From NCBI GenBank assembly GCA_002840275.1, contig PHAB01000005.1:1-64000 (forward strand): a stretch of 64,000 nucleotides of DNA, written 5' to 3'. Source of the stretch: Firmicutes bacterium HGW-Firmicutes-14. Lineage in GTDB: Bacteria > Bacillota > Thermincolia > Thermincolales > UBA2595. The notes under the pieces are model-generated. The model did no database searches and was not told where the DNA came from. It saw only the letters and a list, made by a program, of their open reading frames with translations. Of the stretch, positions 1 to 64,000 are shown piece after piece. Each line of letters starts with the position of its first letter. Within the stretch, counting starts at the first letter, position 1. Both the position numbers and the translations under genes were made by a program.

Positions 1-29
1 AAAAGCAATTATCCTGTAAAAATAAAAAA

Positions 30-70
30 AACATCTTTAAAACCTTGATATATAAGGGTTTAAAGATGTT
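30..70 (-). terminator. inverted repeat, possible leftward terminator
   Basis: Arms at 30-44 and 57-70 form a roughly 13-bp AT-rich hairpin. Read on the minus strand the hairpin is followed by a T-rich run (positions 29 down to about 20); read on the plus strand it is not. It would insulate the operon on the right from leftward transcription. No minus-strand gene is visible to its right, so its client is unclear. Confidence 0.4.
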
Positions 71-118
71 AACTAATGTAACATTATTTATAATATGTTG
101 CATTAAATTTATAGCTGT

Positions 119-203
119 CTGAAAAAGGCAAACTTAACGAAAGTTAAGGGCGCAAAGCCATGGGTCTAAGGTATAGTACTATGATTGCCAGGTTGCCGCA
201 TGA
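119..203 (+). promoter_or_regulatory. class I cyclic-di-GMP riboswitch (GEMM-I), copy 1
   Basis: The aptamer core is recognisable: AAAGGCAAAC, a GAAA-capped P2 stem, GCGCAAAGCCATGGGTCTAA, then GATTGCCAGGTTGCCG. A TATAAT-like -10 lies at 89-94, but I see no good -35. A terminator hairpin follows at 215-254, suggesting transcriptional control of the six-gene operon beginning at 269. GEMM-I RNAs bind c-di-GMP; a subclass prefers cGAMP, and I did not resolve which applies. The core is nearly identical to a second copy at 48636-48716. Confidence 0.93.
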
Positions 204-214
204 AGCGTAAACCA

Positions 215-254
215 ATAGACCCTTTGCTAAGACAAAGGGTCTATCACTATTTTT
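215..254 (+). terminator. riboswitch expression-platform terminator
   Basis: A perfect 12-bp stem (215-226 with 233-244) with a 6-nt loop is followed by CACTATTTTT. It lies between the aptamer and the ribosome-binding site of the HD-GYP gene, the usual place for a ligand-controlled intrinsic terminator. Whether the ligand turns transcription on or off cannot be read from the sequence alone. Confidence 0.85.
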
Positions 255-268
255 GGAGAGGGTGCTGG

Positions 269-2386
269 ATGAACAATTGCAATAACAATAACAATAGCAA
301 TAGCAACGGTGTAACTCTCTATGATTATGGCAGAATTGTATTTGCCATAATTGTACCGGTTTTAAGCAGAATATATGGAAAGATAAACAACGTTTATTTA
401 GTTTTTTACACACTTATTTTTATTTACAGTGTTGGATTGCCGATTCTGCGAAGACAGATTCCTGCTGTAAAGATTTATACTAAGTTTTTTATCATCACCG
501 ATACTATTTTAATTTTTTTACTGCTTTTCTTAATTCAAAATAACAGCACCTTCAAATTTTTATACCTTTTCCAGATTCTTTATTTTCTTATTGTTGTATT
601 GCTGCTTTTCAAAGCCTGGGAAAAAGAACGGAAAGCTAACCGGGAAATTATAAATAAATTGACCAAGAGAGTGCAAAATGTCAGAGATACTTACGAAATC
701 AGTAAATTCCTGAGGTTTCCTGAAACTAATCTAAATTTTATTGAGGAGAAAATTGAAGCTTACAAAAAAACCTTTGCCAAGTCACTGTTCGCATTGGAAA
801 GACTGCAGGATAATGACACTGTCCGGGACAATAATCTGCAGGATAAGCAGGAAAAGCTGCTTAACACTGTAAGCGGTTTACTGGCCAGGTCACTCAGGGC
901 GGAAACGTGTCTAATTGCATTATTTGACGGTGAAGAAAAAATTACGGTAAAAGGGTCCTTCGGTGACAGACACTTTGATGTGGGAACTACACTTGACCAC
1001 CGTGACGGAATCGTTTACTTAACAAAAATGCGTAATCACCCGACTATTGCAGACCAGCATTCTCCCAAAGAATTAAAGAAGTTTAACGGTATCAAATTTA
1101 ATAATTTAATTAGCTTACCCATTAATTCCGGCACAAATATCCTGGGTATTATTACCCTAATCAACAAACGGACCGAAGATTTTGATAGTTATGAAAGATT
1201 TAATACAGAGGATCAACTGGTTTTAATATCACTTGCTAATCAAATAAGTTTAGTCATTGAAAACCAGTTATTGTTTAAGGTACAAAAAGACACTTTCGTG
1301 ACGACTATCCGTTCCCTGGTTCAAGCTCTTGACACCAGAGACCCATACACCAGAGGGCACTCAGAACAGGTAGCCCAATATGCGGTAATGATTGCCAAAG
1401 AAATGGGATTGTCAGAAATTGAAATAGACAATATTCGTTTTGCCGGATTGCTGCATGATATTGGTAAAATCGGTATTCCCGAAAAATTGTTGAATAAACC
1501 CGGTAAGCTTACCCTCAATGAATTTAATCAAATTAAGATGCATCCGTACATCAGCGCCCAGATATTAAAACCTATCCCTTTATGTACATCTCTGCTGCCT
1601 TTTATTTACCATCACCACGAGCGATGGGACGGCAAGGGTTACCCGGATGGACTGAAGGGTGAAGAAATTCCGCTGGGCGCCAGGATTCTCGCCGTTGCGG
1701 ATTCCTTTGATGCTATGATCGCTGACCGTGTATACCGCCAGGGAAAGGGAAAGGATGTAGCAGTTAACGAGTTGGTTAAATATGCTGCTTGTCAGTTCGA
1801 TCCTATGGTTGTGGATGCGTTTTTAACCGCTGTTGAAAAACAAATGTTTGAAGAAAAAGTAGATTCTGTTTGGAAATTTGACAGTCTGAGCAATGTTTTC
1901 AGGGATGTGCTGAATGCGGTGACCAGTGGTCAGCTGGTAATTTCGGATGACAATGAAATAAACAAGTTAAAGCAGGAAGGAGAGATATTGGGAGAAGCTG
2001 TTGTGAAAAGGCCGGAGGACATTGGTAAGACTCGCTTGGCTGTTAAGGAGGTTTTACAAAAATACAAGGTTCCGGAACAGGAGATTAACAAGATTTTACT
2101 ATGTATCTCCGAGGTAACAACTAATATGTTAAAACATGCTTCCGGCGGGAGAATAATGTGGTGCCTTTGTAATGATGGCAAAATCCGCTTTGTAGCTGAA
2201 GATTCCGGACCGGGACTCAGGCTCAGCGATTTACCGAAAGCTACCCTGGTAAAAGGCCCAAAAAAGAAAAAGGCATTGGGATTTACCGTTTTACTTGAAT
2301 TATTAAACAAAGTTTACTTAAAAACAAATGATTATGGAACAACACTGGTACTGGAACAGAGATTTGACCAAAGTCATGCTGAATAA
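269..2386 (+). CDS. membrane GAF/HD-GYP phosphodiesterase fused to RsbW-like ATPase
   Basis: The start chosen is ATG 269, preceded by GGAGAGGG at 255-262; an in-frame ATG at 185 lies inside the riboswitch and is not credible. The 705-residue product has an Asn-rich N-terminus, about four membrane segments (to about residue 120), a coiled linker, a GAF-like domain (about 200-340) and an HD-GYP domain with H364, H396-D397 and GYP at 457-459. HD-GYP proteins usually hydrolyse c-di-GMP. Residues about 575-700 form a GHKL ATPase of the RsbW/SpoIIAB type, with E615 and N619 of the N-box. Fusing an anti-sigma-type kinase to HD-GYP is unusual. First gene of a six-gene operon behind a c-di-GMP riboswitch, so a feedback role is plausible. 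Confidence 0.9.
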   Translation: MNNCNNNNNSNSNGVTLYDYGRIVFAIIVPVLSRIYGKINNVYLVFYTLIFIYSVGLPILRRQIPAVKIYTKFFIITDTILIFLLLFLIQNNSTFKFLYLFQILYFLIVVLLLFKAWEKERKANREIINKLTKRVQNVRDTYEISKFLRFPETNLNFIEEKIEAYKKTFAKSLFALERLQDNDTVRDNNLQDKQEKLLNTVSGLLARSLRAETCLIALFDGEEKITVKGSFGDRHFDVGTTLDHRDGIVYLTKMRNHPTIADQHSPKELKKFNGIKFNNLISLPINSGTNILGIITLINKRTEDFDSYERFNTEDQLVLISLANQISLVIENQLLFKVQKDTFVTTIRSLVQALDTRDPYTRGHSEQVAQYAVMIAKEMGLSEIEIDNIRFAGLLHDIGKIGIPEKLLNKPGKLTLNEFNQIKMHPYISAQILKPIPLCTSLLPFIYHHHERWDGKGYPDGLKGEEIPLGARILAVADSFDAMIADRVYRQGKGKDVAVNELVKYAACQFDPMVVDAFLTAVEKQMFEEKVDSVWKFDSLSNVFRDVLNAVTSGQLVISDDNEINKLKQEGEILGEAVVKRPEDIGKTRLAVKEVLQKYKVPEQEINKILLCISEVTTNMLKHASGGRIMWCLCNDGKIRFVAEDSGPGLRLSDLPKATLVKGPKKKKALGFTVLLELLNKVYLKTNDYGTTLVLEQRFDQSHAE

Positions 2387-2401
2387 GTTGAGGTGAATGT
2401 T

Positions 2402-3475
2402 ATGCGGGTTATTCCGGTAGATAAAGTAAAACCGGGGATGGTGACAGACCGGGCGGTAATCGGCCCGGGGGGTGAGGTTCTGTTAAGCCGGGGCGTTAAA
2501 ATTAACGGGTATTACCTAAAACGTTTGAAAGAAATCGGAATCCCGGCAGTATACATCAGGGATCATAACATCGGCAATGTGGAATACGATGAGGTGATAT
2601 CTGAACAAACCCGTCAGGAAGCTTTAAGAGTATCCAAGGATGTAATGGACAGTATCCGGTTAAGTTCGGATTTCGATCTGAAGAAGGTTAACAAAATAGT
2701 CGATGAATTGATTTCCGAACTATTGGTTTCCAAAGACCTTTTGGTAGCTCTGGTTGATATGCGGGCAGCTAATGATACAAGTTTTTATCACGGTGTAAAT
2801 ACTACCGTTTTATCGGTTATTACCGGAATCGCCCTGGGCTATGATATTGAAAAGCTCGGTCAGCTGGCATGCGGCGCATTGTTTCACGATATCGGAATAA
2901 TCATGCTGCCTCCGGAGCTGCTGAAAAGACAAGCGCCTTTGTCAGCGGAAGAAAATGAAAAAATTATGAAACATCCCGAGCTGGGATTTGAGATTTTGAG
3001 GAAAAAAGAAGGGGTAAGCCTGATGTCAGCCCATGTTGCCCTGCAGCATCATGAAAAATTTGACGGCACCGGTTATCCCAGGGGGTTAACCGGTGATGAA
3101 ATCAGTGAATTTGCCAGGTTAGTAGCAATAACCGCTATCTATGATGATCTTGCCTCTGTTGGGTCTGAAACAAGCCGGGTTTTACCGCACCAAGCCATTG
3201 AATATCTTACAATCCATAGCGGCAAATGGTTTGATCCCGAAATTTTGCAGGTGTTTTTCGGGACTATTGCGGTATTTCCGCTGGGAACGCCAGTTCTTTT
3301 AAATTCCGGAGAAACAGCTTTGGTCACCAGGGTCAATAAAAAATTTCCAACCCGGCCGGTGGTCAGAGTATTTAAAAACCGGACCGGGGCAAAGGTATTT
3401 CCTCCTTTCGAGATAGATTTGGCTAAAAATCCGGCGTACTTTATCCAAAAAATTTTGGCAAACGATGAGCCATAA
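2402..3475 (+). CDS. HD-GYP domain protein (DUF3391-like N-terminus)
   Basis: ATG 2402 follows AGGTGA at 2391-2396, so it is preferred over the in-frame GTG at 2393. The 357-residue soluble protein starts with a motif (IPVDKVKPGM) typical of the short N-terminal domain preceding many HD-GYP domains. The HD-GYP domain follows, with the HD motif in LFHDIGIIML and a GTGYPRGL version of GYP. Expected activity is hydrolysis of c-di-GMP to GMP, but the first metal-ligand region (FYHGVN) differs from the usual TxxHS pattern, so catalysis is not certain. It sits 15 bases after the preceding HD-GYP gene, giving two HD-GYP proteins in one c-di-GMP-controlled operon. Confidence 0.88.
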   Translation: MRVIPVDKVKPGMVTDRAVIGPGGEVLLSRGVKINGYYLKRLKEIGIPAVYIRDHNIGNVEYDEVISEQTRQEALRVSKDVMDSIRLSSDFDLKKVNKIVDELISELLVSKDLLVALVDMRAANDTSFYHGVNTTVLSVITGIALGYDIEKLGQLACGALFHDIGIIMLPPELLKRQAPLSAEENEKIMKHPELGFEILRKKEGVSLMSAHVALQHHEKFDGTGYPRGLTGDEISEFARLVAITAIYDDLASVGSETSRVLPHQAIEYLTIHSGKWFDPEILQVFFGTIAVFPLGTPVLLNSGETALVTRVNKKFPTRPVVRVFKNRTGAKVFPPFEIDLAKNPAYFIQKILANDEP

Positions 3476-3508
3476 GCAAGCCGAAATTTTGCGAATGGAG
3501 GGGTTAAG

Positions 3509-4702
3509 GTGGATGTAGTAAATGATAAGCCGGAAAAATTAAACATTTTATATCTGGTGTGTTCGACCTTGTTTCGTGAGAATAATGAAGCTGCTTATAC
3601 AACTATTTGTAAGGAAATATGCAAGGAATTGAAGATACACTGCTGCAGCATCTGGCTCAAAGTAACAAACGGTCAGCAAAGGTTAGGTTATTTTGAAAAA
3701 GATGGCAGTCCGGATGATTTGACCCTCTCCAACCTTGATTTTGAAATAAGCAAACATATCATGGAACAAAAAGCGCCGGTTATTAAGGATCTTCCTTTAA
3801 AGGCAATGGGTATCCCGATTTTATACGACAATTCGGTTGTCGGTAGTATTACATGTTATTATCAGGACCGGAATAATGACGGTTTACCGGAAGTGATAAA
3901 AGATATAGCCACAGAGCTGGCTTTTGGGGTTGAACAATTCAAATATAATTTTACAACCGCCAGGCAGCAAAATTTACGTAAGGAACTGGACACTGCCCGT
4001 GATATTCAACAGAGTTTGTTACCAAACCAAATGCCAAAAATCCAGGGCATTACGCTGGGGGCAAGAACCATTCCCACCCATGAAACCAGCGGTGATTATT
4101 ACGATTTTATAATTACTGATCACCAGAATTTGGGGATTGTCATCGGTGATGTGATGGGGAAAGGAGTGCCGGCTGCGTTGTTTATGGCTATTGCCAGAAC
4201 TGTCACCAGGTCGGTTGTCAGGCACGACCTGGCGCCTAACGCGGCTTTGTCGGAGATTAACAGCAGTTTATTTCCGGACCTGTCAACCCAGGGTATGTTT
4301 TTAACCATGTTTTACGCTTTATATAATCCATTACAGAAAGCGTTGCTTTATGCCAGCGCCGGGCATAATCCGCCGCTGATTTTGGAAGACAGTTCAGAGA
4401 AAATAAGCTTTTTGAAAAGCCGGGGTATTTTTATCGGCGGACGTCCCAAATTATCGTATGCCCTGCAGACAAGGAAACTGGGTCCGGGTGATATCGTGCT
4501 TTTTTATACCGATGGACTGACCGAAGCCCAAAACTTCCGGGGGGAACAATTCGGCATTGAAAAGGTAGCGGAAGTATTAAAAGGATACCGTTACTGCGAA
4601 GTACCTGCCATAATTGATTGCTTGAGTATGCGGGTGATGCAGTTTATCGGTGACCGGGAACAAAGTGATGATATAACCTTTGTGGTTTTGAAGGCTGAAT
4701 AG
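3509..4702 (+). CDS. GAF-domain SpoIIE/RsbU-type PP2C phosphatase
   Basis: Starts at GTG 3509 with GGAGGGG at 3497-3503. The 397-residue product has an N-terminal GAF-like sensor (about 10-150), a short coiled linker (ARDIQQSLLPNQMP) typical of RsbU/RsbP-type enzymes, and a SpoIIE phosphatase domain. Metal-binding aspartates are visible in SGDYYDF, IGDVMGKG, DGLTEAQN and SDDITFVV. Such enzymes dephosphorylate a STAS anti-sigma-factor antagonist; a STAS gene lies two genes downstream (6759) and a kinase follows it (7099), completing a partner switch. Confidence 0.92.
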   Translation: MDVVNDKPEKLNILYLVCSTLFRENNEAAYTTICKEICKELKIHCCSIWLKVTNGQQRLGYFEKDGSPDDLTLSNLDFEISKHIMEQKAPVIKDLPLKAMGIPILYDNSVVGSITCYYQDRNNDGLPEVIKDIATELAFGVEQFKYNFTTARQQNLRKELDTARDIQQSLLPNQMPKIQGITLGARTIPTHETSGDYYDFIITDHQNLGIVIGDVMGKGVPAALFMAIARTVTRSVVRHDLAPNAALSEINSSLFPDLSTQGMFLTMFYALYNPLQKALLYASAGHNPPLILEDSSEKISFLKSRGIFIGGRPKLSYALQTRKLGPGDIVLFYTDGLTEAQNFRGEQFGIEKVAEVLKGYRYCEVPAIIDCLSMRVMQFIGDREQSDDITFVVLKAE

Positions 4703-4718
4703 AGAGGTGTTGGTCTGG

Positions 4719-6743
4719 ATGGCGAAAAACGGCTTTATTACTATTAAAGCAGATTCAATGAAAGAAGCGTTGGAAAAAGCCCGGATGCAGTTGAACACCT
4801 CAAAAGAAAACATAGAGGTAAAGGTGGTAGCTAAGGAAAAACACGGTTTTATTTTTCAGAAAGAAACGATCATAATAAAGGCCCGGAGAAAAGAACCGGC
4901 TTTGGAACAGTTGGTGGAAGATGTACTGAGTGGTCCGAAGGTTTACTCGGAGAATATTGAAAGTGTCGCGGACGGGTCGGTTGAAATTACTGAAGGAAAA
5001 ATAGTAGTAAAAAACCCACAATACGGCGGGAAGTATCCTAGTATTGAGCCGGGAGAAAATACTGCGGTGATTATAAACGGAGAACCAGTCTCAGAAGCAA
5101 CTATTATCAGCGCCGAGGATGATGTGAAAGTTAAGGCATTTAATCAGGAACCATACATTGAATTTGCTGTGGAAATTACTGATGATAAAATGAATGCCTT
5201 TTTGGTAGCGAAACGGCGGTTTGGCAGGGAATTTCGGGTTAAGGACTGCCCATCATGTTTAAACGCCAGGGTAAGAACCGAGACAGTTAAAGATGTCCCG
5301 CCACGAAAAATCTCTCCCCGCGAAGTTATCCAATTGTTAAAGGATAAGGGTATTATTTACGGTATCAATGAATCGGCTATGTCAAGGGTTGTGGAAAACA
5401 ATACTGAAGGTACGGTTAAGGTCTTGATTGCCGCGGGACAACCTCCGGAACCCAGTAAGGACGCTGTGATCGAATATGTTTTTGAAAAGAAGGAGGCATC
5501 TTCCGCTGAGACCCCTAACGCTTACAGGAAAATAGCAATTAAGTCTGTTGAGGTTGGCGAAGTACTGGCAGTAAAAAGCTCACCACAGGAAGGGGAAGCC
5601 GGCACAAACTTATTCGGTGAATCTATTGTCCCAAAACCGCCCGAGGATACTAAGATAATAATCGGTGAAGGGGTCAAACTGGTTAAAAATGAAACCGTGG
5701 CGGTTGCCGCTATCACCGGACGGCCTGTGTTGGAAGGAAGGAAGATTAAGATATTAAAAGTTCTGCCCATTTACACGGTAGACGGAGATGTGGATATAAG
5801 TGTCGGTAACATCAATTTTAAGGGAGATGTTTTGGTTTATGGCAATGTATTGGAAGGATTTCGGCTTTGGGCAGGGGGAGACATTACAGTCCTCGGGAAT
5901 GTCATCCAGGCTAAACTGAATGCCGGGGGGAATATCATTATTCATAATAATGCTCTCAGCAGCGAGCTTAACGCCGGAGGTACGGTCCTGATTTATAAAA
6001 GGTTGATACCGGATTTGAAGCATATATCTTCATTGACTCACAATCTATTGAAAGCCATGCAGTTATTAAAGACCAACCGTTCTTTCAAAATCAACACCCC
6101 GCAACAGGGAGAAGGACAACTCATACAGTTGCTTATTGACAATAAATTTAACATGATCCCAAAGTTGATTAAAGAGGTATTTGAAATTATTAATAACAGC
6201 GAGAGCGCCCTGATACCCGAAGTGATAGAAGCTATGAACCAATTGCAGAAACTGACCGGTCTTAATCCTTTAAGAATTCAAAAGGGACAAGAGGTATTTG
6301 ATATCATAAGGACACTTGAAGTGATTGTAGGGAAGTTACAGGAGAACTGTGAATTAAACGAACCTTCCAATGTAACTGCAAATTATATCCAGAACTCCGC
6401 AGTTAAAGCGAGTGGTGATATAATAATTACCGGCCAGGGTGTCATTACTTCCGAATTATTGGCCGGAGGCGATATTAATGTCAACGGCCAGAGAGCTGTA
6501 GTCAGAGGAGGGAAACTTAGCGCCGGTGGAACAATAAGGGTGAATGAACTGGGGTCTAATGCAGACGTAATTTGTATTGTCAAATTAAGTGAAGGGTCTG
6601 TATTGGAAGCGCAGTTGGTGCATCCGGCAGTTACCATTGAATCCGGCAGCGGTAAATACCAATTTAACGATTTATCAAGATGTGTCAGGGCATATATTTC
6701 TCCACAAAAGAAGTTGGAAATTGAGAAATTAAAAGCTAAATAA
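4719..6743 (+). CDS. fapA: FapA / DUF342 beta-helix protein
   Basis: ATG 4719 is preceded by GAGAGGTG; the upstream GTG 4707 lies within that site. The 674-residue protein has an N-terminal Jag/KH-like segment (about 1-55), a FapA N-terminal domain, and a DUF342 region rich in short Gly-Asp/Asn repeats (DVLVYGNVLEGF, AGGDITVLGNV, AGGDINVNGQ) characteristic of a beta-helix. A helical insertion of about 130 residues (about 430-560) interrupts it. FapA family members are linked to flagellar assembly and polarity in Vibrio; the role in Firmicutes is not established. Its place inside a partner-switch operon suggests that surface or motility functions are an output, which is inference. Confidence 0.85.
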   Translation: MAKNGFITIKADSMKEALEKARMQLNTSKENIEVKVVAKEKHGFIFQKETIIIKARRKEPALEQLVEDVLSGPKVYSENIESVADGSVEITEGKIVVKNPQYGGKYPSIEPGENTAVIINGEPVSEATIISAEDDVKVKAFNQEPYIEFAVEITDDKMNAFLVAKRRFGREFRVKDCPSCLNARVRTETVKDVPPRKISPREVIQLLKDKGIIYGINESAMSRVVENNTEGTVKVLIAAGQPPEPSKDAVIEYVFEKKEASSAETPNAYRKIAIKSVEVGEVLAVKSSPQEGEAGTNLFGESIVPKPPEDTKIIIGEGVKLVKNETVAVAAITGRPVLEGRKIKILKVLPIYTVDGDVDISVGNINFKGDVLVYGNVLEGFRLWAGGDITVLGNVIQAKLNAGGNIIIHNNALSSELNAGGTVLIYKRLIPDLKHISSLTHNLLKAMQLLKTNRSFKINTPQQGEGQLIQLLIDNKFNMIPKLIKEVFEIINNSESALIPEVIEAMNQLQKLTGLNPLRIQKGQEVFDIIRTLEVIVGKLQENCELNEPSNVTANYIQNSAVKASGDIIITGQGVITSELLAGGDINVNGQRAVVRGGKLSAGGTIRVNELGSNADVICIVKLSEGSVLEAQLVHPAVTIESGSGKYQFNDLSRCVRAYISPQKKLEIEKLKAK

Positions 6744-6758
6744 ATGGGGGATTATCAG

Positions 6759-7079
6759 ATGTTTGAAGTTATAACTTGTCACAATGAAAGTATAAGTTGT
6801 TTGAAATTATCAGGTGAACTGGATATTTCAACCGTGGAAAAATTCCGGTTGGGTATTGAAAGTATCCCGGAAACATCAACCGAGGTTCACTTGGATTTTT
6901 CCTGTGTTGAGTTTGTAGATTCGACCAGTATAGGCAATCTTGTGCAGGTTATGAATCAAATGAGAGCACAAGGTGTAAAAGTAATGGTAAAAAGGATTCC
7001 CAAGGAAATTTATGAAGTTTTTGACCTCTTGGGGATACCGGAATTAATAGGGGAAGAATATTTCGAATGCCTAATCTGA
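6759..7079 (+). CDS. STAS-domain anti-sigma factor antagonist
   Basis: ATG 6759 is favoured because GGGGG lies 8 bases upstream; an in-frame ATG at 6744 would overlap that site. The 106-residue protein is one STAS domain with SGELDIST near the start and FVDSTSIG around residue 55, the region that carries the phosphorylated Ser/Thr in SpoIIAA/RsbV. In partner switching the dephosphorylated form binds the kinase and releases the sigma factor or other target. It sits directly between FapA and the RsbW-like kinase gene. No sigma factor gene follows, so the target is unknown. Confidence 0.9.
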   Translation: MFEVITCHNESISCLKLSGELDISTVEKFRLGIESIPETSTEVHLDFSCVEFVDSTSIGNLVQVMNQMRAQGVKVMVKRIPKEIYEVFDLLGIPELIGEEYFECLI

Positions 7080-7098
7080 TATCTGAAGGTGAGGCAGC

Positions 7099-7665
7099 AT
7101 GAAGATGGCAAAATTCAAAGCAAAAGTTAATCGAAATATCATAAGTTGCAGAAAAAAGCAACAAAGAGAGGCAATCTTTAAAGTATACAAGGATGTAATT
7201 TATGCCGTTACCCAGGGGAAGTTTTTACTGGTTAACGTCCATGAAATATACTGCTATACCGACGAGGGTGTGAAATTAGCGGCAGTTAACATTTTTACAA
7301 ATAAGGATGTTGGGCTGGCGAGACAGATTACCAGACAGGTAGTAAAAGATGTGTTCCCCGAATACGATAAAATTCAAAAGATACTCCTTTGTGTTTCTGA
7401 GGCGGCTACGAACATCCTGAAACATGCAGGGCCTGGACAACTGATTATTAAGAAAACGTCTGATGATTCACTCAGGTTTATATTTAACGACCATGGACCG
7501 GGTATAGATATTGAGTACCTTCCTTCAATGCTGTTTTACAAAGGATTCTCCACGAAAACTTCTCTGGGGTATGGATTTAACCTTATATACAGTATTGTTG
7601 ACAAAATGATTTTGTCATCGTCCCCAAATGGCACCACTGTCGCTTTTGATATTATACTTGAATGA
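7099..7665 (+). CDS. RsbW/SpoIIAB-like serine kinase (anti-sigma type)
   Basis: ATG 7099 follows GGTGAGG. The 188-residue product has a GHKL ATPase core (about 70-188): the N-box SEAATNILKH, then DHGPG, a glycine-rich lid (LGYGFNLI) and a C-terminal GTT strand. The N-terminal 60 residues (VYKDVIYAVTQGK) resemble the linker ahead of the ATPase domain in the first gene of the operon (VFRDVLNAVTSGQ), implying an internal duplication. Expected to phosphorylate the STAS protein encoded 20 bases upstream. Last gene of the operon; a gap of about 110 bases follows. Confidence 0.9.
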   Translation: MKMAKFKAKVNRNIISCRKKQQREAIFKVYKDVIYAVTQGKFLLVNVHEIYCYTDEGVKLAAVNIFTNKDVGLARQITRQVVKDVFPEYDKIQKILLCVSEAATNILKHAGPGQLIIKKTSDDSLRFIFNDHGPGIDIEYLPSMLFYKGFSTKTSLGYGFNLIYSIVDKMILSSSPNGTTVAFDIILE

Positions 7666-7772
7666 ATAGTAATTACAAATTGAATTTCCGTATTTATGTA
7701 ACCTTGAAAATCGATACTACATAAACTTTAAATGAGTGTGTCCTTAAATTATTTTTTTAAAGGAGAATCAAT

Positions 7773-8264
7773 GTGAAGCCAGCAAAAAAAATTCATTTGG
7801 TATCCTGTCCCTTTAAAGAAGTACACCGGTTTACAAGATGTCCAAACAAATGTTTTAAACCTGGGTGTATGAAACAAACTTTATTTGAATTACGGGTAAT
7901 TGAATTAGTTAATGCTGAAAGAAATAAAGCAGGGCTCAGGTCCTTAAAACATGACAAAAAGTTATCGGAGATGGCCCGGGAAAAGGCGAGGGACATGGTT
8001 GTTCACCGCTATTTTTCTCATAAGTCGCCGAATTACGGATCCCCTTTTAATATGATGAAAAAATTTGGTATCTCCTACCATTGTGCGGGAGAAAACATTG
8101 CTTCCGGTTATAATAGTCCGGAAACTGTTATACAGGGATGGATGAATTCGCCCGGCCACCGGGCCAACATAATGAAGCCTCTTTATTTGCATATCGGAGT
8201 GGGTTATTTCTATACTAACATTGGATTATACAACCATTATTGGACCCAGGAATTTATTCTATAA
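7773..8264 (+). CDS. CAP/SCP-domain protein (YkwD-like) with Cys-rich N-terminus
   Basis: Starts at GTG 7773 after AGGAG at 7761-7765; the overlapping ATG at 7771 is followed at once by a stop. The 163-residue protein has a CAP domain (about 43-163) with HRYFSHKSP, AGENIA and WMNSPGHRANIM, all hallmarks of bacterial YkwD-type proteins. There is no signal peptide. Instead the first 35 residues carry four cysteines (SCPF, RCPNKCF, PGC), which could bind metal or cross-link. Some Bacillus relatives are spore or surface proteins; the function here is unproven. It ends in a terminator shared with the convergent methyltransferase gene. Confidence 0.85.
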   Translation: MKPAKKIHLVSCPFKEVHRFTRCPNKCFKPGCMKQTLFELRVIELVNAERNKAGLRSLKHDKKLSEMAREKARDMVVHRYFSHKSPNYGSPFNMMKKFGISYHCAGENIASGYNSPETVIQGWMNSPGHRANIMKPLYLHIGVGYFYTNIGLYNHYWTQEFIL

Positions 8265-8288
8265 ACCCCCGCTGGGTACCGGGGGTTT
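8263..8288. terminator. bidirectional terminator between convergent genes
   Basis: AAACCCCC (8263-8270) pairs with GGGGGTTT (8281-8288), with additional inner pairing. It overlaps the stop codons of the CAP gene (plus) and the methyltransferase gene (minus). T-tracts are short on both sides. Confidence 0.75.
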
Positions 8289-8871
8289 AATTAAGAATTG
8301 GCACAGCAGCGAAAAAGATTTCGTTATAAAAAATTTTCCTGTATCTGCTCAACAGATTGATTTTAAAACCATGGTCATGGAATAAGTTCATATATTCGTC
8401 CTCGGTCCGGATATACTCACCCTTATCGAAATACCCCATAAACCAGTTATTGATATATGAATTATTAAAAAGGCAGGGTTCAATAACCAGCACAGTTCCA
8501 TTCAGTCTGAGCACCCTTTTAAATTCTTCCAGGTAATCTGTAAGAATCTCGGAAGGAATGTGGTGTAAGACAGCAACAATTATGATACTGTCGAATGAAT
8601 CATCTAAGACAGGTAACTTATTTCCCTTGCTCACTTCAAAAGCATAATTTGGATTCAACTTCCTGGCATAATGTACTCGTCTGGTATCGGAATCTATTCC
8701 CAGATAATTTTGAGGTTCAAACATATTACTAATTGCCCCAACTCCTGAACCAAAATCCAGGATTTTTTTATTTTCAATATCGGAATAACGTTTCAAGATA
8801 TCTTCGATATATATTTTTGTAAAGAGCCTTGGCCTTATAATGTGGTGATATATTCTTGGTGATAACTCCAT
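8287..8871 (-). CDS. class I SAM-dependent methyltransferase
   Basis: 194 residues, starting at ATG 8871 with a good GGAGGTGGAG upstream on the minus strand. Motif I is ILDFGSGVGAIS near residue 38; the acidic residue after strand 2 is in YLGIDSD, and a post-motif SFDSIIIVAVLHHIP supports the UbiE/Methyltransf_11 group. The methyl acceptor cannot be inferred. The neighbours (CAP protein, microprotein) give no pathway link. Confidence 0.85.
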   Translation of the reverse strand: MELSPRIYHHIIRPRLFTKIYIEDILKRYSDIENKKILDFGSGVGAISNMFEPQNYLGIDSDTRRVHYARKLNPNYAFEVSKGNKLPVLDDSFDSIIIVAVLHHIPSEILTDYLEEFKRVLRLNGTVLVIEPCLFNNSYINNWFMGYFDKGEYIRTEDEYMNLFHDHGFKINLLSRYRKIFYNEIFFAAVPILN

Positions 8872-9032
8872 TAAACTTGAACTCCACCTCCTGCTTTTCT
8901 CTTTAAAATTAATATTCCCCGGTATTACCCGACTATAGCGGCCAAATAAATACTTTTAAGGAACCATTTTATCTTTATTAACATAATATTTAATAGAACT
9001 AAATAGAGCAAGAACCAAAAGGAGGACTGCAA

Positions 9033-9119
9033 ATGGGTGGAATTGGAGGATTTTTTGGTAAAAACTTTGCGTTTGTTTTATTTTTGATTCTTATCCTTCT
9101 TTTTGCCGGGGATCCCTAA
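9033..9119 (+). CDS. 28-residue YjcZ-like hydrophobic microprotein
   Basis: ATG 9033 has a strong GGAGG at 9021-9025. The peptide starts MGGIGGFFG, is followed by a single hydrophobic stretch (FAFVLFLILILLF) and ends AGDP. The glycine-rich head plus one membrane helix matches the YjcZ/sporulation small-protein pattern common in Bacilli and clostridia; membership is inferred from composition. A strong terminator follows within 10 bases, supporting a monocistronic gene. Confidence 0.7.
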   Translation: MGGIGGFFGKNFAFVLFLILILLFAGDP

Positions 9120-9126
9120 AAATTGT

Positions 9127-9156
9127 TACCCCCACTGGAAACAGTGGGGGTATTAT
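9127..9156 (+). terminator. terminator after microprotein gene
   Basis: A perfect 11-bp stem (9127-9137 with 9142-9152) capped by GAAA is followed by a short T-rich stretch. It ends the transcript of the small gene at 9033. Confidence 0.8.
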
Positions 9157-9159
9157 TAA

Positions 9160-9439
9160 GGATTCAGGAATACATAACCGGCGGTAAGGCCTCATTATTA
9201 TTTTAGACGGGGAAGTTGCCATATGAATCAAAAACGCAAGGAACTCTGGACCCATGTCAGTGCTGCCCAAACGAATTTATCGTCAGAACATGGGAGGGGA
9301 ACGTTGTCAGGTTATGAAAACGGAATTCATTTTGTGCAAACGGAATAGCGGCTTTTCCTAAAGCAAATAATAGGTCTATATTTTAGTATCTGTGTTTGCA
9401 GAATGACCGTACTTTCGTTATCCCGAAAGGAGGACAGAC
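9160..9439. other. intergenic region before pflB
   Basis: No firm gene here. An open frame of 41 codons at 9223-9348 (starting MNQKRKELW) has only a weak GGGGAAG upstream and no recognisable motif, so I do not call it. A pflB promoter is presumably here, but I see no convincing -35/-10 pair and no clear Rex or FNR palindrome. The pflB ribosome-binding site AAAGGAGG lies at 9425-9432. Confidence 0.4.
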
Positions 9440-11671
9440 GTGGATCCATGGCAGGGTTTTAACGGAGGAAACTGGCAGAACGTTGTTGACGTTCGTGACT
9501 TTATACAAAAAAACTATAAGCCATATACCGGAAGTTCCGGGTTTTTAACCGGACCGTCATCAAAGACGCTGGCATTATGGGAGAAAGTACTTGGGTTGCT
9601 GAAGAGTGAACGTGCACGGGGGGGAATATTGGATGCGGATGTCAGTGTTGTAAGCAGCATATTATCTCACTCCCCTGGTTACATAGATAAAGACCTGGAG
9701 ATAATTGCCGGACTTCAAACAGATCAACCGCTTAAAAGAGCTTTAATGCCGTACGGGGGAATACGGATGGTCCGGAATGCCCATGAGGCATATGGATTCA
9801 AGACGGATCCCGGAGTTACCGCAATATTCACTGAGTTTCGTAAAACTCATAACCAGGGGGTTTTTGACGCATATACAAGAGAAATGCGGAGAGCAAGGAA
9901 AGCCGGAATAATCACCGGGTTACCCGACACATATGGCAGGGGACGAATTATAGGTGATTATCGGCGTGTTGCATTATATGGAGCAGACTTTTTAATTAAA
10001 GCCCGGCAGACAGATAAATTTAATGTTGAATATGACGTAATGGACGAGGATTTAATAAGAATCAGGGAAGAGATATCTGAACAGTTAAACGCTTTGGAAG
10101 CGCTGAAGGGAATGGCAAAATCATACGGGTTTGATGTTTCCCGGCCTGCAAGAAGTGCAGTAGAGGCGGTACAATGGACATATTTTGCCTACCTTGGAGC
10201 GATCAAGGAACAAAATGGGGCTGCCATGAGTCTTGGGCGGGTCTCCGCGTTTCTGGATATTTATATAGAGCGTGACCTGGCAAACGGGATAATTACAGAG
10301 GAAGAAGCCCAGGAGCTGATAGACCAGCTCGTTTTAAAATTACGTTTGGTAAGGTTTCTCCGGACACCTGAGTATAACGAACTATTCAGCGGGGATCCTG
10401 CCTGGGTTACAGAATCAATTGGCGGTATGAGTATTGACGGGCGTACACTGGTAACCAAAAACTCTTACCGTTTTCTCCACACCCTGGACAATTTAGGGCC
10501 TGCACCTGAACCTAATATGACCGTGTTGTGGTCACAGCAGCTGCCTGAACACTTTAAAAAGTATTGTGCCGGGCTCTCAATCAGGACAAGCTCAATCCAA
10601 TATGAAAATGATGATATTATGCGGCCCCTGTGGGGAGATGATTATGCTATTGCCTGTTGTGTTTCAGCTATGAGACTGGGTAAGCAAATGCAATATTTCG
10701 GCGCCCGGGCAAACCTGGCCAAAGCGCTGCTTTATGCTATCAACGGGGGTTGGGATGAAATCCTGAATCTTCAGGTGGGGCCAAAGTTTGCCCCTATTAC
10801 TTCCGAATACCTCGATTATGATGAAGTTATGGAACGTTTTGATAATATTCTTGATTGGCTGGCCCGGCTTTATATTAATACATTGAACATAATTCATTAC
10901 ATGCATGACAAGTATTATTACGAAAGGCTTCAATTTGCCCTGCATGATACCGAAATTCACCGGACAATGGCGTGTGGAATTGCCGGACTATCGGTTGTTG
11001 CAGATTCGTTAAGTGCAATCAAATATGCCAGGGTAAAGCCTGTCCGTAACCAGGAGGGGTATGCCGTTGATTATGAGGTATCAGGCGACTTTCCCCAAAT
11101 GGGTAATAACGATCCAAAAGTAGACCAGATAGCTGTTGACCTTGTAGTAATGTTTGAAAGAAAGCTTAGAAAACAGCGTACGTACAGGGGCTCTGAGCCA
11201 ACATTGTCAATTTTGACAATTACTTCTAATGTGGTTTATGGTAAGAAAACGGGTAATACTCCTGATGGACGTAAAACCGGAGAACCTTTTGCCCCGGGGG
11301 CTAACCCAATGCACGGGCGGGACCGGAAGGGTGCCCTGGCATCTTTAAGTTCGGTTGCCAAACTGCCCTATGATTATTCACGGGATGGTATATCTTATAC
11401 CTTCTCCATAATCCCCCGGGCCCTCGGTAAACAGCTGCCGGAGCAAATCTCAAACCTGGCAGGGCTTTTAGGCGGGTACTTTGCCAAAAACGGCCACCAT
11501 ATGAATGCAAATGTTTTCGATAAGGAAATATTGATGGATGCAATTGAGCATCCTGAAAAATATCCGCAGCTGACTATCCGGGTTTCAGGATATGCCGTAA
11601 ATTTTATCAGGCTGTCCAGGGAGCAGCAGCAGGATGTTATAAATCGTACCCTTCATGGGGTTATCACATAA
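9440..11671 (+). CDS. pflB: pyruvate formate-lyase (formate C-acetyltransferase)
   Basis: GTG start at 9440 after AAAGGAGGAC; 743 residues, near the usual length for PFL. The adjacent catalytic cysteines are C406-C407 in IACCVSAMR, and the glycyl-radical site is G717 in RVSGYAVNF, 27 residues from the C-terminus. Both are needed for conversion of pyruvate and CoA to acetyl-CoA and formate, so this is a genuine PFL rather than a diol dehydratase-type glycyl radical enzyme. The activase gene follows, overlapping at TAATG. The enzyme is oxygen-sensitive, which fits a strict anaerobe. Confidence 0.97.
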
Positions 11672-12405
11672 TGAACACAGCGGGGTTTATACATTCAGTA
11701 GAGACATTTGGGACAGTAGACGGGCCTGGAACACGTTATGTGGTATTTTTACAGGGCTGTCCATTACGATGTAAGTTCTGTCATAACCGGGATACATGGA
11801 ACCGGGCACAGGGGAAAAAAGTTACCGTAAGAGAGTTGTTGTTGGAATTTAACGAGTATCAGGAGTTTTACCGGAGAACAGGTGGTGGAATGACGGCGTC
11901 AGGAGGAGAACCGTTAATGCAGGCCGGTTTTGTTTCCGAGCTTTTCCATGGGGTGAAAAATTCAGGTTTAAACACTGCTCTGGATACGTCAGGTTATGCC
12001 AGCGAAAGGGAAATTGATTCACTGCTGGAAGTTACAGACCTGGTACTTCTGGGGTTAAAAGCTGTAGACAGTCAGGAACATAAAGAACTAACCGGGGTGT
12101 CAAATGAGAAAATAATGGCCTTTATTCGTCACCTCCGGGAGGTTCAAAAACCGGTATGGCTCAGGTACGTATTACTTCCGGGAATTAATGATGACTTTAA
12201 TCATGCTGATAGACTGGCCGATTTTGTAAGAAGTTTTACTAATATAGAAAGATTGGAACTACTGGGTTATCACAAGCTCGGTGCAGCTAAATGGGAGTTA
12301 TGCGGAGATGAGGACCCGTTAAAGCATATATCTCCCCCTGACCAAAACCAGGTGGAATTATTTCGACGCCGGTTAAATGATTTAGGGATAAAGAAAATAT
12401 ACTAA
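11671..12405 (+). CDS. pflA: pyruvate formate-lyase activating enzyme (radical SAM)
   Basis: 244 residues; the ATG overlaps the pflB stop codon by one base. The radical-SAM motif CPLRCKFCHNRD lies near residue 30, and GGGMTASGGEPLMQ is the typical activase GGE region. It generates the glycyl radical on PflB using S-adenosylmethionine and a [4Fe-4S] cluster. It lacks the extra ferredoxin-like insert of other glycyl-radical activases, consistent with a PFL activase. Translational coupling with pflB is likely. Confidence 0.95.
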   Translation: MNTAGFIHSVETFGTVDGPGTRYVVFLQGCPLRCKFCHNRDTWNRAQGKKVTVRELLLEFNEYQEFYRRTGGGMTASGGEPLMQAGFVSELFHGVKNSGLNTALDTSGYASEREIDSLLEVTDLVLLGLKAVDSQEHKELTGVSNEKIMAFIRHLREVQKPVWLRYVLLPGINDDFNHADRLADFVRSFTNIERLELLGYHKLGAAKWELCGDEDPLKHISPPDQNQVELFRRRLNDLGIKKIY

Positions 12406-12414
12406 CCGTACAGT

Positions 12415-12440
12415 GCATAGAATGAATGTTCATTCTATGC
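12415..12440. repeat. 26-base palindrome after pflA
   Basis: Two 12-base arms with a 2-base centre form a near-perfect palindrome 9 bases after the pflA stop. Its core GAATGAATGTTCATTC resembles operators of TetR-family regulators such as FadR. It could equally be a weak AT-rich terminator for pflBA, since TTAAATTTTG follows. A sigma-A promoter begins 24 bases downstream. Confidence 0.5.
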
Positions 12441-12463
12441 TTAAATTTTGTAAACCAAAACTT

Positions 12464-12493
12464 TTGACAAAAGCGGTTGGCCTTTGATACAAT
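12464..12493 (+). promoter_or_regulatory. sigma-A-type promoter for the FAD oxidoreductase gene
   Basis: TTGACA (12464-12469), 18-base spacer, TACAAT (12488-12493). The predicted transcript has a leader of about 140 bases before the ATG at 12638, in which I recognise no known riboswitch. Confidence 0.65.
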
Positions 12494-12637
12494 ATTAATG
12501 TTGGTCATCGTGTGCAAAAAAATGTTATATTTATGGAGGGATAAGATAACGGGTTTTTTTGAGATAAACTCATCAGCGGACTGAATGGGTTATTTTTATG
12601 TGCAGAAATAGTGTTGTCAGAATGGAGGGACTGATCG

Positions 12638-14029
12638 ATGGGACAGAAATATGATGTTATCATAATAGGTGCAGGCCCTGCCGGAATATTTGCCGCATTG
12701 GAACTGATGACTGTCAGGTCTGAACTGCGGGTTTTAATTGTTGAAAAAGGAAGAGATATTGATCAGAGACACTGTGTCTCCAAGGAAAACGGGAACAGGT
12801 GCATCAACTGTCAGCCCTGTTCTACTCTCTGCGGCTGGGGAGGCGCCGGCGCATTCAGTGACGGGAAGATAACCCTGTCAACCCAGGTCGGAGGTATTCT
12901 TGGAACTTATATTGGTGAAGAGTCACTGCAAGACCTGATCGGCTATGTTGATAATATATATGTTAATTACGGCGCTCCGGAAACCGTTTATGGAATAGAT
13001 GAAGAGGATGCTATAAGGGAAATCGAAAGGAAAGCGGTTTTCGCCGAACTTAAACTTATTCCGGCTCCTATACGCCACCTGGGTACAGGAAGGTGTAAGC
13101 AGATACTGGAGAGGATGAGGGATTATCTCATTTCCCAGGGTGTTGATATCCGGACCGGGATGGGCATAAAGAACCTGGTTGTGGAAAATAACACGGTAAT
13201 TGGGGTTGAGACTGACAGCGGAAAGGTTATAAAAGGTAAATATGTAATTACAGCCCCGGGCCGGGAGGGAGCCGAATGGCTGTCCAAACAGGCCCAGGCT
13301 CTGAATATCCGGACTGCCGTTAACCCGGTGGATATCGGTGTCCGGGTTGAACTGCCTGCTGCGGTAATGGAACACTTGACAAGGGTTATATATGAATCGA
13401 AATTCATTTATTATTCCAAATCCTTTGATGACAGGGTCCGTACTTTTTGCATGAATCCTTACGGGGAAGTAGTGGCTGAAAACAACAGCGGGCTGATAAC
13501 TGTCAATGGGCACAGCCATGCCCATAAGAAAACAGAGAATACCAATTTTGCCATTCTGGTAAGCAAGACATTTACCGAACCGTTCAAAGACCCGATTTCG
13601 TACGGCAAACATATTGCCAGTCTTGCCAACCTCCTGGGGGGAGGGGTAATCGTCCAGCGCCTGGGAGATTTGATAAAAGGTCAGAGGACGAATGAAGAAC
13701 GGCTGAATAAATGCCTGTTGGAACCTACCCTGAAAGAGGCCACCCCCGGAGACCTGAGCCTGGTGTTTCCATACAGGCACCTGATGAGTATTGTTGAAAT
13801 GCTGAAAGCGCTTAATATTATTGCTCCGGGAGTTTATTCAAAGGATACTCTCCTTTACGGGGTGGAGGTCAAATTTTATTCATCCCGGCTGGAGCTTAAC
13901 AGTGAATTGGAAACACCGGTCAGAAACCTTTTTGCCATCGGTGACGGCGCCGGTGTGACAAGGGGCCTGGCCCAGGCTTCCGCAGCCGGTGTTGTTGCTG
14001 CGCGGGCTGTCATGAACAGGGAAAGTTAA
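12638..14029 (+). CDS. FAD-dependent dehydrogenase (COG2509-like)
   Basis: 463 residues, ATG 12638 after GGAGGGACTG. The N-terminal dinucleotide-binding motif is IIGAGPAGIFAALE, and an E in VEKGRDI binds ribose. A cysteine-rich segment around residues 45-65 (CINCQPCSTLCGWGG) and FSDGKITLS are typical of a widespread family of uncharacterised anaerobe FAD dehydrogenases. The C-terminal FAIGDGAGVTRG completes the FAD site. The substrate is unknown. It precedes purA by 33 bases and may be co-transcribed with it. Confidence 0.8.
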   Translation: MGQKYDVIIIGAGPAGIFAALELMTVRSELRVLIVEKGRDIDQRHCVSKENGNRCINCQPCSTLCGWGGAGAFSDGKITLSTQVGGILGTYIGEESLQDLIGYVDNIYVNYGAPETVYGIDEEDAIREIERKAVFAELKLIPAPIRHLGTGRCKQILERMRDYLISQGVDIRTGMGIKNLVVENNTVIGVETDSGKVIKGKYVITAPGREGAEWLSKQAQALNIRTAVNPVDIGVRVELPAAVMEHLTRVIYESKFIYYSKSFDDRVRTFCMNPYGEVVAENNSGLITVNGHSHAHKKTENTNFAILVSKTFTEPFKDPISYGKHIASLANLLGGGVIVQRLGDLIKGQRTNEERLNKCLLEPTLKEATPGDLSLVFPYRHLMSIVEMLKALNIIAPGVYSKDTLLYGVEVKFYSSRLELNSELETPVRNLFAIGDGAGVTRGLAQASAAGVVAARAVMNRES

Positions 14030-14062
14030 AAACACACTAAGACTATTTGGAGGTGCTCGTAA

Positions 14063-15346
<1,284 letters not shown>

Positions 15347-15364
15347 GACACCTTTTTTTACGGA

Positions 15365-15393
15365 TTGACAACTCCTGAAGAATCTGATAGCAT
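15365..15393 (+). promoter_or_regulatory. possible promoter for pabB-pabC
   Basis: A perfect TTGACA at 15365-15370 and TAGCAT at 15388-15393 with a 17-base spacer. The -10 is only moderate. The leader then contains the hairpin at 15464-15490. Confidence 0.4.
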
Positions 15394-15463
15394 TAAACAC
15401 AGAATTTTACAAATATTTATTTCGTTATACGGTATGCTCTAGGCCGTTTTAAAACGGGCATCC

Positions 15464-15500
15464 AGCCGGATAGGTTTAACCTATTCGGCTTTGTTGTTTC
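15464..15500 (+). terminator. terminator or attenuator before pabB
   Basis: An 11-bp stem (15464-15474 with 15480-15490, one G-T pair) with a 5-base loop is followed by TTGTTGTTTCC. It ends purA transcription or, if the promoter at 15365 is real, attenuates pabB. A smaller GC-rich hairpin precedes it at about 15443-15459. Confidence 0.6.
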
Positions 15501-15536
15501 CTGAACAAGCAAATCCGGTTTTAAGGAGGAAAAAGG

Positions 15537-17093
15537 ATGTATACACCTTCATTGGACAAGTTCTGCGAGCTTTTCAAAGGTGGTGGAAGGGTCCCTGTTA
15601 TGCGGGAAATGTCTTTACGGGACGAAAGCTCTGTGAGTGTCATAGAAAAACTCGGGCTGGCGGGGTCCCCGCTGTGCCTGCTGGAAAGCGGCAAAGGCCT
15701 CGAAAATCTTGCCCGGCACTCCTTCCTGGGGTTTTCACCTCATTGCATCTTCAGGAGCATGGGTGATAATATTGAAATCACGGCCAACGGCAGCCGGATA
15801 CAGGTAAAAGGGGATCCTTACCTTGAACTGCAGAACCTTTTTGAATCCTATAAAGGGAAAAGGTTTGAGGGACTGCCAAAGTTCTGGGGGGGCGCCTTGG
15901 GATATTTCAGCTATGATATGGGCAGGTATTTTGAAAAACTGCCTGAACTGACGGTTGATGACCTGGAAGTACCGGAAGCCTGTTTTATGTTTTGTGACCA
16001 TGTGATTTGTTTTGACCACCTGGATAAAACAATGAAAATTATAGTGACTCCCGATCCGGAAACCGTCTCAGGTCCGGAAGAAGCATACCGGAAGGCTTTT
16101 GGGGAGATTACCCGCATTGTGCAGCTAATCCGGCACGGCAAGCCGGGAGACCCGGTTTATATTGGAAACGTGGACCGGGCGCTGCAAAACAGTTTTCAGC
16201 CGGAATGTAATGTTACCAAAGAACAGTTTGAAGAAATGGTGAGGAAGTGCAAGGAATACATCAGGGCCGGAGACATTTTTCAGGCTAACCTTTCCCTGCG
16301 GCTTGGCAAGAAAACCGGTGTGGACCCCTTCTTTCTGTACAAGGTCCTGCGGCAGCTCAACCCCTCTCCATATATGAGTTTTATTGATTTTGGAGACCTT
16401 CACATCGTATGCTCCTCTCCGGAACTGCTTGTCAGGCTGGACGGGAACCTGGCTGAAACCAGACCTATTGCGGGCACCCGGAAGAGGGGCGCCGACAGGG
16501 AAGAAGACCTTTCTTTGGCCAGGGAGCTGATTTCCAATGAAAAGGAACGGGCGGAACATATCATGCTGGTTGACCTGGAGAGAAACGACCTGGGCCGGGT
16601 CTGCAGGTATGGCACAGTGGAAGTGGATGAATTGATGGTGATTGAGGAATATTCCCATGTCATGCATATCGTTTCCAATGTTCGGGGACGGCTGGCGGAA
16701 GGCAGAGACAGGTTTGACCTTCTCCGGGCATGTTTCCCCGGCGGGACTATCACTGGGGCGCCCAAGATACGGTCAATGGAAATTATCGAAGAACTGGAGC
16801 CTACCCGGCGGGGGCCGTACACTGGGTCTATCGGGTTTTTGGGCTACGCTGAGGAAATGGAAATGAATATCGTTATCCGGACGCTTCTGGTGAAAGACGG
16901 GAAGTCATATGTCCAGGCCGGCGCCGGGATTGTGGCAGATTCGGACCCTGAAAGGGAATATTTTGAGTCTTTAAAGAAAGCCGAAGCCTTGTTAAGGACT
17001 CTGGAGATTGCTGATGAAATGACCCAGGAAAACATGACTGTCCCGCATGAAGAAAAGAAATTTGCTATTGGGGGAGAACTGGCAAATGCCTGA
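15537..17093 (+). CDS. pabB: aminodeoxychorismate synthase component I / anthranilate synthase I family
   Basis: 518 residues, ATG 15537 after AAGGAGGAAAAAGG. The chorismate-binding domain is complete (LVDLERNDLGR, CFPGGTITGAPK, GAGIVADSDPERE). The distinguishing motif reads PIAGTRKRG, the alanine form seen in anthranilate synthases, rather than the PIKGT lysine form of E. coli PabB; LLES near residue 40 is also TrpE-like. I name it pabB because the next, overlapping gene is a PabC-type lyase and no trp genes are near. No glutamine amidotransferase (pabA) gene lies in the window, so the ammonia donor subunit is elsewhere. Confidence 0.8.
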   Translation: MYTPSLDKFCELFKGGGRVPVMREMSLRDESSVSVIEKLGLAGSPLCLLESGKGLENLARHSFLGFSPHCIFRSMGDNIEITANGSRIQVKGDPYLELQNLFESYKGKRFEGLPKFWGGALGYFSYDMGRYFEKLPELTVDDLEVPEACFMFCDHVICFDHLDKTMKIIVTPDPETVSGPEEAYRKAFGEITRIVQLIRHGKPGDPVYIGNVDRALQNSFQPECNVTKEQFEEMVRKCKEYIRAGDIFQANLSLRLGKKTGVDPFFLYKVLRQLNPSPYMSFIDFGDLHIVCSSPELLVRLDGNLAETRPIAGTRKRGADREEDLSLARELISNEKERAEHIMLVDLERNDLGRVCRYGTVEVDELMVIEEYSHVMHIVSNVRGRLAEGRDRFDLLRACFPGGTITGAPKIRSMEIIEELEPTRRGPYTGSIGFLGYAEEMEMNIVIRTLLVKDGKSYVQAGAGIVADSDPEREYFESLKKAEALLRTLEIADEMTQENMTVPHEEKKFAIGGELANA

Positions 17094-17955
17094 TATCGTG
17101 TTTTTAAACGGGGAGTTCGTTCCTGCCTGTGAGGCGAAGATTTCAGTATTTGACCACGGGTTTTTATATGGGGATGGCTTTTTCGAAACCATGAGGTCTT
17201 ATCACGGAAGGATATTTTTGCTCGAGGAGCACCTTGACCGGCTGTTCTGTTCCGCCCGCGCCCTGGAAATGAAAATACCGTGGGAACGTAAGGATATTAA
17301 GAGGTTCCTCCACAGGATGGTGGAGATTAACGGGGATAACATCTTGTTGAGGCTGACCGTTTCCAGGGGACCCGGCCCGGCCGGGATTGATCCCCGCCTT
17401 TATTCCAAACCAACGATTGTTATTACTTCACGGGAAGCAGCATATAACGAGCGCTGGTATAACGAAGGTGCACGGGCTGTGTTTGTCAGAACCCTGCGCA
17501 ACCTGGCCGGAGCGACATTGCCGGAAGTAAAATCCCTTAATTTCCTTAATAATATACTGGCAAAACAAGAAACTGTCAGGGCCGGTGCGGACGAAGGGTT
17601 TATGCTTAATTACCGCGGACAGGTCACTGAAGGGACCGTCAGCAATGTATTTGCTGTCAGGGACGGCTGCCTGGCAACACCGAGCCTTGATTGCGGCCTC
17701 CTGGCCGGCATTACAAGGCTGAAGGTGTTGCAGCTGGCCAGTGAATACAGAATTCCTGCTATGGAGACGGTTCTTTTAAAAGAGGACTTTTGGGATGCCG
17801 ATGAGGTTTTTTATACCAACTCAGGTTCCGAGATAGTGCCTGTCACCACTCTTGACGGTATGCCGGCAGGCACCGGGACTCCCGGAAGGATTACCGCCTT
17901 CCTGCTGGAAAAGTACCGCCGTCATGCTTATGGAAATAATAATCAAAAATGGTGA
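17086..17955 (+). CDS. pabC: class IV aminotransferase / aminodeoxychorismate lyase
   Basis: ATG 17086 overlaps the end of pabB by 8 bases and has GGGGAG about 10 bases upstream. 289 residues with the branched-chain aminotransferase-like PLP fold: FDHGFLYGDGFFETMR near the start, the catalytic lysine in EVKSLNFLNNI, and EGTVSNVF. With pabB it would produce 4-aminobenzoate for folate. D-amino-acid or branched-chain aminotransferases share the fold, but length and coupling to pabB favour ADC lyase. Confidence 0.85.
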   Translation: MPDIVFLNGEFVPACEAKISVFDHGFLYGDGFFETMRSYHGRIFLLEEHLDRLFCSARALEMKIPWERKDIKRFLHRMVEINGDNILLRLTVSRGPGPAGIDPRLYSKPTIVITSREAAYNERWYNEGARAVFVRTLRNLAGATLPEVKSLNFLNNILAKQETVRAGADEGFMLNYRGQVTEGTVSNVFAVRDGCLATPSLDCGLLAGITRLKVLQLASEYRIPAMETVLLKEDFWDADEVFYTNSGSEIVPVTTLDGMPAGTGTPGRITAFLLEKYRRHAYGNNNQKW

Positions 17956-17985
17956 GGAATAGTTTGAAATATTCTCTTAAACCAG

Positions 17986-18014
17986 TTGACAAGGAATTAT
18001 CTTTGTAGTAATAT
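17986..18014 (+). promoter_or_regulatory. promoter of the tRNA-Lys gene
   Basis: TTGACA (17986-17991), 17-base spacer, TAATAT (18009-18014). The short leader contains a perfect 7-bp hairpin (18025-18031 with 18037-18043) before the tRNA begins at 18060. Confidence 0.7.
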
Positions 18015-18059
18015 TAGTATCTGTGAGACTCCTGTCGAGTCTCTTCAGCAAACATTTTT

Positions 18060-18135
18060 GAGCCATTAGCTCAGTTGGTAGAGCACCTGACTTTTAATCA
18101 GGGTGTCCGCGGTTCGAGCCCGCGATGGCTCACCA
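18060..18135 (+). tRNA. tRNA-Lys (UUU)
   Basis: A 76-base cloverleaf with CCA encoded. The 7-bp acceptor GAGCCAT pairs with ATGGCTC, the anticodon loop is CTTTTAA (anticodon TTT), and GGTTCGAGCC forms the T arm. Confidence 0.97.
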
Positions 18136-18220
18136 TTGTGAAGTGAGAAGTGGGAAATTAGAGGTGAGAAAAAGATCTTTTAATATTCCACTTATCAAGT
18201 ATATTTTAATGATGTAGTAT

Positions 18221-18251
18221 GTGAGAGGCTTTCCGGTATCCCACCTCTCAC
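18221..18251. repeat. GTGAGAGG/CCTCTCAC hairpin between tRNAs
   Basis: Eight-base arms at 18221-18228 and 18244-18251. The same arm words occur in the longer hairpin at 45308-45350. The surrounding 18136-18270 is low-complexity and G/A-rich (GTGAAGTGAGAAGTGGG) with no gene; it looks like a degenerate small repeat. Confidence 0.5.
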
Positions 18252-18274
18252 CTCCCTCATCGCACCTCCCATAC

Positions 18275-18350
18275 GGCCCCTTGGTCAAGCGGTTTAAGAC
18301 ACCGCCCTTTCACGGCGGTAACACGGGTTCGAATCCCGTAGGGGTCACCA
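18275..18350 (+). tRNA. tRNA-Glu (UUC)
   Basis: 76 bases with encoded CCA. The acceptor GGCCCCT pairs with AGGGGTC (one G-U), and the anticodon stem-loop CCGCC-CTTTCAC-GGCGG carries anticodon TTC. Confidence 0.97.
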
Positions 18351-18361
18351 ATAAGTAATTT

Positions 18362-18390
18362 AAATCCCGCGGTTTTTGACCGCGGGATTT
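18362..18390 (+). terminator. hairpin after tRNA-Glu
   Basis: A 12-bp GC-rich stem (18362-18373 with 18379-18390) with a 5-base loop, 12 bases after the tRNA. It lacks a T-tract, so it may be a terminator or a processing signal. Confidence 0.55.
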
Positions 18391-18497
18391 CTGAATATAA
18401 TCCTGAGGACTGGTGATACTTAAAATTCTCCATTTGACTAATAGACCGCAAAGCCTTATAATATAATTTACGGAAAACAAGTCAAGACCCTGATTAT

Positions 18498-18572
18498 GCG
18501 GATGTAGCTCAATGGCAGAGTATCGGCTTCCCAAGCCGAGGGTTGCGGGTTCGACCCCCGTCATCCGCTCCA
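18498..18572 (+). tRNA. tRNA-Gly (CCC)
   Basis: 75 bases with encoded CCA. The acceptor GCGGATG pairs with CATCCGC; the anticodon loop TTCCCAA places CCC at 34-36, reading GGG codons. Confidence 0.95.
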
Positions 18573-18614
18573 TTTATATGTTTAAATTTAAATTTTACAT
18601 AGGAGGCAAACTGT

Positions 18615-18755
18615 ATGACCAAACATATCAAGACCATTAACAGGGTTAACCTTCAGGAAACCGTTAAAAGGGGCGGCTGCAAAGAATGCCAGGCATCCTG
18701 CCAGTCGGCATGCAAGACTTCCTGCACTGTGGGCAACCAGGTCTGTGCTAAATAG
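18615..18755 (+). CDS. scfA: SCIFF peptide precursor (six cysteines in forty-five)
   Basis: ATG 18615 after AGGAGG at 18601-18606. The 46-residue peptide begins MTKHIKTINRVNL and holds six cysteines in the C-terminal half (GGCKECQASCQSACKT, then SCTVGNQVC). This matches the SCIFF family, found almost universally in clostridia, which is modified to thioether (sactionine-type) cross-links by an adjacent radical-SAM enzyme. The maturase gene follows at 18865. A weak hairpin with a T-run (about 18796-18823) lies between them. The biological role of SCIFF remains unknown. Confidence 0.95.
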   Translation: MTKHIKTINRVNLQETVKRGGCKECQASCQSACKTSCTVGNQVCAK

Positions 18756-18864
18756 AGGGCTTACTGCAGAAAAGAAAAGAATCCAAAAAAAACCTGGTCC
18801 AATAGGATTGGGTTAATTTTTTGATAAGGCAACATGATCCATTTCTGATTTGGGGGATTTAAAA

Positions 18865-20226
18865 GTGATACATAAATTTGAATTTGACGGGACCAAAATT
18901 GTGCTTGATGTAAACAGTGGAGCGGTCCATGTGATGGATGAACCGGCCTGGGAAATGGTTGATGATTTTTACGTGCTGGTAAGAGAAGATATGCTGTCTA
19001 AATACCGCCACCGGTACTCAGAAGAACTAATTGGAGAAGTGCTTCAGGAAATGACAAACCTTTATTCTGAAGGTTTGCTGTACTCAGAGGATAAGTTTTC
19101 CGGCCCTGACGACGTTTCTAATGACACCCCTGTGGTTAAATCCCTGTGTTTAAACATTTCTCATGATTGTAACCTCAGGTGCAGGTACTGTTTTGCCGGG
19201 AGCGGGCATTTTGGGGGACAAAGGGCCCTGATGCCTCTGGAAACCGGGACCAGGGCGCTGGATTTCCTGTTGGAGATGTCGGCGGGGAGGCGCCATTGTG
19301 AGGTTGACTTTTTCGGCGGGGAACCTCTGATGAACATGGCTGTGGTCAGAGAATTGGTTTCTTACGGCAGGTCCCGGGCAGCGCAGCTGGGTAAGGAAAT
19401 AAAATTTACCCTGACGACCAATGCCGTATTGCTGGACCGGGAAACGGCGGATTTTTTAAACAATGAAAATATCAGTGTTGTCCTCAGCCTGGATGGGAAG
19501 CCGGAAACCAATGATACCATGAGAAAGACGGTGAACGGCGGGGGCAGCTACTCTATAATAGAACCCAAAATATCTTCCTTTATAAAAGGCCGGAATAACG
19601 AAAATTACATAGTGAGGGGTACCTATACCCGTCATAATACCGGTTTTTGCGGGGATGTCCTGCATCTTGCCGATTTAGGCTACAGGTACGTATCTGTAGA
19701 ACCGGTGGTCGGTATGCCTTGGAATGAATGGAGCATTAGGGAGGCAGACCTGCCCGCTATTTGCAGGGAATATGAGCTGCTGTGCCGGGAATACCTGAAC
19801 AGGATGCAGGAAGGCCGTCCTTTTGAATTCTTTCATTTCAATCTTGACCTTAATAACGGGCCATGCCTCCCCAAGAGGATCTCAGGCTGTGGAGCGGGGT
19901 ATGAATATATGGCTGTAACTCCGGAGGGGGACCTTTATCCGTGTCACCAGTTTGTAGGCAGGGAACAGTACCGGCTGGGCTCCGTTTGGGACGGGATAAC
20001 CGGCCGGCAGGTGGTGGACGGTTTCCGGCAGGCCCATGTATACAACAAAGCGAAATGCCGTGATTGCTGGGCAAAGTTTCACTGCGGGGGCGGCTGCCAC
20101 GCAAATGCCCAACTGGTAAGCGGTTCTGTTATGGAACCCTACCATATAGGCTGTGAGATTGAAAAAAAGCGTCTTGAATGTGCGATTTATATCCAGGTAC
20201 TAAGAGCAGGTAATACTGAGGAATAA
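18865..20226 (+). CDS. scfB: SCIFF radical-SAM maturase (SPASM protein)
   Basis: GTG 18865 with GGGGGA at 18852-18857 is preferred over the in-frame TTG at 18850, which overlaps that site. 453 residues. An N-terminal PqqD-like peptide-recognition domain (about 1-85) is followed by the radical-SAM motif CNLRCRYCF and the GGE motif FFGGEPL. A C-terminal SPASM domain has the expected cysteines (CGAGYEYM, CHQF, CRDCWAKFHCGGGC). It forms the Cys thioether bond on the ScfA peptide encoded just upstream. Confidence 0.95.
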   Translation: MIHKFEFDGTKIVLDVNSGAVHVMDEPAWEMVDDFYVLVREDMLSKYRHRYSEELIGEVLQEMTNLYSEGLLYSEDKFSGPDDVSNDTPVVKSLCLNISHDCNLRCRYCFAGSGHFGGQRALMPLETGTRALDFLLEMSAGRRHCEVDFFGGEPLMNMAVVRELVSYGRSRAAQLGKEIKFTLTTNAVLLDRETADFLNNENISVVLSLDGKPETNDTMRKTVNGGGSYSIIEPKISSFIKGRNNENYIVRGTYTRHNTGFCGDVLHLADLGYRYVSVEPVVGMPWNEWSIREADLPAICREYELLCREYLNRMQEGRPFEFFHFNLDLNNGPCLPKRISGCGAGYEYMAVTPEGDLYPCHQFVGREQYRLGSVWDGITGRQVVDGFRQAHVYNKAKCRDCWAKFHCGGGCHANAQLVSGSVMEPYHIGCEIEKKRLECAIYIQVLRAGNTEE

Positions 20227-20317
20227 TTCAATATAACCAGCTATATGGCGCTATCTTTGTTTTTTTCGCTAAAACATCGTTTACCGGCCAAATCTGACAT
20301 TTGTCGAAAATTTAGTG

Positions 20318-20346
20318 TTTACGGAAAAGGTTTCCTGTGCTATAAT
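20318..20346 (+). promoter_or_regulatory. promoter of the M23 peptidase gene
   Basis: TTTACG (20318-20323), 17-base spacer, perfect TATAAT (20341-20346). The rest of 20227-20403 shows nothing else that I recognise. Confidence 0.65.
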
Positions 20347-20451
20347 AAATTTGGTTTAAATTAATTTATAATGAAAAAATGCCTATAAGGACATCCCAAA
20401 AGAATGTCTTTTTTTATCAAATTTCAGGGATTCGTTCAGAAAGGAGCAGGC

Positions 20452-22278
20452 ATGGCGTCGAACAAGGAAAGTAGCTGCGGATTGTTCGACAGGGCCAGAT
20501 TGGGTATTAGTTCGGCCCTGGAGAATTTCCGCTCCGGAAAGTTTCCTGTGACCAGATTGTTTACTTCCAGCTTCAAACGAACCGGCAAAAAAACCAGGAT
20601 TCTCAAACAAAAATACAGTCATTCACGGACCCGGAATTATCGCCGCAATGACAGCGGTGCCTCCCAATTACTAGCCCAAAAAGGCAGTCCTGCAAGCAAT
20701 AAGGCTGCCATACCCGGCAAATCATTGCCAAAACTTACATTACCCAAATTTACATTATCCAAATTCACATTACCTAAACTTTCATTTTCTAAATTATCGC
20801 TGCCCGCAATCCCGAAGATATCCATTCCAAAATTTACATTAAACCGGTTTTCCCTGCCAAGCTTGTCTTTTAACAGGTATTCGGCGTCCGGCGCCACTTC
20901 CAAAGGGTTTTCTCTGCCCGGGGGTTCGGTGCCGCCCGGTGTCCACCGTTTCCTGAATGTGAAAACCGCTGTAATTGTTTTGTTGATTGTCTGTCTGTTC
21001 AGCACCTTTATTTACGGTAATACAAAGGTTGCTGCTTTTGCCCTTGAAAAAGACGGAAAACAGATTGCGGTTGTTACGGATAAAGAAGCCGCCGAAATAG
21101 CTATTGTTGAGTTAAAAGCAGAGAAAACGGATGCCTGGAAACGGCGTGTTGATGTCACCCAAAAAATTGCCTTTAAGAAAATCCAGGCTAAAAGGTTTGA
21201 TATTGATAAGGTTTCCGGGTTAAAACCTTTGTTAAACAGGGAACTGACATTTGTGGCAGTTGCTACCGGTATTAAAGTCAACGGGGAAGTGGCAGTTGTC
21301 GTTAAAGACGAACAGGAAGCCCTGGATATACTGGAACAATTAAAGGGCTTTTATAATAGCAAAGAAGGTTTTAAGGTTGAAAATATCGCCTTCAGGGAAA
21401 ACGTCGAACTGGTAGATGTCCCTGTCGCCCTGAAAGAAGTTTTGCCTGCAGAAGATGCCCTAAGGCTCCTTAAAGACGGCCGGGAAAAGAAGGTTACCCA
21501 TGTAGTCGAATCCGGTGAGTCCTTGTGGGTGATTGCCCGTAATTATGATATGCATGTGGAAGACCTGCAGAAGGCAAACCCGTCACTTAAGGGAGAGAAG
21601 CTGGATATTGGTCAGGAGTTAAACCTGGTTGCGGTTGAACCCCTCATTAATGTCCAGGTTACCGGGGAAATAACCCTTGAAGAAGCTGTGCCGTATAAGG
21701 TTGTGGTAAAGACCAACAAGAGTATGTGGCGTGGAACGGAAAAAGTTAAAGCCAGCGGTGAAAACGGGTTAAGAAAAGTCACCTACAGGATGGTAATGAG
21801 CAACGGCGAGGTAGTTGACAAAGAAGTTTTAAATGAACAGGTTCTTAAACCTGTCAAGGATAAAGTCGTTGAAAGAGGAACCCGGATTGTTGTTGCCTCC
21901 CGTGGAGGAGGCGGTAAGATTGGCTGGCCAATCAGTGGTAAAATCACTTCCAGTTATGGCCGGCGCTGGGGCAGGATGCATACCGGTCTGGATATTGACG
22001 GTTATAAGGGGCAGCCTATCGGGGCTGCGGCTGACGGCAAGGTGACTTCCACCGGCTGGGAAGGCGCTTATGGCAATATGGTAACCATTAAGCATGACAA
22101 CGGTCTGGTGACCAGGTATGCACACCTTTCCAAAATCAGCGTTTCATCCGGTGACAAGGTGGAGCGTGGCGACCTTATAGGTTATGTGGGTTCCACCGGC
22201 CGGAGTACCGGGTCCCACCTGCATTTTGAAGTGCTCAGCGGGGGCAAATTCCAGAATCCCATGAACTACCTTAAATAA
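20452..22278 (+). CDS. membrane-anchored M23 endopeptidase with LysM and G5 domains
   Basis: ATG 20452 follows AAAGGAGCAG; an in-frame ATG at 20404 lacks a ribosome site. 608 residues: a basic cytoplasmic N-terminus containing pentapeptide repeats (about residues 94-118), one membrane helix (about 165-183), two mixed domains, LysM (about 350-395), G5 (about 400-475) and a C-terminal peptidase M23. The zinc site is visible as HTGLDID and HLHFEV. It should cleave peptidoglycan cross-links outside the membrane while tethered by the helix. It has its own promoter and terminator. Confidence 0.92.
   Translation: MASNKESSCGLFDRARLGISSALENFRSGKFPVTRLFTSSFKRTGKKTRILKQKYSHSRTRNYRRNDSGASQLLAQKGSPASNKAAIPGKSLPKLTLPKFTLSKFTLPKLSFSKLSLPAIPKISIPKFTLNRFSLPSLSFNRYSASGATSKGFSLPGGSVPPGVHRFLNVKTAVIVLLIVCLFSTFIYGNTKVAAFALEKDGKQIAVVTDKEAAEIAIVELKAEKTDAWKRRVDVTQKIAFKKIQAKRFDIDKVSGLKPLLNRELTFVAVATGIKVNGEVAVVVKDEQEALDILEQLKGFYNSKEGFKVENIAFRENVELVDVPVALKEVLPAEDALRLLKDGREKKVTHVVESGESLWVIARNYDMHVEDLQKANPSLKGEKLDIGQELNLVAVEPLINVQVTGEITLEEAVPYKVVVKTNKSMWRGTEKVKASGENGLRKVTYRMVMSNGEVVDKEVLNEQVLKPVKDKVVERGTRIVVASRGGGGKIGWPISGKITSSYGRRWGRMHTGLDIDGYKGQPIGAAADGKVTSTGWEGAYGNMVTIKHDNGLVTRYAHLSKISVSSGDKVERGDLIGYVGSTGRSTGSHLHFEVLSGGKFQNPMNYLK
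20731..20805 (+). repeat. five tandem 15-base units in the M23 gene
   Basis: Five consecutive 15-base units starting AAA encode the pentapeptides KLTLP, KFTLS, KFTLP, KLSFS and KLSLP. Looser copies continue to about 20880 (IPKIS, IPKFTL, NRFSLP). The units lie in the cytoplasmic N-terminal tail of the peptidase. Confidence 0.85.
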
Positions 22279-22295
22279 AAAAATAAGATGATTTA

Positions 22296-22335
22296 AAAGG
22301 CCCTGTGGATAGAAATACCATGGGGCCTTTTTTTG
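22296..22335 (+). terminator. terminator of the M23 peptidase gene
   Basis: AAAGGCCC pairs with GGGCCTTT around an inner TGG/CCA pairing, followed by seven T residues. Confidence 0.85.
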
Positions 22336-22451
22336 GACAAGTTCCATGGAAATGGAAGTATTGCCGTCTATTATACCTTTTAATGAACTGCCTGCTGTGC
22401 TATAATTATATTCTGTAGACAGGGGAATTCTTATATTGGAGGAATGGCAAA

Positions 22452-23063
22452 ATGGCATTTATGAATGCAAGGAAACGGAATAAAACGATGACCTATATTA
22501 TTGTTGCCCTGGTTTCCCTGGGGCTTTTGATAACAACCCTGCCGTCAATAGGTTCATACCTGTTTTCAGGGACGGGTTCAGGGGGTTCTTCAGCGTATTC
22601 TGCCAACAACGACTTTGAATCTGCAATGAACCTGCTTGGACAGGGCAAAGTTAAAGATGCCAATAGAAAATTTGAATCAGCAATTGATAAATATGAAAAA
22701 ATCTTAAAAGAGACTCCCGACGATATCCTGGTGCTGGGGGACCTTGCAACAGCAAAGCATTACACAGGCAACACCGATGAGGCTATCACACTGGTGAAAA
22801 AAGCCCTTGAGATTAATCCCGCTTTTAGTACTGCGAGGATTAATTATGCCATATACCTGTTTGAGGGTAAGGGTGATGTGGATTCAGCCATAGCAGAACT
22901 CGGGAAGATCGAAGAGAGTGACCCCAATTACCAGCGGGCCCAGACTGTTCTGGCCAATATTGAGAATGCAGCCAAAGCGCCTCCCCAGACTTCACCGGCT
23001 CCCGGGGGACCTGTTCCGCCTCCGCCGGGGGGACAGACTCCACCACCGCCCGCAGGCAACTAA
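22452..23063 (+). CDS. membrane-anchored TPR protein with proline-rich tail
   Basis: ATG 22452 after GGAGGAATGGC; a TATAAT at 22401-22406 is a likely -10. 203 residues: a basic start, one membrane helix (about 13-37), then TPR units (about 50-165) and a Gly/Pro-rich C-terminus (PPPPGGQTPPPPAGN). TPR units mediate protein contacts, and the orientation suggests they face outward, near the neighbouring envelope peptidases. No specific partner can be named. Confidence 0.8.
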   Translation: MAFMNARKRNKTMTYIIVALVSLGLLITTLPSIGSYLFSGTGSGGSSAYSANNDFESAMNLLGQGKVKDANRKFESAIDKYEKILKETPDDILVLGDLATAKHYTGNTDEAITLVKKALEINPAFSTARINYAIYLFEGKGDVDSAIAELGKIEESDPNYQRAQTVLANIENAAKAPPQTSPAPGGPVPPPPGGQTPPPPAGN

Positions 23064-23100
23064 TCAGTTAACAAAAATTGAATCATCAATATAAATCTTC

Positions 23101-23130
23101 AAACCTTTGTGAATTCACACAAAGGTTTTT
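23101..23130 (+). terminator. terminator of the TPR gene
   Basis: A perfect 11-bp stem (23101-23111 with 23118-23128), 6-base loop, then TTCTTTG. Confidence 0.8.
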
Positions 23131-23244
23131 CTTTGTCCCGGGGCTTAAGGGGGGACCCCCTGCCCGCCACATTTTACCGGTAGGTTTAGCGGGCAGCAGA
23201 TTGTATAATGAGGACAGAGAGAGAACCAAAGGGAGGAATTGTTC

Positions 23245-24123
23245 ATGGGTAATCTTGCGACCATGGACTCAGGTTTCCTGTTGCAAAAATTGGGCAAACC
23301 GGTTTTTATTTTAGTCCTGTTATCCATGGCTTTTTTAATTTTCAGGCCGGTCACTGCCAAATCTTATATATACAGGACATTTCGGGAAATATCCAAAATT
23401 CAGATGATATGGCAGACCCGGGGGTGGAATGAAATACAGAACCCTCATTTTGTTATCCGTTACAGACCTCAGGACCGTGATATTGTCCCTATGGTGCTGG
23501 ATACTGCGGAAAAAAGCTTTGTACCTGTGAGCAGGCATCTTGATTACCGGTCTCCCGGCAGGACCCTGATAGTTATCTACCCTTCAAAAGAATCCCTGGG
23601 CCGCAGTTTTGGGTGGGAAGCTGACGAAAGTGCCATGGGAGTATATTGGGCCGGGGTGATTAGGGTTTTGTCACCCAGCGCCTGGATAGAAGAACAAGAC
23701 ATTGAAGAGGTCCGCAGGACCTTTGAATCCGACGGGCCCATGGCCCACGAACTATCCCACCTGATGGTTGATTATATTACGGCAGGCAACTATACCCGGT
23801 GGTTTACCGAAGGCGTGGCCCAGTATGTCGAGGCCGGTGTGACCGGATATCGTATGGAACCGAGAGAGGTGAGCCACCCGGATGAGTTGTATCCGCTGGC
23901 TGTCATGGACCGGGAATTTGACAACCTGGCTGACCAGAACATGGCCTACTATGAGTCTTTTCAGGCTGTCAATTACCTCGTAAACACCTATGGCGAGGAA
24001 AGCCTGAAAGAAATTCTTGCACATCTGGGCCGCGGCTATAGCATGGATAAGAGTTTCAATACGGTACTGGGGATATCGATGGACGGGTTTGAAAACGACT
24101 TGAAAAACTGGGTCGTTGAATAG
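23245..24123 (+). CDS. peptidase MA-family metallohydrolase, membrane-anchored
   Basis: ATG 23245 lies 8 bases after GGGAGG; a TATAAT at 23204-23209 may be its -10. 292 residues with an N-terminal signal-anchor (about 15-33) and a gluzincin-type zinc motif MAHELSHLMVDY around residue 168, followed about 20 residues later by WFTEGVAQYVE as third ligand. This layout matches the Peptidase_MA-like family. The substrate is unknown; location between cell-wall genes suggests an envelope role. Confidence 0.85.
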   Translation: MGNLATMDSGFLLQKLGKPVFILVLLSMAFLIFRPVTAKSYIYRTFREISKIQMIWQTRGWNEIQNPHFVIRYRPQDRDIVPMVLDTAEKSFVPVSRHLDYRSPGRTLIVIYPSKESLGRSFGWEADESAMGVYWAGVIRVLSPSAWIEEQDIEEVRRTFESDGPMAHELSHLMVDYITAGNYTRWFTEGVAQYVEAGVTGYRMEPREVSHPDELYPLAVMDREFDNLADQNMAYYESFQAVNYLVNTYGEESLKEILAHLGRGYSMDKSFNTVLGISMDGFENDLKNWVVE

Positions 24124-24130
24124 GATTAAC

Positions 24131-24152
24131 AAGCTGATTTTTGTCAGCTTTT
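24131..24152 (+). terminator. terminator of the MA-peptidase gene
   Basis: AAGCTGA and TCAGCTT arms around a T-rich loop, ending in a run of eight T residues. Confidence 0.88.
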
Positions 24153-24243
24153 TTTTCAGGCAGGAATAATTGATTGAACCTAGAATATACAATAAATGTG
24201 AGTTTTCGACTGTTTTAATGCAGCTTTCCGAGGAGGTAAAAAG

Positions 24244-25494
24244 GTGCATAAGCTCTATATAACAGGTGGCCGGCCATTAAGGGGAACCGTGAAAATCAGC
24301 GGTGCAAAAAATGCGGCCCTGGCTATCATTTCTGCGTCATTGCTTGCCAGTGAACCTGTATGTCTGGAAAACATCCCGTTTATTAATGATGTAAGTGTCC
24401 TGCTGGATATCACTGCCAACCTGGGAGTTACTGTCGAGCGCATGGGACCAAATATGGTCAAAATATCGACTCCCGATTCGATTTCGACGGTTACACCTTA
24501 TAAAGAGGTTAAGAAATTACGGGCTTCGAACCTTCTCCTGGGACCGCTTCTGGCCCGTTTTTGTAATGCTGAAATAGCTCTGCCCGGGGGCTGCAACATC
24601 GGTACCCGGCCTATGGACCTCCATATTAAAGGACTTGAAGCCATGGGGGCCCAGATTACTCTTGAGCATGGGTTTATTAAAGGTTCCTGCAGCAGGCTTA
24701 CCGGCGCCAAGATATATCTTGATTTTCCCAGTGTTGGAGCCACAGAAAACATAATGATGGCCGCGACCCTGGCAAATGGGCAGACGGTATTGGAGAACGT
24801 TGCCAAGGAGCCTGAGATTGTCGACCTGGCAAATTTCCTGAACAGTCTGGGGGCAAAGGTCAGGGGCGCCGGTACTGATGTGATCAAGATTGAAGGTGTG
24901 CAGCAGCTGGGCGGCGGACGTTACCCCGTAATCCCGGATCGCATTGAAGCAGGCACTTTCATGGTAGCAGCGGCAGCCACCGGCGGGGACCTGTTGATTG
25001 AGCAGGTTATCCCCACCCATGTTGAACCTCTGATAGCGAAGCTTCGCGAAGCCAATGTGAAGGTTTTTGAACAGGATGACAATATCAGGGTATTATCTGA
25101 TGAACCTTTAAAGGCAATTGATATAAAAACACTGCCTTATCCCGGGTTTCCCACCGATATGCAGTCACAGATGATGGCGATGCTGACGATGGTTAAAGGC
25201 ACCAGTGTTATTGTTGAGAACGTCTTTGAAAACAGGCTGCAGGTAGCTGATGAGTTCAAGAGGATGGGAGCAAAGATTAAAGTCGAAGGCCGTACTGCCG
25301 TAATACAGGGCATAAAGAGACTGCAGGGGGCCCAGGTCAAGGCATCAGACCTTCGCGCAGGTGCAGCCCTGATTGTGGCCGGGCTGATAGCCGAAGGGGA
25401 TACGGAGATTTGTAATATCCGCTATATTGACCGTGGGTATGAAGGAATAGAGGACAAACTGGTATCTGTTGGAGCAGCTATCAAAAGGGCATAA
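24244..25494 (+). CDS. murA: UDP-N-acetylglucosamine 1-carboxyvinyltransferase
   Basis: GTG 24244 with GAGGAGG upstream; 416 residues. N-terminal KISGAKNAAL and the catalytic loop LPGGCNIGTRP with active-site C117, the residue attacked by fosfomycin, are intact. It transfers enolpyruvate from PEP to UDP-GlcNAc, the first committed step of peptidoglycan synthesis. Firmicutes often have two copies; this could be either. It has its own leader after the MA-peptidase terminator. Confidence 0.97.
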   Translation: MHKLYITGGRPLRGTVKISGAKNAALAIISASLLASEPVCLENIPFINDVSVLLDITANLGVTVERMGPNMVKISTPDSISTVTPYKEVKKLRASNLLLGPLLARFCNAEIALPGGCNIGTRPMDLHIKGLEAMGAQITLEHGFIKGSCSRLTGAKIYLDFPSVGATENIMMAATLANGQTVLENVAKEPEIVDLANFLNSLGAKVRGAGTDVIKIEGVQQLGGGRYPVIPDRIEAGTFMVAAAATGGDLLIEQVIPTHVEPLIAKLREANVKVFEQDDNIRVLSDEPLKAIDIKTLPYPGFPTDMQSQMMAMLTMVKGTSVIVENVFENRLQVADEFKRMGAKIKVEGRTAVIQGIKRLQGAQVKASDLRAGAALIVAGLIAEGDTEICNIRYIDRGYEGIEDKLVSVGAAIKRA

Positions 25495-25612
25495 TTTTTA
25501 TGAATTAAGTAATAATTTATAGGTTTTTCCAATTTTTTGCGAAACCTAGCAGGAAAAAAGGGAAACAGGCAGAAATATAACTATAGCAGAAATTGTCTAA
25601 GGATGTGGTATT

Positions 25613-26893
25613 ATGTCAAAAGGGCAGAGCTTTAAAATGAAGCCTTTGGTAAGACTTGGCATAATATTTATTAGCATAACTGGCGGCGGTACCTTGATTT
25701 GGACCGCGTTTCTTCTTTATTACTTTAAGGCGACTCCTGAACAGATATCAACCCTGTTCACCGGTGTGGCCCCCATTGGCGTGGGCTTTGGACTTGTCCT
25801 CCTGCTGATGGTTAACCGCCTGCTGGTCAGGATTTTTGAGATTTTCCTTGATGTAATAAGCAAGGTAGCAGATAAGGACCTGACCCAGAAGATTGTTTTC
25901 CCCACCAAAGATGTCTTTGGCAGGATGGCAGATGCCTTCAACAAAATGGTCGAGGACATCAGGATGACTATCAAGCAGAACATGGAAACAGCCCATATGG
26001 TTGCCTCTGAAGCAAACCAGGTATCAATTGCTGTTGATCAGGCTACTGCTTCCATCCAGCAGATATCAGCCGCCATCCAGCAGATTGTGGGGGGTACCCA
26101 GGGACAGGCTTACCAGTTAAATGAAACCCTGCAGATAACCTGGGACCTGTCAGCTGCCGTACAGCAAATTGCGGCAAATTCCCAGGCTGCCCATACGGCT
26201 TCCCAGAATGCCTCTGAACTTGCATGTAAAGGAGCCGAGGAAGTAGAAAAAGCTGTTTATAAAATGAATAAGATTTCTGATACTGTTTCCGATTCTGTCC
26301 AGGTAGTTAAGACACTGAACGAAAGGTCTGAACAGATCGGTGAAATAGTGAATGTGATTACATCCTTTGCCGACCAGACCAACCTGCTTGCCCTTAATGC
26401 TGCCATCGAAGCGGCGCGGGCAGGGGAACACGGCCGGGGGTTTGCCGTTGTTGCCGATGAAGTCAGGAAGCTGGCGGAAGGATCAGCCAAGGCAGCCCAG
26501 CAGATTGGAGACCTGATTAAAGAAATTCAGGAAGAGACCTCAAGGGCCGTGAACGCTATGGTGGTCGGAAGCGAGGAAGTCGAAGAGGGTGTGGTCATAG
26601 CCTCCCAGGCCCAGAGCGCCCTGAGTGAGATTGTTGATACCATTAATAAGACCGCACGGATGGTTCAGGAAATATCAACTGCTGCCCAACAGCAGTCCAA
26701 GGGGATTACCCAGGTAGTCCAGGCCATTGATAAGGTGAACAATATTGCCCACCAGGTCTCAGTGGCAACTCAGCAGGTATCAGCTTCCACCCAGCAGCAG
26801 ATGAATACCAATGAACAGGTTAATGCCAATGCCTCGAGGATGGCCCAGTTTGCAGAGGAACTGAGGAAGAGGATTAGCAATTTTAGGGTTTAA
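25613..26893 (+). CDS. methyl-accepting chemotaxis protein lacking a periplasmic sensor
   Basis: ATG 25613; ribosome site weak (AAGGATG). 426 residues with two membrane helices close together (about 10-33 and 45-70) and almost no extracellular loop, then HAMP (about 70-120) and a methyl-accepting domain with the conserved hairpin tip [16 protein letters not shown]. With no ligand-binding domain it may sense membrane state, redox or a partner protein. In the leader, 7-base arms at 25520-25526 and 25542-25548 form an inverted repeat of unknown use. Confidence 0.9.
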
Positions 26894-26925
26894 TATAAGC
26901 ACGGCTTACATAAGAAGAGAAGTTG

Positions 26926-26945
26926 GGCCATGGAAATCCATGGCC
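26926..26945 (+). terminator. hairpin after the chemoreceptor gene
   Basis: A perfect 9-bp stem (26926-26934 with 26937-26945) with a two-base loop. The following bases are A/T-mixed rather than a T-tract, so termination is likely but weak. Confidence 0.5.
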
Positions 26946-26986
26946 TTAAAAAATTTATGCGGATTTTATGATTGCGGAGGATTGCC

Positions 26987-27775
26987 ATGAGGGTTTGTAC
27001 TTTGGCCAGCGGGAGTTCGGGGAACGCCACATATGTTGAGGGAGACGGCTCAGCTGTCCTGGTTGATGCCGGTCTCAGCGGAAAAGCGGTAATTGAGTTG
27101 TTGGAATCAAGGGGTATTGACCCCCTGGGTCTGGATGGGATACTGGTAACCCATGAACACATTGACCACATCAGGGGCATCGGAGTATTGTCCCGCAAGT
27201 TTGACCTTAAGGTATATGCCACTGAACAGACTTGGGGAGCAGTAACCCCCCTGATAGGAGAAATCAGGGATTATAACCGGTGTATCCTGGAACCGGGAAG
27301 AGAACTGGAAAAAGGAGAACTCAAAATTGAACATTTTGAAACCTCTCATGATGCAGTAGACTCCATCGGGTTTTGCTTTCACAATGAAGGGATTAAAATA
27401 GGAATAACTACGGATACTGGTTTCCTGACCTCTTCGGCAAGAAAAGAGATTGACGGGGCGGATCTGATGATCTTTGAGGCCAATCACGATTTACATATGC
27501 TGAAGAACGGCAGGTATCCCTGGAACCTGAAAAAAAGGATCCTCAGTGACCGGGGTCATTTATCCAATATTGCGGCAGGGCATTGTTTAGCATCCCTTGT
27601 TGGCGGGAAGACTAGCGGTATAGTGCTGGCCCACCTGAGCAAGGAGAACAATATCCCGGAACTGGCATATTCGACAGTGGCAAAGGTGCTCGAGGAATCG
27701 GGTCTCAACCCGGAGAGGGATATCGTCCTGGAGGTGGCCCCCAGGAGTGAGCCGGGAACCTTATGGGAATTTTAG
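26987..27775 (+). CDS. walJ: MBL-fold hydrolase, WalJ/YycJ family
   Basis: ATG 26987 after GCGGAGG; the TTG at 26972 is upstream of that site. 262 residues with LASGSSGNATYVE at the start and the metal motif HEHIDHIRG (HxHxDH) near residue 57, plus H in ETSHDA. The same family is found at the end of the walRKHIJ operon and immediately upstream of htrC in Bacilli, and an htrA gene follows here too. Roles in coordinating cell-wall synthesis, division or DNA repair have been proposed. The WalRK kinase pair itself is absent from the window. Confidence 0.92.
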   Translation: MRVCTLASGSSGNATYVEGDGSAVLVDAGLSGKAVIELLESRGIDPLGLDGILVTHEHIDHIRGIGVLSRKFDLKVYATEQTWGAVTPLIGEIRDYNRCILEPGRELEKGELKIEHFETSHDAVDSIGFCFHNEGIKIGITTDTGFLTSSARKEIDGADLMIFEANHDLHMLKNGRYPWNLKKRILSDRGHLSNIAAGHCLASLVGGKTSGIVLAHLSKENNIPELAYSTVAKVLEESGLNPERDIVLEVAPRSEPGTLWEF

Positions 27776-27825
27776 CGGAAATGATAAGAGTTTTAATTAA
27801 AAAATAACGGAATGGAGGTGTCCTA

Positions 27826-28950
27826 GTGTACCGGGATGACAGGGATTTTTATGTGGGTGAACGCAGACCGGGTCTGATATCCTATCTTTTGACAGCTTTG
27901 CTTGGAGCTGTGATTGGAGGATTCATTGTCGTATTCGCTTTTCAGGTACTGGCAGCCGGTAATCAGGAACTTGGTAACAGGGAACCTGACCAGGCTCAGC
28001 CGCCGGTTGCTGCCGGTGTTGCATCACCGGTAGTTCAAATTGCTGAAAAAGTAGGCCCGGCCGTAGTCGGAATCAGCAACCGGATAGATGTCTCCACTTA
28101 TTTTACCCACCAGAGGGTTGAGAAAGGCTTCGGGTCAGGGGTTATATTCAGGGAAGATGGGTACATAGTGACTAATTTTCATGTAATTGAAGATTCTGAC
28201 CAGTTGATAATCCACCTGGCTAATGGTGAAAAACTGCCGGGCGAAGTTATCGGAGTGGACCGCCGCACCGACCTGGCAGTGCTGAAGGTAAATAAAAAAG
28301 GCCTGAAGACGGCCAAATTCGGTAATTCTGACAAGGTGAGGGTCGGGGAACTGGCTGTTGCAATAGGCAGTCCTCTTGGTGAGGAATTTGCCAGTACGGT
28401 CACTGCGGGTGTGATAAGCGCCCTGAACAGGACTGTGGACCTGGATGAACAGAGGTTCCGCCTCCTTCAGACGGATGCTGCCATTAACCCCGGTAACAGC
28501 GGCGGCGCCCTGGTTAATTCAGGGAGTGAAGTAATAGGTATAAACAGTATCAAAATTGTGGATATAAATGTGGAAGGAATAAACTTTGCCATCCCGAGCA
28601 ATACTGTTAGACCGATTGTCGAATCCATAATTGAGCACGGCAAGGTTATCAGGCCGTGGATTGGAATTCTCGGCGGGAGTGTCGACCCTGCTATGGTGGA
28701 ACGGTTCAATCTGGGGGCCAAAGAAGGAGTTTTTATCAGTGAACTTCCCTCAGGAAGCCCTGCCGGCAAAGCAGGAATTAAAGCCGGTGATGTGATAGTA
28801 TCCTTCAACAAAAAGGACATTAAAGAATTTGAAGACCTTCGTGAGAACATCGAAGAACTTAAGATCGGGGACAAGGCTGAGGTGGTTGTCATAAGAGGCA
28901 AGGACAAACAGACATTTACCGTGACCCTGGAACAGATGCCTGACCAGTAG
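27826..28950 (+). CDS. htrA: HtrA/DegP-type membrane serine protease
   Basis: GTG 27826 after GGAGGTG. 374 residues: one N-terminal membrane helix (about 20-45), a trypsin-like domain with triad H119 (NFHVIED), D149 (RRTDLAV) and S225 (NPGNSGGAL), and a C-terminal PDZ domain (about 280-370). It degrades misfolded exported proteins at the outer face of the membrane. Gene order walJ-htrA matches the Bacillus walJ-htrC arrangement. It ends in a strong bidirectional terminator facing the Agr locus. Confidence 0.95.
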   Translation: MYRDDRDFYVGERRPGLISYLLTALLGAVIGGFIVVFAFQVLAAGNQELGNREPDQAQPPVAAGVASPVVQIAEKVGPAVVGISNRIDVSTYFTHQRVEKGFGSGVIFREDGYIVTNFHVIEDSDQLIIHLANGEKLPGEVIGVDRRTDLAVLKVNKKGLKTAKFGNSDKVRVGELAVAIGSPLGEEFASTVTAGVISALNRTVDLDEQRFRLLQTDAAINPGNSGGALVNSGSEVIGINSIKIVDINVEGINFAIPSNTVRPIVESIIEHGKVIRPWIGILGGSVDPAMVERFNLGAKEGVFISELPSGSPAGKAGIKAGDVIVSFNKKDIKEFEDLRENIEELKIGDKAEVVVIRGKDKQTFTVTLEQMPDQ

Positions 28951-28961
28951 ACCAGTGAATG

Positions 28962-29023
28962 AAAGAGGTCAAATGTTTCCCGCCGGCGGAGATTCCGCGG
29001 AGGGATTCATTTGACCTCTTTTT
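28962..29023. terminator. bidirectional terminator between htrA and the Agr locus
   Basis: 14-base arms at 28962-28975 and 29008-29021 enclose an inner GC-rich hairpin. T residues follow on the plus side and a complementary A-rich edge serves the minus side. Confidence 0.85.
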
Positions 29024-29789
29024 ACTCCGAACCCATTTCAAGAAGTTCGTACAGCATCTTTACCTTTGACCTGCTTATCAGGGCATCATTATTGGAATTG
29101 AAAAACTTTACGAGATATGAATTATCTCCCCAGGGTATTATTCTTTCAACTTTCTTCAGATTGATGAGGTAACACTTGTGAGACCGGAAGAAATCCATGG
29201 GGTTCAGCCTTTTCTCCAGGTCCATTATTGTTTCATGGGTTTCATATCTTCCTTTTGTGGTATGGATTATTGTTTTTTTCCGTTCCTTTTCAATATAGTA
29301 AACCGAATCTGATTCGATAAAGTGCAGCTCATAACCACATTTGACATATAACTTTTCAGAAGCCTTAAAAATGGTATAGAGCTTCTGCAGGTCCAACTCC
29401 CTTTCTTTCATACTGCTCCGTATCTTGTCCAGGGCTTTTTCAACCCTGTCTGCCTTGAAAGGTTTTAGGATGTAGTCAAAGGACGAAACCTCAAAAGCTT
29501 CCACTGCAAAATCGGAATGGCCGGTGACAAATATGATCATGAGGTCCTCATTTTTACCAAGCAACTTTTTGACGGCTGTCATACCATCCATTTCAGGCAT
29601 TTCAATATCGACAAACAGGACCTGGGGTTTTATCTTCTTTGCTATGCTAACCAGTTCCCTGCCGTTTGCTGCTTCTCCGACCACTTCAATGTCAGGATGT
29701 TGTTCAAGGATACTTCTGAGGAAGGCGCGGTTATGGGGGTCATCTTCAGCAATGATCACTGTAATGGGCTTTTGAGGCATGGCTGTCAT
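29022..29789 (-). CDS. LytTR-family response regulator (AgrA-like)
   Basis: 255 residues with a receiver domain (about 8-130; acidic pair AEDD, phospho-acceptor D61 in FVDIEMPEMDG, K in YILKPF) and a C-terminal LytTR DNA-binding domain (about 150-250). Two starts are possible: ATG 29789 lies only 3 bases after GGAGG, ATG 29780 lies 12 after; I keep the longer. It is the last gene of the Agr-like cluster and would be phosphorylated by one or both receptor kinases upstream. A candidate LytTR operator lies at 32042-32071. Confidence 0.9.
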   Translation of the reverse strand: MTAMPQKPITVIIAEDDPHNRAFLRSILEQHPDIEVVGEAANGRELVSIAKKIKPQVLFVDIEMPEMDGMTAVKKLLGKNEDLMIIFVTGHSDFAVEAFEVSSFDYILKPFKADRVEKALDKIRSSMKERELDLQKLYTIFKASEKLYVKCGYELHFIESDSVYYIEKERKKTIIHTTKGRYETHETIMDLEKRLNPMDFFRSHKCYLINLKKVERIIPWGDNSYLVKFFNSNNDALISRSKVKMLYELLEMGSE

Positions 29790-29804
29790 TAACCTCCTTT
29801 ACAT

Positions 29805-29839
29805 GGCAAAAAGGGTAGTAGAAACTACCCTTTTTTGCC
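29805..29839 (-). terminator. terminator between agrD and the regulator gene
   Basis: Nearly perfect 15-16 base arms (GGCAAAAAGGGTAGT and its complement) around a 4-base loop, with the T-run inside the descending arm on both strands. It directly abuts the agrD stop, so regulator expression depends on read-through or a separate start. Confidence 0.75.
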
Positions 29840-29970
29840 TACCTCAGTTCTTTCGGGGCTTCAGGTTGGTAGGTAATTGCCCATGAATATGTACCTGCTC
29901 CTGCGCTGGCTGCCAGGCTGATCAGTGCAACAACTAACATTACGGCAAACATACGGAATTTTGCAAACAT
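29839..29970 (-). CDS. agrD: AgrD-like cyclic lactone autoinducer precursor (Ser variant)
   Basis: ATG 29970, with AAGGAGGTG 9 bases upstream. The 43-residue peptide has an amphipathic N-terminus (MFAKFRMFAV), a hydrophobic middle, the candidate core TYSWAIT, and a C-terminal YQPEAPKEL recognition tail typical of clostridial AgrD peptides. The position normally filled by the ring-forming cysteine, five residues before the Tyr of YQPE, is serine, which predicts an ester lactone rather than a thiolactone. It lies directly after agrB (14 bases), the usual order. There is no cysteine anywhere in the peptide. Confidence 0.88.
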   Translation of the reverse strand: MFAKFRMFAVMLVVALISLAASAGAGTYSWAITYQPEAPKELR

Positions 29971-29984
29971 ATTTTTTCACCTCC

Positions 29985-30626
29985 TTATTTTACCTTGGCT
30001 AATAGTAAGCCATTATCCACTGCCCTGATAAACAAGTGGCCCGGAGGGGTAACAAGGAAACCCTGCCATAATACACCAAAGCTTGAAGATGTTATAAAAA
30101 GCGATTGTAACTTTAGATCATTAACAAGATACATAAAGATTAAAAGAACAAGAAGCCAAAGGGTTATGCTGATATAGGTGTGTTTTTTGACCTTCCGAGT
30201 GAGGGCCCCAGAATGTTCTTTATAATTGATGCTGTAACCAGGGCCAAAATATTCTATAATGATCACAAATATTACCGATGATATAAGTGCAAACAATAGA
30301 AGGTAATTTCCTGATATTATGCCAATAAGTGATTCTGAAAGAAATACCAGCAGAGAGAAAAAGATAAGGGTTGTGATTAGGCATCGGAAACTTGATGAGC
30401 AGTGCTGTCCTCCGGTTAACACCCTTAGGGGAACTGCGGTAGATAAGAAGAACAGCATGGGAGTTAAGAGTCCCATTAAATAGGCTGATAAAATCAAAAT
30501 TAAAAGCTTTACTGATTCTCCTATGATAAGCTCAAGCCCGTAAGCAAGGACCGGCGCTTTACCGGGTTCATTTATTAACTGGGAAAGGTAATCCCCGAGC
30601 TTCAAAGACAGACCGCGTATTGACAC
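29985..30626 (-). CDS. agrB: AgrB-like accessory gene regulator protease
   Basis: GTG 30626 with AGGAGGTG upstream, overlapping the end of the kinase gene. 213 residues, several membrane segments. The catalytic pair of AgrB is present: His in GGQHCSSSFRC and Cys seven residues later. AgrB removes the C-terminal tail of AgrD and forms the macrocycle. Adjacent agrD and receptor genes make the assignment firm. Confidence 0.93.
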   Translation of the reverse strand: MSIRGLSLKLGDYLSQLINEPGKAPVLAYGLELIIGESVKLLILILSAYLMGLLTPMLFFLSTAVPLRVLTGGQHCSSSFRCLITTLIFFSLLVFLSESLIGIISGNYLLLFALISSVIFVIIIEYFGPGYSINYKEHSGALTRKVKKHTYISITLWLLVLLIFMYLVNDLKLQSLFITSSSFGVLWQGFLVTPPGHLFIRAVDNGLLLAKVK

Positions 30627-30637
30627 AAAGGCACCTC

Positions 30638-31975
30638 CTATTTTACCGGGATTATGACACTGAAGGTTGTTCCATCTTCTTCCGAACTTCTGAGGGAGAT
30701 TTCGCCTCCGTTTCTTTCTACAAGGTCCTTGACAACCGCCAGGCCTAACCCTGAATGATTATCTTTAGTTGAGAAACCGCTGCTAAACACCTTAGCCATA
30801 TCATCGGCTTGTATAACAGGGCGGGGATTACATACATCAAATACAAATACAAAAGCGAATTTTTTCAGTGATACCTTGACCCGGCGGTATTCAGCCGGTT
30901 GTTGGGCAACCGCCTCAAGGGCATTGTCAATCAGGTTTCCCAGAATTTTAACAATTTCAAAGGGTTTAAGACTAAGACCATCCAATGGAGTTTCGATCCT
31001 GATTTCGAGGTTGATGTTGTGTCTTTCCGCGATGGCTGTTTTGGCATTGAACAATGCACTGAGCACAGGGTCTTTAACCTTTATTACATTACTGAGATTT
31101 TGGATTTCTTCAAGCAGGTTGTCCATATACTTGATTGCTTCCTGGGATTGGTCGGTGTTCAACATCGAATAAATTACCTGTACGTGGTGAATAAAATCAT
31201 GTCTCTGGGCTCTGATGGTGACAAAAAGTTTATTAATATTGTCTATAAAGGCTTCCTGTGTTTCTATAATCGATTCCTTTTCTGATAGTTCAAGCAGTCT
31301 TTTCAGAAAGAAAATTGAGACTATTGGAATAGTAAACAGGAGCAAGCTTATGGTGGCAGTAAAAATAAGGTTGTTCATGGAAGGCCAGTCAGTAGTATTC
31401 TTAATAAAAATTGTCAGGTTCAAAGCTCCGGATAGGGTAGCTTGAATTAGAACAAGACCGATGATAAGCAAAGTAATCTTTTCCCCGGTGTTCCTGGGAC
31501 GCAAAAGCCCGGAGGGTTGTATTAGTGAAATGTTTTTTTTCAAAAGAACAATTGTTATAGCTCCCATGAGTGAAAGGTGTACCCACCCTGTTAGTATGCG
31601 TAAATATGTGTTGTGAACAATCTCTTGTGTTGTTAGACCTGTAATTGCTGAAACTAGGGGATAGGATATCATTTCCGCCAGAAAAATTATTATGGAGGCC
31701 GTCATGATAAGGTAAAACGCCCGCAAAAGTGGTACCCTGAGATATTTCCAGGTAAGAAAAATAAACACAGGAATCTGAATCGCCATGTTGAGTCCGAACT
31801 GAATAGGAAGTGCCCGGACAATATAGGTTACCAGGGCGAGGGAAATACCCAGCAACACGACCCTGTATAAGTTTTCCTGTACCTTGTAGCCATAAATTGC
31901 GGAACACAGAGAGATTAAGATGATGCTTTCGGGGATGGAGTACAAAAGAAGAATTAGAATTGGCATTTTTTCCAT
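30638..31975 (-). CDS. AgrC-like receptor histidine kinase, copy 1
   Basis: 445 residues; ATG 31975 after GGGAGGAGG. About seven N-terminal membrane helices (to about 225), a helical dimerisation segment with the phospho-acceptor H259 in RAQRHDF, and a GHKL ATPase domain (about 320-445) with GNLIDNALEA and HSGLGLA. This is the layout of peptide pheromone receptors such as AgrC. Copy 2 at 32151-33488 has the same length and aligns without gaps through residue 260; the first 80 residues are about 60% identical by hand count. It lies directly upstream of agrB and overlaps its ribosome site. Confidence 0.92.
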   Translation of the reverse strand: MEKMPILILLLYSIPESIILISLCSAIYGYKVQENLYRVVLLGISLALVTYIVRALPIQFGLNMAIQIPVFIFLTWKYLRVPLLRAFYLIMTASIIIFLAEMISYPLVSAITGLTTQEIVHNTYLRILTGWVHLSLMGAITIVLLKKNISLIQPSGLLRPRNTGEKITLLIIGLVLIQATLSGALNLTIFIKNTTDWPSMNNLIFTATISLLLFTIPIVSIFFLKRLLELSEKESIIETQEAFIDNINKLFVTIRAQRHDFIHHVQVIYSMLNTDQSQEAIKYMDNLLEEIQNLSNVIKVKDPVLSALFNAKTAIAERHNINLEIRIETPLDGLSLKPFEIVKILGNLIDNALEAVAQQPAEYRRVKVSLKKFAFVFVFDVCNPRPVIQADDMAKVFSSGFSTKDNHSGLGLAVVKDLVERNGGEISLRSSEEDGTTFSVIIPVK

Positions 31976-32041
31976 TTAGTCAAGTCCTCCTCCCTTACAG
32001 GATTATTTTTAGATTTATGTTGTCTCTCCTTCTCAATCGGC

Positions 32042-32071
32042 ATAAAATGCGGTAATTGAGGGATAAAATGC
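32042..32071. promoter_or_regulatory. candidate LytTR operator (9-12-9 direct repeat)
   Basis: ATAAAATGC at 32042-32050 is repeated exactly at 32063-32071, with a 12-base spacer. LytTR regulators such as AgrA and ComE bind paired 9-base direct repeats with about 12 bases between them. It lies in the 175-base gap between the two kinase genes, upstream of the minus-strand kinase-agrB-agrD genes, where the LytTR regulator of the same locus would be expected to act. Confidence 0.6.
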
Positions 32072-32150
32072 CGGAACAATGGATTAAAATACAAAAAAAC
32101 GGAAACATCTTAGCCGGGCCCCCAGAAATGGAAATTGTGGGCAAAAGCAA

Positions 32151-33488
32151 TCATAGGGGAATCTTAACGGTAAAAACGGTTCCACCGGATTCACTACTGT
32201 GGACTTCAACCGATCCGCTATTCTCATATATAAGTTTTTTAACTATAAATAAACCCTGTCCCGAATGGGCGCCATCCTTAGTGGAAAAGCCCGGTTCAAA
32301 GATATTTTTCAATATTTCTCCGGGAATAACCGGCCGGGGGTTGGCTATCTGGAAAATGCAAAAATTATTCTGCATGAAAACATTTAAGATGACCCTACGG
32401 AACTCTTTATTTTGTTCCTGGACGGCATCTATTGCATTGTCGAGAAGATTTCCAAGTATTTTGACCAGGTCAAAGGACTTAATCCGGAGGGTTTTTAGAG
32501 GACAGGTAATGTTTATCTCCAGATTTATACCATGGGCAACTGCCATAGCCTGTTTACTTCTTAAGAGGGCTGTCACGGCGAGATTATCGACGCTTAAAAT
32601 TTCTCCGGTCTCCCTGTTTTCACCCACCAACTGGGTGAGATAATCATATGCTTCACCATGTTTTTTCAGTTGCAATAAACCCTGGATAACCTGAAGATGG
32701 TTAGCGAAATCATGCCTTTGACTCTTTAAAGTTAAGACCAGGTTGTTAATGTTTTCCAACATCACTTCCTGTGCTGCTCTGGTTGCTTCGTGTTCACTAA
32801 TGTCAAAAACTTTTTTTACAATGAAAATTGAAACAAGGGGAATGATAATTAGGGCGATTCCCGCTATTGTTTTTAATAATTGGTCATTAAAGAGTACCGG
32901 CACGATGTTGTTCTGACCAATCATATATGTTATTTGCAGGAGGCCTGCCAGTATGGCCTGAATTAATGCCGTAAACACAATAACGGCCATTTTATTACTA
33001 AAGGCGGTATTTTTCAAGAACTTACAGGCAGAAACAAAAGTTATCTGTTTTTTTAATATAAATAATGTTAAGATCAACAAACTGAACAAAGTTACTGAGG
33101 AACATAACATCCAGAGCCACCCATTGGCAAGCAAATTTTTGAGTGGATAGCCGGTTATCAGTGCTGCCAGAGTAAACACAATACTTTCAAGTAAAGAAAT
33201 CACTGTAAAACCTGTCAAAATTATTAACAAAGACTTCTTGAAGGAAATTTTTAAAAGATGGACCGTAAGAAAGATGAATATCGGAATCTGAATCAATACA
33301 TTTAGTCCCAGCTTTATGGGAAGAAGACGGACAAAATATGTTGTCAGGGCCAGACAGATACTAAGTAAAAATATTCTCTTGAAATTGCTTTTTACATTAT
33401 ATCCATAAAGGGAAGAGCTTAGAGAAATGAGGAGAATGCTCTCCGGAATGGAATAGAAAAATAATACAAATAAGGGGATTTTTAACAT
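32151..33488 (-). CDS. AgrC-like receptor histidine kinase, copy 2
   Basis: 445 residues; ATG 33488 after GAGGGAGA. Same architecture as copy 1: about seven membrane helices, H259 in KSQRHDF, and an ATPase domain with GNLLDNAIDA and HSGQGLF. The glycine of the lid differs slightly (SGQG versus SGLG). It is the first gene of the minus-strand Agr cluster and is separated from copy 1 by 175 bases that hold the 9-12-9 repeat. No second agrD is visible beside it, so either both kinases read the same peptide or this one senses another signal. Confidence 0.9.
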   Translation of the reverse strand: MLKIPLFVLFFYSIPESILLISLSSSLYGYNVKSNFKRIFLLSICLALTTYFVRLLPIKLGLNVLIQIPIFIFLTVHLLKISFKKSLLIILTGFTVISLLESIVFTLAALITGYPLKNLLANGWLWMLCSSVTLFSLLILTLFILKKQITFVSACKFLKNTAFSNKMAVIVFTALIQAILAGLLQITYMIGQNNIVPVLFNDQLLKTIAGIALIIIPLVSIFIVKKVFDISEHEATRAAQEVMLENINNLVLTLKSQRHDFANHLQVIQGLLQLKKHGEAYDYLTQLVGENRETGEILSVDNLAVTALLRSKQAMAVAHGINLEINITCPLKTLRIKSFDLVKILGNLLDNAIDAVQEQNKEFRRVILNVFMQNNFCIFQIANPRPVIPGEILKNIFEPGFSTKDGAHSGQGLFIVKKLIYENSGSVEVHSSESGGTVFTVKIPL

Positions 33489-33646
33489 TAGATTTCTCCC
33501 TCACCCTTCCAAATAGATTCGTCCAATATCTGCAAGATTCGCCATTTTTATATTAAATCCTTGTTTTAAAGCTGATAGATGCTGAGGAAATCGATTATGG
33601 TATAATAAACCATAAGCAGCCATAGCCGGATTGGAGGGGGAAGTGG

Positions 33647-34126
33647 TTGAACATTACTATTATTGCAGTCGGTAAAATAAAGGAACGATACATTTCCGAC
33701 GGTATTGGGGAGTTTTTAAAACGCCTCAGGCCATATGCTGATGTGGAAATAAAAGAAGCTGCCGACGAAAAAGCCCCGGAAAACCTGAGTCCTAAGGAAG
33801 AGGACCAGGTCAGGGGCAGGGAAGCCGACAGAATTATACGTTTCATTAAACCCGGGCAGGTAGTTATTGCTCTGGATATCGAGGGGGCAGCCGTTTCCTC
33901 AGAGCAGCTTGCCGGAATGGTCAGGGAATGGGGCTTGGCCGGAAAAAGCGACCTGTGTTTTATCATTGGGGGATCACTGGGCTTACACCGAAGTGTTACA
34001 GATCGGGCGGACCTGCGGCTCTCCTTCGGAAGAATGACTTTCCCCCACCAGTTGATGAGGCTGATTTTGCTGGAGCAGATATACAGGGCTTTTAAGATAA
34101 ACCGGGGTGAACCGTATCATAAGTGA
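33647..34126 (+). CDS. rlmH: 23S rRNA (pseudouridine1915-N3)-methyltransferase
   Basis: TTG start at 33647 after GGAGGGGG at 33632-33639; an overlapping GTG at 33643 is out of frame. 159 residues, standard for the SPOUT-class RlmH. Hallmarks: NITIIAVGKIKERY, LDIEGAAVSSEQ, FIIGGSLGL and the C-terminal HQLMRLILLEQIYRAF. A TATAAT at 33601-33606 is a likely -10. In Bacillus rlmH (yydA) follows htrC; here the Agr cluster separates them. Confidence 0.96.
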   Translation: MNITIIAVGKIKERYISDGIGEFLKRLRPYADVEIKEAADEKAPENLSPKEEDQVRGREADRIIRFIKPGQVVIALDIEGAAVSSEQLAGMVREWGLAGKSDLCFIIGGSLGLHRSVTDRADLRLSFGRMTFPHQLMRLILLEQIYRAFKINRGEPYHK

Positions 34127-34215
34127 CGGAACGCCATTGTTACCGGGCGCTTTTATCCTGCATGTTAATTATTGACATTTGCTCAGAAGTTCAATATAAT
34201 ATTAATAATTAAATA

Positions 34216-34405
34216 AATTGGTTTTAGGTGCCCTTAAATGGGAGAATAGGGAACCGGGTGTAAATCCCGGACGGACCCGCCACTGTAAAGTTTGAGCCGA
34301 TACCATGCCACTCCGTATAAAGGGGGAAGGGGTATTTAGGCAATGACACTGAGTCAGGAGACCTGCCTATAACCTGTTGGTGCAGCCTCGGGGTGAGGTG
34401 AACTG
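34216..34405 (+). promoter_or_regulatory. cobalamin riboswitch
   Basis: The conserved elements of a B12 riboswitch occur in order: GGTGCCC...GGGAATAGGG-type P3 region, GAACCGGGTG, the core CCGCCACTGTAA, and a 3' segment with GTCAGGAGACCTGCC. A terminator follows at 34419-34456. It should repress the downstream dehydrogenase / TrpD-like / 70-residue gene set when adenosyl- or other cobalamin is abundant. Confidence 0.93.
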
Positions 34406-34418
34406 GTGAGGAGTTGGT

Positions 34419-34456
34419 AATCCACACTTGTAATTTGGTGTGGATTTTTTATTTTT
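34419..34456 (+). terminator. riboswitch-controlled terminator
   Basis: AATCCACAC (34419-34427) pairs with GTGTGGATT (34438-34446), followed by TTTTATTTTT. It is placed between the B12 aptamer and the ribosome site at 34466. Confidence 0.88.
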
Positions 34457-34477
34457 AAAATGATAGGAGGTGAAGAA

Positions 34478-35524
34478 ATGAAAGCCGCACTCTTGGAAGG
34501 GGTAAAAGACATGCGAATTACAGATATACCTACCCCCAAATGCCGAAAAGGTGAGGTTTTGGTTCGTGTTGCTGTCTCTGGAATCTGCAGAACTGATATG
34601 AAGGCATATTACCTGGGGCAGAGGGATTTGCGGCTGCCACGGGTGTTAGGACATGAAATAACCGGGGTTGTTGAACAAATAGGACGGGGGGTTGCATGTG
34701 TACAACCCGGTGACCGGGTTCAGATAGCACCAGGCCTTTCGTGCGGGGTCTGTCCGTATTGCCAGGCAGGATTGGACCATCTATGCGACCGGGTAAAAGT
34801 TATGGGGTTCCACTATGATGGGGGATTTGCCGAGTTTGTCCTCATCCCTGAAACCGGGGTAAATAACGGTGTCCTGAATAAAATTCCTGACCATGTCTCT
34901 TTTGAGGAAGCAGCATTGGTAGAACCCCTGGCATGCAGCATTAATATGCAGGAAACCGCCTCCATCGGTTTGGGGGATTTAGTTGTGATATTTGGAGCAG
35001 GGCCACTTGGGATACTAAATGCCAAGCTTGCCAGGGTCAGGGGGGCTGGCCCGATTATTCTTGTGGAAAAAAGCAAAATCAGGTTAGCGTCGGTTACTAA
35101 GTATTTTGACTACAGTGTTGATGCGCTGGAGGATAATGTTATTGATCGAATACAGGAGATATCCGGCGGGAGAGGTGTTAATGCTGTTGTCCCCTGCTGC
35201 CCGGAGCCAAAAGCTTTTGTCGAGGGGTTGTTAGTGTTGGCAAAAAGGGGGAGACTTTGTTTCTTCAGTGGGGTATTGATAGATTCCCCTTCGCCTCCAA
35301 TAGATATAAACCTTATCCATTACAAAGAACTTTCGGTCTATGGTGCCTATGGCTGTTCAACTTCGCATAATAAGATGGCCCTGGAATTAATAGCTGACGG
35401 ATCAATAAATGTCCGGGACATGGTAACCCTTACTGTTCCGTTGAAAGAAGTTTTAAGCGGTATTGAATTAGTTGCAGGAAGTAAAGAAACAAAAATAGTT
35501 GTAGACATGTCTTTATCCACCTGA
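34478..35524 (+). CDS. zinc-dependent medium-chain dehydrogenase
   Basis: ATG 34478 after AGGAGGTGA (an in-frame ATG at 34460 precedes that site). 348 residues. Catalytic zinc ligands appear in GICRTD and GHE; the structural zinc loop is CGVCPYCQAGLDHLC; the nucleotide-binding motif is FGAGPLG with an acidic VEKS after strand 2, suggesting NAD. It resembles sorbitol/threonine dehydrogenases, but the substrate cannot be deduced. First gene under a cobalamin riboswitch, an uncommon location for this family. Confidence 0.87.
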   Translation: MKAALLEGVKDMRITDIPTPKCRKGEVLVRVAVSGICRTDMKAYYLGQRDLRLPRVLGHEITGVVEQIGRGVACVQPGDRVQIAPGLSCGVCPYCQAGLDHLCDRVKVMGFHYDGGFAEFVLIPETGVNNGVLNKIPDHVSFEEAALVEPLACSINMQETASIGLGDLVVIFGAGPLGILNAKLARVRGAGPIILVEKSKIRLASVTKYFDYSVDALEDNVIDRIQEISGGRGVNAVVPCCPEPKAFVEGLLVLAKRGRLCFFSGVLIDSPSPPIDINLIHYKELSVYGAYGCSTSHNKMALELIADGSINVRDMVTLTVPLKEVLSGIELVAGSKETKIVVDMSLST

Positions 35525-35575
35525 CGCCAAGAACTCTGTTGATAACACATGTTTATTAAAAGGAGGAAAGTTTAA

Positions 35576-36685
35576 ATGGATTTTAGTGATGTTAGAAAAT
35601 TTGGAGCAGGTATTACCCGGCTGATTAACAAACAGAATATAACCCGGAATGAGGCAAAAGAAATGTTTTCCCAGGTTCTGCTTAACAAGCAGCCTGATAT
35701 CCAGCAGGGAGCCTTTCTGGCGGCCTTGACAGCTAAAGGAGAAACTTCAGAAGAAATTGCCGGGAGTTGGGAGGCTATTTTTGATCTGGATACAGTAAAG
35801 GTGACTCCTGAAGTAATTGGCGGGGTCGTTGAAAACAGCGGGACTGGCATGGATTCGATAAAAACCTTTAATATAAGTACGGCGGCTTCAATTGTTGCAG
35901 CCAGCGCCGGCATTCCTATAGCCAGGCATGGGGCGCGGGCTATCACGTCCACTTGCGGAACGGTTGACATTCTTGAAGAGTTGGGAATAGATGTGGAATG
36001 TAATACGGAAGTTGTCAAAAACAGTATTGAAACAGCAGGCATAGGAATCTTTAATGGCATGAGTCCACAGGTACACCCCAAGGCGTTAGGCAGAATATTG
36101 TCCCAGATTGCTTTTGGTACTACTCTAAACATAGCAGCTTCATTGGCCAATCCTGCGTCACCCCGATATGCCGTCCGGGGAGTATATTCCAAAGAGCTTG
36201 TGGAACCTGTAGCCTTTGTGATGAAGGAAATCGGATTTAAGAGGGCCTTAGTAATACATGGGTTAGATGAAAGCGGAAAACATGGGATGGACGAAGCCTC
36301 TACAATTGGCGAAACCTGTGTTGCGGAACTGAGTGAAAACGGGGAAGTCAAAAAGTATTCCTTCACTCCTGAAGATATCGGAATTACCCGGCCTGATAAA
36401 AAACTGCTCAGCCCATCTCCTGACAGAAAACAAGAAGCTAAGCGCCTGGTATCTTTACTTGAAGGCTCTGAGAACGATGCGCGTTCAGACATTGTTTGTC
36501 TTAATGCGGGACTAATTCTGTGTTTAATGGGGAAAAGCAAAAACTTCAAAGAAGGATATTACCTGGCTAAGGAGATGATCAGGGAAGGTAAGCCAATCGA
36601 AAAGTTAAAGCAATGGGTAAGAGTGCAAAACTCTGATCCGGAAAAAGGCATCCAAAAACTAAATAGCCTGCTGCAGGCTATTTAA
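35576..36685 (+). CDS. divergent anthranilate phosphoribosyltransferase-like protein (TrpD family)
   Basis: ATG 35576 after AAAAGGAGG; 369 residues, long for TrpD (about 340). The TrpD/nucleoside-phosphorylase type III fold is clear: GTGMD at 89-93 (GTGGD in TrpD), FNISTAAS, RHGAR at 117-121 (KHGNR in TrpD), then GIFNGMSPQVHPKA, SLANPA and a C-terminal FTPEDIGI. PRPP-site residues are partly kept, but the Asn of KHGNR and the Arg of the GxRTxFN region, which contact anthranilate, are replaced. No trp genes are near and a B12 riboswitch controls the cluster, so a different aromatic or base acceptor is likely (inference). Confidence 0.82.
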   Translation: MDFSDVRKFGAGITRLINKQNITRNEAKEMFSQVLLNKQPDIQQGAFLAALTAKGETSEEIAGSWEAIFDLDTVKVTPEVIGGVVENSGTGMDSIKTFNISTAASIVAASAGIPIARHGARAITSTCGTVDILEELGIDVECNTEVVKNSIETAGIGIFNGMSPQVHPKALGRILSQIAFGTTLNIAASLANPASPRYAVRGVYSKELVEPVAFVMKEIGFKRALVIHGLDESGKHGMDEASTIGETCVAELSENGEVKKYSFTPEDIGITRPDKKLLSPSPDRKQEAKRLVSLLEGSENDARSDIVCLNAGLILCLMGKSKNFKEGYYLAKEMIREGKPIEKLKQWVRVQNSDPEKGIQKLNSLLQAI

Positions 36686-36714
36686 AGTTAACATGAGAAT
36701 GGAAGGTTGCTAAA

Positions 36715-36927
36715 GTGAAGTTATTTGCGTTAAAATGTGACGGGGGATACCTTAAGAAAGCCCCATCCGTTATTCAATGTGTTCCTATTGAGAAAGCCAC
36801 AGTCGTGAGCGAAAGTGGTTTGGAGGAAATGGAATCACTCGCGGCGGCAGCCAAAAAAGCGGGAATCACAAACATTTTCCTCATAGAACTTGTAGTTACT
36901 GAAGGACAGTGTCTGAAGAGGTTCTAA
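36715..36927 (+). CDS. 70-residue protein of unknown function
   Basis: GTG 36715 after GGAAGG, 30 bases downstream of the TrpD-like gene and inside the same riboswitch-controlled unit. The sequence begins MKLFALKCDGGYLKK, has an acidic middle with a helix (LEEMESLAAAAKKAG) and ends in a beta-strand and GQCLKRF; it contains three cysteines (KCD, QCV, QCL). I recognise no family. It could be a small subunit or a substrate carrier of the upstream enzymes. Confidence 0.7.
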   Translation: MKLFALKCDGGYLKKAPSVIQCVPIEKATVVSESGLEEMESLAAAAKKAGITNIFLIELVVTEGQCLKRF

Positions 36928-36996
36928 AATAAGCAAAACGAGGCTCGATTATTTTCCGTTTGACCCGATACGGTGAACCGCATGGAATGGCCAGAG

Positions 36997-37030
36997 AAGA
37001 GGTTCAGCATGGAGCTGAACCTCTTTTATT
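36997..37030. terminator. bidirectional terminator after the B12-regulated genes
   Basis: 12-bp perfect arms (36997-37008 and 37014-37025) with a 5-base loop, followed by TTATTATTT on the plus strand; it abuts the stop of the convergent lipoprotein gene. Confidence 0.88.
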
Positions 37031-38111
37031 ATTTCTCCAATATAGCCTTTAACGGGCGGAAATCAGCAAATTCGTTATACGGTTTGTCCGTATAACCGGC
37101 ATCGAAAATAAAGGTGTGCAGCTTTTTTACAAAGTCTTCATTAGGGTCATAGGTGATATGGAGTCCACTCCATTGACTGACAATTTCCTCCATCGGAGTT
37201 TGTTCATATTCGACTGCACCGACGATTTCTTTATAATAATAATCTAAAGTATCAGCGGCGAGCCGTGGTAATTCTGCCCTGTTCTCTTCAGCTGCGGCTG
37301 TTGCTTCGATATGGGTCTCCAGCATAATGTTAACTAAATCAGGCCAGTTTTCCAGAACATCGGTCCTGGCGTACAGCCAGACACTGGGAATTAACTCCCC
37401 GGCCGCATTGCCGTCATTTATTGCGAGCAATTTTTTTGCGTTGGGAAACCGTTCCGATAATTTTTGCTCTTCTTTGCTGCGGGCAATGATGGCATCGAAT
37501 TCACCGTTTCTAAACATCTCATAGAACTCCGCTAAATAGTCCTGAAACTTGATCTTTACTGTACCACCGACAGTCTCTGTGGAAAGCCCCGCTTTTGCCA
37601 GCTGCAAATTTAATAGCATTTCATGGGAATAGCTGTTGTTGACAATCCCGATGACTTTTCCGTCCAGGTCTTTAAGTTCTGAAATGTTTTCATTGACCAG
37701 CAGGATGGAACCTTCCTCTACGGCCTGGCTGCCTGCGATGATACGATAATTGTCTCCGGCGGCAAACTGTGAGGTTTCTGTAAAATAGGCAGTGAAATTG
37801 TTAATCGGGGTATATAGAAAATGAAATTTCCCTTCTTCCATCAAAGGACCCACATTATCCCTGCCGCGGGTGATTACCCATTCCACCTCATATCCGGATT
37901 CCCCGAAAGCCTTTTCAAACAGCTTTTTCTCACGGTTGATTAAAGCCTGGGGTGAGCCGCCGGTCATGGCGATGTAACCGATTTTAATCGTTTTCGGAGG
38001 TTCTGAGCCGTTGTTTGGTTTTGCCTGGCCCCCGCAACCGGTTAAAAGTGAAAGGGATAGCAATAACAGAGATAATAATAAAAGACTCAGTATAGCAGTT
38101 GTCTTTTTCAT
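37029..38111 (-). CDS. ABC-type substrate-binding lipoprotein (SsuA/NMT1-like)
   Basis: ATG 38111 with GGAGGAAGG upstream is preferred over an in-frame start 78 bases earlier. 360 residues. A signal peptide with a leucine-rich core ends in a lipobox LLTGCGG (lipidated Cys near residue 26). Then comes a periplasmic-binding fold (KTIKIGYIAMTGG; LKDLDGKVIGI) like those of sulfonate, nitrate or thiamine-precursor uptake systems. No permease or ATPase gene is adjacent, so the transporter is elsewhere or the protein works as a sensor. It is divergent from the decaheme cytochrome gene. Confidence 0.85.
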   Translation of the reverse strand: MKKTTAILSLLLLSLLLLSLSLLTGCGGQAKPNNGSEPPKTIKIGYIAMTGGSPQALINREKKLFEKAFGESGYEVEWVITRGRDNVGPLMEEGKFHFLYTPINNFTAYFTETSQFAAGDNYRIIAGSQAVEEGSILLVNENISELKDLDGKVIGIVNNSYSHEMLLNLQLAKAGLSTETVGGTVKIKFQDYLAEFYEMFRNGEFDAIIARSKEEQKLSERFPNAKKLLAINDGNAAGELIPSVWLYARTDVLENWPDLVNIMLETHIEATAAAEENRAELPRLAADTLDYYYKEIVGAVEYEQTPMEEIVSQWSGLHITYDPNEDFVKKLHTFIFDAGYTDKPYNEFADFRPLKAILEK

Positions 38112-38170
38112 AGAACCTTCCTCCATGTTATAACATATTTTCATTATGAGTTTATCAGGCTTAGCAAATC

Positions 38171-38190
38171 TCGTCAATAATATCGTCAAT
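38171..38190. repeat. TCGTCAAT direct repeat, 12-base period
   Basis: TCGTCAAT occurs at 38171-38178 and 38183-38190, about one helical turn apart, in the 281-base region between the lipoprotein gene and the cytochrome gene. It is a candidate regulator site for either. No clear -35/-10 pair is visible in the rest of 38112-38392. Confidence 0.35.
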
Positions 38191-38392
38191 GATAATGGTT
38201 GTTGTTCAAAAGATGCGTTCGGAAATGCGGCTTTAGCTCACTCATTCACAATATTTTTAAAATTTATTACAGATGTTAGGAGGAAAGTCTAGCTAAATAT
38301 AGAAATAATATTATAAGTTATTCTTGTTTACAGGAATGTTCGCGCAGTCACAAGCGTAAATATAAGAAAAGCCTAAAAAGGATGGGAAAGAG

Positions 38393-41300
38393 ATGACTGA
38401 GAAAGTCAAAAGAGCCTATTCAAAACTTAACATTAAATTTAAAGTCTGCATCGTACTAAGCCTTGTTGCAATACTTCTGACAAGCTTTATCCTTATTGCC
38501 TCAGCGGGCAGCGGTATTAGTTTCAGCGGCCAGACACCGGCTGCGGGCACAATCACGGGGAACGCTGCACCGCTAATTTCGTTACAGGCCTCTGCTGAAG
38601 AGGGAACCATCGCTGCAGACGATGTTCAAATGGTTCTGAACGGGGCATCCGTTACTCCCGCTCTTTCCTTATCATCAGGCATCTATACTATTTCCCACAC
38701 CCCGGCACAAAAACTGGAGGACGGCTCCCAGTCTGTGTCTGTTAGCGTTTATGATACAATCGGAGGATTAAAAACAACAGACTGGAGTTTTACAGTGGAC
38801 GCGGCGCCAAAGGCGAGCAGTTGGTATCCCGCCAAGGGAAGTACGGTGACGGTTACTAACCCGAAGGTTTCTGTCTATGTCAAAGACACTTTTGATAATC
38901 TGAATGCCAACTCACTGGCCGTCAGACTTAACGGCGAACCTGTTGGAGCTGCCCTGCAATTTAAAGGCTACATTGATGCCTGCACCGAAACCTGGATTAT
39001 TCAGAGCTATAAAGAAGGAACAATCAGCTTAAATACGTCGGGTCTGCCGGAAGGCAATAATACTGTTGAAATAAGCATTGCCGACATTAACGGTAATGTT
39101 ATGGTTGAGACCTGGTCTTTCAAAGTGGACACCCTGCCCGTGTCAAGTAAATGGACTCCCGCCAAAGACAGCACCGTTACAACTGCCAGTCCCGCCATTT
39201 CACTATATGTTACTGCTAAAACGGAACTAAATAACCAGTCGGTAAACGCCAAACTTAACAGCGAACCTGTTGCCGCGACCCTGGAATATAAAGGCTATAT
39301 TGACAGCTGTACAGATACGTGGGTTATTCAGAGCTACAAAGAAGGGACGATTAAAATTAACCCATCTGGCCTTCAGGATGGTATTAATACCGTTGAAATG
39401 AGCATTGCCGACAATGCCGGTAACAGACTGGATGAAACATGGTCTTTCACCGTGGCGGAAACGCCGAAAATCACCGGCCTTTTCCCTGTGAACGGCAGTG
39501 AGAATGTCGCTGTGACAAAAGTATCTGCTATCATTAAGGATAATACCGCAGTGAACTGGGACGGTGTCAGGCTGTATATCAATAACAATGAAGTCAATTT
39601 TACCTACAATGAAGAAACCGGCGAGTTAACCGGCAACTATAACTTCCCCACCGGCAATCATCAGGTGAAGCTGGAAGCTGTTGATATGAACGGTAACAAG
39701 AGTACAGCCAACTGGAGCTTTGTTTCCAGTTCATCAGCTCCGGATCTCACCAAGCTTCAGTATTTCTCAAATGGTATGACGATTATTAACGGTATGTTGA
39801 AGTTTTCTGCCCAGTTGAACGATTCGGTAGATATAAACGATAATGTAACCCTCAAGCTTAACGGCGCTCCGCTGGACATGGACTTCAGGTTTAAGGGTTA
39901 TACAGATACATGCACTGACCAATACATAATTACATCAAGAAAAGAAGCCTATGTTTCATATGAAAAGAAAGTAATCGACGGTCAAAACCTTACCCTGGAG
40001 TTGTTTGCCGAAAATAAATACGGCTACAGCAGGACGTGGACCTGGACCTTTAATGTCCTGACTCCGCCCACCATAACTAACATAACTCCCGTGAAATACG
40101 GTGTGACTGAACTTCAGCCGGCTATTTCCGCAGTTATCGGTGACAATGACCATATTGCATCAATTGTAATGAAATTAAACGGAGTTGATGTTGATTATGA
40201 ATACGATCCCAATACCGGCAAGCTTACTTATATTCCTTCTGAACCATTGTCCAATGAGACCAAGTATACAGTCAGCCTGACGGCTGCCGACGGAATTGGC
40301 CTGACTGCCGACAGTACCTGGAAATTCATCGTGAACACATATCCTGATATGTATGACGGTAATGTAACCAGCTGCCAATCCTGTCACGAGAACCAAAACA
40401 ACCGGCCAAAGCCTAATGAGGCGATTCATCCCGGGCATCTTTTCCAGTTTGACAACCATTATGATTATTGCGACAGTTGCCATATATATATTACGGTACC
40501 TGATATCTGCAGCGGTTGTCACTCCGGGGAAGAAATTCCTGATCCATGGCCGCCGCACAATGAATATCCGGGCACAAAATATTCGCCAAAATACTATAAC
40601 ACTTCAGAACCGCTTAGGGTGACAACCAACAGGGAGGAATGGGACTGCATCATCTGTCACCAGCCCGGAGCGGGGACCAAGTCAGGATCTTCCTGGTGGA
40701 ATGCACCTCTGCTGAACAACCACGATATACCACAGCTCCACTTTGCACCGCTGACTCCGGATTCAGAGTCCTGCACTGAATGTCATGCCAGGTCGCTGAC
40801 CAGGGAGCACGCCAGGGAAGGGCGTGTTGATAAGAATGGCCAACCCATTACATGCTCAACATGTCATGATAGTACGGACCAATTAGTCGCAGGCGCTATC
40901 ACTGCTAAAGATACGAGCTGTACGGCCTGCCATGCAAATGCGGACCACGAGAGCTTACATGTTAGCAGTGTGGACACATACTGCGGAGAGTGCCACATTG
41001 GCTCCCTGACCTCGGAGCATTTGGACAATGCGGTAACCACGGGAACCAAGGGTTATAGCTGTCAGACTTGTCATGTGAGCACCAGAAAAGAAGTAACCAG
41101 GTCGATTGAGACCAGCAGGCGGAACTGTACCAGTTGTCATACCGAAGGCCACAATGTTTACTTCGCTGACGAAGTGCCGGATGACATCCCGCTCCACGAT
41201 TCCTTTAACTGGACCACACCCATGGAAGCGGAAATATTTGCCGGTGAAAACGGTGTGCCTGCAGATTATGTGAGCGGTCAGGTGGTAATGTCCAACAGGC

Positions 41301-41527
41301 GCTCAGATATGACTCAGGATAATATATGGAATTTCTATAATGACTTCTTGACATCAAATGGCTGGGAGCGTCTGTCTTACACGGTCTCGAATGATGGCCT
41401 GCGCTTCGTTGCAGAGTTTAATAAAGGAAGCCGTAATGTTTTAATAAACTTCTTCAACACTCCAAGCCGGACCGGTGAGGGCAGCCCCGTCCCGGCGGGT
41501 TATAGGCTTGAAATCTGGTATAATTAA
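38393..41527 (+). CDS. secreted decaheme c-type cytochrome with Ig-like repeats
   Basis: ATG 38393; 1044 residues. Signal peptide at about 16-40, then roughly 600 residues of Ig-like beta domains, three of which share a conserved core (GYIDACTETW, GYIDSCTDTW, GYTDTCTDQY). A heme region (about 661-916) holds ten CxxCH motifs, from CQSCH at 661 to CTSCH at 912. The last 115 residues form a domain I do not recognise (FYNDFLTSNGW, YRLEIWYN). There is no LPXTG or membrane anchor. Ten covalent hemes on an extracellular stalk suggest electron transfer across or beyond the wall, as proposed for Thermincola-type Gram-positive metal reducers; acceptor and localisation are inferred. Confidence 0.92.
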   Translation: MTEKVKRAYSKLNIKFKVCIVLSLVAILLTSFILIASAGSGISFSGQTPAAGTITGNAAPLISLQASAEEGTIAADDVQMVLNGASVTPALSLSSGIYTISHTPAQKLEDGSQSVSVSVYDTIGGLKTTDWSFTVDAAPKASSWYPAKGSTVTVTNPKVSVYVKDTFDNLNANSLAVRLNGEPVGAALQFKGYIDACTETWIIQSYKEGTISLNTSGLPEGNNTVEISIADINGNVMVETWSFKVDTLPVSSKWTPAKDSTVTTASPAISLYVTAKTELNNQSVNAKLNSEPVAATLEYKGYIDSCTDTWVIQSYKEGTIKINPSGLQDGINTVEMSIADNAGNRLDETWSFTVAETPKITGLFPVNGSENVAVTKVSAIIKDNTAVNWDGVRLYINNNEVNFTYNEETGELTGNYNFPTGNHQVKLEAVDMNGNKSTANWSFVSSSSAPDLTKLQYFSNGMTIINGMLKFSAQLNDSVDINDNVTLKLNGAPLDMDFRFKGYTDTCTDQYIITSRKEAYVSYEKKVIDGQNLTLELFAENKYGYSRTWTWTFNVLTPPTITNITPVKYGVTELQPAISAVIGDNDHIASIVMKLNGVDVDYEYDPNTGKLTYIPSEPLSNETKYTVSLTAADGIGLTADSTWKFIVNTYPDMYDGNVTSCQSCHENQNNRPKPNEAIHPGHLFQFDNHYDYCDSCHIYITVPDICSGCHSGEEIPDPWPPHNEYPGTKYSPKYYNTSEPLRVTTNREEWDCIICHQPGAGTKSGSSWWNAPLLNNHDIPQLHFAPLTPDSESCTECHARSLTREHAREGRVDKNGQPITCSTCHDSTDQLVAGAITAKDTSCTACHANADHESLHVSSVDTYCGECHIGSLTSEHLDNAVTTGTKGYSCQTCHVSTRKEVTRSIETSRRNCTSCHTEGHNVYFADEVPDDIPLHDSFNWTTPMEAEIFAGENGVPADYVSGQVVMSNRRSDMTQDNIWNFYNDFLTSNGWERLSYTVSNDGLRFVAEFNKGSRNVLINFFNTPSRTGEGSPVPAGYRLEIWYN

Positions 41528-41563
41528 CGGAAAAGGATAATTTGATAATTCGATACCAACAGG

Positions 41564-41598
41564 CAGGGCCGTTCAATAAAACGGCCCTGTTTTATTTC
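41564..41598 (+). terminator. terminator of the cytochrome gene
   Basis: CAGGGCCGTT (41564-41573) pairs with AACGGCCCTG (41580-41589), then TTTTATTTC. Confidence 0.9.
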
Positions 41599-41686
41599 TT
41601 TAAGCAGCCTCTTGCCAAAAAGGCAAAAATATGATAAATTAGACACAGGGCAAAATTGAACGGCGTACAAATAGAGGGGTGAACAA

Positions 41687-42313
41687 ATGAGCCGAAAAGA
41701 CTCACCTGGTGGAAGCCGGGTTGAGCGGAAAAAAGAGGGAACCAAAAAGAAGATTATTAATACAGCCATGAATTTGTTTAAGCAGCAAGGTTTTGACGCC
41801 ACAACTATGGAACAGATAGCCAGTGAGGCCGATATTGCCAAAGGGACCCTGTATAATTACTTCCCGGTCAAGGAAGCTATTATAGATGAATATATCAAGC
41901 GGTCCTCCAAAGAGAAAAATTCTGAAAGGATTTCCCGGCTGGCACAATTACCCGATACCCGGTCCCGGCTGGTTCTAGCTTTTAGTGAGCTGATTCAGGG
42001 AGTGCAGGCACAAAAGGAAATTTTCGAAAAATACCTGGTTTATCAGATGAAGAACACCATTTCCCTTCAGCGGCGGGAAAAAGCTGATAAAAGCGGTATT
42101 CAATTACTGGCAGAAGAAATAATCGAACTGGGACAGAAAAACGCTGAAATCCGTAAGGATTTGCCCGTTGAGGCGATGGTGGATTTTTTTGTGTTTGCTT
42201 TTATCGAGGTAACGAAGCAGTTTTACAAGGAACCGGAAGAGTTTAAAGCCCATGAAGTTATCGGACAGTGTGCGGACCTCTTTATGAACGGGGTCATGTA
42301 TGAATCTGAATAG
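41687..42313 (+). CDS. TetR/AcrR-family transcriptional regulator
   Basis: ATG 41687 after GAGGGGTGAAC; 208 residues. N-terminal helix-turn-helix (about 20-65) with MEQIASEADIAKGTLYNYF, and an all-alpha ligand domain with no recognisable specificity. Its stop lies only 64 bases before the esterase start, so the two may be one unit and the regulator may control the esterase and ABC-F genes. A TTGCCA...TAAATT pair (41612-41640) is a possible promoter and contains a TTGCC/GGCAA inverted repeat. Confidence 0.9.
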   Translation: MSRKDSPGGSRVERKKEGTKKKIINTAMNLFKQQGFDATTMEQIASEADIAKGTLYNYFPVKEAIIDEYIKRSSKEKNSERISRLAQLPDTRSRLVLAFSELIQGVQAQKEIFEKYLVYQMKNTISLQRREKADKSGIQLLAEEIIELGQKNAEIRKDLPVEAMVDFFVFAFIEVTKQFYKEPEEFKAHEVIGQCADLFMNGVMYESE

Positions 42314-42377
42314 AACGCCCAATTGTGGCAGAGGTAAATTAGAGAATAAGAAAATCAGAGAATTAGGAGAGATAAAA

Positions 42378-43307
42378 ATGCCAAGTTTAAAAAGCCGTCT
42401 TTTATATTATACAATGAAGAACCGTCATCTTTTACGTTTTAAATTTAAAAGGGATATTATTGACTGGAATTCATATGAAGCAATAATCGGCTTCCGCGAG
42501 AATGTTGAAAAAGGGGCCGGAAAGTTCGGTAAACTGCCGGCCGAAATCGAAGTATCACCTGTTGCCATAGGAGAGATGTATGCCGAATGGCTGATACCCT
42601 CCCAGGCGGGAAAGGATAAAGTGATCCTTTATTTTCACGGGGGTGGGTATGTGTCCGGTACATGCCACTCTCACCGGGCAATTGCCGCCAAGTTTGTGAA
42701 GAACAGCCAGGTGGCAGCCCTGCTGTTCGAATATCGATTGGCCCCCGAACACCCTTTTCCCGCTGCGCTGGAAGATTCTTTGGCAGCTTATAACTGGCTG
42801 CTGGAGAAAGGGGTTTCCCCCTCCAACATCGTGTTTGTCGGGGATTCGGCCGGTGGCGGTTTATGCTTGACCACCCTGCTGGCCCTGCGGGATCAGGGCA
42901 GGCCCCTTCCTGTCGCAGCAGTGGTATACTCTCCGGTAACCGATTTCAAGTGTACAGGTGAGTCCTACCGGACAAATGCCAGGGCATGCCTGTCGCCTGA
43001 GGGGATGGGACCCGCCTGCGCCAAACACTACGCCGGGGATAACGATCCCGGCCTGCCGTACATCTCGCCTCTTTACGGCGACCTCCACGGGCTTCCGCCT
43101 ATGCTCATCTATGTGGGCGGGGATGAAACCCTGCGTGATGACTCGGTGCGGTTCGCCGAAAAGGCGAAGGCTGCAGGTGTGGATGTCACACTGAGGGTGG
43201 GAGAGGGAATGTTTCACTGCTATCCTGCCTGTGCCCCCCTCTTTCCGGAAGCAACCAGGGCCATGGATGAGATTTGCGGATTTATTAAAACACACACTGG
43301 AAAGTGA
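42378..43307 (+). CDS. alpha/beta hydrolase, HSL-type esterase
   Basis: ATG 42378 after TTAGGAGAG; an in-frame ATG at 42300 overlaps the regulator gene and lacks a ribosome site. 309 residues. The oxyanion motif HGGGYVSG and nucleophile elbow GDSAGGG place it in the hormone-sensitive lipase group; D in DDSVRF and H in GMFHCY complete the triad. It should hydrolyse short-chain carboxyl esters; the natural substrate is unknown. Confidence 0.9.
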   Translation: MPSLKSRLLYYTMKNRHLLRFKFKRDIIDWNSYEAIIGFRENVEKGAGKFGKLPAEIEVSPVAIGEMYAEWLIPSQAGKDKVILYFHGGGYVSGTCHSHRAIAAKFVKNSQVAALLFEYRLAPEHPFPAALEDSLAAYNWLLEKGVSPSNIVFVGDSAGGGLCLTTLLALRDQGRPLPVAAVVYSPVTDFKCTGESYRTNARACLSPEGMGPACAKHYAGDNDPGLPYISPLYGDLHGLPPMLIYVGGDETLRDDSVRFAEKAKAAGVDVTLRVGEGMFHCYPACAPLFPEATRAMDEICGFIKTHTGK

Positions 43308-43345
43308 AACTATATTAATATAATCACAGCGAAGAGGAATGAAAA

Positions 43346-45301
43346 ATGAGTCTATTGGTACTTGAAAACATTGTAAAAGAATATAGAAATCAATATGTAT
43401 TGAATGGAGTGAGTTTACGGGTCGAAAGGGGAGAGCGGGTAGCCCTGGTCGGTCCTAACGGGGCGGGAAAAACCACACTTCTCAAAATTGCTATGGGCCT
43501 GGAACAGTATGATACCGGGAGTGTGGTCACCGCCCGGAATATTAAGGTAGGGTATCTCAGTCAGGATTTAAATGAAGTTGAATCCAGTGAATTAAAAACC
43601 GAAACAGCCCTCCACTATGAAAAGGTTTACAGGATGGAAAGGAAGCTCAGGGATCTGGAGAGACAAATGAAGGAACAGAGTGAAAACTCAGATTCAGCTG
43701 CATATCAGAACCTGATGGATAAATATGCCAAACTTTTAACACGATATGAGGTTATAGATGGATATACGATTGAAACCAAAATAATGAAGATACTTCTTGG
43801 TCTCGGCCTGCGCCGGGAAACCCTGTCTATCCCGTTGAACAGGCTGAGCGGCGGGGAAAGAATGCGGGTTTCCGTTGCCCGGATTCTTTTGGAAGAGCCG
43901 GACCTTCTGCTGCTTGATGAACCTACAAATCACCTTGACATCCAGGCCACTGAATGGTTTGAGGGCTTTCTGAAAAAATTTAACGGCGGGATAATTTTCG
44001 TATCCCATGACAGGTATTTCCTGGACAGGGTTGCCACAAGGGTTGCCGAACTGGAAAAGGGCAGCATCTGTGTCAGGAGCGGCAACTATTCCAACTACAT
44101 TGAACACAAAAACCAGCTCAGCCACTATGTGTTAAATGAGCAGAAACGCCTGAGATGGACTGTAAGAAATGCCCGGGAAACCGTGCAGGGACTGAAGAGC
44201 AGGGGCAGGATAAGGGCATCAAAAAGCAGGGAAAAGGCGATAGAAAAGCTGAATCACGAGATGAGAACAAATCTTGAAGCAGCCAAAAAACGGGAGCATC
44301 TGTCCAGGGCCGGCGGCCCGGCAATTAGATTTAAGAAAATCAGGCATGTCAGCAAAGATATAGCGCGGGCTGATAACTTAACGAAAAGCTTTGGGGATGT
44401 GACCCTGTTTTCCGGTGCCGGTTTTCACCTGAGCGGAGGGGAAAGGGTAGGTATAATCGGCCCAAATGGGTGCGGAAAATCAACACTGGTCAACATGCTG
44501 CTGGGAAACGACCGGGATTACCAGGGTTTCCTCAGGCTTGGCGAATGGGTAAAGTACTCCTACATGGGCCAGGAAGTATTATTTGAGAATGACAATATGG
44601 CCATGCTTCAACTCATTACGTCCAAAAGAGACATGCCGGAGAGGGAAGCCCGGGATTACCTGGCCCGGTTCCAATTTTACGGAGATGAGGCTGATAAAAC
44701 CATAAGGGTATTAAGCGGCGGTGAACGGGTAAGGCTGTATCTCGCGTGTGTGATGCTTGAAGATGCGGATTGCCTGATTCTTGATGAGCCTACAAACCAT
44801 CTCGATATGCAGGCCAGGGATGCGGTCGAAGCGGCGTTAAGGGAATTCAGGGGGACCATGATCGCTGTTACCCATGACAGGTATTTTTTGACTCATTGTG
44901 TGGATAAAATACTGGAAATTGAAAACGGAAAGATAAATACCTATGAAGGGAATTATGAATTCTTCAGACAGGTTAAATACGGCGCTGACGGCGAAAATGG
45001 GAAGGAAGACGGCTTATGGACCGGTAAAAGCCCTGGCGGAAATTCCAAAAGCAAAAGGGATAATGTTACCGGAAGAGGATATGGGAAAAGGGAAAATCTG
45101 AAGAATGACCTGAAGAAGGAAAGACAGAAGAAAATAAACCTGGAAGAATCCAGGCAGGAGATCGAGGCTCAAATTATTAGCCTTGAAGGCAGAATTAAAG
45201 AAATAGAAGGGTTGTTTGACACATCAACTCCATTGGAAAAATACAGGGAATATGATGAGCTTTTAAAACAAGTTAACAGGCTTTACAGTGAGTGGAAGTG
45301 A
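43346..45301 (+). CDS. ABC-F family ATPase
   Basis: ATG 43346 after GAAGAGGAATG; 651 residues. Two ABC domains with Walker A GPNGAGKTT and GPNGCGKST, signature LSGGERMRV and LSGGERVRL, and DEPTNHLD twice. The inter-domain linker is arginine/lysine-rich and a coiled-coil tail (about 570-650) ends the protein. There are no membrane segments. ABC-F proteins act on the ribosome (translation factors or antibiotic target protection); resemblance to the YdiF/Uup branch suggests a housekeeping role, but resistance cannot be excluded. Confidence 0.93.
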   Translation: MSLLVLENIVKEYRNQYVLNGVSLRVERGERVALVGPNGAGKTTLLKIAMGLEQYDTGSVVTARNIKVGYLSQDLNEVESSELKTETALHYEKVYRMERKLRDLERQMKEQSENSDSAAYQNLMDKYAKLLTRYEVIDGYTIETKIMKILLGLGLRRETLSIPLNRLSGGERMRVSVARILLEEPDLLLLDEPTNHLDIQATEWFEGFLKKFNGGIIFVSHDRYFLDRVATRVAELEKGSICVRSGNYSNYIEHKNQLSHYVLNEQKRLRWTVRNARETVQGLKSRGRIRASKSREKAIEKLNHEMRTNLEAAKKREHLSRAGGPAIRFKKIRHVSKDIARADNLTKSFGDVTLFSGAGFHLSGGERVGIIGPNGCGKSTLVNMLLGNDRDYQGFLRLGEWVKYSYMGQEVLFENDNMAMLQLITSKRDMPEREARDYLARFQFYGDEADKTIRVLSGGERVRLYLACVMLEDADCLILDEPTNHLDMQARDAVEAALREFRGTMIAVTHDRYFLTHCVDKILEIENGKINTYEGNYEFFRQVKYGADGENGKEDGLWTGKSPGGNSKSKRDNVTGRGYGKRENLKNDLKKERQKKINLEESRQEIEAQIISLEGRIKEIEGLFDTSTPLEKYREYDELLKQVNRLYSEWK

Positions 45302-45307
45302 GTGAAG

Positions 45308-45350
45308 GTGAGAGGAAGTGACCCGCCGTTGGCCGGCCACTTCCTCTCAC
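45308..45350. repeat. 13-bp inverted repeat after the ABC-F gene
   Basis: GTGAGAGGAAGTG (45308-45320) and its exact complement (45338-45350) flank a GC-rich loop that itself can pair. It may act as a bidirectional terminator between the convergent ABC-F and anti-sigma genes, although T-tracts are missing. The arm word GTGAGAGG also forms the hairpin at 18221-18251. Confidence 0.65.
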
Positions 45351-45361
45351 AGCCCGGAACA

Positions 45362-46621
45362 TCAATACAGTTGTCCGCCAAAGCTCCGGTTAAACCAGTT
45401 CCATAATCTGACATCCCCTAAAGCCGGCGAGTGAACTGATTCCAATTCCCTTAACCTGAGCAGTTCCTTAGAAGGCCCTGTAACAACCACACCGTAAACC
45501 TTGATCCCGTTTTTCTTCAGGTATTGGTATCGTTCAGACAAGTGCAGGGTTTTGGGGTCGCCCCGGTAAAGTTTTTTGGCCAGCTTTTCGTTATTTACCA
45601 GGAACTTCATGGAATCCATGAAGTACTTTTCCCGGGCCGCGGTGTCTTCATCCTCCAGCGGATTGAATTTACTCAGCAAGTTACGGGACATGTTGGCAAA
45701 ACCCCAGGCACCGTCAAATGGGGCCAATGGAGCCCGAATATCATTGGCTTGGCCCCCGGTTCCTTCCTGTCCCGTGGAAACGGCGAACCAGGTAATGTCC
45801 AGGTCATAGTCATCCAGCAGGGAATAGACCTGTTCCATGGAGAAGTTTTGCCGGAAGGAAACGCCCAATTCAGCCACAGTACCTTCGGGGAGGGATTCCA
45901 TGGCCTGCCAGGTTTCTTTTGAGAAACCTGCTAATCCGTCATCCGTCCCAATGTCTTTCAATGACGAAACCTGGTCAGGATGGTAAAAATAAAGAAAATG
46001 TTCATAACTGCCGTTTTCCCAGTCCCACTCAGTCCCAACAGAGGACAGCAGGTGGTTAATATTTAGGTACCCAATCTTATATGACTCTTTTCCGATCTGT
46101 TTCTGAAGGGCATAACTGCCCCGCGCGGCAAAGTAAGGCTTGATTTCCAGGCTGCTGTGGCCCCATCCCGCCTGGGAGAAGGTTGCCGGGAAGGGCTCCG
46201 GGATAACCGGCATGGTGACATTGGGAAAGGTGAACTCTGTTAAGAGGTTTGCTGCCTGCAGGGTCCGGAACAGACGGGAGTTTTCTTTGCCCCAGTTGAA
46301 AAATAAACCTGACAGGAAGGTACCGGCAAATTGGAATAATATAAACAGGAAAAATAAGAAAACAGCAATGCTGAAGCGGTTTTTATATTTGGCCCGCCTG
46401 AGAATTTTCCGCTGCTGTTTTTCACTCAGGTCACAATTTCCCAATCCTTCCTTCAGGAAGGGTTTTTTTATTTCATTGCCGGCCAGCACAGTATCAATAA
46501 GACCCTGGCAGGCCGAACAGTTTTCCAAATGACTTTCTATTTTCCGGTTTTCATCAGGTGTAGTTTTGCCCTGCAGGTACAGGTCTTTTCTTTGTTCAAA
46601 TTCTTTACAATCCATCGGCAT
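45362..46621 (-). CDS. membrane anti-sigma factor with zinc-finger head
   Basis: 419 residues, ATG 46621 overlapping the sigma gene by 17 bases. The N-terminus has an anti-sigma zinc-binding pattern HLENCSACQ (HxxxCxxC), then a membrane helix (about 88-110) and a 300-residue extracytoplasmic domain of the Sigma-regulator N/C type. It presumably sequesters the ECF sigma factor until an envelope signal acts on the outer domain. The translational overlap supports a sigma/anti-sigma pair. Confidence 0.88.
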   Translation of the reverse strand: MPMDCKEFEQRKDLYLQGKTTPDENRKIESHLENCSACQGLIDTVLAGNEIKKPFLKEGLGNCDLSEKQQRKILRRAKYKNRFSIAVFLFFLFILFQFAGTFLSGLFFNWGKENSRLFRTLQAANLLTEFTFPNVTMPVIPEPFPATFSQAGWGHSSLEIKPYFAARGSYALQKQIGKESYKIGYLNINHLLSSVGTEWDWENGSYEHFLYFYHPDQVSSLKDIGTDDGLAGFSKETWQAMESLPEGTVAELGVSFRQNFSMEQVYSLLDDYDLDITWFAVSTGQEGTGGQANDIRAPLAPFDGAWGFANMSRNLLSKFNPLEDEDTAAREKYFMDSMKFLVNNEKLAKKLYRGDPKTLHLSERYQYLKKNGIKVYGVVVTGPSKELLRLRELESVHSPALGDVRLWNWFNRSFGGQLY

Positions 46622-47108
46622 TCATCACCTCTCTCATTTTTTGGCGGGCCCTGAACAGAGTCACTTTCACATTAGTCAGGCTCAGCCCCAGGATGTCTGT
46701 TATCTCCCGGTATGTAAAATCATGATAGTCCCGTAACAAAATCACCTGGCGGCTTACCGGGGGGAGGGAATGGAGCGCTTTCAGCCAATTATTCAGTTTC
46801 TCCCGCAGCAGGTAGTCTTCTTCGGGCCCGGGCTGAGTTTGTTTATTTAGATTAGCTATTATTAAAGGGTCTGTCTGGACCTGCCGTTTTTCCTTGCGGT
46901 ACCGGTCGACAAAAGTGTTATGAGCTACCCGGAACAGCCAGGGGCGTATCTCTTCCCCCCTGTAACTCTCCAGGTGTTCATAAGCTTTGACAAATGTATC
47001 CTGAACCAGGTCTTCCGCGAGTTGGGGGTGGCCGGTGAGCTGGAGCAGGTAATGATATAAGTCTTTCATGTGAAGTTTATAAACGGCCTCTAAAGAATTT
47101 GCTCTCAT
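46605..47108 (-). CDS. ECF-type RNA polymerase sigma factor
   Basis: ATG 47108 after GGGGAGGGTGG; a GTG at 47114 lies within that site. 167 residues with sigma region 2 (AEDLVQDTFVKAYE, RPWLFRVAHNTFVDRYR) and region 4 (PPVSRQVILLRDYHDFTYREIT), and no other domains. A promoter-like sequence resembling its own type lies at 47135-47161, suggesting autoregulation. The other targets are unknown. Confidence 0.93.
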   Translation of the reverse strand: MRANSLEAVYKLHMKDLYHYLLQLTGHPQLAEDLVQDTFVKAYEHLESYRGEEIRPWLFRVAHNTFVDRYRKEKRQVQTDPLIIANLNKQTQPGPEEDYLLREKLNNWLKALHSLPPVSRQVILLRDYHDFTYREITDILGLSLTNVKVTLFRARQKMREVMNADGL

Positions 47109-47134
47109 TACCACCCTCCCCTCTACGTTAAAAC

Positions 47135-47161
47135 AACGGTTTAAATATGATAAAAGTTACA
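47135..47161 (-). promoter_or_regulatory. candidate ECF autoregulatory promoter
   Basis: On the minus strand TGTAACTTTT (47161-47152) is followed after 13 bases by CGTT (47138-47135), close to the sigma-W-type pattern TGAAAC...CGTA with the same spacing. It would start a transcript about 20 bases before the sigma gene. Confidence 0.5.
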
Positions 47162-47267
47162 CATTATTTTATCATGTTTTGTAAATCCCCTGCAAAACCT
47201 GAGGTTCACAAATAATCTTTGCTGTTATTGGGAAGAAATAAATTAAACTTTTATAGGAGGTTGTGAG

Positions 47268-47822
47268 ATGGTGACCGGTCATAAGGATGAAACATTGAAG
47301 GATGGGTCAAAGGATAAATCGATAAACGATGAGTCACTAAAAGAGGCTCTGCAGAGAAAGCTTGAAGATGATATTAATCTTAGGGGTTATGCACTGAAAG
47401 CAGATGTAGTGGAAGGACAAGCACAATTACAGGGAATTGTGGATGTTCTGGCCGAGAAAGAGCATGCTGAAAAAATCGCGAAAGGCATTTCAGGTATAAA
47501 AAAAGTTGATAACGCTATTGCTGTCAGTACTGATGGAGCGATTACCGACAGTGCCGTGGACTTCGAGGTGGCAGAAGAGCTGAATGCCAACCCTGAAGTT
47601 AATCTCAAGCACATTGGTGCCAAAAGCTCCGGTGGTAAAGTTATTTTGACAGGCAATGTCACAGACCCGGATGAAATAAATACAGCACGCCGTTCGGCAG
47701 GCAAGGCCCGGGGCGTGACTGAAGTTAAAAGCCAGGTAAAGGTACGTGCACCGGAAATGACCCTAGACCAAATATTTCACAGCCAGGTAAATAATGACCG
47801 GGAGACAGATCCGGCAGACTAA
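47268..47822 (+). CDS. BON-domain protein
   Basis: ATG 47268 after TAGGAGGTTG. 184 residues, very hydrophilic, with two BON domains (about 25-90 and 100-165) and no signal peptide. BON domains are thought to bind membranes or other proteins; cytoplasmic tandem-BON proteins are often stress-related. It is divergent from the ECF sigma operon, so joint control is possible, but no matching ECF promoter is seen on this side. Confidence 0.82.
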   Translation: MVTGHKDETLKDGSKDKSINDESLKEALQRKLEDDINLRGYALKADVVEGQAQLQGIVDVLAEKEHAEKIAKGISGIKKVDNAIAVSTDGAITDSAVDFEVAEELNANPEVNLKHIGAKSSGGKVILTGNVTDPDEINTARRSAGKARGVTEVKSQVKVRAPEMTLDQIFHSQVNNDRETDPAD

Positions 47823-47937
47823 CCCGGGAAGTAATGAAAGCTCATCGATTGCCTGCTTGTCAGAGAATTGATGGGCTTATGTTTTCCAGATGCCGCCAAA
47901 ATGATATAATCAAACTAAAAAAAGGAGGAATATAACA

Positions 47938-48483
47938 GTGAAAACAGTGTTTGTTCTGCTTGCAGAGGGCTTCGAAGAAATTGAGGCGATAACTGTAGTG
48001 GATGTACTGCGCAGAGCCGGGATTGATACTGTTATAGTGGCCACGGGGAACGAGTTGACCGTTTCGGGCGGACACGGGGTAGCAGTCAGGGCAAACCGGC
48101 TTTTTGCAGAAACTGATTTCAGCCGGGGCAGTATGGTTGTCCTGCCCGGCGGGGGAGAAGGGACCAGGAACCTGGCGGCCCATGCCGGAGTGGCCGGGGT
48201 GCTGCGGGAATATTCTGCTGCCGGCAGGTATATCGCTGCCATATGTGCCGCACCAAGTGTCCCGGGTGAAATGGGATTGCTGGCCGGGAAAAAGGCTGCC
48301 TGTTACCCGGGCTTTGAAGAAAATCTGACGGGAGCGGATGTTATGGACTGTCCGGTGGTTGTGGACGGGAATGTGGTAACATCCAGGGGCCCGGCAACAG
48401 CTATGGCTTTCGCCCTAAAGCTGGTTGAACTGCTGGCCGGAGAAGAGACGGCGCGTGATGTGGCGGAAGGGATGCTTTTCTAA
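47938..48483 (+). CDS. DJ-1/PfpI-family protein
   Basis: GTG 47938 after AAAGGAGGAATA. 181 residues. The N-terminal LAEGFEEIEAI carries the conserved Glu, and the nucleophile-elbow cysteine is in AAICAAPSV. This is the DJ-1/YajL subgroup, associated with glyoxalase, deglycase or chaperone activities; the last two are disputed. It is monocistronic as far as can be seen. Confidence 0.92.
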   Translation: MKTVFVLLAEGFEEIEAITVVDVLRRAGIDTVIVATGNELTVSGGHGVAVRANRLFAETDFSRGSMVVLPGGGEGTRNLAAHAGVAGVLREYSAAGRYIAAICAAPSVPGEMGLLAGKKAACYPGFEENLTGADVMDCPVVVDGNVVTSRGPATAMAFALKLVELLAGEETARDVAEGMLF

Positions 48484-48580
48484 TCCGACGAAAAGTTGAT
48501 GCCCAAAAACACCAGAAAACACCGGTTGGGTAAATATATGACCATTTAACTACTAATTTCTTCAACTGGAATATTATTAG

Positions 48581-48609
48581 ATGACTCATTAGAATATTTT
48601 GGGTATAAT
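48581..48609 (+). promoter_or_regulatory. promoter of the riboswitch-controlled chemoreceptor
   Basis: ATGACT (48581-48586), 17-base spacer, TATAAT (48604-48609). The transcript would start about 20 bases before the aptamer. Confidence 0.55.
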
Positions 48610-48635
48610 TACAATTATTATATATATAGGATTCT

Positions 48636-48716
48636 GAATAAAGGCAAACTCGCTGAAAGGCGGGGGCGCAAAGCCATGGGTCTAAGGGTTTTATACTATG
48701 ATTGCCAGGCTGCCGG
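48636..48716 (+). promoter_or_regulatory. class I cyclic-di-GMP riboswitch (GEMM-I), copy 2
   Basis: It has the same core as the element at 119-203: AAAGGCAAAC, a P2 stem with GAAA loop (GCTGAAAGGC), GCGCAAAGCCATGGGTCTAA, and GATTGCCAGGCTGCCGG. A terminator follows at 48730-48763. It precedes a dCache chemoreceptor gene at 48811, so c-di-GMP controls production of a receptor. Confidence 0.93.
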
Positions 48717-48729
48717 AATAGGTTTTTTG

Positions 48730-48763
48730 AAACCGTATCAGCTGGCCTGAACGGTTTTTTTTT
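48730..48763 (+). terminator. expression-platform terminator of GEMM-I copy 2
   Basis: AAACCGT (48730-48736) pairs with ACGGTTT, followed by a run of T residues; the loop can form an inner CAGG/CCTG pairing. An upstream AGGTTTTTTG stretch could compete for the 5' arm. Confidence 0.82.
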
Positions 48764-48810
48764 ATATTACAAAAGCATAAAAAAATTAGCGCAATCGAGG
48801 TGGAAATCTT

Positions 48811-51195
48811 ATGTTTAAGTGGGGTATTGCTAAAAAGCTTGTAACATCGGTTTTAGTTGCATTTTTCTTTGTTTTTACAATTACCGGATTTTTTGTATAC
48901 AGTAGAGTAAAGAAACAGATTGAACTCTCAACACAGCTTGAAAATAAAAACTTATCACAGAAGCTGGCCAAACAGGTTGAGGAATCACTGAATCAGGGGA
49001 TGACAATAGCGCGAACTTTAGCCAAAACAGTAGAGACAGATATTCGCGGGCCACGGCACCTTTCCAGAGACGATGTTATTCAAATCCTTTATACCGTTTT
49101 GGACAGCAACCCGGATCTTTTAGGGACTTATGTATGCTTTGAGCCCAACGCTTTTGATGACAGGGATAATCAATACAAATATGCCAATTATCACGATGCT
49201 ACCGGGAGGTTTATCCCGTATGTGAATAAACTTACCGGCAGCATGGCTATTGAGCCTCTTGTGGATTATGAAACAGAGGGAGCGGGAGATTACTACCTTT
49301 TACCCAGGAAAACAGGCCGGGAGCAAATTTTGGAGCCTTATCTGTATCAGGGAGTTCTATTAACTTCGCTGGTGGTACCGATAAAAGATTCCCGGGGCAA
49401 TTTTGTGGGTATAGCCGGAGTGGATGTGGGTCTTACTCAATTAGATTCAATGATATCCCAAATAAAGGTCCTGGAATCGGGGAACGCTTCTTTGGTAAGC
49501 AATAACGGGACTTATCTGTCTGATTCCAATAAAATAATGGTTGGATATTCCTCTCTGAAAGATATCAATGCAAAGGGTATAAGAAACGCATTTGATACCG
49601 GCCAGGCTTTTATTGTAGATAACCCAAACGAAGAAGATATTCAAAACATTGAACAGATTGAATCCCAAACGACTCCTCAAATGCAGGAAACGTACAGCCA
49701 ATTGACTGCTGAGGTGCTGGCAGGCAATTCGGGGATGATAGAATTACTGGATAGAGGCAGTAAAACTCTAAAATGGACATTTTATGAGCCGGTATTGATT
49801 GCCGGGACAAGCACTCCCTGGAGTCTCCTGGTTAATGTGCCTCCTGATGAAGCTCTTATTCCGTTAAATGCGGTTCTGAGAGACCTTGTTATTATAGCTT
49901 TAATAGCAATCATAGGTATATCGATAGCATTGATTTTGTTAATCCGGCGCTTAATGAGACCTATTGGTATGACTGTAAATATGCTGAAAGATATCGCCCA
50001 GGGTGAAGGTGACCTGACAAAAAGGATTACTATAACCTCAAAAGATGAATTCGGTGAACTTGCAGATTGGTTTAACCAGTTTATCGAAAAAATTGCTAAA
50101 ATGATAAATAAGATAAAATCTACCGGTGAATTAGTGGCTGCCAACAGTGAACAAATATCTGCGAATTCCATGGAGGCTTCTAAAGCAACTCAAAATGTGG
50201 CTGCCGCAATTGAACAGGTGGCTAAAGGTTCAGCAGAGCAATCACGCGGTGTTGCTGACACTGAAAAAATTGTAAGCCAAGTCACACAGGCTATTGAACA
50301 AATTGCCCTGGGCGCTCAGGAACAAAGTCGCAATGTTTTATCTACTACTTCACTGGTAAATGAGATGTCGGTAAGAATCAGTGAAGTGGCTGAAGGGATG
50401 CAGTCAGTGAAACAAATATCAGAACAGAACGGGGTCACAGCGGAAGATGGCGGTAAGGCCGTTGAACAGACGGTTAACGGAATGATCCAGGTAAAGAATG
50501 CAGTATTTGAAACAGCACAAAGACTCCATGAGCTTGGAGAACGGTCTCAGAAAATAGGAGAAATTATTGAGGTTATAGATGATATATCGGAACAGACCAA
50601 CCTGCTGGCTCTTAATGCTGCAATCGAGGCGGCCCGGGCAGGAGAGCACGGCAAAGGTTTTGCGGTTGTAGCTGATGAAGTAAGAAAGCTTGCTGAAAGA
50701 GCGGGTAAAGCAACAAAGGAAATAGCTGACCTTATTACTGACATTCAACGGGGGACTGAGGTTGCAGTCAGATCAATGCAGGTGGGGACAAAGGAAGTTG
50801 AAGAGGGGGTAAATCTTGCCCAGGCAGCCGGAAAATCTCTGGATGAGATAGTAGATGGTGTAAAAATGGCAGGAGACAATGTACAGAAAATTATGGGGAT
50901 AGTTAACCAAATCTTAAATATGAGCCAGGAAGTCTCAGAGGCAGTCAGCAATGTGGCAGCAATAACACAGGAAAATACGGCTGCGACAGAGGAAATAGCG
51001 GCTTCAACAGAGCAGGTGAATACCTCGGTACAAAACATTGCAGTTGTATCTGAACAAAATGCTTCAGTAGCTGAAGAAGTATCTGCTTCTTCTGAGGAAC
51101 TGACAGCGTCAATTGAAGAAATGTCTTCATCAAGCGAACAGATGGCCAAAATGGCACACGAACTATACAGTGTGGTGGCACAGTTTAAGGTGTAG
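48811..51195 (+). CDS. dCache-domain methyl-accepting chemotaxis protein
   Basis: ATG 48811 after GAGGTGG; 794 residues. Membrane helix 1 (about 10-32), a large extracellular dCache_1 sensor (about 40-345; [30 protein letters not shown]), helix 2 (about 355-380), HAMP (about 380-435) and a long signalling domain with the tip [16 protein letters not shown]. dCache domains bind small extracellular ligands such as amino or organic acids; the ligand here is unknown. Regulated by the preceding c-di-GMP riboswitch. Confidence 0.95.
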
Positions 51196-51300
51196 AAGAG
51201 GATTAAGGCTATTTGTATAGAATGAACAAATTGAGAAAAAGTTAAGATTAATCGTATCAACGATAAGAATCAGCAGATAAAGGAGAAAAGCTGAAAGAAG

Positions 51301-51960
51301 ATGGATTTAAATCAAAAAAAGCGTGTCCTCGTGATGACCGCTGTCCCAATCGAAATGGATGCTGTGCTGCGCGGGCTGAACAACGACGCCGGGTTTGACG
51401 TCATGCCGGCCGGAGTTGGCCCTGCCGTGGCAGCTGCTAAGACGGCGAAAGTTCTGGCTGCGGCCGGGTATAGCTTGGTAGTGAGCGCTGGCATTGGCGG
51501 GGGCTTCCCCGGCAGGGCCGGGATAGGGTCCCTGGTGGTAGCGACCGAAATTATTGCCGCAGACCTGGGTGTGCAGACCCCGGAAGGGTTCATTAGTTTG
51601 GACGAACTGGGCTTTGGCTCTGCCCGTATCCAGGTTGATGATGACCTGGTGAGCAGGGTGACAGGGGCCTTCAGTGCAGCCGGAATTCCTGTAAATACCG
51701 GTCCGGTACTTACTGTATCAACTGGGACGGGAACAACCGCCGCTGCCCGGGAAATGGCTGTGCGTGTGCCGGGGGCGGCTGCCGAGGCAATGGAGGGGTA
51801 TGGAGTGGCAATTGCAGCCAGGGAAGCCGGCCTGCCGGTCCTCGAAATCCGCGCCATATCAAACATGGTCGGTCCCCGTGACCGTAATGCGTGGAAAGTT
51901 AAAGAAGCCCTGGATATCCTGGAAAAAGCCGGGGCAGCATTATTGGAGGTATTGCCGTGA
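51301..51960 (+). CDS. mqnB: futalosine hydrolase
   Basis: ATG 51301; 219 residues. Nucleoside-phosphorylase/MTAN fold with VVSAGIGGGFPGRAG and a catalytic region EAMEGYGVAIAAREAG. It splits futalosine (or aminofutalosine) to release the base and dehypoxanthine futalosine for menaquinone synthesis. The mqnD gene overlaps its stop by four bases (GTGA), strongly supporting the assignment. Confidence 0.93.
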   Translation: MDLNQKKRVLVMTAVPIEMDAVLRGLNNDAGFDVMPAGVGPAVAAAKTAKVLAAAGYSLVVSAGIGGGFPGRAGIGSLVVATEIIAADLGVQTPEGFISLDELGFGSARIQVDDDLVSRVTGAFSAAGIPVNTGPVLTVSTGTGTTAAAREMAVRVPGAAAEAMEGYGVAIAAREAGLPVLEIRAISNMVGPRDRNAWKVKEALDILEKAGAALLEVLP

Positions 51961-52826
51961 AAATTGCCTTTTCTCCCTGTCCCAATGATACTTTTGTTTT
52001 CCATGCCTGGGTACATGGGTTAATACCGGGTGCGCCTGAATTGGACGTTACATATGCGGATATAGATATCACCAACAGTTTGGCTGCCGGTCCCAACGGG
52101 CCGGATGTGATCAAGATCTCATATGCGGCCCTGCCCTGGGCACTGGCCGATTATGCGCTGCTGCCCTGCGGCGGGGCGTTGGGCAGGGGCTGCGGACCGC
52201 TGGTACTTACTGGCGGCGGAACAGGAAAGAAGGACCCTGTTGACAAGGGTTTGGCGGTGAAAGACCCAGAGGCACTGTCCGGCCGGCGGGTGGCGGTGCC
52301 CAGTGAACGATCAACAGCTTATCTGCTGTTCCGGTTGTGGGCAGCACAACAAGTCCAGGGGGGCGTGGGTGAGATAGTGGTCCTGCCTTTTCATGAGATC
52401 ATGCCGGCGGTACGTGACGGTGTGGTTGAGGCAGGACTTGTGATACATGAGGCGCGTTTTACCTATCCTTCATATGGGTTAAATCTCCTGACTGATTTAG
52501 GAACCTGGTGGGAAGCCGATACCGGCCTGCCGATTCCACTGGGGGCAATCATAGCCCGCCGCTCACTGGACCTGCCTGCAATCACCGGCTGGATTCGGGA
52601 TTCGGTCAGATACGCGTGGGCTCACCCGGAGGCATCCCGGGAGTATGTGTTATCCCATGCCCAGGAAATGTCCCCTGAAGTAGCAGAAGCCCATATTGAA
52701 CTGTATGTAAACGAATTCACGGAGAATCTGGGTGAGGCAGGGTACAAGGCAGTAACCGCTCTCCTGAGCCGGGCTTCACGAGAAGGGCTGATACCGGAAG
52801 TGGATTTGAAGGGACTCAGATTTTAA
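51957..52826 (+). CDS. mqnD: 1,4-dihydroxy-6-naphthoate synthase
   Basis: GTG 51957 overlapping mqnB; 289 residues. The N-terminal [14 protein letters not shown] motif and SYAALPWAL are diagnostic of MqnD, a periplasmic-binding-like fold enzyme converting cyclic dehypoxanthine futalosine to 1,4-dihydroxy-6-naphthoate. Its 3' end overlaps the convergent glnS gene by 11 bases. Other mqn genes are not in the window. Confidence 0.95.
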
Positions 52827-54468
52827 ATGAACTCTTCAGGGAAACTATCCTGTTGAACACCGGTTTTTCTCCTGTTGTTTTCTGCGGGTCGACACTAAAA
52901 TAACCATGCCTGAAGAACTGGAATTTATCCTGGGGCTTGGCTTCCCGCATAGCAGGTTCCACAAAACCCTGTAATATTTCCAGGGAGTTCGGGTTAATAT
53001 TATCCAGGAAACCGGCGCTTTCTTCTTTCTCCCCGTCCAAAATCAAAGGTTCATAAAGCCTGAATTCAGCAGGGACAGCGTTGCCGGCGTCAACCCAGTG
53101 AATAGTTCCTTTAACCTTCCTCCCGGTGAAATCGGTACCGCTCTTGGTTTCCGGGTCATATGTGCAGTGCAGCTCAGTTATATTCCCGTCCCTGTCTTTG
53201 ATGACCTCATTACATTTTATGAAATAAGCATGTTTCAGTCTTACCTCATTGCCCGGGAAAAGGCGGAAGTATTTTTTTGGCGGGTCTTCCATAAAATCGT
53301 CCTGTTCCACATAAATCTCCCGGGAAAAAGGTATTTTCCTTAATCCCATTTCCGGGTTTTCAGGATTGTTCTCCGCATCCAGCCACTCTGCCTGCCCCTC
53401 CGGATAGTTGGTAATAACCACTTTAAGGGGCCGTAACACAGCCATGGTCCTGGGGGCTTTCATCTTTAGGTCTTCCCTGACAAAATGGTCCAGCATCCGG
53501 GCATCCACTATACTGTTACTCTTGGCTACCCCTATTTCCCTTACGAAATTACGAATTGCTTCCGGTGTGTAACCACGTCTCCGTAAACCGGATATGGTCG
53601 GAAGCCGCGGGTCGTCCCACCCGTCAACAATCTTTTCATCAACCAGGAGTTTAAGCTTTCTTTTGCTCATCACGGTATTGGTCATATCCAACCGGGCAAA
53701 TTCGTACTGGTGGGGCTCACATTCAGTTTCACATTCTTCGATCACCCAGTCGTAGAGAGGACGATGGTCTTCGAATTCCAGGGTGCAGATGGAATGGGTA
53801 ACCCCTTCGAAGGCATCTTCCAGGGGGTGGGCATAGTCATACATGGGATAAATGCACCACTTGTCACCGGTGTTATGATGTGCCGCATGGGCTATCCGGT
53901 AAATAACCGGGTCCCGCATATTAAGATTGGGGGAGGCCATGTCTATCTTGGCTCTCAGCACCTTTTCGCCGTCTTTGAATTCACCCCTGCGCATCCTTTC
54001 AAAGAGGTCCAGGTTTTCTTCCACCGGCCTGTTACGATACGGGCTTTCCTTCCCCGGCTCCTTTAATGTCCCCCTGGTTGTTCTGATTTCTTCCGCAGAC
54101 AAATCACATACATAGGCTTTCCCCTTCTTTATAAGCAGGACCGCTTTGTTATACATTTCTTCAAAAAAATCAGAACCAAAGAACAGGCTGTCCCATTCAT
54201 AACCCAGCCACTTTACATCTTCTTTGATGGATTCCACATACTCGGTTTCTTCTTTTAAAGGGTTGGTATCATCAAAACGCAGGTTGGTCCTGCCGTTAAA
54301 TTCGTCGGCCAGGTCAAAATTCAGGACAATCGACTTGGCATGTCCGATATGTAAATACCCGTTTGGCTCAGGCGGGAAACGGGTTACTATTTCCCGGTGT
54401 TTACCGGTTTTCAAATCTTCAACAATAATGTTTTTTATGTAGTTAGACTGGGTAGGTTTGTTTTCCAT
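52816..54468 (-). CDS. glnS: glutaminyl-tRNA synthetase
   Basis: ATG 54468 after AAAGGTGAGC; 550 residues, the usual bacterial length. Class I signatures are HIGH in [10 protein letters not shown] and MSKRK in [10 protein letters not shown]. It charges tRNA-Gln directly. Many Firmicutes lack GlnRS and use GluRS plus GatCAB, so a full glnS here is notable but not rare among Peptococcaceae-like genomes. It is convergent with mqnD with an 11-base overlap. Confidence 0.96.
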
Positions 54469-54759
54469 ATGCTCACCTTTTCTCTGTTATTTTTAATATT
54501 ACAATATATTTATTATCTATATAGTGTGAAAAACCTTTGTCTTCAAGTAATTTTTTGACTTCCGCTTTTGAAAAAACGCATGCTCTGACGGCTGGCGGCT
54601 TTAGGTAATTATTCCCTGAAGGGGTTTTTTTATGCTAATTAACCTGAAGTGTCCGCATACGATTTATTGCCACGGCCAGTTCGAGTTTCCGGGGCATTGC
54701 CAGCCAAAGGTTTCCTCAATATATATTAACTATTATACCGTTAGTGAACAATATTAGCA
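54469..54759. other. intergenic region upstream of glnS
   Basis: AT-rich and without a gene that I can support. On the minus strand it must carry the glnS promoter, but no clear pair stands out. A short CCCT/AGGG hairpin with seven T residues near 54618-54638 is too small to call. Confidence 0.4.
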
Positions 54760-54791
54760 AAAAAACGGGACACCTCCTGTTGGAGGCGCCC
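54760..54791 (-). terminator. terminator of the membrane-protein gene
   Basis: On the minus strand GGGCGCCTCC pairs with GGAGGTGTCCC across a 4-base loop, followed by GTTTTTTT. It ends the leftward transcript that starts with the DUF485/actP genes. Confidence 0.82.
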
Positions 54792-54817
54792 TTGTTATTT
54801 ATCCAATTCATATAGGC

Positions 54818-55300
54818 TTATATTTGCTTTTTTTTGCGTTTTTTCTCTCTTTCCTCGTATTCGGCAGTTTCTTCAGGAGTTTCTATCCGTACATAGTGGA
54901 AAGAACCAAACCAGGCGGCCAGGGTGAAAACCATGTAAAGGGCCTGAGTGGGATTGGCTCCCTGGATCAGGACCTGAAGACCTATCCCGATTCCAAGGGC
55001 AGGGATCCCCACAAGCAGGGTCCGCATAATCCTTTCAAAACCCTTTCGCGGCGGAAGCGGCCATATGCGGGAGAATACGATTCCCAGCAGAGTCCCCAGT
55101 CCGACAGTGATAAATATCTCAAATATTACCATTGGGGTTGGAAAAGGCCATTTCCACATGTAATGGCCGATCAGATAAAAGAGTTCCAGGAAAAAAGCAA
55201 GACCGACAGACCTTTTCAGGGTCCTGAGACCCATATTTGGATGTGACGAAAATTGCCCCATATTAACACCTGCCAGTTTTTCGGACAACACCTTACTCAA
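54818..55300 (-). CDS. four-helix membrane protein of unknown function
   Basis: TTG 55300 lies 8 bases after GGGAGGA on the minus strand; no ATG in this frame has a comparable site. 160 residues with about four hydrophobic helices (about 32-50, 58-78, 90-110, 118-135) and a strongly charged C-terminus (EEREKKRKKKQI). No family recognised. It follows actP in the same direction after a terminator hairpin, so a link with acetate transport is possible but unproven. Confidence 0.75.
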   Translation of the reverse strand: MSKVLSEKLAGVNMGQFSSHPNMGLRTLKRSVGLAFFLELFYLIGHYMWKWPFPTPMVIFEIFITVGLGTLLGIVFSRIWPLPPRKGFERIMRTLLVGIPALGIGIGLQVLIQGANPTQALYMVFTLAAWFGSFHYVRIETPEETAEYEEREKKRKKKQI

Positions 55301-55372
55301 AGATAATTCCTCCCTTCTCCCCCCATGGACTAAAATCCTGCAGGATGAAATAATTTTTTAACTGATTAAAGT

Positions 55373-55398
55373 TGTGGGCCTGTAAACACAGGCCCACA
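55373..55398 (-). terminator. hairpin after actP
   Basis: Perfect 11-bp arms (55373-55383 and 55388-55398) with an AAAC loop. On the minus strand it is followed by a T-containing but mixed sequence; partial read-through into the next gene is likely. Confidence 0.75.
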
Positions 55399-55413
55399 GC
55401 AATGTTTTTGATT

Positions 55414-57108
55414 TTAGTGTGCGGAAGCGTCTCCGGCGCCCTGGGGAACACGGATGTTGTGAATCAGGTCCTGAATCTCCTGCGGCGGCGGGGGAGTAGC
55501 ACGGGACACGATAAAGGACAGAACGAAGTTGAAGATCATGCCTATCATTCCTATGCCCTGTGCACCGACACCCAGGAAGTCTCCGACAATCGGCGCCTCT
55601 GTTCCGAGAATCTGGGGTGAACGCTGCAGGACGATCATGAGGAAGGTGAAGGCCAAGCCGACAACCATTCCCACGATAGCTCCTTCTTTGTTCATCCGGT
55701 CATCAAAGATACCCATCAGTATGACCGGGAAGAGACTGGCTGCAGCGAGACCGAAGGCGAAGGCCACAACCTCGCCAACAAATCCGGGCGGGTGAACCCC
55801 GAACCAACCGGCTGCCAGGATGGCAACCAGGATCATCAGACGGCCCATTCTCATCCGCTGGGCTTCAGTTGCCTCAGGTTTAAAGATCCGGTAATAGAGG
55901 TCATGGGAAACCGCGCTTGACATCGCCAGGAGCAGACCGGCGGCTGTTGAGAGGGCTGCGGCAAGACCACCGGCGGCCACGAGGGCGATAATGATCGGCG
56001 CCAGGCCGGCAACCTCAGGAGTGGAGAGAACGATGATATCTCTGTCAATGGTAATTTCATTAGCAGGGTCAGCGGCTGCAGCCATCTGAATAAGCCCGTC
56101 GCCGTTCTTATCTTCATACTTGATTAGACCGGCGGCTGCCCACTTCTGAACCCAGACAATATTATTCACTTCGTCAACAGGCCTGTTGGACAGCTGTTGA
56201 ATCAGGTTGTACTTGGCGAAAACTCCGATAGCCGGAGCAGTGGTATACAGGAGGGCGATGAAGAGAAGAGCCCAGCCTGCGGAGTAACGGGCTGCACGCA
56301 CGGAGGGAACCGTGTAGAAACGGACGATAACGTGGGGCAGACCGGCAGTACCGACCATCAGGGCTACCGTGATGGCGAAAACGTTCATAGCCGTTAAATC
56401 GGTGAACGGCGCCAGGTATTCGGTCATACCCAGGTCAACCTGGATATTACTCAGGCGCTGGGCAATGTCGGTAAAAGTCAAAGCCAGCTGGGGAACAGGG
56501 TTTCCGGTAAGCTTAGTGGCGATAGCGACCGCCGGGATCAGGTAAGCACAAATAAGTACTGAATACTGGGCAACCTGTGTCCAGGTGATACCCTTCATTC
56601 CACCCAGGATAGCGAAAAAGGCTACTATACACATTCCAATGATAACACCCAGGGTGATGTCAACCTGCAGGTAGCGGCTGAAAACGATACCGACACCGCG
56701 CATCTGCCCGGCAACATAAGTAAGGGAAACGAACACCGTACATACGGCGGCAACGGCACGGGCCGTCTGGGAGTAGTAACGGTCACCGATAAAGTCGGGA
56801 ACTGTATAACGTCCGAACTTACGGAGGTAAGGAGCCAGCAGGAGGGCGAGAAGGACATAGCCTCCGGTCCAGCCTATCAGATAGACACACCCGTCAAAAC
56901 CCATAAAGGAGATAAGACCGGCCATTGAGATAAAGGAGGCTGCCGACATCCAGTCAGCCGCGGTGGCTGCACCGTTGGCGATGGCGGGAACGCCCTGTCC
57001 GGCTACATAGAACCCTTTGGTGTCACGCACCCGGGACATATAACCGATATAGGTGTAAAGACCAAAAGTAAGTATAACAAATATAATGGTCCAGGTTTCT
57101 ACGCTCAT
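55414..57108 (-). CDS. actP: cation/acetate symporter (sodium:solute symporter family)
   Basis: 564 residues, ATG 57108 overlapping the DUF485 gene (ATGA). Thirteen or so membrane helices; the start includes the conserved YVAGQGVPAIANGAATAADWMSA-type region (about 30-55) typical of ActP. An insert of about 60 residues in the middle (about 310-370) contains an acidic DKNGDG loop. It imports acetate or related short monocarboxylates with Na+ or H+. Pairing with a DUF485 protein matches the E. coli yjcH-actP arrangement. Confidence 0.92.
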   Translation of the reverse strand: MSVETWTIIFVILTFGLYTYIGYMSRVRDTKGFYVAGQGVPAIANGAATAADWMSAASFISMAGLISFMGFDGCVYLIGWTGGYVLLALLLAPYLRKFGRYTVPDFIGDRYYSQTARAVAAVCTVFVSLTYVAGQMRGVGIVFSRYLQVDITLGVIIGMCIVAFFAILGGMKGITWTQVAQYSVLICAYLIPAVAIATKLTGNPVPQLALTFTDIAQRLSNIQVDLGMTEYLAPFTDLTAMNVFAITVALMVGTAGLPHVIVRFYTVPSVRAARYSAGWALLFIALLYTTAPAIGVFAKYNLIQQLSNRPVDEVNNIVWVQKWAAAGLIKYEDKNGDGLIQMAAAADPANEITIDRDIIVLSTPEVAGLAPIIIALVAAGGLAAALSTAAGLLLAMSSAVSHDLYYRIFKPEATEAQRMRMGRLMILVAILAAGWFGVHPPGFVGEVVAFAFGLAAASLFPVILMGIFDDRMNKEGAIVGMVVGLAFTFLMIVLQRSPQILGTEAPIVGDFLGVGAQGIGMIGMIFNFVLSFIVSRATPPPPQEIQDLIHNIRVPQGAGDASAH

Positions 57109-57413
57109 TTAGCTACCTCCTTATCCTGTGGAATAATAGGAGTGGATTTGCTTAATTTGACTTCCTCGACACCATATTCCTTGTCGAGTTTATCCATCTT
57201 CCAGCTATAGTAGAAAATCATGCATACAAAGATGATTTCAGACCCCTGCTGGGCAAACCAGAAGGAAAGAGGAACTTTACCCATGTGGACCCCGAAAAGC
57301 GGCTTGGCCAGGATAATACTGGCTACCAGACCCACCGCGGCCCATAGCACCAGGAGACCGATAATCAGGTTGACGTTTCTGCGCCAATACTCTTTCATGC
57401 GTTCGGCATTCAT
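57105..57413 (-). CDS. DUF485 membrane protein (YjcH-like)
   Basis: ATG 57413 lies 7 bases after GGGAGG; upstream in-frame starts overlap that site. 102 residues with two membrane helices (about 14-36 and 55-75) and the WFAQQGSEIIFV signature of the DUF485 family. It overlaps actP by four bases and is presumably an accessory subunit of the acetate symporter. Confidence 0.9.
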   Translation of the reverse strand: MNAERMKEYWRRNVNLIIGLLVLWAAVGLVASIILAKPLFGVHMGKVPLSFWFAQQGSEIIFVCMIFYYSWKMDKLDKEYGVEEVKLSKSTPIIPQDKEVAK

Positions 57414-57428
57414 TAACATACCTCCCAA

Positions 57429-57887
57429 AAGTTTTTGCTGAACAAGATAAATGATTTATAATTTCGTGATTATGCTGGATTAAAAGTGATATGATACCAT
57501 ATATCCGGTTGCATCAAGGCTTCAAAATAAATCGGAGTAGCAATGATACCAAATACTGAACAATTCTTCCCCCCCTTCTGTTGGTATTGGTTTATTATTT
57601 CTTGAGAAGTACCACCTCCCAACAAAAAAATTACAAAAATTTTACTACTACAATTGTAAGACTTTTTCACCAAATAATAATTAACTTTTCCTTAACTCAG
57701 CAAAAAAAGGAGTCGTTTGGAAATATGGGCCTTTTACCGGTGGAAAAACCTTTCCCTAAAATATTAAATCCCCTTTTCGACAGTTTAGTTCCCGAATAGA
57801 ACCATTCACCGCAAGATAATGCCATCCGCGTCAAAAATAAAACAAAATTTCTTAATATTCAAAACAATATGTGTCAAAATCCTTTCA
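57429..57887. other. divergent intergenic region between actP and thi operons
   Basis: About 460 AT-rich bases. I see no supported gene: a 72-codon frame at 57581-57799 lacks a ribosome site and any motif. The minus-strand promoter for DUF485-actP should be near 57440-57520; no convincing consensus is visible. Confidence 0.4.
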
Positions 57888-57916
57888 TTTACAAACCCAC
57901 GTAAAAATTATATAAT
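57888..57916 (+). promoter_or_regulatory. promoter of the thi operon
   Basis: TTTACA (57888-57893), 17-base spacer, TATAAT (57911-57916), about 20 bases before the TPP aptamer. Confidence 0.75.
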
Positions 57917-57935
57917 TAAGGAAACTTAAAAACCA

Positions 57936-58023
57936 ATTAGCTGGGGGTGCCGAAAGGCTGAGAGGAGATATGCCAACCCTTGGAACCTGATTTTCCGGGT
58001 AATACCGGCGGAGGGAAGCTAAC
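57936..58023 (+). promoter_or_regulatory. TPP riboswitch (THI element)
   Basis: All conserved pieces are present: GGGGGTGCC, GGCTGAGAGGAGATA, CCCTTGGAACCTGA, CCGGGTAATACCGGCG, GGAGGGAAGCTA. A terminator follows at 58037-58066. It should shut off thiSGH when thiamine pyrophosphate is plentiful. Confidence 0.97.
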
Positions 58024-58036
58024 CTTTTTTTAGGAT

Positions 58037-58066
58037 GAGCTTACCTTTTAGGTAAGCTTCTGTTAT
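58037..58066 (+). terminator. terminator after the TPP aptamer
   Basis: AGCTTACC (58038-58045) and GGTAAGCT (58051-58058) arms followed by TCTGTTATT. The 3' part of the aptamer (AAGCTAACC) could serve as competing strand. Confidence 0.75.
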
Positions 58067-58102
58067 TCCCACAGCAAACCAGAGAACGGGCAGGTGAGTA
58101 AT

Positions 58103-58303
58103 GTGATAATAAAGATTAACGGGAAGACAACAGAGATAAAGGAACCTCTGACAATAAGGGGGTTATTGGAGGAGAAGGGTATAAAACCGGGTGAGATAGT
58201 TATCCAGTACAATGGGGACATTATTGATAAAAACAGGTGGCCGGAAATTTTACTGAAAGAAAATGACGAACTGGAAATTCTCCGGTTCGTCGGGGGGGGC
58301 TAA
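58103..58303 (+). CDS. thiS: sulfur carrier protein ThiS
   Basis: GTG 58103, preceded by AGGTGAG at 58092-58098; an in-frame GTG at 58094 is inside that site. 66 residues with the ubiquitin-like fold and a C-terminal FVGGG, the tail that is adenylated and thiocarboxylated. It supplies sulfur to ThiG for the thiazole ring. No thiF gene is in the window. Confidence 0.92.
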   Translation: MIIKINGKTTEIKEPLTIRGLLEEKGIKPGEIVIQYNGDIIDKNRWPEILLKENDELEILRFVGGG

Positions 58304-58306
58304 GAG

Positions 58307-59080
58307 ATGGATTTATTGAAAATAGGCGGGAAGGAAATTTCCAGCCGTTTATTCCTGGGAACCGGTAAATTTGCATCAGATTCGGTAATTCCGGATGTAA
58401 TCAGAGCTTCTCAGGCAGAGGTTGTAACAGTAGCCCTGAGAAGGGTTGATTTCGATGACCCCCAGGAAAATATGCTTCAATATATTAATAAGGAATGTAT
58501 CCTTATGCCCAATACATCGGGAGCACGCACGGCTGAAGAAGCGGTGAAAATCGCCAGGATTGCCAGGGCCGCAGGATGTGGAAACTGGGTAAAGATCGAG
58601 GTCATCAGGGATAATAAATACCTCCTTCCTGACAATTACGAAACTTTGAAGGCGACAGAAATACTGGCTGCAGAAGGTTTTGCAGTCTTTCCATATATGA
58701 GCCCGGACCTGATGGTGGCAAGACAGATGAGGGATGCCGGGGCTGCGGCAGTAATGCCCCTTGGGTCACCGATAGGGTCCAACAGGGGGCTAAAAACCAG
58801 GGAAATGGTGAGGATACTTATCGATGAAATTGACCTTCCCATAATAGTTGATGCTGGGATCGGAAAGCCGTCGGAAGCTGCGGAGGCTATGGAGATGGGG
58901 GCGGCTGCTGTCCTGGTGAATACGGCCATTGCGGTGGCAGGTGACCCTGCCGCAATGGCCGGGGCCTTCAGCCTGGCAGTAAAGGCAGGACGCCAGGGGT
59001 TTTTGGCGGGACTGGGAGAAGCGCGGCCCTATGCTGAAGCATCTTCACCCCTGACAGGTTTTCTGCGGGACAGGGACTAA
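58307..59080 (+). CDS. thiG: thiazole synthase ThiG
   Basis: ATG 58307, four bases after the thiS stop. 257 residues of TIM-barrel fold with [10 protein letters not shown], the Schiff-base lysine in NWVKIEVI, and [14 protein letters not shown] and [11 protein letters not shown] phosphate-binding loops. It condenses deoxyxylulose-5-phosphate, ThiS thiocarboxylate and dehydroglycine. Confidence 0.97.
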
Positions 59081-59134
59081 TGTTCACCGTGATTAGCAGT
59101 GTTGTCAAATTCTTATATAATGGAAGGTTTATTT

Positions 59135-60238
59135 ATGGAATTCTACGATTTATACCGTAAACAGCTGGGACACGACCTGGATAGTTTCCTTGCCGGAATA
59201 ACACCCGGAGAGGTAAGTGACATCATTAACAAAAACAGGATAACTGAAACAGGCTTTCTGGCCCTGCTATCACCGGCGGGGCAAAAAATGCTTGAACCAA
59301 TGGCCCGGAAGGCTCATGGGCTGACAGTGAAAAATTTTGGCAAGGTTATTCAACTCTACACTCCGATGTACCTTTCCAATCACTGTACCAATGAATGTGC
59401 ATACTGTGGGTTCAATGTCAGAAATACCCTGGGGCGCAGGACCCTGACCATCGGTGAGGTGGAGGAGGAAGGCCGGATTATAACCAAAACCGGCCTGCGC
59501 CATATCCTGGTACTTACCGGTGAATCACCCCGGAATGCACCGGTCGAATATATCGGCAAATGCGTCAGGAAACTAAGACAATATTTTTCCTCGGTCTCAA
59601 TTGAGATATATCCTCTTCATACAGATGAATATAAGACTTTGATAGAAGCCGGGGTAGATGGGCTCACCCTTTATCAGGAGGTTTATGACCCGGAGATATA
59701 TGATATTGTTCATATTAGAGGGCCCAAAAAGGATTATACCTTCAGGCTTAATGCACCGGAAAGGGCATGCCGGGCAGGTATGCGGACAGTTAACCTGGGG
59801 GCGCTCCTGGGACTGAATGACTGGCAGAAAGAGGTATTTGCCCTTGGCCTTCATGCCCGGTACCTTCAGGATAAATACCCGGAGACAGAGATAAGTGTCT
59901 CTTTTCCCCGCATCAGGCCCGCCCAGGGCGGATTCCAGCCCAAGGTGACAGTTTCCGACGAAGAACTGGTTCAGATGATCCTGGCGGTAAGGATATTTCT
60001 GCCCAGGGTTGGGATAACTGTTTCTACCAGGGAGAGGGCGGATTTCCGTGACAACCTGATCAGGCTGGGGGTTACCAAGATGTCAGCCGGATCTTGTACT
60101 GAAGTAGGCGGGCGCCTCGGCGGAGAGGGCCGCGACAGCCAGTTCGAAATCTCTGACAGCAGGTCTGTTCCCGAAATGAGATCAACAATTCAGAAACTGG
60201 GGTATCAGGCGGTCTGTAAGGACTGGCTGACCATCTAA
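59135..60238 (+). CDS. thiH: 2-iminoacetate synthase (radical SAM)
   Basis: ATG 59135 after TGGAAGG; an in-frame TTG at 59099 has no ribosome site. 367 residues. Radical-SAM motif CTNECAYCGF near residue 83, with LTGESP and C-terminal biotin/thiamin-synthase-associated region including SAGSCTEVGG. It cleaves tyrosine to dehydroglycine and p-cresol, the anaerobic alternative to ThiO. This agrees with an anaerobic lifestyle. Confidence 0.95.
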   Translation: MEFYDLYRKQLGHDLDSFLAGITPGEVSDIINKNRITETGFLALLSPAGQKMLEPMARKAHGLTVKNFGKVIQLYTPMYLSNHCTNECAYCGFNVRNTLGRRTLTIGEVEEEGRIITKTGLRHILVLTGESPRNAPVEYIGKCVRKLRQYFSSVSIEIYPLHTDEYKTLIEAGVDGLTLYQEVYDPEIYDIVHIRGPKKDYTFRLNAPERACRAGMRTVNLGALLGLNDWQKEVFALGLHARYLQDKYPETEISVSFPRIRPAQGGFQPKVTVSDEELVQMILAVRIFLPRVGITVSTRERADFRDNLIRLGVTKMSAGSCTEVGGRLGGEGRDSQFEISDSRSVPEMRSTIQKLGYQAVCKDWLTI

Positions 60239-60278
60239 AGGATCCTGGGCTTGTAAAATATTTTACCGGAGGCAGCAG

Positions 60279-61100
60279 ATGTGTGAAAATCATGCAGTGG
60301 ATGAACCCTTTTGGATGAGACGGTTTATGCTGTGGTCTTATGGCAGGTGGGTGGATGACACCCTGGATCTTTACCTGTTCCTGGGGAACATGGGCAGGAA
60401 ACCGCTTATTGGCGGGGCTGTCAGGTATTTTGCCGCCAGATATGGGGAATATCTTCACGGCGGACGAGCGGCAACTGTTGATGAAGCCTGTGAAGTACTG
60501 GCTGAGGCCCGGCAAATTACCCTGATGGATTGTGCCTGCAGGGTCAAATCCGGTAACTGTGAAAAGCCCCTGAGGACCTGTATAGGCATAAATACGGGGG
60601 CTGAAGTCCTGGGCGGTCTGAGGAAGGAAAAACAGATTTCTGAGGCAGAAGCAAAGGAAATCATTTTTAATTCATATAAACACGGGCTTATCAGGTCTGT
60701 TACTCACTGTGTATCTCCAAATACTTATGTAATCTGTAACTGCTGTACCTGCTGCTGTGTGCCGTTCCGCTTGAGGTCTGTCTACGGTATCCGGACCGCG
60801 ATGGACAATGGAGCCAGGATTGCCGTACTGGACCGGTCAAAATGCCTGGCGTGCGGAGAGTGTGCAGATTTTTGCCCCGGGCAGGCTGTTGACCCGGACG
60901 GCGGCGGTGTGGACGGGGAGAAATGCCTGGGCTGTGGGCTTTGCCTGGATTCCTGCCCGGCCGGGGCTTTGGAAATGTCGGACCGTCACGGGTATACCGC
61001 TTTGAACAAACCCGGCTTTCCAAAAAGGGTTCTGATGTATGCCGCTTTTTTCGGAGTCATATTTCCCGTGGCGCTTATCTATAAAATATTTAAGACTTAA
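60279..61100 (+). CDS. cysteine-rich dicluster ferredoxin-like protein
   Basis: ATG 60279 after CCGGAGGCAG; 273 residues. A helical N-terminus is followed by DCACRVKSGNCEKPLRTC and the cluster CNCCTCCC (about residues 150-157). A classical two-[4Fe-4S] ferredoxin module follows, CLACGECADFCPG and CLGCGLCLDSCPA (about 190-235), and a hydrophobic C-terminal helix (about 253-270) may anchor it. It lies 40 bases after thiH. Family members occur in anaerobes as uncharacterised electron-transfer proteins; a role as reductant for ThiH is conceivable but not shown. Confidence 0.82.
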   Translation: MCENHAVDEPFWMRRFMLWSYGRWVDDTLDLYLFLGNMGRKPLIGGAVRYFAARYGEYLHGGRAATVDEACEVLAEARQITLMDCACRVKSGNCEKPLRTCIGINTGAEVLGGLRKEKQISEAEAKEIIFNSYKHGLIRSVTHCVSPNTYVICNCCTCCCVPFRLRSVYGIRTAMDNGARIAVLDRSKCLACGECADFCPGQAVDPDGGGVDGEKCLGCGLCLDSCPAGALEMSDRHGYTALNKPGFPKRVLMYAAFFGVIFPVALIYKIFKT

Positions 61101-61122
61101 TACCCCTTAAAGACAAGGTTTT

Positions 61123-61154
61123 AAAGAGATATGGTTGAACCATATCTCTTTTTT
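61123..61154 (+). terminator. terminator of the thi operon
   Basis: A long near-perfect hairpin (AAAGAGATATGGTT and its complement) followed by TTTTTTAT. Confidence 0.9.
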
Positions 61155-61249
61155 ATGGAAAACAATAACCTTGTCATACATAGATGGTAGTTGGGACGGA
61201 CATCCTATTTTCAGAACAATTTTTACAAATGAAGAAAGGATGGTTGCCG

Positions 61250-61945
61250 GTGAGAGGAAAAAGGTGCATAGTTTTTGTTATCCTGGCATCGTTTATCTTA
61301 TTGTCAGGTATATTCCTGTATTCCCAGAGCCTGCCGGCCCAGACCCCAACCCTTTACTGGGGGTCGAGCGGGCCGTCTGTTTCAAAGGTTCAGTCAAAAC
61401 TGAAAAGCTGGGGGTATTATACGGGAGCAGTGGATGGAGTATTCGGCGCCGGAACCGCTTCGGCGGTAAAAAAATTTCAGTCCAAAAACGGCCTGCCTGT
61501 TGACGGGGTGGTGGGGAAATCAACCTGGGCTGCCCTGGGCTATAACCCAGCTCAGCCTGCCGCTGCTTATACACCATCCAGGGGGGTTACAGCCCGGGAT
61601 GATGTAATGCTTCTGGCGAGGGTGGTACACGGGGAAGCGGCCGCTGAACCATACCTGGGGAAAGTGGCAGTCGCAGCCGTAATCCTGAACCGGGTTAACA
61701 GTGAAAAGTTCCCCAACAGCATGGCCGGAGTTATTTATCAGCCTCATGCTTTTGAATCAATTACCAATGGCATTGCCAACAATGCACCCTCTCAGGAATC
61801 GGTAAAAGCAGCCCAGGATGCAATGAACGGATGGGACCCTGCCCAGGGGGCGCTGTTTTTCTGGAACCCTGCCAAACCGGTAAGTAAGTGGATTTGGTCG
61901 AGACCAATTATAACAGAAATCGGCGGGCATGTCTTTGCCCGGTAA
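61250..61945 (+). CDS. sleB: spore cortex-lytic enzyme
   Basis: GTG 61250 has AAAGGATGG upstream; an in-frame ATG at 61229 lacks a site. 231 residues: signal peptide (about 5-30), a peptidoglycan-binding domain with two repeats (about 38-95), and a C-terminal SleB/Hydrolase_2 domain with the catalytic Glu in VVHGEAAAEPYLGK. It is a lytic transglycosylase acting on muramic-lactam-containing spore cortex during germination. ypeB follows, the usual partner. Confidence 0.95.
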   Translation: MRGKRCIVFVILASFILLSGIFLYSQSLPAQTPTLYWGSSGPSVSKVQSKLKSWGYYTGAVDGVFGAGTASAVKKFQSKNGLPVDGVVGKSTWAALGYNPAQPAAAYTPSRGVTARDDVMLLARVVHGEAAAEPYLGKVAVAAVILNRVNSEKFPNSMAGVIYQPHAFESITNGIANNAPSQESVKAAQDAMNGWDPAQGALFFWNPAKPVSKWIWSRPIITEIGGHVFAR

Positions 61946-61994
61946 AATCCGTAAGGGATTGCTTTAGTCTGTGGCGATAAGGAGGAACAGTAAC

Positions 61995-63347
61995 TTGAGA
62001 AGATGGTGGATTATCCCTGCACTGGCCGGAATCCTTGTTGTAGGCGCGGTTGCTTATTGGGGATACGGGGTAACCCGTGATAACCGGCAGTTGGTAACTT
62101 ATCTTAACAACCGCAACCAAAGGTCCTTTTATGAGCTGATGGGGAACGTGGAACATATGGAGGTTATGCTGTCAAAAGGGATTGTTTCAGGATCTCCCAC
62201 CCAGAGAATGATGATATTTTCCGATATCTGGCGGGAAGCCTATGCGGCCCAGGAAAACCTGACCAGTATACCTATAGCGGGTCCGAGCCTGACAAGGACT
62301 TCAGCGTTTCTCAGCCAGACCGGTGATTACGCTTGGTCCCTGGCAAAGAAATATGCCAGGGGGATTGCTGTCAAACCGGAGGAACTCGATAAACTGAATG
62401 AACTTCACACCGAAGCCGGTTACCTGGCTGCGGAATTACAAAAGATCGAAAAGAACGCCTCAGATGGGAGGCTTTTATGGTCAGAAATCAAAAGCCGCGG
62501 TGACAAGACCCTGAAGGACCGCACCCCGGTGCCGGACAGTTTGACGGAAATCAACCGGAACATGGAAGAATTCCCCACTCTTATATATGACGGGCCGTTT
62601 TCAGACCATATCCTGCAGCGGAAACCTCTTGGTTTGACCGGAAAGCAGATAACCAGGGCCCAGGCTTCCGATCTGGCCAGGAGGTTTGTGGAGGCGGGAG
62701 TTAATACCAAGTACAGGGTGACAGATACAGAAACAGTGAACGGACTGATTCCGGCTTTCAGGATTCACCTTTTACCGGTAAACAATCCGGCCCCCCGTGT
62801 GATTGTGGACGTATCGAAAAAAGGCGGTCATATACTGATGATGGTAAATACAAGGAGTGTTGGCAATGACCGCATATCACCGGAAAAGGCTGTTACTATA
62901 GCCGGCAAGTTTCTCGCTGGCCGCCGGATAATGAACATGAAACCGACATACACAATTGAGCAGCAGAACACTGCGGTGGTCATTTTCGAATATGAGCAGG
63001 ACGGGGTTCTGATATACCCGGACCTGATGAAGGTCAAGGTTGCTCTTGACACCGGGGAAGTAGTCGGTTTCGAGGGGACAGGTTTTGTAATGAACCACCA
63101 CCCAAGAAACCTGCCCAAACCCAAGGTAAGCCGTAAGGAAGCGCTGGAAGCCGTAAACCCTGAACTGAAGGTCATGTCCGAAAAGCTGGCGGTAATTCCC
63201 CTGGAAAACCTGGAGGAAGTCCTGGTCTACGAATTCAGGGGGGACCTTAAAGGTGATACGTTTATAGTTTATATAAACGCCGTGACCGGGGAAGAGGAAC
63301 AGGTCCTTAAAGTAATTGACACAAACAGCGGCCCTGTGACGATGTAA
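61995..63347 (+). CDS. ypeB: germination protein YpeB
   Basis: TTG 61995 lies 9 bases after AAGGAGG at 61979-61985; a GTG at 61971 lies before it. 450 residues. One N-terminal membrane helix (about 5-25), a helical YpeB domain (about 30-200) and three PepSY-like repeats (about 210-450). YpeB stabilises SleB in dormant spores; the two are always co-encoded, as here (49 bases apart). With sleB it is good evidence for an endospore former. Confidence 0.95.
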   Translation: MRRWWIIPALAGILVVGAVAYWGYGVTRDNRQLVTYLNNRNQRSFYELMGNVEHMEVMLSKGIVSGSPTQRMMIFSDIWREAYAAQENLTSIPIAGPSLTRTSAFLSQTGDYAWSLAKKYARGIAVKPEELDKLNELHTEAGYLAAELQKIEKNASDGRLLWSEIKSRGDKTLKDRTPVPDSLTEINRNMEEFPTLIYDGPFSDHILQRKPLGLTGKQITRAQASDLARRFVEAGVNTKYRVTDTETVNGLIPAFRIHLLPVNNPAPRVIVDVSKKGGHILMMVNTRSVGNDRISPEKAVTIAGKFLAGRRIMNMKPTYTIEQQNTAVVIFEYEQDGVLIYPDLMKVKVALDTGEVVGFEGTGFVMNHHPRNLPKPKVSRKEALEAVNPELKVMSEKLAVIPLENLEEVLVYEFRGDLKGDTFIVYINAVTGEEEQVLKVIDTNSGPVTM

Positions 63348-63351
63348 CCGT

Positions 63352-63384
63352 AAGGAGGTCCAGATAACGGGGCCTCCTTTTTAT
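63352..63384 (+). terminator. terminator of sleB-ypeB
   Basis: AAGGAGG (63352-63358) pairs with CCTCCTT (63373-63379), extended by inner GC pairs, then TTT. The convergent PBP gene stops 2 bases later, so it may serve both. Confidence 0.75.
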
Positions 63385-63385
63385 C

Positions 63386-64000
63386 TTAGGGTCGGAAATA
63401 CCTGTCATTCCAGATCCAATCAAAAAAATCCCGGTGCCACATTTCTTCCCTTTCCGGGAAGCTGTGGGTACTGCAGTACTGTTTGGGTTCTGTTCCCCTA
63501 ATGAAAGCGGCATCGATTGTATTTGGCGAATAGGGTGTTGCCAGAAGCCCGGAATCAGAACAGATTATTTCCCTGGTGATCCCGTAAGGGACCGGGAATT
63601 CTGAAGGGGGGGTATCTTCTAGGGCTTTTTTAATGAAGTCTGTCCATATAGGGGCGGCAATTTTTCCACCTGAAATCCCCACCGACCTTTTCGGGTCATC
63701 ATATCCAATGTAGATTCCTGCGGTCAGTTCAGGGGTATAACCGACAAACCAGGCATCCCGGTAATTTTGGGTTGTCCCCGTTTTACCGGCTGCCGGACGG
63801 GATATTATCCCCGATACCGAACCTGCTGTTCCGCCTGGCTGCAGGACTCCTGTAAGCATGTCTGTCACCAGGTAAGCCGTTGTTTCTTTCAGGACCCGTT
63901 CCTTGATAGGGTCATTTTCTTCTATGATTTTTCCATTCCTGTCGGTTATTTTCGTAATCATAAGAGGTTCCGTCCTAATCCCGTTTGACGCCAGGGTTCC
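63386..64000 (-). CDS. class A penicillin-binding protein, C-terminal part (cut by window edge)
   Basis: The frame stays open to the right edge, so only the last 205 residues or so are seen. They include the transpeptidase KTGTTQNY motif, followed by DAWFVGYTPELTAGIYIGYD, typical of PBP1A-type enzymes, and NGIRTEPLMITKITD upstream. The SxxK and SxN motifs and any transglycosylase domain lie outside. It ends in an aromatic stretch (RDFFDWIWNDRYF). It cross-links peptidoglycan; the position after sleB-ypeB gives no spore-specific evidence. Confidence 0.88.
   Translation of the reverse strand, partial: GTLASNGIRTEPLMITKITDRNGKIIEENDPIKERVLKETTAYLVTDMLTGVLQPGGTAGSVSGIISRPAAGKTGTTQNYRDAWFVGYTPELTAGIYIGYDDPKRSVGISGGKIAAPIWTDFIKKALEDTPPSEFPVPYGITREIICSDSGLLATPYSPNTIDAAFIRGTEPKQYCSTHSFPEREEMWHRDFFDWIWNDRYFRP

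Follow-up and report, generated by a model that had tools for sequence, protein, structure and literature searches.

The six-gene operon that lies behind a c-di-GMP-I (GEMM-I) riboswitch in Firmicutes bacterium HGW-Firmicutes-14 represents a cassette of which further versions occur across many families of one phylum. We propose, at a probability of about 45%, that it is a partner-switching cassette expressed according to the c-di-GMP level, and that the switch tunes c-di-GMP degradation by the gene 1 product, and possibly the FapA-like protein, in a positive feedback loop.

Organisation of the Operon

The window (the whole stretch of 64,000 nucleotides analysed here) begins at a contig end, so that genes 5′ of the riboswitch are not visible. 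Its leader and operon comprise the following features:

77–102, no strand given: candidate promoter/operator, inverted repeat TGTAACAT-N10-ATGTTGCA around a TATAAT box (89–94)
117–200, + strand: c-di-GMP-I (GEMM-I) riboswitch aptamer (RF01051)
162–168, + strand: putative antiterminator, GGGUCUA within the aptamer, able to pair with terminator arm 216–222 (7 perfect pairs)
215–254, + strand: intrinsic terminator, 12-bp hairpin (215–244) and U-rich tail (dG −16.9)
269–2386, + strand: gene 1, hydrophobic N-terminus, GAF, HD-GYP and RsbW-type HATPase, 705 aa (Pfam)
2402–3475, + strand: gene 2, degenerate HD-GYP, 357 aa (Pfam HD_5 1e-28, alignments)
3509–4702, + strand: gene 3, PP2C-type (SpoIIE-domain) serine phosphatase, 397 aa (PF07228 6.8e-48)
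4719–6743, + strand: gene 4, FapA/DUF342-like beta-solenoid protein with Jag_N (Pfam)
6759–7079, + strand: gene 5, STAS-domain antagonist with phosphosite motif DSTS (Pfam STAS 1e-15)
7099–7665, + strand: gene 6, RsbW/SpoIIAB-type ATPase, 188 aa (Pfam HATPase_c_2 6e-11)

The six co-directional genes of the preliminary description are all supported by Pfam, with the starts of genes 1, 2, 4 and 5 and the domain calls of genes 2 and 3 corrected; no window protein attains any curated NCBIfam cut-off. The 733-aa open reading frame of gene 1 opens at 185, inside the aptamer, and its likely start is the ATG at 269, behind GGAGAGG. Ribosome-binding sites and orthologue starts make ATG 2402, ATG 4719 and ATG 6759 the more likely starts of genes 2, 4 and 5.

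Riboswitch Control and the Sign of Feedback

The aptamer and terminator already placed ahead of the six genes are both found, the aptamer scoring 83.9 bits with the RF01051 covariance model (gathering score 35; E 4.5e-15) and the terminator hairpin being followed by CACTATTTTT. The inverted repeat upstream occurs once in the window, where 0.24 matches are expected by chance; L021 and L022, the closest GEMM-I-bearing relatives, also have it directly 5′ of their aptamers.

The ligand-discriminating position of GEMM-I is A in the cGAMP-type GEMM-Ib, and A is found there in three other aptamers of the same genome. Alignment with 20 other aptamers places G127 of the window at this position, equivalent to Vc2 G20, which marks the aptamer by sequence as the c-di-GMP type and agrees with the earlier claim that such an aptamer gates the operon. 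Other GEMM-I copies in the genome stand before chemotaxis-receptor-like, HD-GYP and other genes.

Read-through of the leader would depend on this riboswitch: bound c-di-GMP most likely permits the terminator, with the operon on at low c-di-GMP. Complementarity suggests this direction. The terminator arm GGCAGC is complementary to the aptamer 3′ strand GG[CU]UGCC in 15 of 29 GEMM-I cassette leaders (scan with a relaxed U-run rule), and from this shared pairing c-di-GMP is predicted to turn expression off. The window leader has a different design, yet the same sign is predicted for it: segment 162–168 pairs with 216–222 in folded partial transcripts, a pairing that taken alone has a chance p of 0.076 and is not significant.

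If c-di-GMP instead stabilised an antiterminator, expression would rise and HD-GYP would lower c-di-GMP again, a homeostatic ON-switch with negative feedback. The pairing of the 162–168/216–222 type is not seen in L021 and L022, where the 5′ flank AUAGUU can pair with the terminator arm, enclosing the aptamer, a pairing that could point to an ON-switch. However, this alternative pairing is weak (p 0.13–0.19), and the window and 15 of the 29 leaders have the opposite arrangement. An ON-switch is improbable. With the operon predicted to be switched off by c-di-GMP, an active HD-GYP in gene 1 would give positive feedback, and a positive sign is thus predicted where the preliminary description had left it open.

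The HD-GYP Proteins

Gene 1 matches GAF, HD_5 (7e-43; HD-GYP) and HATPase_c_2 (2e-10) in Pfam, and PmGH (4mcw) and V-cGAP3 (5z7c) in the PDB. Its HD-GYP motifs HDIGK, HHERWDGKGYP and VADSFD are intact, as are the conserved metal ligands in the PmGH alignment, so that the protein carries the sequence features of an HD-GYP phosphodiesterase. In gene 2 the HDxGK motif has lost its lysine, reading HDIGI in the window and HDIG[ITV] across orthologues, and Ala stands in place of the metal-binding Asp that corresponds to D305 of PmGH; both losses occur in five of five orthologues. Gene 2 is probably no enzyme, and the non-catalytic domain may have a binding or scaffold role. The two HD-GYP enzymes described earlier are therefore reduced to one candidate, gene 1.

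The Partner-Switching Set and the FapA-Like Protein

The phosphatase, STAS protein and kinase form a complete set, as had been claimed, and the genome has no other such set apart from that of sporulation. The best PDB sequence matches of gene 3 include 3es2/3eq2 and 6k4e. No GAF domain is detected in it by Pfam at E 1e-3, and the earlier call of a GAF-SpoIIE phosphatase is withdrawn; the GAF sits in gene 1. The nearest structures to gene 5 are SpoIIAA and RsbV. Its motif retains a phosphorylatable Ser/Thr but has lost a glycine, reading DSTS, while 60 of 63 STAS proteins near cassette kinases have DSTG or DSSG. Gene 6 has intact ATP-binding boxes, and its model (pLDDT 80) has SpoIIAB as best fold match. 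The composition and folds of the set suggest that the gene 5 STAS protein would be phosphorylated by the ATPase domain of gene 6, of gene 1 or of both, with the gene 3 PP2C removing the phosphate.

Gene 4 matches FapA_N (PF20250, 1e-32) and FapA (PF03961, 4e-29), both above cut-off, and Jag_N (2e-7), with weak MinC and Jag-type matches. The flagellar contig C28 encodes a better-scoring FapA (247 bits), close to flhA and a FliA-like gene; this is the canonical copy of the genome, whereas gene 4 encodes another, divergent FapA outside the flagellar cluster. The motility or surface attachment output suggested before thus followed the name FapA, while the canonical protein is encoded on the flhA contig.

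The genome encodes two STAS proteins (SpoIIAA and gene 5), two full SpoIIE-domain phosphatases (SpoIIE and gene 3, with one further match that falls short of the cut-off) and, as clear RsbW-type ATPases, SpoIIAB, gene 1, gene 6 and one next to a hydrogenase-type gene. Two SigB/F/G-family factors score above cut-off; one is encoded next to SpoIIAB and one next to another sigma gene on contig C33, and they are SigF and SigG, the sporulation pair. No further SigB-type factor is found in the genome, and none in the operon.

These counts bear on the classical output, in which a sigma factor (e.g., FliA-like, SigF or SigG) is sequestered by an RsbW-type domain, or an anti-sigma factor (e.g., FlgM) is bound by the STAS protein. 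Such an output has family precedents in SpoIIAB, RsbW and HsbA–FlgM (PMC5085249), and the FliA-like factor on C28 would be available to it. However, with no SigB, and with the only other STAS protein and full SpoIIE phosphatase being of the sporulation type, the usual release of a sigma factor is unsupported; SigF already has its own SpoIIAB and SpoIIAA, and the cassettes examined contain no sigma factor. We consider this output quite unlikely, and release of a sigma factor, which the preliminary description named as one function of such switches, is not supported.

Under the preferred reading, the phosphorylation state of the STAS protein would select the partner that it holds. Co-conservation and the lack of a SigB-type target suggest that partners most likely lie within the cassette. 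The main candidate is the ATPase tail of the gene 1 HD-GYP protein, through which the switch would tune c-di-GMP degradation; the FapA-like solenoid protein is a further possible partner. By lowering c-di-GMP, the HD-GYP of gene 1 would keep the riboswitch on and so commit the cell to staying at low c-di-GMP.

Is the Copy in the Window Intact?

Relative to its orthologues, gene 6 of the window lacks the TM-sensor-HAMP half through an in-frame deletion, and gene 1 has lost, also in frame, a TM stretch and a GAF domain. The ATPase lid motif of gene 1 is short of two residues and reads ALGF in place of the orthologous GLGF. Judged from these comparisons, the window copy is derived, its sensor domains deleted in frame, and its switch may be altered given the losses in genes 1, 5 and 6.

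It could accordingly be asked whether this copy, through decay or rewiring, has ceased to act as a switch driven by inputs. The lost half of gene 6, the in-frame losses of gene 1 with its missing lid glycine, the DSTS motif and an excess of lineage-specific changes in gene 6 (17, versus 8 in genome G002) would fit such decay. Against it, all six frames are open, dN/dS is about 0.11–0.19 in all six genes, indicating purifying selection, and lineage-specific changes in genes 1–5 are about equal to those of G002. Decay is on balance unlikely.

A Recurrent Cassette

A profile of the operon's kinase, searched in a sample of 398 genomes of the phylum, matched 46 of them, and 49 loci were examined. 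Kinase, STAS, PP2C and FapA occur together at 36 of these loci, in 17 families. The proposed search for the gene set behind GEMM-I elements in relatives yielded 29 loci in 13 families with the aptamer directly upstream on the same strand. In several families the cassette HD-GYP also bears a Spo0E-like domain. In the sister genus (G004, G007, G008) no GEMM-I is found 5′ of the six-gene operon, which lies there behind response-regulator genes, and no other Rfam riboswitch of relevance was detected near nine GEMM-I-negative loci. GEMM-I occurs in 41 of 41 cassette genomes versus 75% of the sample, which is suggestive, but the genomes are related. A special flagellar link was considered and set aside as weak: FlhA is present in 41 of 42 cassette genomes, but also in 82% of the phylum sample.

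The census also bears on the target of the switch. Among the genes that accompany the switch, FapA recurs most often, at 41 of the 49 loci versus 33 with any HD-GYP nearby or fused, and several cassettes have FapA without HD-GYP (L123, L133, L134, L136, L140, L141, L143). The HD-GYP–ATPase fusion is absent from many cassettes and therefore cannot be the universal target. It is possible, if less probable than the preferred reading, that the switch controls the assembly or localisation of the FapA-like solenoid protein, the HD-GYPs being accessory inputs that lower or read c-di-GMP. However, the kinase occurs without FapA at L059–L061 and L130, and no interaction of FapA/DUF342 with STAS was found in the open literature.

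More broadly, and tentatively, these loci may form a widespread class of riboswitch-controlled partner switches in which the target of STAS is a phosphodiesterase, a FapA scaffold or both, not a sigma factor, in a positive-feedback loop giving c-di-GMP bistability that the Spo0E-like domain would tie to sporulation entry.

Comparison with Known Systems

No description of the cassette composition was found in the open literature (subscription journals lay outside the scope), in keeping with the earlier impression of an undescribed composition; uniqueness is not supported, as the cassette itself is widespread. The same literature gave no report of GEMM-I ahead of a partner-switching cassette, no paper on HD-GYP with "partner switching" or with Spo0E, and nothing relevant on DUF342 with SpoIIE/STAS. 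The cassette unites riboswitch sensing of c-di-GMP and STAS partner switching, logics normally studied separately; it is conserved in at least 17 families of one phylum and has the riboswitch in 13 families. With a phosphodiesterase or FapA as its output, these bacteria would run partner switching free of sigma factors, and the function of the large DUF342/FapA family outside flagellar loci would become directly testable. The predicted positive feedback is a concrete, measurable claim.

As in known GEMM-I (RF01051) regulons, a canonical aptamer precedes a terminator in the window. Three protein folds are shared with the SpoIIAA/SpoIIAB/SpoIIE–SigF and RsbV/RsbW/RsbU–SigB systems of Bacillus. 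Unlike these, the cassette has no cognate sigma factor, has a FapA partner and is under riboswitch control, and its ATPase domains have an extra N-terminal region and are fused to TM-HAMP sensors or HD-GYP. Streptomyces RmdB, a phosphodiesterase linked to a sigma factor (PMC13232838), was considered as a precedent and rejected, as this EAL/GGDEF protein does not belong to a cassette of this kind.

STAS-type switches that act on c-di-GMP enzymes have precedents in HsbA–HsbD (PMC5085249) and SiaC–SiaD (PMC8457831). The HptB–HsbR–HsbA–HsbD/FlgM system of Pseudomonas aeruginosa resembles the cassette in having a STAS protein that binds a c-di-GMP enzyme depending on phosphorylation, and the closest relatives of gene 3 with solved structures include HsbR-type phosphatases. 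It differs in that a response regulator serves as phosphatase, the c-di-GMP enzyme is a cyclase, FlgM is an alternative target, and there is no riboswitch or FapA (PMC5085249). SiaABCD of the same species has a diguanylate cyclase, SiaD, as output, with no HD-GYP, FapA or riboswitch described (PMC8457831); no GGDEF protein is found by Pfam among the six window genes, which thus lack a cyclase output of this type, and gene 3 scores 37 bits with the SiaA model (cut-off 700). Nevertheless, SiaABCD likewise combines a PP2C phosphatase, a SpoIIAB-like kinase and an antagonist (PMC8457831), and its target is a c-di-GMP enzyme, not a sigma factor, as is proposed here for the cassette.

Operon architecture and domain likenesses

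The riboswitch, terminator and operon of six genes placed at the start of the window by the preliminary description held in coordinates and gene list, Rfam recognizing the aptamer and Pfam confirming the domains of the six forward-strand genes behind it and the terminator. These encode a GAF–HD-GYP–HATPase protein, an HD-GYP protein, a PP2C (SpoIIE-domain) phosphatase, a FapA-like protein, a STAS protein and an RsbW-like ATPase (genes 1 to 6).

Features of the window
77-102: TGTAACAT-N-ATGTTACA inverted repeat enclosing the -10 box
117-200, + strand: c-di-GMP-I (GEMM-I) aptamer, 83.9 bits
215-244, + strand: terminator hairpin, 12 bp, 3′ of the aptamer
7773-8264: CAP-family protein, 3′ of the operon
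34209-34384, + strand: cobalamin riboswitch
48633-48717: second c-di-GMP-I riboswitch, 76.7 bits
48811-51195: 794-aa methyl-accepting chemotaxis protein, behind the second c-di-GMP-I riboswitch
57933-58033, + strand: TPP riboswitch

The listed ORF of gene 1 begins within the aptamer, and the ATG at 269, preceded by GGAGAGG, is its likely start. Gene 1 also carries a hydrophobic N-terminus and the GAF domain, which had been assigned to the gene 3 phosphatase, where Pfam finds none. A methyltransferase gene on the opposite strand likewise lies downstream of the operon.

The gene 6 model (mean pLDDT 80) best matches SpoIIAB (E 1e-8, TM 0.76 by target), with RsbW next, and the gene 1 ATPase is ~30% identical to gene 6 across the ATPase and the preceding N-terminal region. 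The PDB sequences nearest to gene 3 are the serine phosphatase 6k4e and 3es2/3eq2, whose entry name says no more than probable response regulator and which we take to be HsbR. HsbR is part of a Pseudomonas partner switch that converges on a c-di-GMP cyclase (PMC5085249).

Both HD-GYP proteins had been called enzymes. This stands for gene 1, in which motif check and alignment find HDIGK, HHERWDGKGYP and the late metal-binding Asp; gene 2 aligns with HDIGI and with Ala where the reference structure PmGH has D305. Both losses are common to the orthologues of four genomes (G002, G004, G007 and G008), with HHExxDGxGYP retained, so that gene 2, as judged from sequence, counts as a degenerate family member that has been conserved and probably serves in binding or as a scaffold. 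In G001 and G131 the gene-2-like proteins, which are more distant, have the canonical residues. Elsewhere in the host genome, a GEMM-I element (C27:57715-57797) lies 49 nt 5′ of an isolated HD-GYP-type gene that resembles gene 2 at its start.

Recurrence of the cassette

A search of relatives found GEMM-I followed by the identical gene order in a MAG that bears the label Thermincola ferriacetica (G002, locus L021), and GEMM-I before a rearranged version in HGW-Firmicutes-8 (G001, locus L022). Three genomes of a sister genus (G004, G007 and G008) have all six genes in order, with response-regulator genes directly upstream and no GEMM-I ahead of the operon, so the riboswitch is not fixed, even inside the family.

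A profile built from the ATPase region (A2, E<=1e-12) matched 46 of 398 genomes searched in the phylum, and 49 loci around such kinases were annotated with home-made HMMs, with Pfam checks on selected members. Kinase, STAS, PP2C and FapA genes occur within 7 kb at 36 of the 49 loci, in 17 families, so that the composition, previously thought unique, is not; no description of it was found in the open-access literature, as had been supposed. HD-GYP, either separate or fused to the ATPase, is present at 33 of the 49. A covariance model of the aptamer placed GEMM-I at 29 loci (13 families), on the same strand and ~480 nt or less from the first gene. Genomes with these loci carry 1-21 GEMM-I elements, and by our own arithmetic any given 500-nt stretch and strand therefore has a chance of ~1 in 1000 of containing one, so coincidence does not explain the association. 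Some loci are kin (ten GEMM-I loci belong to family f14), which lowers the count of independent events and leaves the family span unaffected. The frequent order elsewhere is GEMM-I, HD-GYP, TM kinase, STAS, PP2C, STAS, FapA (e.g., L138, L145 and L147). The cassette is real and conserved.

Eight of the 11 stand-alone cassette HD-GYP proteins scanned, each from the first HD-GYP gene of its cassette (L124, L125, L139, L142, L145, L147, L149 and L152), have at the C-terminus a Spo0E-like domain (PF09388, scoring above cut-off), which may connect c-di-GMP with Spo0A dephosphorylation; in the open-access literature, no paper combining Spo0E and HD-GYP was found. At four loci, a DUF5317 membrane protein (PF17248) lies between the cassette STAS gene or riboswitch and the HD-GYP–ATPase gene: L125:10005-10556 is Pfam-confirmed, and L121:9952-10506, L124:5649-6209 and L153:2074-2619 are similar to it in sequence.

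Predicted riboswitch direction and a candidate operator repeat

In 15 of the 29 leaders (families f14, f32, f34, f35, f91, f111 and f132), the terminator 5′ arm contains GGCAGC and is complementary, over 7-10 nt, to the aptamer 3′ strand GG[CU]UGCC. Ligand would keep this strand inside the aptamer, freeing the arm and allowing the terminator to form, as in an OFF switch. The window offers the same logic through a putative alternative pair of 162-168 with 216-222 (GGGUCUA/UAGACCC), seen in partial-transcript folding, although seven base pairs arise in 7.6% of shuffles and are not significant alone. The arms of L021 and L022 can pair with the 5′ flank instead, a weak hint of an ON switch. Because the GGCAGC leaders and the window pair point to OFF, and the ON evidence is weak, we predict with moderate confidence that c-di-GMP turns the window operon OFF. 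Upstream of an active HD-GYP, such a switch would give positive feedback.

Among the GEMM-I leaders checked, the inverted repeat is conserved solely upstream of this operon (also at 1-30 of L021 and L022, whose contigs both terminate exactly at it) and is a candidate operator. The ligand-discriminating position is A, as in cGAMP-sensing GEMM-Ib, in three of the 20 host GEMM-I elements (L013, L015 and L017, at C2:92007-92240 and C21:108026, two in tandem), and the host may use both dinucleotides.

Output and state of the window copy

The host genome, 99.96% complete at 3.65 Mb in 67 contigs, encodes two STAS-domain proteins, SpoIIAA and gene 5, and two SpoIIE-domain phosphatases above cut-off, gene 3 and an 821-aa protein taken as SpoIIE, with a third match below cut-off. 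SpoIIAB, gene 1 and gene 6 score clearly as RsbW-type ATPases; a lower-scoring one adjoins a hydrogenase-type iron-sulphur gene. Two SigB/F/G-family factors score above cut-off: one adjoins SpoIIAB (SigF), and the other, whose neighbour on contig C33 is a second sigma gene, is read as SigG. The window genes are therefore the one partner switch of the host outside sporulation, and the genome offers them no remaining SigB-type target, which speaks against the sigma-factor output considered earlier.

The window copy is derived. Comparison with orthologues, those of L021 among them, shows an in-frame loss of ~260 residues (TM, extracellular sensor and HAMP) in gene 6, and in gene 1 the loss of stretches of ~46 and ~127 residues, the latter including a GAF-like region, and of two ATP-lid residues. 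The STAS motif is DSTS, versus DSTG/DSSG in 60 of 63 STAS proteins. With dN/dS against G002 at ~0.11-0.19 for all genes, and excess lineage-specific changes confined to gene 6 (17 vs. 8), the copy looks modified, not dead.

Comparison with known partner switches

The cassette consists of known parts and would operate like known partner switches. The gene 5 STAS protein would carry the phosphate between gene 3 and the ATPases, and we infer that its partners, gene 1 and/or FapA, lie within the cassette. The analysis establishes the cassette's composition, its folds and motifs, its conservation and the identity of the riboswitch, whereas the riboswitch sign, the phosphotransfer, the partners and the feedback are predictions. 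In Pseudomonas, SiaC in its unphosphorylated form activates the cyclase SiaD (PMC8457831), and HsbA–HsbD binding depends on phosphorylation (PMC5085249). In both of these systems the switch acts on a cyclase, whereas in the window cassette a degrading enzyme is proposed to take the cyclase's place.

Follow-up and report, generated by a model that had tools for sequence, protein, structure and literature searches.

The anaerobic benzimidazole pathway (bzaA-F together with CobT) is controlled by B12 riboswitches, has cobT and cobS as neighbours and occurs in anaerobes. The module described here, a dehydrogenase (DH) gene next to a trpD-like gene, has the same properties, and at one locus (L069) it stands in the same operon as bza genes; however, it contains neither a ThiC-like radical enzyme nor bzaC-E and consists of other enzymes. 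CobT itself (PF02277, TIGR03160; archaeal CobT, TIGR00303) is a partner gene of the module and is fused to the DH in some loci, but neither the TrpD-like protein nor the DH is a sequence homologue of CobT, and the TrpD family uses PRPP where CobT uses NaMN. ArsAB, which activates phenolic lower ligands, shares with the module the theme of specialised lower-ligand activation; it consists of tandem CobT homologues, whereas no such pair is found in the module. The two enzymes also have described relatives of their own. TrpD (TIGR01245) resembles the TrpD-like protein in fold over the whole length and in its PRPP/Mg motifs, and differs from it in the acceptor-side motifs, in having arginines where Leu and Ser are found, in an insert before MDE and in its position in the tree. 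The zinc-dependent medium-chain (MDR) group of L-threonine 3-dehydrogenase and sorbitol dehydrogenase shares with the DH the zinc ligands, the Rossmann motif and the closest family scores, but the DH stays far below each equivalog cut-off. In the literature searched, we found no paper linking trpD homologues to cobamide lower ligands.

A cobalamin riboswitch operon with three genes

In the window (the whole stretch of 64,000 nucleotides that was analysed), positions 34172–37027 form one transcription unit, which contains a promoter, a riboswitch, a terminator, the DH gene, the TrpD-like gene, the gene of a 70-aa protein and a second terminator, all on the plus strand except the last, which is bidirectional. 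The sigma-70 type promoter (34172–34200, TTGACA-17-TATAAT) matches the consensus at 12 of 12 positions and lies immediately 5' of a Cobalamin (B12) riboswitch aptamer (34209–34384). The latter was detected over its full length (model 1–189) by RF00174 with 110.2 bits (E 1e-26), the gathering score being 31.5 bits. An expression platform is present between the aptamer and the first gene: a terminator hairpin followed by a T-run (34419–34446; terminator scan, fold −15.6 kcal/mol, z −3.6), which is predicted to act as a transcriptional OFF switch. The DH gene occupies 34478–35524, its start having been moved from 34460 in the ORF list to the ATG at 34478, which is preceded by AGGAGG and agrees with the N-termini of the orthologues. 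This places the first start codon 93 bases from the aptamer, compared with 50–109 bases in 15 other loci. The TrpD-like gene (35576–36685) and the gene of the 70-aa protein (36715–36927) follow, and the operon ends with an intrinsic terminator made of a 14-pair stem with a T-run (36995–37027). The initial annotation had placed a B12 riboswitch ahead of a dehydrogenase, a TrpD homologue and a small protein; the riboswitch score and the operon layout bear this out. The source genome (3.65 Mb in 67 contigs) holds 9 Cobalamin riboswitches, including this one. Its nearest relative in the named genome collection is a Thermincola ferriacetica MAG, whose TrpD-like protein is 96% identical.

B12 control is shared by the bacterial relatives. 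Each of the 26 bacterial loci with sufficient upstream sequence has a Cobalamin riboswitch ahead of the operon; 25 of them score above gathering and one (L119) is sub-threshold (28.3 bits, E 5.5e-5). In a control search covering 157 kb, none of 40 ordinary trpD loci had such a riboswitch. Orthologues lying in unrelated operons without B12 control, which the initial annotation had named as evidence that would go against its reading, were looked for among the bacterial relatives and were not encountered.

The DH (PF08240/PF00107) has the features of a zinc-dependent medium-chain dehydrogenase. In the family alignment, the catalytic zinc Cys and GHE are kept, the latter being GEE in L121 and L125, and so is the structural zinc site of four cysteines, one of which is lost in L069. 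The Rossmann motif GxGxxG is followed by an acidic residue after beta-2, which indicates NAD as the cofactor. The closest families are the threonine and sorbitol (polyol) secondary-alcohol dehydrogenases, and the score against the L-threonine 3-dehydrogenase (tdh) equivalog is 180.9 bits for a cut-off of 458, placing the DH outside that family. The 70-aa protein has relatives in most bacterial loci and none in the archaeal loci of the 42 neighbourhoods compared; we regard it as accessory because the archaea do without it. Its predicted model is a confident small alpha/beta structure (pLDDT 92.5). Pfam and NCBIfam gave no family above cut-off (DUF7526 was the only hit, with a sub-threshold E of 0.0055), PDB sequences gave no convincing relative (the best match, a designed repeat protein, was taken as chance) and Foldseek gave no match of the model below E 1, and the best VIA Z was 3.9.

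The TrpD-like protein compared with TrpD

The protein encoded at 35576–36685 matches PF00591 (E 3.8e-59) and PF02885. It scores 277 bits against TIGR01245, above the cut-off of 199, so that automatic annotation will label it trpD. A structure predicted for the protein (pLDDT 87.7) aligns with TrpD crystal structures with Z 41.5 and an rmsd of 2.1 over 340 residues, as would be expected of a TrpD fold, and the alignment shows that the PRPP/Mg-binding motifs GTG-D, N-[IV]-S-[ST] and DE are retained throughout the family. The differences from TrpD lie elsewhere. The family has GTGM/AD where TrpD has GTGGD and [KR]HG[AS]R where TrpD has KHGNR; FNGMSPxVHPxALGRILSQIxFG replaces FAPxxHxAM...P-R-[RK]-E-[IL]-G of TrpD, AASLANP stands in place of LGPLxNP, and there is a 5-residue insert ahead of MDE. 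Leu175 and Ser176, invariant in the 13-protein alignment, occupy the positions of the anthranilate-binding arginines, which we take to be equivalent to Arg193/Arg194 of the M. tuberculosis enzyme on the basis of general knowledge and PDB titles. GTGMD, RHGAR and the missing Arg of the anthranilate pocket, all noticed at the outset in the window's protein, are found in the sequence, and these motif changes are a property of the family and not noise.

The phylogeny that the initial annotation had called for gives a separate clade: in a tree of 70 proteins, a branch with SH-aLRT 100 separates the 22 TrpD-like rows from the 48 TrpD rows, so that the window's protein does not group with ordinary TrpD. 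Another trpD, 38% identical to the TrpD-like protein, is present in the same genome. It sits in a trp operon that appears complete as read from gene order and sizes, homology having been tested for trpD only. At L122, the TrpD-like gene and a true trpD are found at one locus, and in the loci read the TrpD-like genes lie outside trp operons. Because the clade is separate, the anthranilate arginines are gone and the true trpD belongs to a trp operon elsewhere in the genome, the TrpD-like protein is, judged from its sequence, not an ANTHRANILATE phosphoribosyltransferase, i.e. not an enzyme of the tryptophan pathway, in line with what had been suggested at first. The idea that it is a second, ordinary anthranilate phosphoribosyltransferase would agree with the TIGR01245 score and the shared fold, but both arginines are replaced clade-wide in a lineage of its own, and the role is already filled in the same genome and, in L122, even at the same locus; we consider it extremely improbable.

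Distribution, CobT linkage and known lower-ligand genes

In named genomes, the TrpD-like family was found in a Firmicutes MAG, Thermincola, Desulfospira joergensenii, Desulfobulbaceae, Candidatus Sabulitectum, a Spirochaetes MAG and Methanothrix harundinacea. Among sampled whole genomes, it occurs in 10/398 of the window's phylum, counting a partial and a distant match, 10/297 of the Desulfospira phylum and 21/294 of the Methanothrix phylum; viral contigs gave no relative. Of 42 loci compared, drawn from methanogen-type archaea and four bacterial phyla, 39 have the DH beside the TrpD-like gene. In the three others (L070, L126 and L181) the contig ends near the TrpD-like gene.

CobT is linked to the pair in 23 of the 42 loci and across distant lineages. 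It adjoins the pair in 16, comprising 14 with a separate CobT and 2 archaeal loci with archaeal CobT (TIGR00303), and is fused to the DH in 7; the CobT beside archaeal pairs is either bacterial-type or archaeal. In the fusions, which come from Desulfobacterota, Spirochaetota and Fermentibacterota, the DH forms the N-terminal half and CobT the C-terminal half; 4 of the 7 were scored or read directly as protein and the remainder by tblastn. PF02277 gave E values of 1e-124 to 1e-129 in three fused proteins and TIGR03160 was above cut-off in two. In a profile search, neither the TrpD-like protein nor the stand-alone DH matched PF02277 (CobT/ArsAB). Other cobamide genes are also found nearby. The order in L122–L124 is riboswitch, DH, TrpD-like, CobT and a CobS-like gene (CobS read from sequence); in L069, the riboswitch, DH, TrpD-like and small protein are followed by two BzaA/B-type proteins, CobT and an ECF-type transporter component; in L125, CbiZ adjoins the pair. 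For most carriers belonging to the phylum of the window, CobT lies apart from the module, a point against the reading favoured below. In a CobT tree, the fused CobTs form a clade (SH-aLRT 100). A clade of module-specific CobTs overall was rejected, the adjoining CobTs not forming one. The idea that the TrpD-like enzyme replaces CobT in archaea, raised by a Methanothrix bin devoid of PF02277, was dropped since archaeal operons hold CobT beside the pair. Because CobT adjoins or is fused at these loci, archaea included, the assignment of the module to the lower-ligand branch of cobamide synthesis is well supported, and the tie between this TrpD homologue and the lower ligand proposed in the initial annotation stands.

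Known lower-ligand genes are rare in the genomes carrying the module. BluB was above cut-off in none of the 34 carriers tested, and more than one ThiC-like gene was found in a minority of carriers only. A ThiC-like tree identified BzaA plus BzaB only in G000, G298 and G306 and BzaF-like proteins only in G399 and G490, the extra Methanothrix copies not being placed. Most carriers are without bluB and bza genes. The window's own genome has one operon with bzaA-bzaB-cobS, a methyltransferase, bzaD and a second B12 radical-SAM protein, in which bzaC and bzaE are named by position and which has two riboswitches in front. Since this operon is of the complete bzaA-B-cobS-C-D-E type, the genome is predicted to make cobalamin (5,6-dimethylbenzimidazole) without the module. 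These bza genes lie elsewhere in the genome; a profile search found no ThiC-like BzaA/B/F and no BzaC-E in the module itself. Desulfospira has two CobTs under separate riboswitches, one beside a BzaF-like gene and the other fused to the DH, as expected for two different ligands.

A genome that we take to be Dehalobacter DCA (G209) carries the module and has no ThiC-like gene, and the module is not found in the other sampled members of its family, among them G185 (candidate D. restrictus). Dehalobacter CF is 99.87% identical to its sister strain DCA over an aligned 2.9 Mb (PMC4751268) and is reported, at second hand, to make a cobamide unlike all those described (PMC11348799). It is the DCA genome in which the module was seen, whereas the cobamide report concerns strain CF.

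Proposed function and significance

We favour the reading that B12 represses this operon, which would belong to the lower-ligand (nucleotide-loop) branch, and that the aromatic base used by CobT is made or prepared by its DH and TrpD-like enzyme. The pair would thus probably make or activate a B12 lower ligand by an undescribed route. When cobamide is scarce, the riboswitch would let transcription pass the terminator at 34446, and the operon would yield a Zn/NAD dehydrogenase and a putative TrpD-fold transferase using PRPP and not anthranilate. Together, these would make or prepare the base, which CobT would join to ribose phosphate, CobS then building the cobamide. We infer that the product of the pair is the base itself, that the TrpD-like enzyme would put phosphoribose on a precursor, by analogy with TrpD for indole or AIR for the Bza route, and that the steps follow this order. 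As a purely conjectural chemistry, an aromatic amine might be phosphoribosylated and a ribose carbon used to close the ring, with the DH performing a two-electron oxidation; this would amount to an oxygen-free counterpart of BluB. Base-making is suggested by the fusion of the DH to the base-consuming enzyme, by the two CobTs of Desulfospira, each with its own riboswitch, by the scarcity of known benzimidazole genes in most carriers and by Dehalobacter, where the sister of carrier DCA is reported to have an unmatched cobamide and other sampled family members are without the module. The main evidence against the module being the only ligand source is the window genome's own bzaA-E operon. That L069 has both the module and a bzaAB pair also argues against base-making, and two enzymes conserved in both domains are few for a heteroaromatic base.

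The initial annotation had the TrpD-like enzyme attach phosphoribose to the ligand in parallel with CobT/ArsAB, and this part does not hold up well. PRPP transferases of the TrpD fold invert and give beta products, whereas cobamides hold an alpha-ribotide. Since such an enzyme would give a beta-ribotide and since CobT is a recurrent partner that is not bypassed, direct alpha-ribotide synthesis is less likely than action together with CobT. The same stereochemistry underlies the chief rival of base-making, namely that the TrpD-like enzyme converts PRPP and an aromatic acid into a beta-ribotide, either NaMN or an analogue dedicated to this use, for consumption by CobT. Two inversions would then give the alpha-ribotide, the acid would be recycled, the DH would make or maintain it, and the system would work with any base. 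Such donor supply agrees with what is established for PRPP transferases and CobT, explains why CobT is the partner and accounts for the module being found alongside bzaA-E (G000), a bzaAB pair (L069), a BzaF-like gene (G399) or no benzimidazole genes at all. However, NaMN is a common metabolite and most CobT-using organisms need no such module, the DH has no clear task, and neither the second, dedicated CobT of Desulfospira nor the cobamide reported for Dehalobacter CF is explained. Compared with base-making, donor supply accounts better for the co-occurrence with bza genes and less well for the duplicated CobT, and we hold it to be unlikely.

Still less probable is a modification of the nucleotide loop, in which the DH would oxidise or epimerise a hydroxyl of the ribose phosphate to give a cobamide with an altered sugar. 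The nearest relatives of the DH are polyol/threonine secondary-alcohol dehydrogenases, both partners handle phosphoribose and the unmatched cobamide reported for Dehalobacter CF would fit, but to our knowledge there is no sugar-modified natural cobamide, and CobT and CobS would both need to accept the altered sugar. Synthesis of the unsubstituted purine of purinyl-cobamide deserves consideration in view of G209 (taken as Dehalobacter DCA) and other carriers of its order, and of Desulfitobacterium, which lacks benzimidazole genes and makes this cobamide (PMC6389850). The four genomes whose genus we take to be Desulfitobacterium (G345, G385, G1015 and G1016) nevertheless yielded no TrpD-like match, any trpD that they have being canonical, and published labelling work traced the purine nitrogen of D. 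hafniense DCB-2 to yeast extract (PMC6389850). This was rejected as a leading idea and seems very improbable. We give equally little credit to a B12-sparing or unrelated pathway switched on at low cobalamin, which had been offered at first as an alternative. Genes of this kind (metE, nrd) are well known under B12 riboswitches, but in distant phyla and in archaea the module is linked or fused to CobT and lies near bza, cobS and further cobamide genes, which speaks against this alternative, and nothing observed supports it.

Whether a microbe or an enzyme can use a given cobamide depends on the lower ligand. When 11,000 bacterial species were surveyed, the ligand structure could be predicted for only 58% of the predicted producers, and purinyl cobamides were proposed for the others (PMC6461909). 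Surveys of this kind would overlook a module that is linked to CobT and labelled "anthranilate phosphoribosyltransferase" by current models. Carried further, base-making by the DH/TrpD-like pair could amount to a third, undescribed lower-ligand route in anaerobic bacteria and archaea, with TrpD-fold phosphoribosylation, a two-electron finishing step by the DH and attachment by CobT; we put this forward tentatively, as somewhat less likely than its opposite. If true, the pair would yield a new lower ligand, which would account for the uncharacterised cobamide of Dehalobacter CF/DCA. The module occurs in two domains of life and provides specific genes to which the native, as yet unexplained cobamide of chloroform-respiring Dehalobacter might be traced.

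Divergent and distant TrpD-like proteins

Among the clear members of the TrpD-like phosphoribosyltransferase homologues, the most divergent is the protein of genome G428 (L126:4026–7448), which carries a GTGAD motif. Its gene lies at the end of a contig, upstream of one for a molybdopterin oxidoreductase, and the contig does not include the region upstream of the TrpD-like gene. A distant member (42% identity, motif GSGAD) was detected at L071:1060–3367, where a Cobalamin riboswitch and a zinc/NAD dehydrogenase gene (36%) are found upstream; according to the search, the match contains one internal stop codon.

Cobamide genes and further Cobalamin riboswitches

The genome of the window encodes a full anaerobic dimethylbenzimidazole-type operon (G000:C15:33100–41572, L128), preceded by two tandem Cobalamin riboswitches and comprising bzaA, bzaB, cobS, a methyltransferase gene whose product has a DUF2284-like part at its C-terminal end, bzaD and a gene for a second B12 radical-SAM protein. 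G263 carries a second gene for a CobT-like protein (L131:7132–8058), located away from cobamide genes; its product is short, with 308 aa and 31% identity.

Cobalamin riboswitches were also observed 5' of gene sets that include aldehyde:ferredoxin oxidoreductase (L048:14714–17759 and L052:5842–11276). The genome of the window (G000:C23) has such a set, and so does Thermincola ferriacetica, where it is located some 4 kb downstream of the module. In these sets an ECF-like small membrane protein is encoded ahead of the oxidoreductase. B12 control is surprising for such an enzyme.

Other features of the window

Two c-di-GMP-I riboswitches (117–200 and 48633–48717) and one TPP riboswitch (57933–58033) scored above the gathering threshold. 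The minus-strand genes at 29985–33488, encoding an AgrB-like protein and a pair of GHKL sensor kinases that resemble AgrC, are a quorum-sensing set of agr type with a duplicated kinase. The 1044-aa protein encoded at 38393–41527, in which bacterial Ig-like repeats are followed by cytochrome c7-type multihaem domains, is probably the surface cytochrome of a metal reducer.

Follow-up and report, generated by a model that had tools for sequence, protein, structure and literature searches.

A probable surface electron-transfer cytochrome with ten hemes, an Ig-like stalk and a family-specific C-terminal domain in a Thermincola-like bacterium

How Gram-positive bacteria move electrons across a wall of 20–80 nm is an open question. 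The path published for Thermincola consists of a wire through the wall (CwcA) and one surface reductase (OcwA). OcwA (TherJR_2595 / Tfer_3193, PDB 6I5B) is a nonaheme reductase on the Thermincola surface (PMC6703420), and a set of proteins running from ImdcA (TherJR_1117, ten hemes) to CwcA (TherJR_1122, six hemes) has been published for the same genus (PMC7911101). Multiheme cytochromes with Ig-like domains are described from Dethiobacter alkaliphilus (DealDRAFT_1439 and others), and DealDRAFT_1439 is upregulated on ferrihydrite (PMC10376724).

The protein analysed here is encoded in a 64,000-nucleotide stretch of DNA, referred to below as the window. Its gene starts with ATG and encodes 1044 residues, in which six Ig-like units (residues ~41–650) precede a block of ten hemes and a further domain follows (Table 1). 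Exported multiheme cytochromes are as a general kind known already; the family described below, with an end domain of its own, is limited to one lineage. The reading that we favour, and consider probable, is that of a cytochrome exported to the wall or surface of a Thermincola-like Gram-positive bacterium for electron transfer, with ten bis-His hemes, an Ig stalk and a C-terminal domain that serves for docking.

Table 1 Features of the decaheme cytochrome locus, in window coordinates.
Feature	Position	Strand	Basis or remark
NMT1/SsuA-like solute-binding lipoprotein gene, divergent	37029..38189	-	same place in all four orthologs
Ig-stalk decaheme c-type cytochrome	38393..41527	+	whole ORF; T. 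ferriacetica ortholog at L067 5925-8834
Signal peptide or N-terminal membrane anchor, aa 1–39	38393..38509	+	sequence, ortholog alignment
Ig-like unit 1, aa ~41–137	38513..38803	+	Pfam, ortholog alignment
Ig-like unit 2, aa 138–247, hairpin-tip C197	38804..39133	+	AlphaFold2, Foldseek
Ig-like unit 3, aa 248–356, hairpin-tip C306	39134..39460	+	
Ig-like unit 4, aa 357–448, short hairpin, without cysteine	39461..39736	+	
Ig-like unit 5, aa 449–557, hairpin-tip C507	39737..40063	+	
Ig-like unit 6, aa ~558–650, Big_5	40064..40342	+	Pfam
Ten-heme head, CxxCH aa 661–916	40373..41140	+	motif count; ten conserved free histidines
H920, joint of head and C-terminal domain, likely distal heme ligand	41150..41152	+	family alignment
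C-terminal domain, aa 924–1044, predicted β-α-β4	41162..41524	+	AlphaFold2; without Pfam family
Intrinsic-terminator-like hairpin, 13 pairs	41561..41592	+	after stop codon

The N-terminus has a hydrophobic core followed by the sequence ASA-G. This signal peptide looks cleavable, but cleavage is uncertain, and in the alignment the site is not strictly conserved among orthologs. Pfam identified Big_13 (three stretches, 3.6e-16), Big_5 and Cytochrome_C7, together with a borderline match to Mtrc-MtrF_II-IV (30.5 bits at a cut-off of 30). The Pfam scan found no S-layer or SLH domain, and no LPXTG tail was seen at the C-terminus. With no anchor motif and a signal peptide of cleavable appearance, the sequence does not account for retention at the cell, and this weighs against the favoured reading.

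The earlier note had counted ten CxxCH motifs between residues 661 and 912, and this count holds. They start at residues 661, 693, 706, 752, 794, 821, 843, 864, 890 and 912; the mean in residue shuffles is 0.011. Outside these motifs exactly ten histidines are conserved in the four orthologs (679, 689, 722, 777, 783, 806, 852, 856, 876 and 920). Seven of them are kept in at least 14 of 16 family members, and H920 is present without exception in the 30 members aligned. One conserved free histidine per heme fits bis-His ligation throughout, as far as this can be read from sequence, and hemes that are all bis-His would point to a conduit rather than an enzyme of the OcwA type. Matches to ResB in the host genome indicate that a cytochrome c maturation system is present.

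These histidines bear directly on the suggestion that the protein resembles OcwA or the octaheme enzymes in being a terminal reductase at the surface with a substrate of its own, such as nitrite, tetrathionate or sulfite. Enzymes are frequent among multihemes of this size from related bacteria, nitrite and hydroxylamine are both reduced by OcwA (PMC6703420), and paralogs of the window protein weakly match octaheme and DmsE models. However, a conserved free histidine for every heme would leave no heme obviously open, and the window protein matches neither the NrfA nor the HAO family; OcwA, by contrast, has high-spin hemes. We therefore regard a reductase as unlikely and retain the electron conduit.

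The stalk was described in the earlier note as Ig-like repeats with the signature GYxDxCTDxW/Y. The repeats are indeed Ig-like units, but the signature is confined to three of the six, around C197, C306 and C507. AlphaFold2, run for unit 2 together with its sister repeats, predicts an Ig fold at pLDDT 88.8, in which a single cysteine sits at the tip of a long hairpin (strands 50–60 and 66–77); the best Foldseek match of this model is CopC (1.6e-4). On the Big_13 and Big_5 profiles and the Ig fold model, the window protein is a Big-domain protein. A match to the T9SS sortase PorU (NCBIfam), far below its cut-off, was rejected as Ig-domain similarity.

Disulfides formed by cysteines of the Ig repeats had been suggested. 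Within a unit they are excluded, because the cysteines sit singly at hairpin tips, with at most one per unit; they may be free thiols or link separate molecules. In the family proteins examined, 47 of the 70 pre-heme cysteines lie in D-x-C-[TSGD], and in many of these proteins the spacing of ~201–218 residues corresponds to every second Ig unit. Unit 1 of the window protein is missing at that place from the orthologs of T. ferriacetica, G007 and G008.

The C-terminal domain, of about 115 residues, was one that the earlier note could not place. For Pfam families and PDB sequences this stands: the last ~120 residues match nothing in either, apart from chance bromodomain hits in the PDB. A profile of the domain, however, gave weak matches in heme-free proteins, which led to a second set with a profile of its own. 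When the two profiles were compared by hhalign the probability was 96.5 and the score 56.9, whereas the maximum in 150 column shuffles was 17.8 and the reversed profile scored 16.7. The heme-free domain ('DIPxYP...YYxxxLxxxGW') occurs on clostridial multi-TM proteins and lipoproteins, and DUF6591 matches it only marginally. Judged by these profiles, the C-terminal domain belongs to an unnamed family of extracytoplasmic domains that is also found without hemes. Since its kin are heme-free, docking is the most parsimonious role, and the domain is probably a docking module that is not itself redox-active.

The structure prediction proposed in the same note was run with AlphaFold2 on two sequences, those of the window and of L067. 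It gives a β-α-β4 arrangement of medium confidence (pLDDT 64.6, core 70–83) without a fold match above background. The best hits of the fold search were 6td9 (Z 7.0), DcrB (6.1) and BamC (4.8), which lie in the usual background range, and Foldseek returned E-values of 0.06 or higher; a Mog1p/PsbP/DcrB-like or BamC-like fold is at best a candidate. PYR/PYL, SciW, KA1 and others also appeared in the fold search and were taken as common arrangements, not kin.

The same domain ends eight multiheme proteins in the window's own genome (3.65 Mb). Across the phylum there are about 50 such proteins with strong E-values, in 14 of 398 genomes; three further matches are weak. It closes the protein, in nearly every case ~12 residues past the last CxxCH, and is preceded by 8–14 hemes and by a stalk that ranges from none to more than 1000 residues. 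The stalk repeats are Ig domains of the Big_13 type or, in cluster II, of another type that by eye resembles the FlgD-type Ig. The nearest named relative of the window protein is from the Thermincola ferriacetica MAG L067 (found with a three-sequence profile; 72% across the hemes and C-terminal part), whose genome is of the same family as the window's and of a different genus. When a tree was built from the C-terminal domain together with the six hemes before it, the four window orthologs grouped at 100/100. No relative was found in the viral contigs searched, and no description of the family or its end domain in the literature and databases searched.

Two members depart from this plan. In L036 (6715-8625) a CxxCH-free insert of ~170 residues splits the heme run of a divergent member, and its C-domain tail has four cysteines. 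L091 (8675-10180; G002 C55) is apparently a broken remnant, with a short Ig ORF and, ~0.8 kb on, a C-domain ORF with one heme.

Conservation within the family also bears on a quite different function, in which the protein is mainly an adhesin or cell-contact protein, for example for mineral binding or partner contact, and carries heme incidentally. Ig repeats are frequent among adhesins, and the gene adjoins one for a solute-binding lipoprotein and then, in two Thermincola genomes, those for a chemotaxis receptor and a pentaheme lipoprotein. Yet the best-conserved part of the family is the hemes and their histidines, and several members are without any Ig domain. We consider this function very improbable, and an electron-transfer role accounts better for what is conserved.

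Several clades of the tree keep a stalk length of their own across genera. The first heme is at residue ~38, 130, 245, 471, 660, 683, 862 and 914 in the eight paralogs of the window genome, and across genera the distance is 242–278 in the 245 clade, 836–884 in the cluster II clade and 29–60 in the stalkless 14-heme clade. In the window's clade it is 566–799, the differences being whole Ig units; the window protein has one unit more than that of T. ferriacetica. The paralogs could conceivably form a graded set, in which a conserved ten-heme head and docking domain are held on stalks of fixed length at successive depths of the wall and relay electrons outward in the absence of an outer membrane, although we put only a small chance on this.

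Members of the family are often encoded close to OmcS/CwcA-like hexaheme genes, within 10 kb in 13 of 14 genomes and within 320 bp in 10; in eight of these 10 the member is on the same strand, directly downstream of the OmcS-like gene. Matches to an OmcS-like profile occur in 12 of the 14 genomes with the C-terminal domain and in 11 of the 384 without it, a difference that is inflated by shared ancestry. A family profile built from six of the hexaheme sequences matches OmcS (6ef8) at 5.8e-7; the profile is needed here, as a single-sequence search against the PDB found nothing.

Two gene arrangements recur. The first runs 10H-12H(NapC)-17H-TPR-NHL-6H-14H+C-domain-giant multiheme, where 10H denotes a ten-heme protein and so on, in G000, G004, G007, G008, G009 and partly G005. 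Because gene order and heme counts agree with the published set, we infer that it corresponds to TherJR_1117-1122. The second is 6H-8H-10H+C-domain. The giant multihemes, with 40 to 67 CxxCH, lie directly after the C-domain member of the first cluster in L035 (9465-13328), L073 (14166-19901), L095 (6957-14189) and L089 (10701-17045), and some run to the end of the stretch read. In L033, tandem c-di-GMP-I-GGC riboswitches (6009-6086 and 6165-6242) precede a transglutaminase-like gene and that genome's second multiheme cluster.

With this linkage in mind, the head might form polymers or cap filaments, joining OmcS-like filaments of the wall by contact through the C-terminal domain, with cross-links at the tip cysteines. 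This would suit the eight genomes with a same-strand member directly downstream of the OmcS-like gene, and the single hairpin-tip cysteine per Ig domain, mostly in every second unit. But most members adjoin no OmcS-like gene, and polymerisation is without structural support. The window gene itself adjoins no cytochrome gene, and the linkage holds for the family, not for this copy. A filament unit is accordingly an improbable reading, and we continue with that of a discrete electron-transfer protein.

Beyond the signal peptide, all regions of the window gene show purifying selection, with dN/dS values against the T. ferriacetica ortholog of 0.15 (Ig part), 0.17 (heme part) and 0.23 (C-terminal domain). 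On account of the terminator-like hairpin after its stop codon, it probably ends its transcript alone. No Rfam riboswitch precedes it. The divergent lipoprotein gene has no permease gene adjoining and recurs beside all four orthologs; any link to the cytochrome is putative. An ABC-F gene downstream of the cytochrome is also common to the ortholog loci.

In the two Thermincola genomes, genes for a Cache/HAMP chemotaxis receptor and a pentaheme lipoprotein come after the ortholog (L067 9027-11893 and L079 10411-13292). They are possibly a redox-taxis pair, and both are absent beside the window gene. Elsewhere in the window there are c-di-GMP-I riboswitches ahead of a chemotaxis receptor gene (48633-48717; gene 48811-51195) and at a GAF/HD-domain regulator gene (117-200; gene 185-2386), and ordinary cobalamin and TPP riboswitches (34209-34384 and 57933-58033).

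For the window protein we infer heme loading, location, direction of flow, docking and acceptor as follows. It would be exported by Sec and loaded with ten hemes by machinery of the ResB type (system II). An Ig domain is about 4 nm long, and the string of six, ~25 nm if extended, would keep the head at a distance from the membrane or the base of the wall. Electrons would come from the menaquinol side via NapC-type and OmcS-like (CwcA) cytochromes, pass through ten bis-His hemes, none of them an open catalytic site, and go on to acceptors outside the cell such as minerals. The C-terminal domain would serve to dock the head, with the wall or a further envelope cytochrome as the probable partner. 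The proposal that such a protein carries electrons in a Gram-positive bacterium is partly sustained, as a fit of export, host and role in extracellular electron transfer, given the Thermincola-family genome, its ResB genes and the OmcS/CwcA-like linkage in 13 of 14 genomes.

With this family, the published wire and reductase are joined by a set of heads, of which one genome has eight and some are encoded directly beside the wire gene. The shared end domain makes the effect of its deletion, or its binding partner, testable, and provides a sequence marker by which such systems can be recognised in genomes without annotation.

Among known systems, OcwA has in common with the window protein the bacterial family, export, multiple hemes and a proposed role in electron output. 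OcwA differs in having nine hemes, two of them active-site hemes, in being NrfA-like and in lacking an Ig stalk and the C-terminal domain, in whose place it has a three-helix bundle (PMC6703420) as against the predicted β-α-β4. CwcA (TherJR_1122 / Tfer_0075), the proposed wall-crossing OmcS-like hexaheme, belongs to the same envelope pathway and in several genomes a family member is the next gene, but it has six hemes of the OmcS type and neither Ig units nor the C-terminal domain; the ten-heme window protein is not among the matches of the OmcS-like profile, and CwcA is likely a partner of the family, not a relative. Shewanella MtrC, OmcA and MtrF share ten hemes and β-rich domains, and the heme part is weakly similar by profile (3pmq at 2.8e-6 with a family profile). 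The window protein does not match the OmcA/MtrC family model (NCBIfam, E up to 1; second scan, E up to 0.1), and its string of Ig units ahead of one ten-heme block differs from their two pentaheme domains alternating with β-barrel domains. The clostridial heme-free domain is kin by profile, on proteins without hemes. The Dethiobacter multihemes are, like the window protein, Gram-positive-type multihemes of extracellular electron transfer with Ig-like domains, but in the reverse order, the Ig domain being C-terminal and the heme part MtoA-like.
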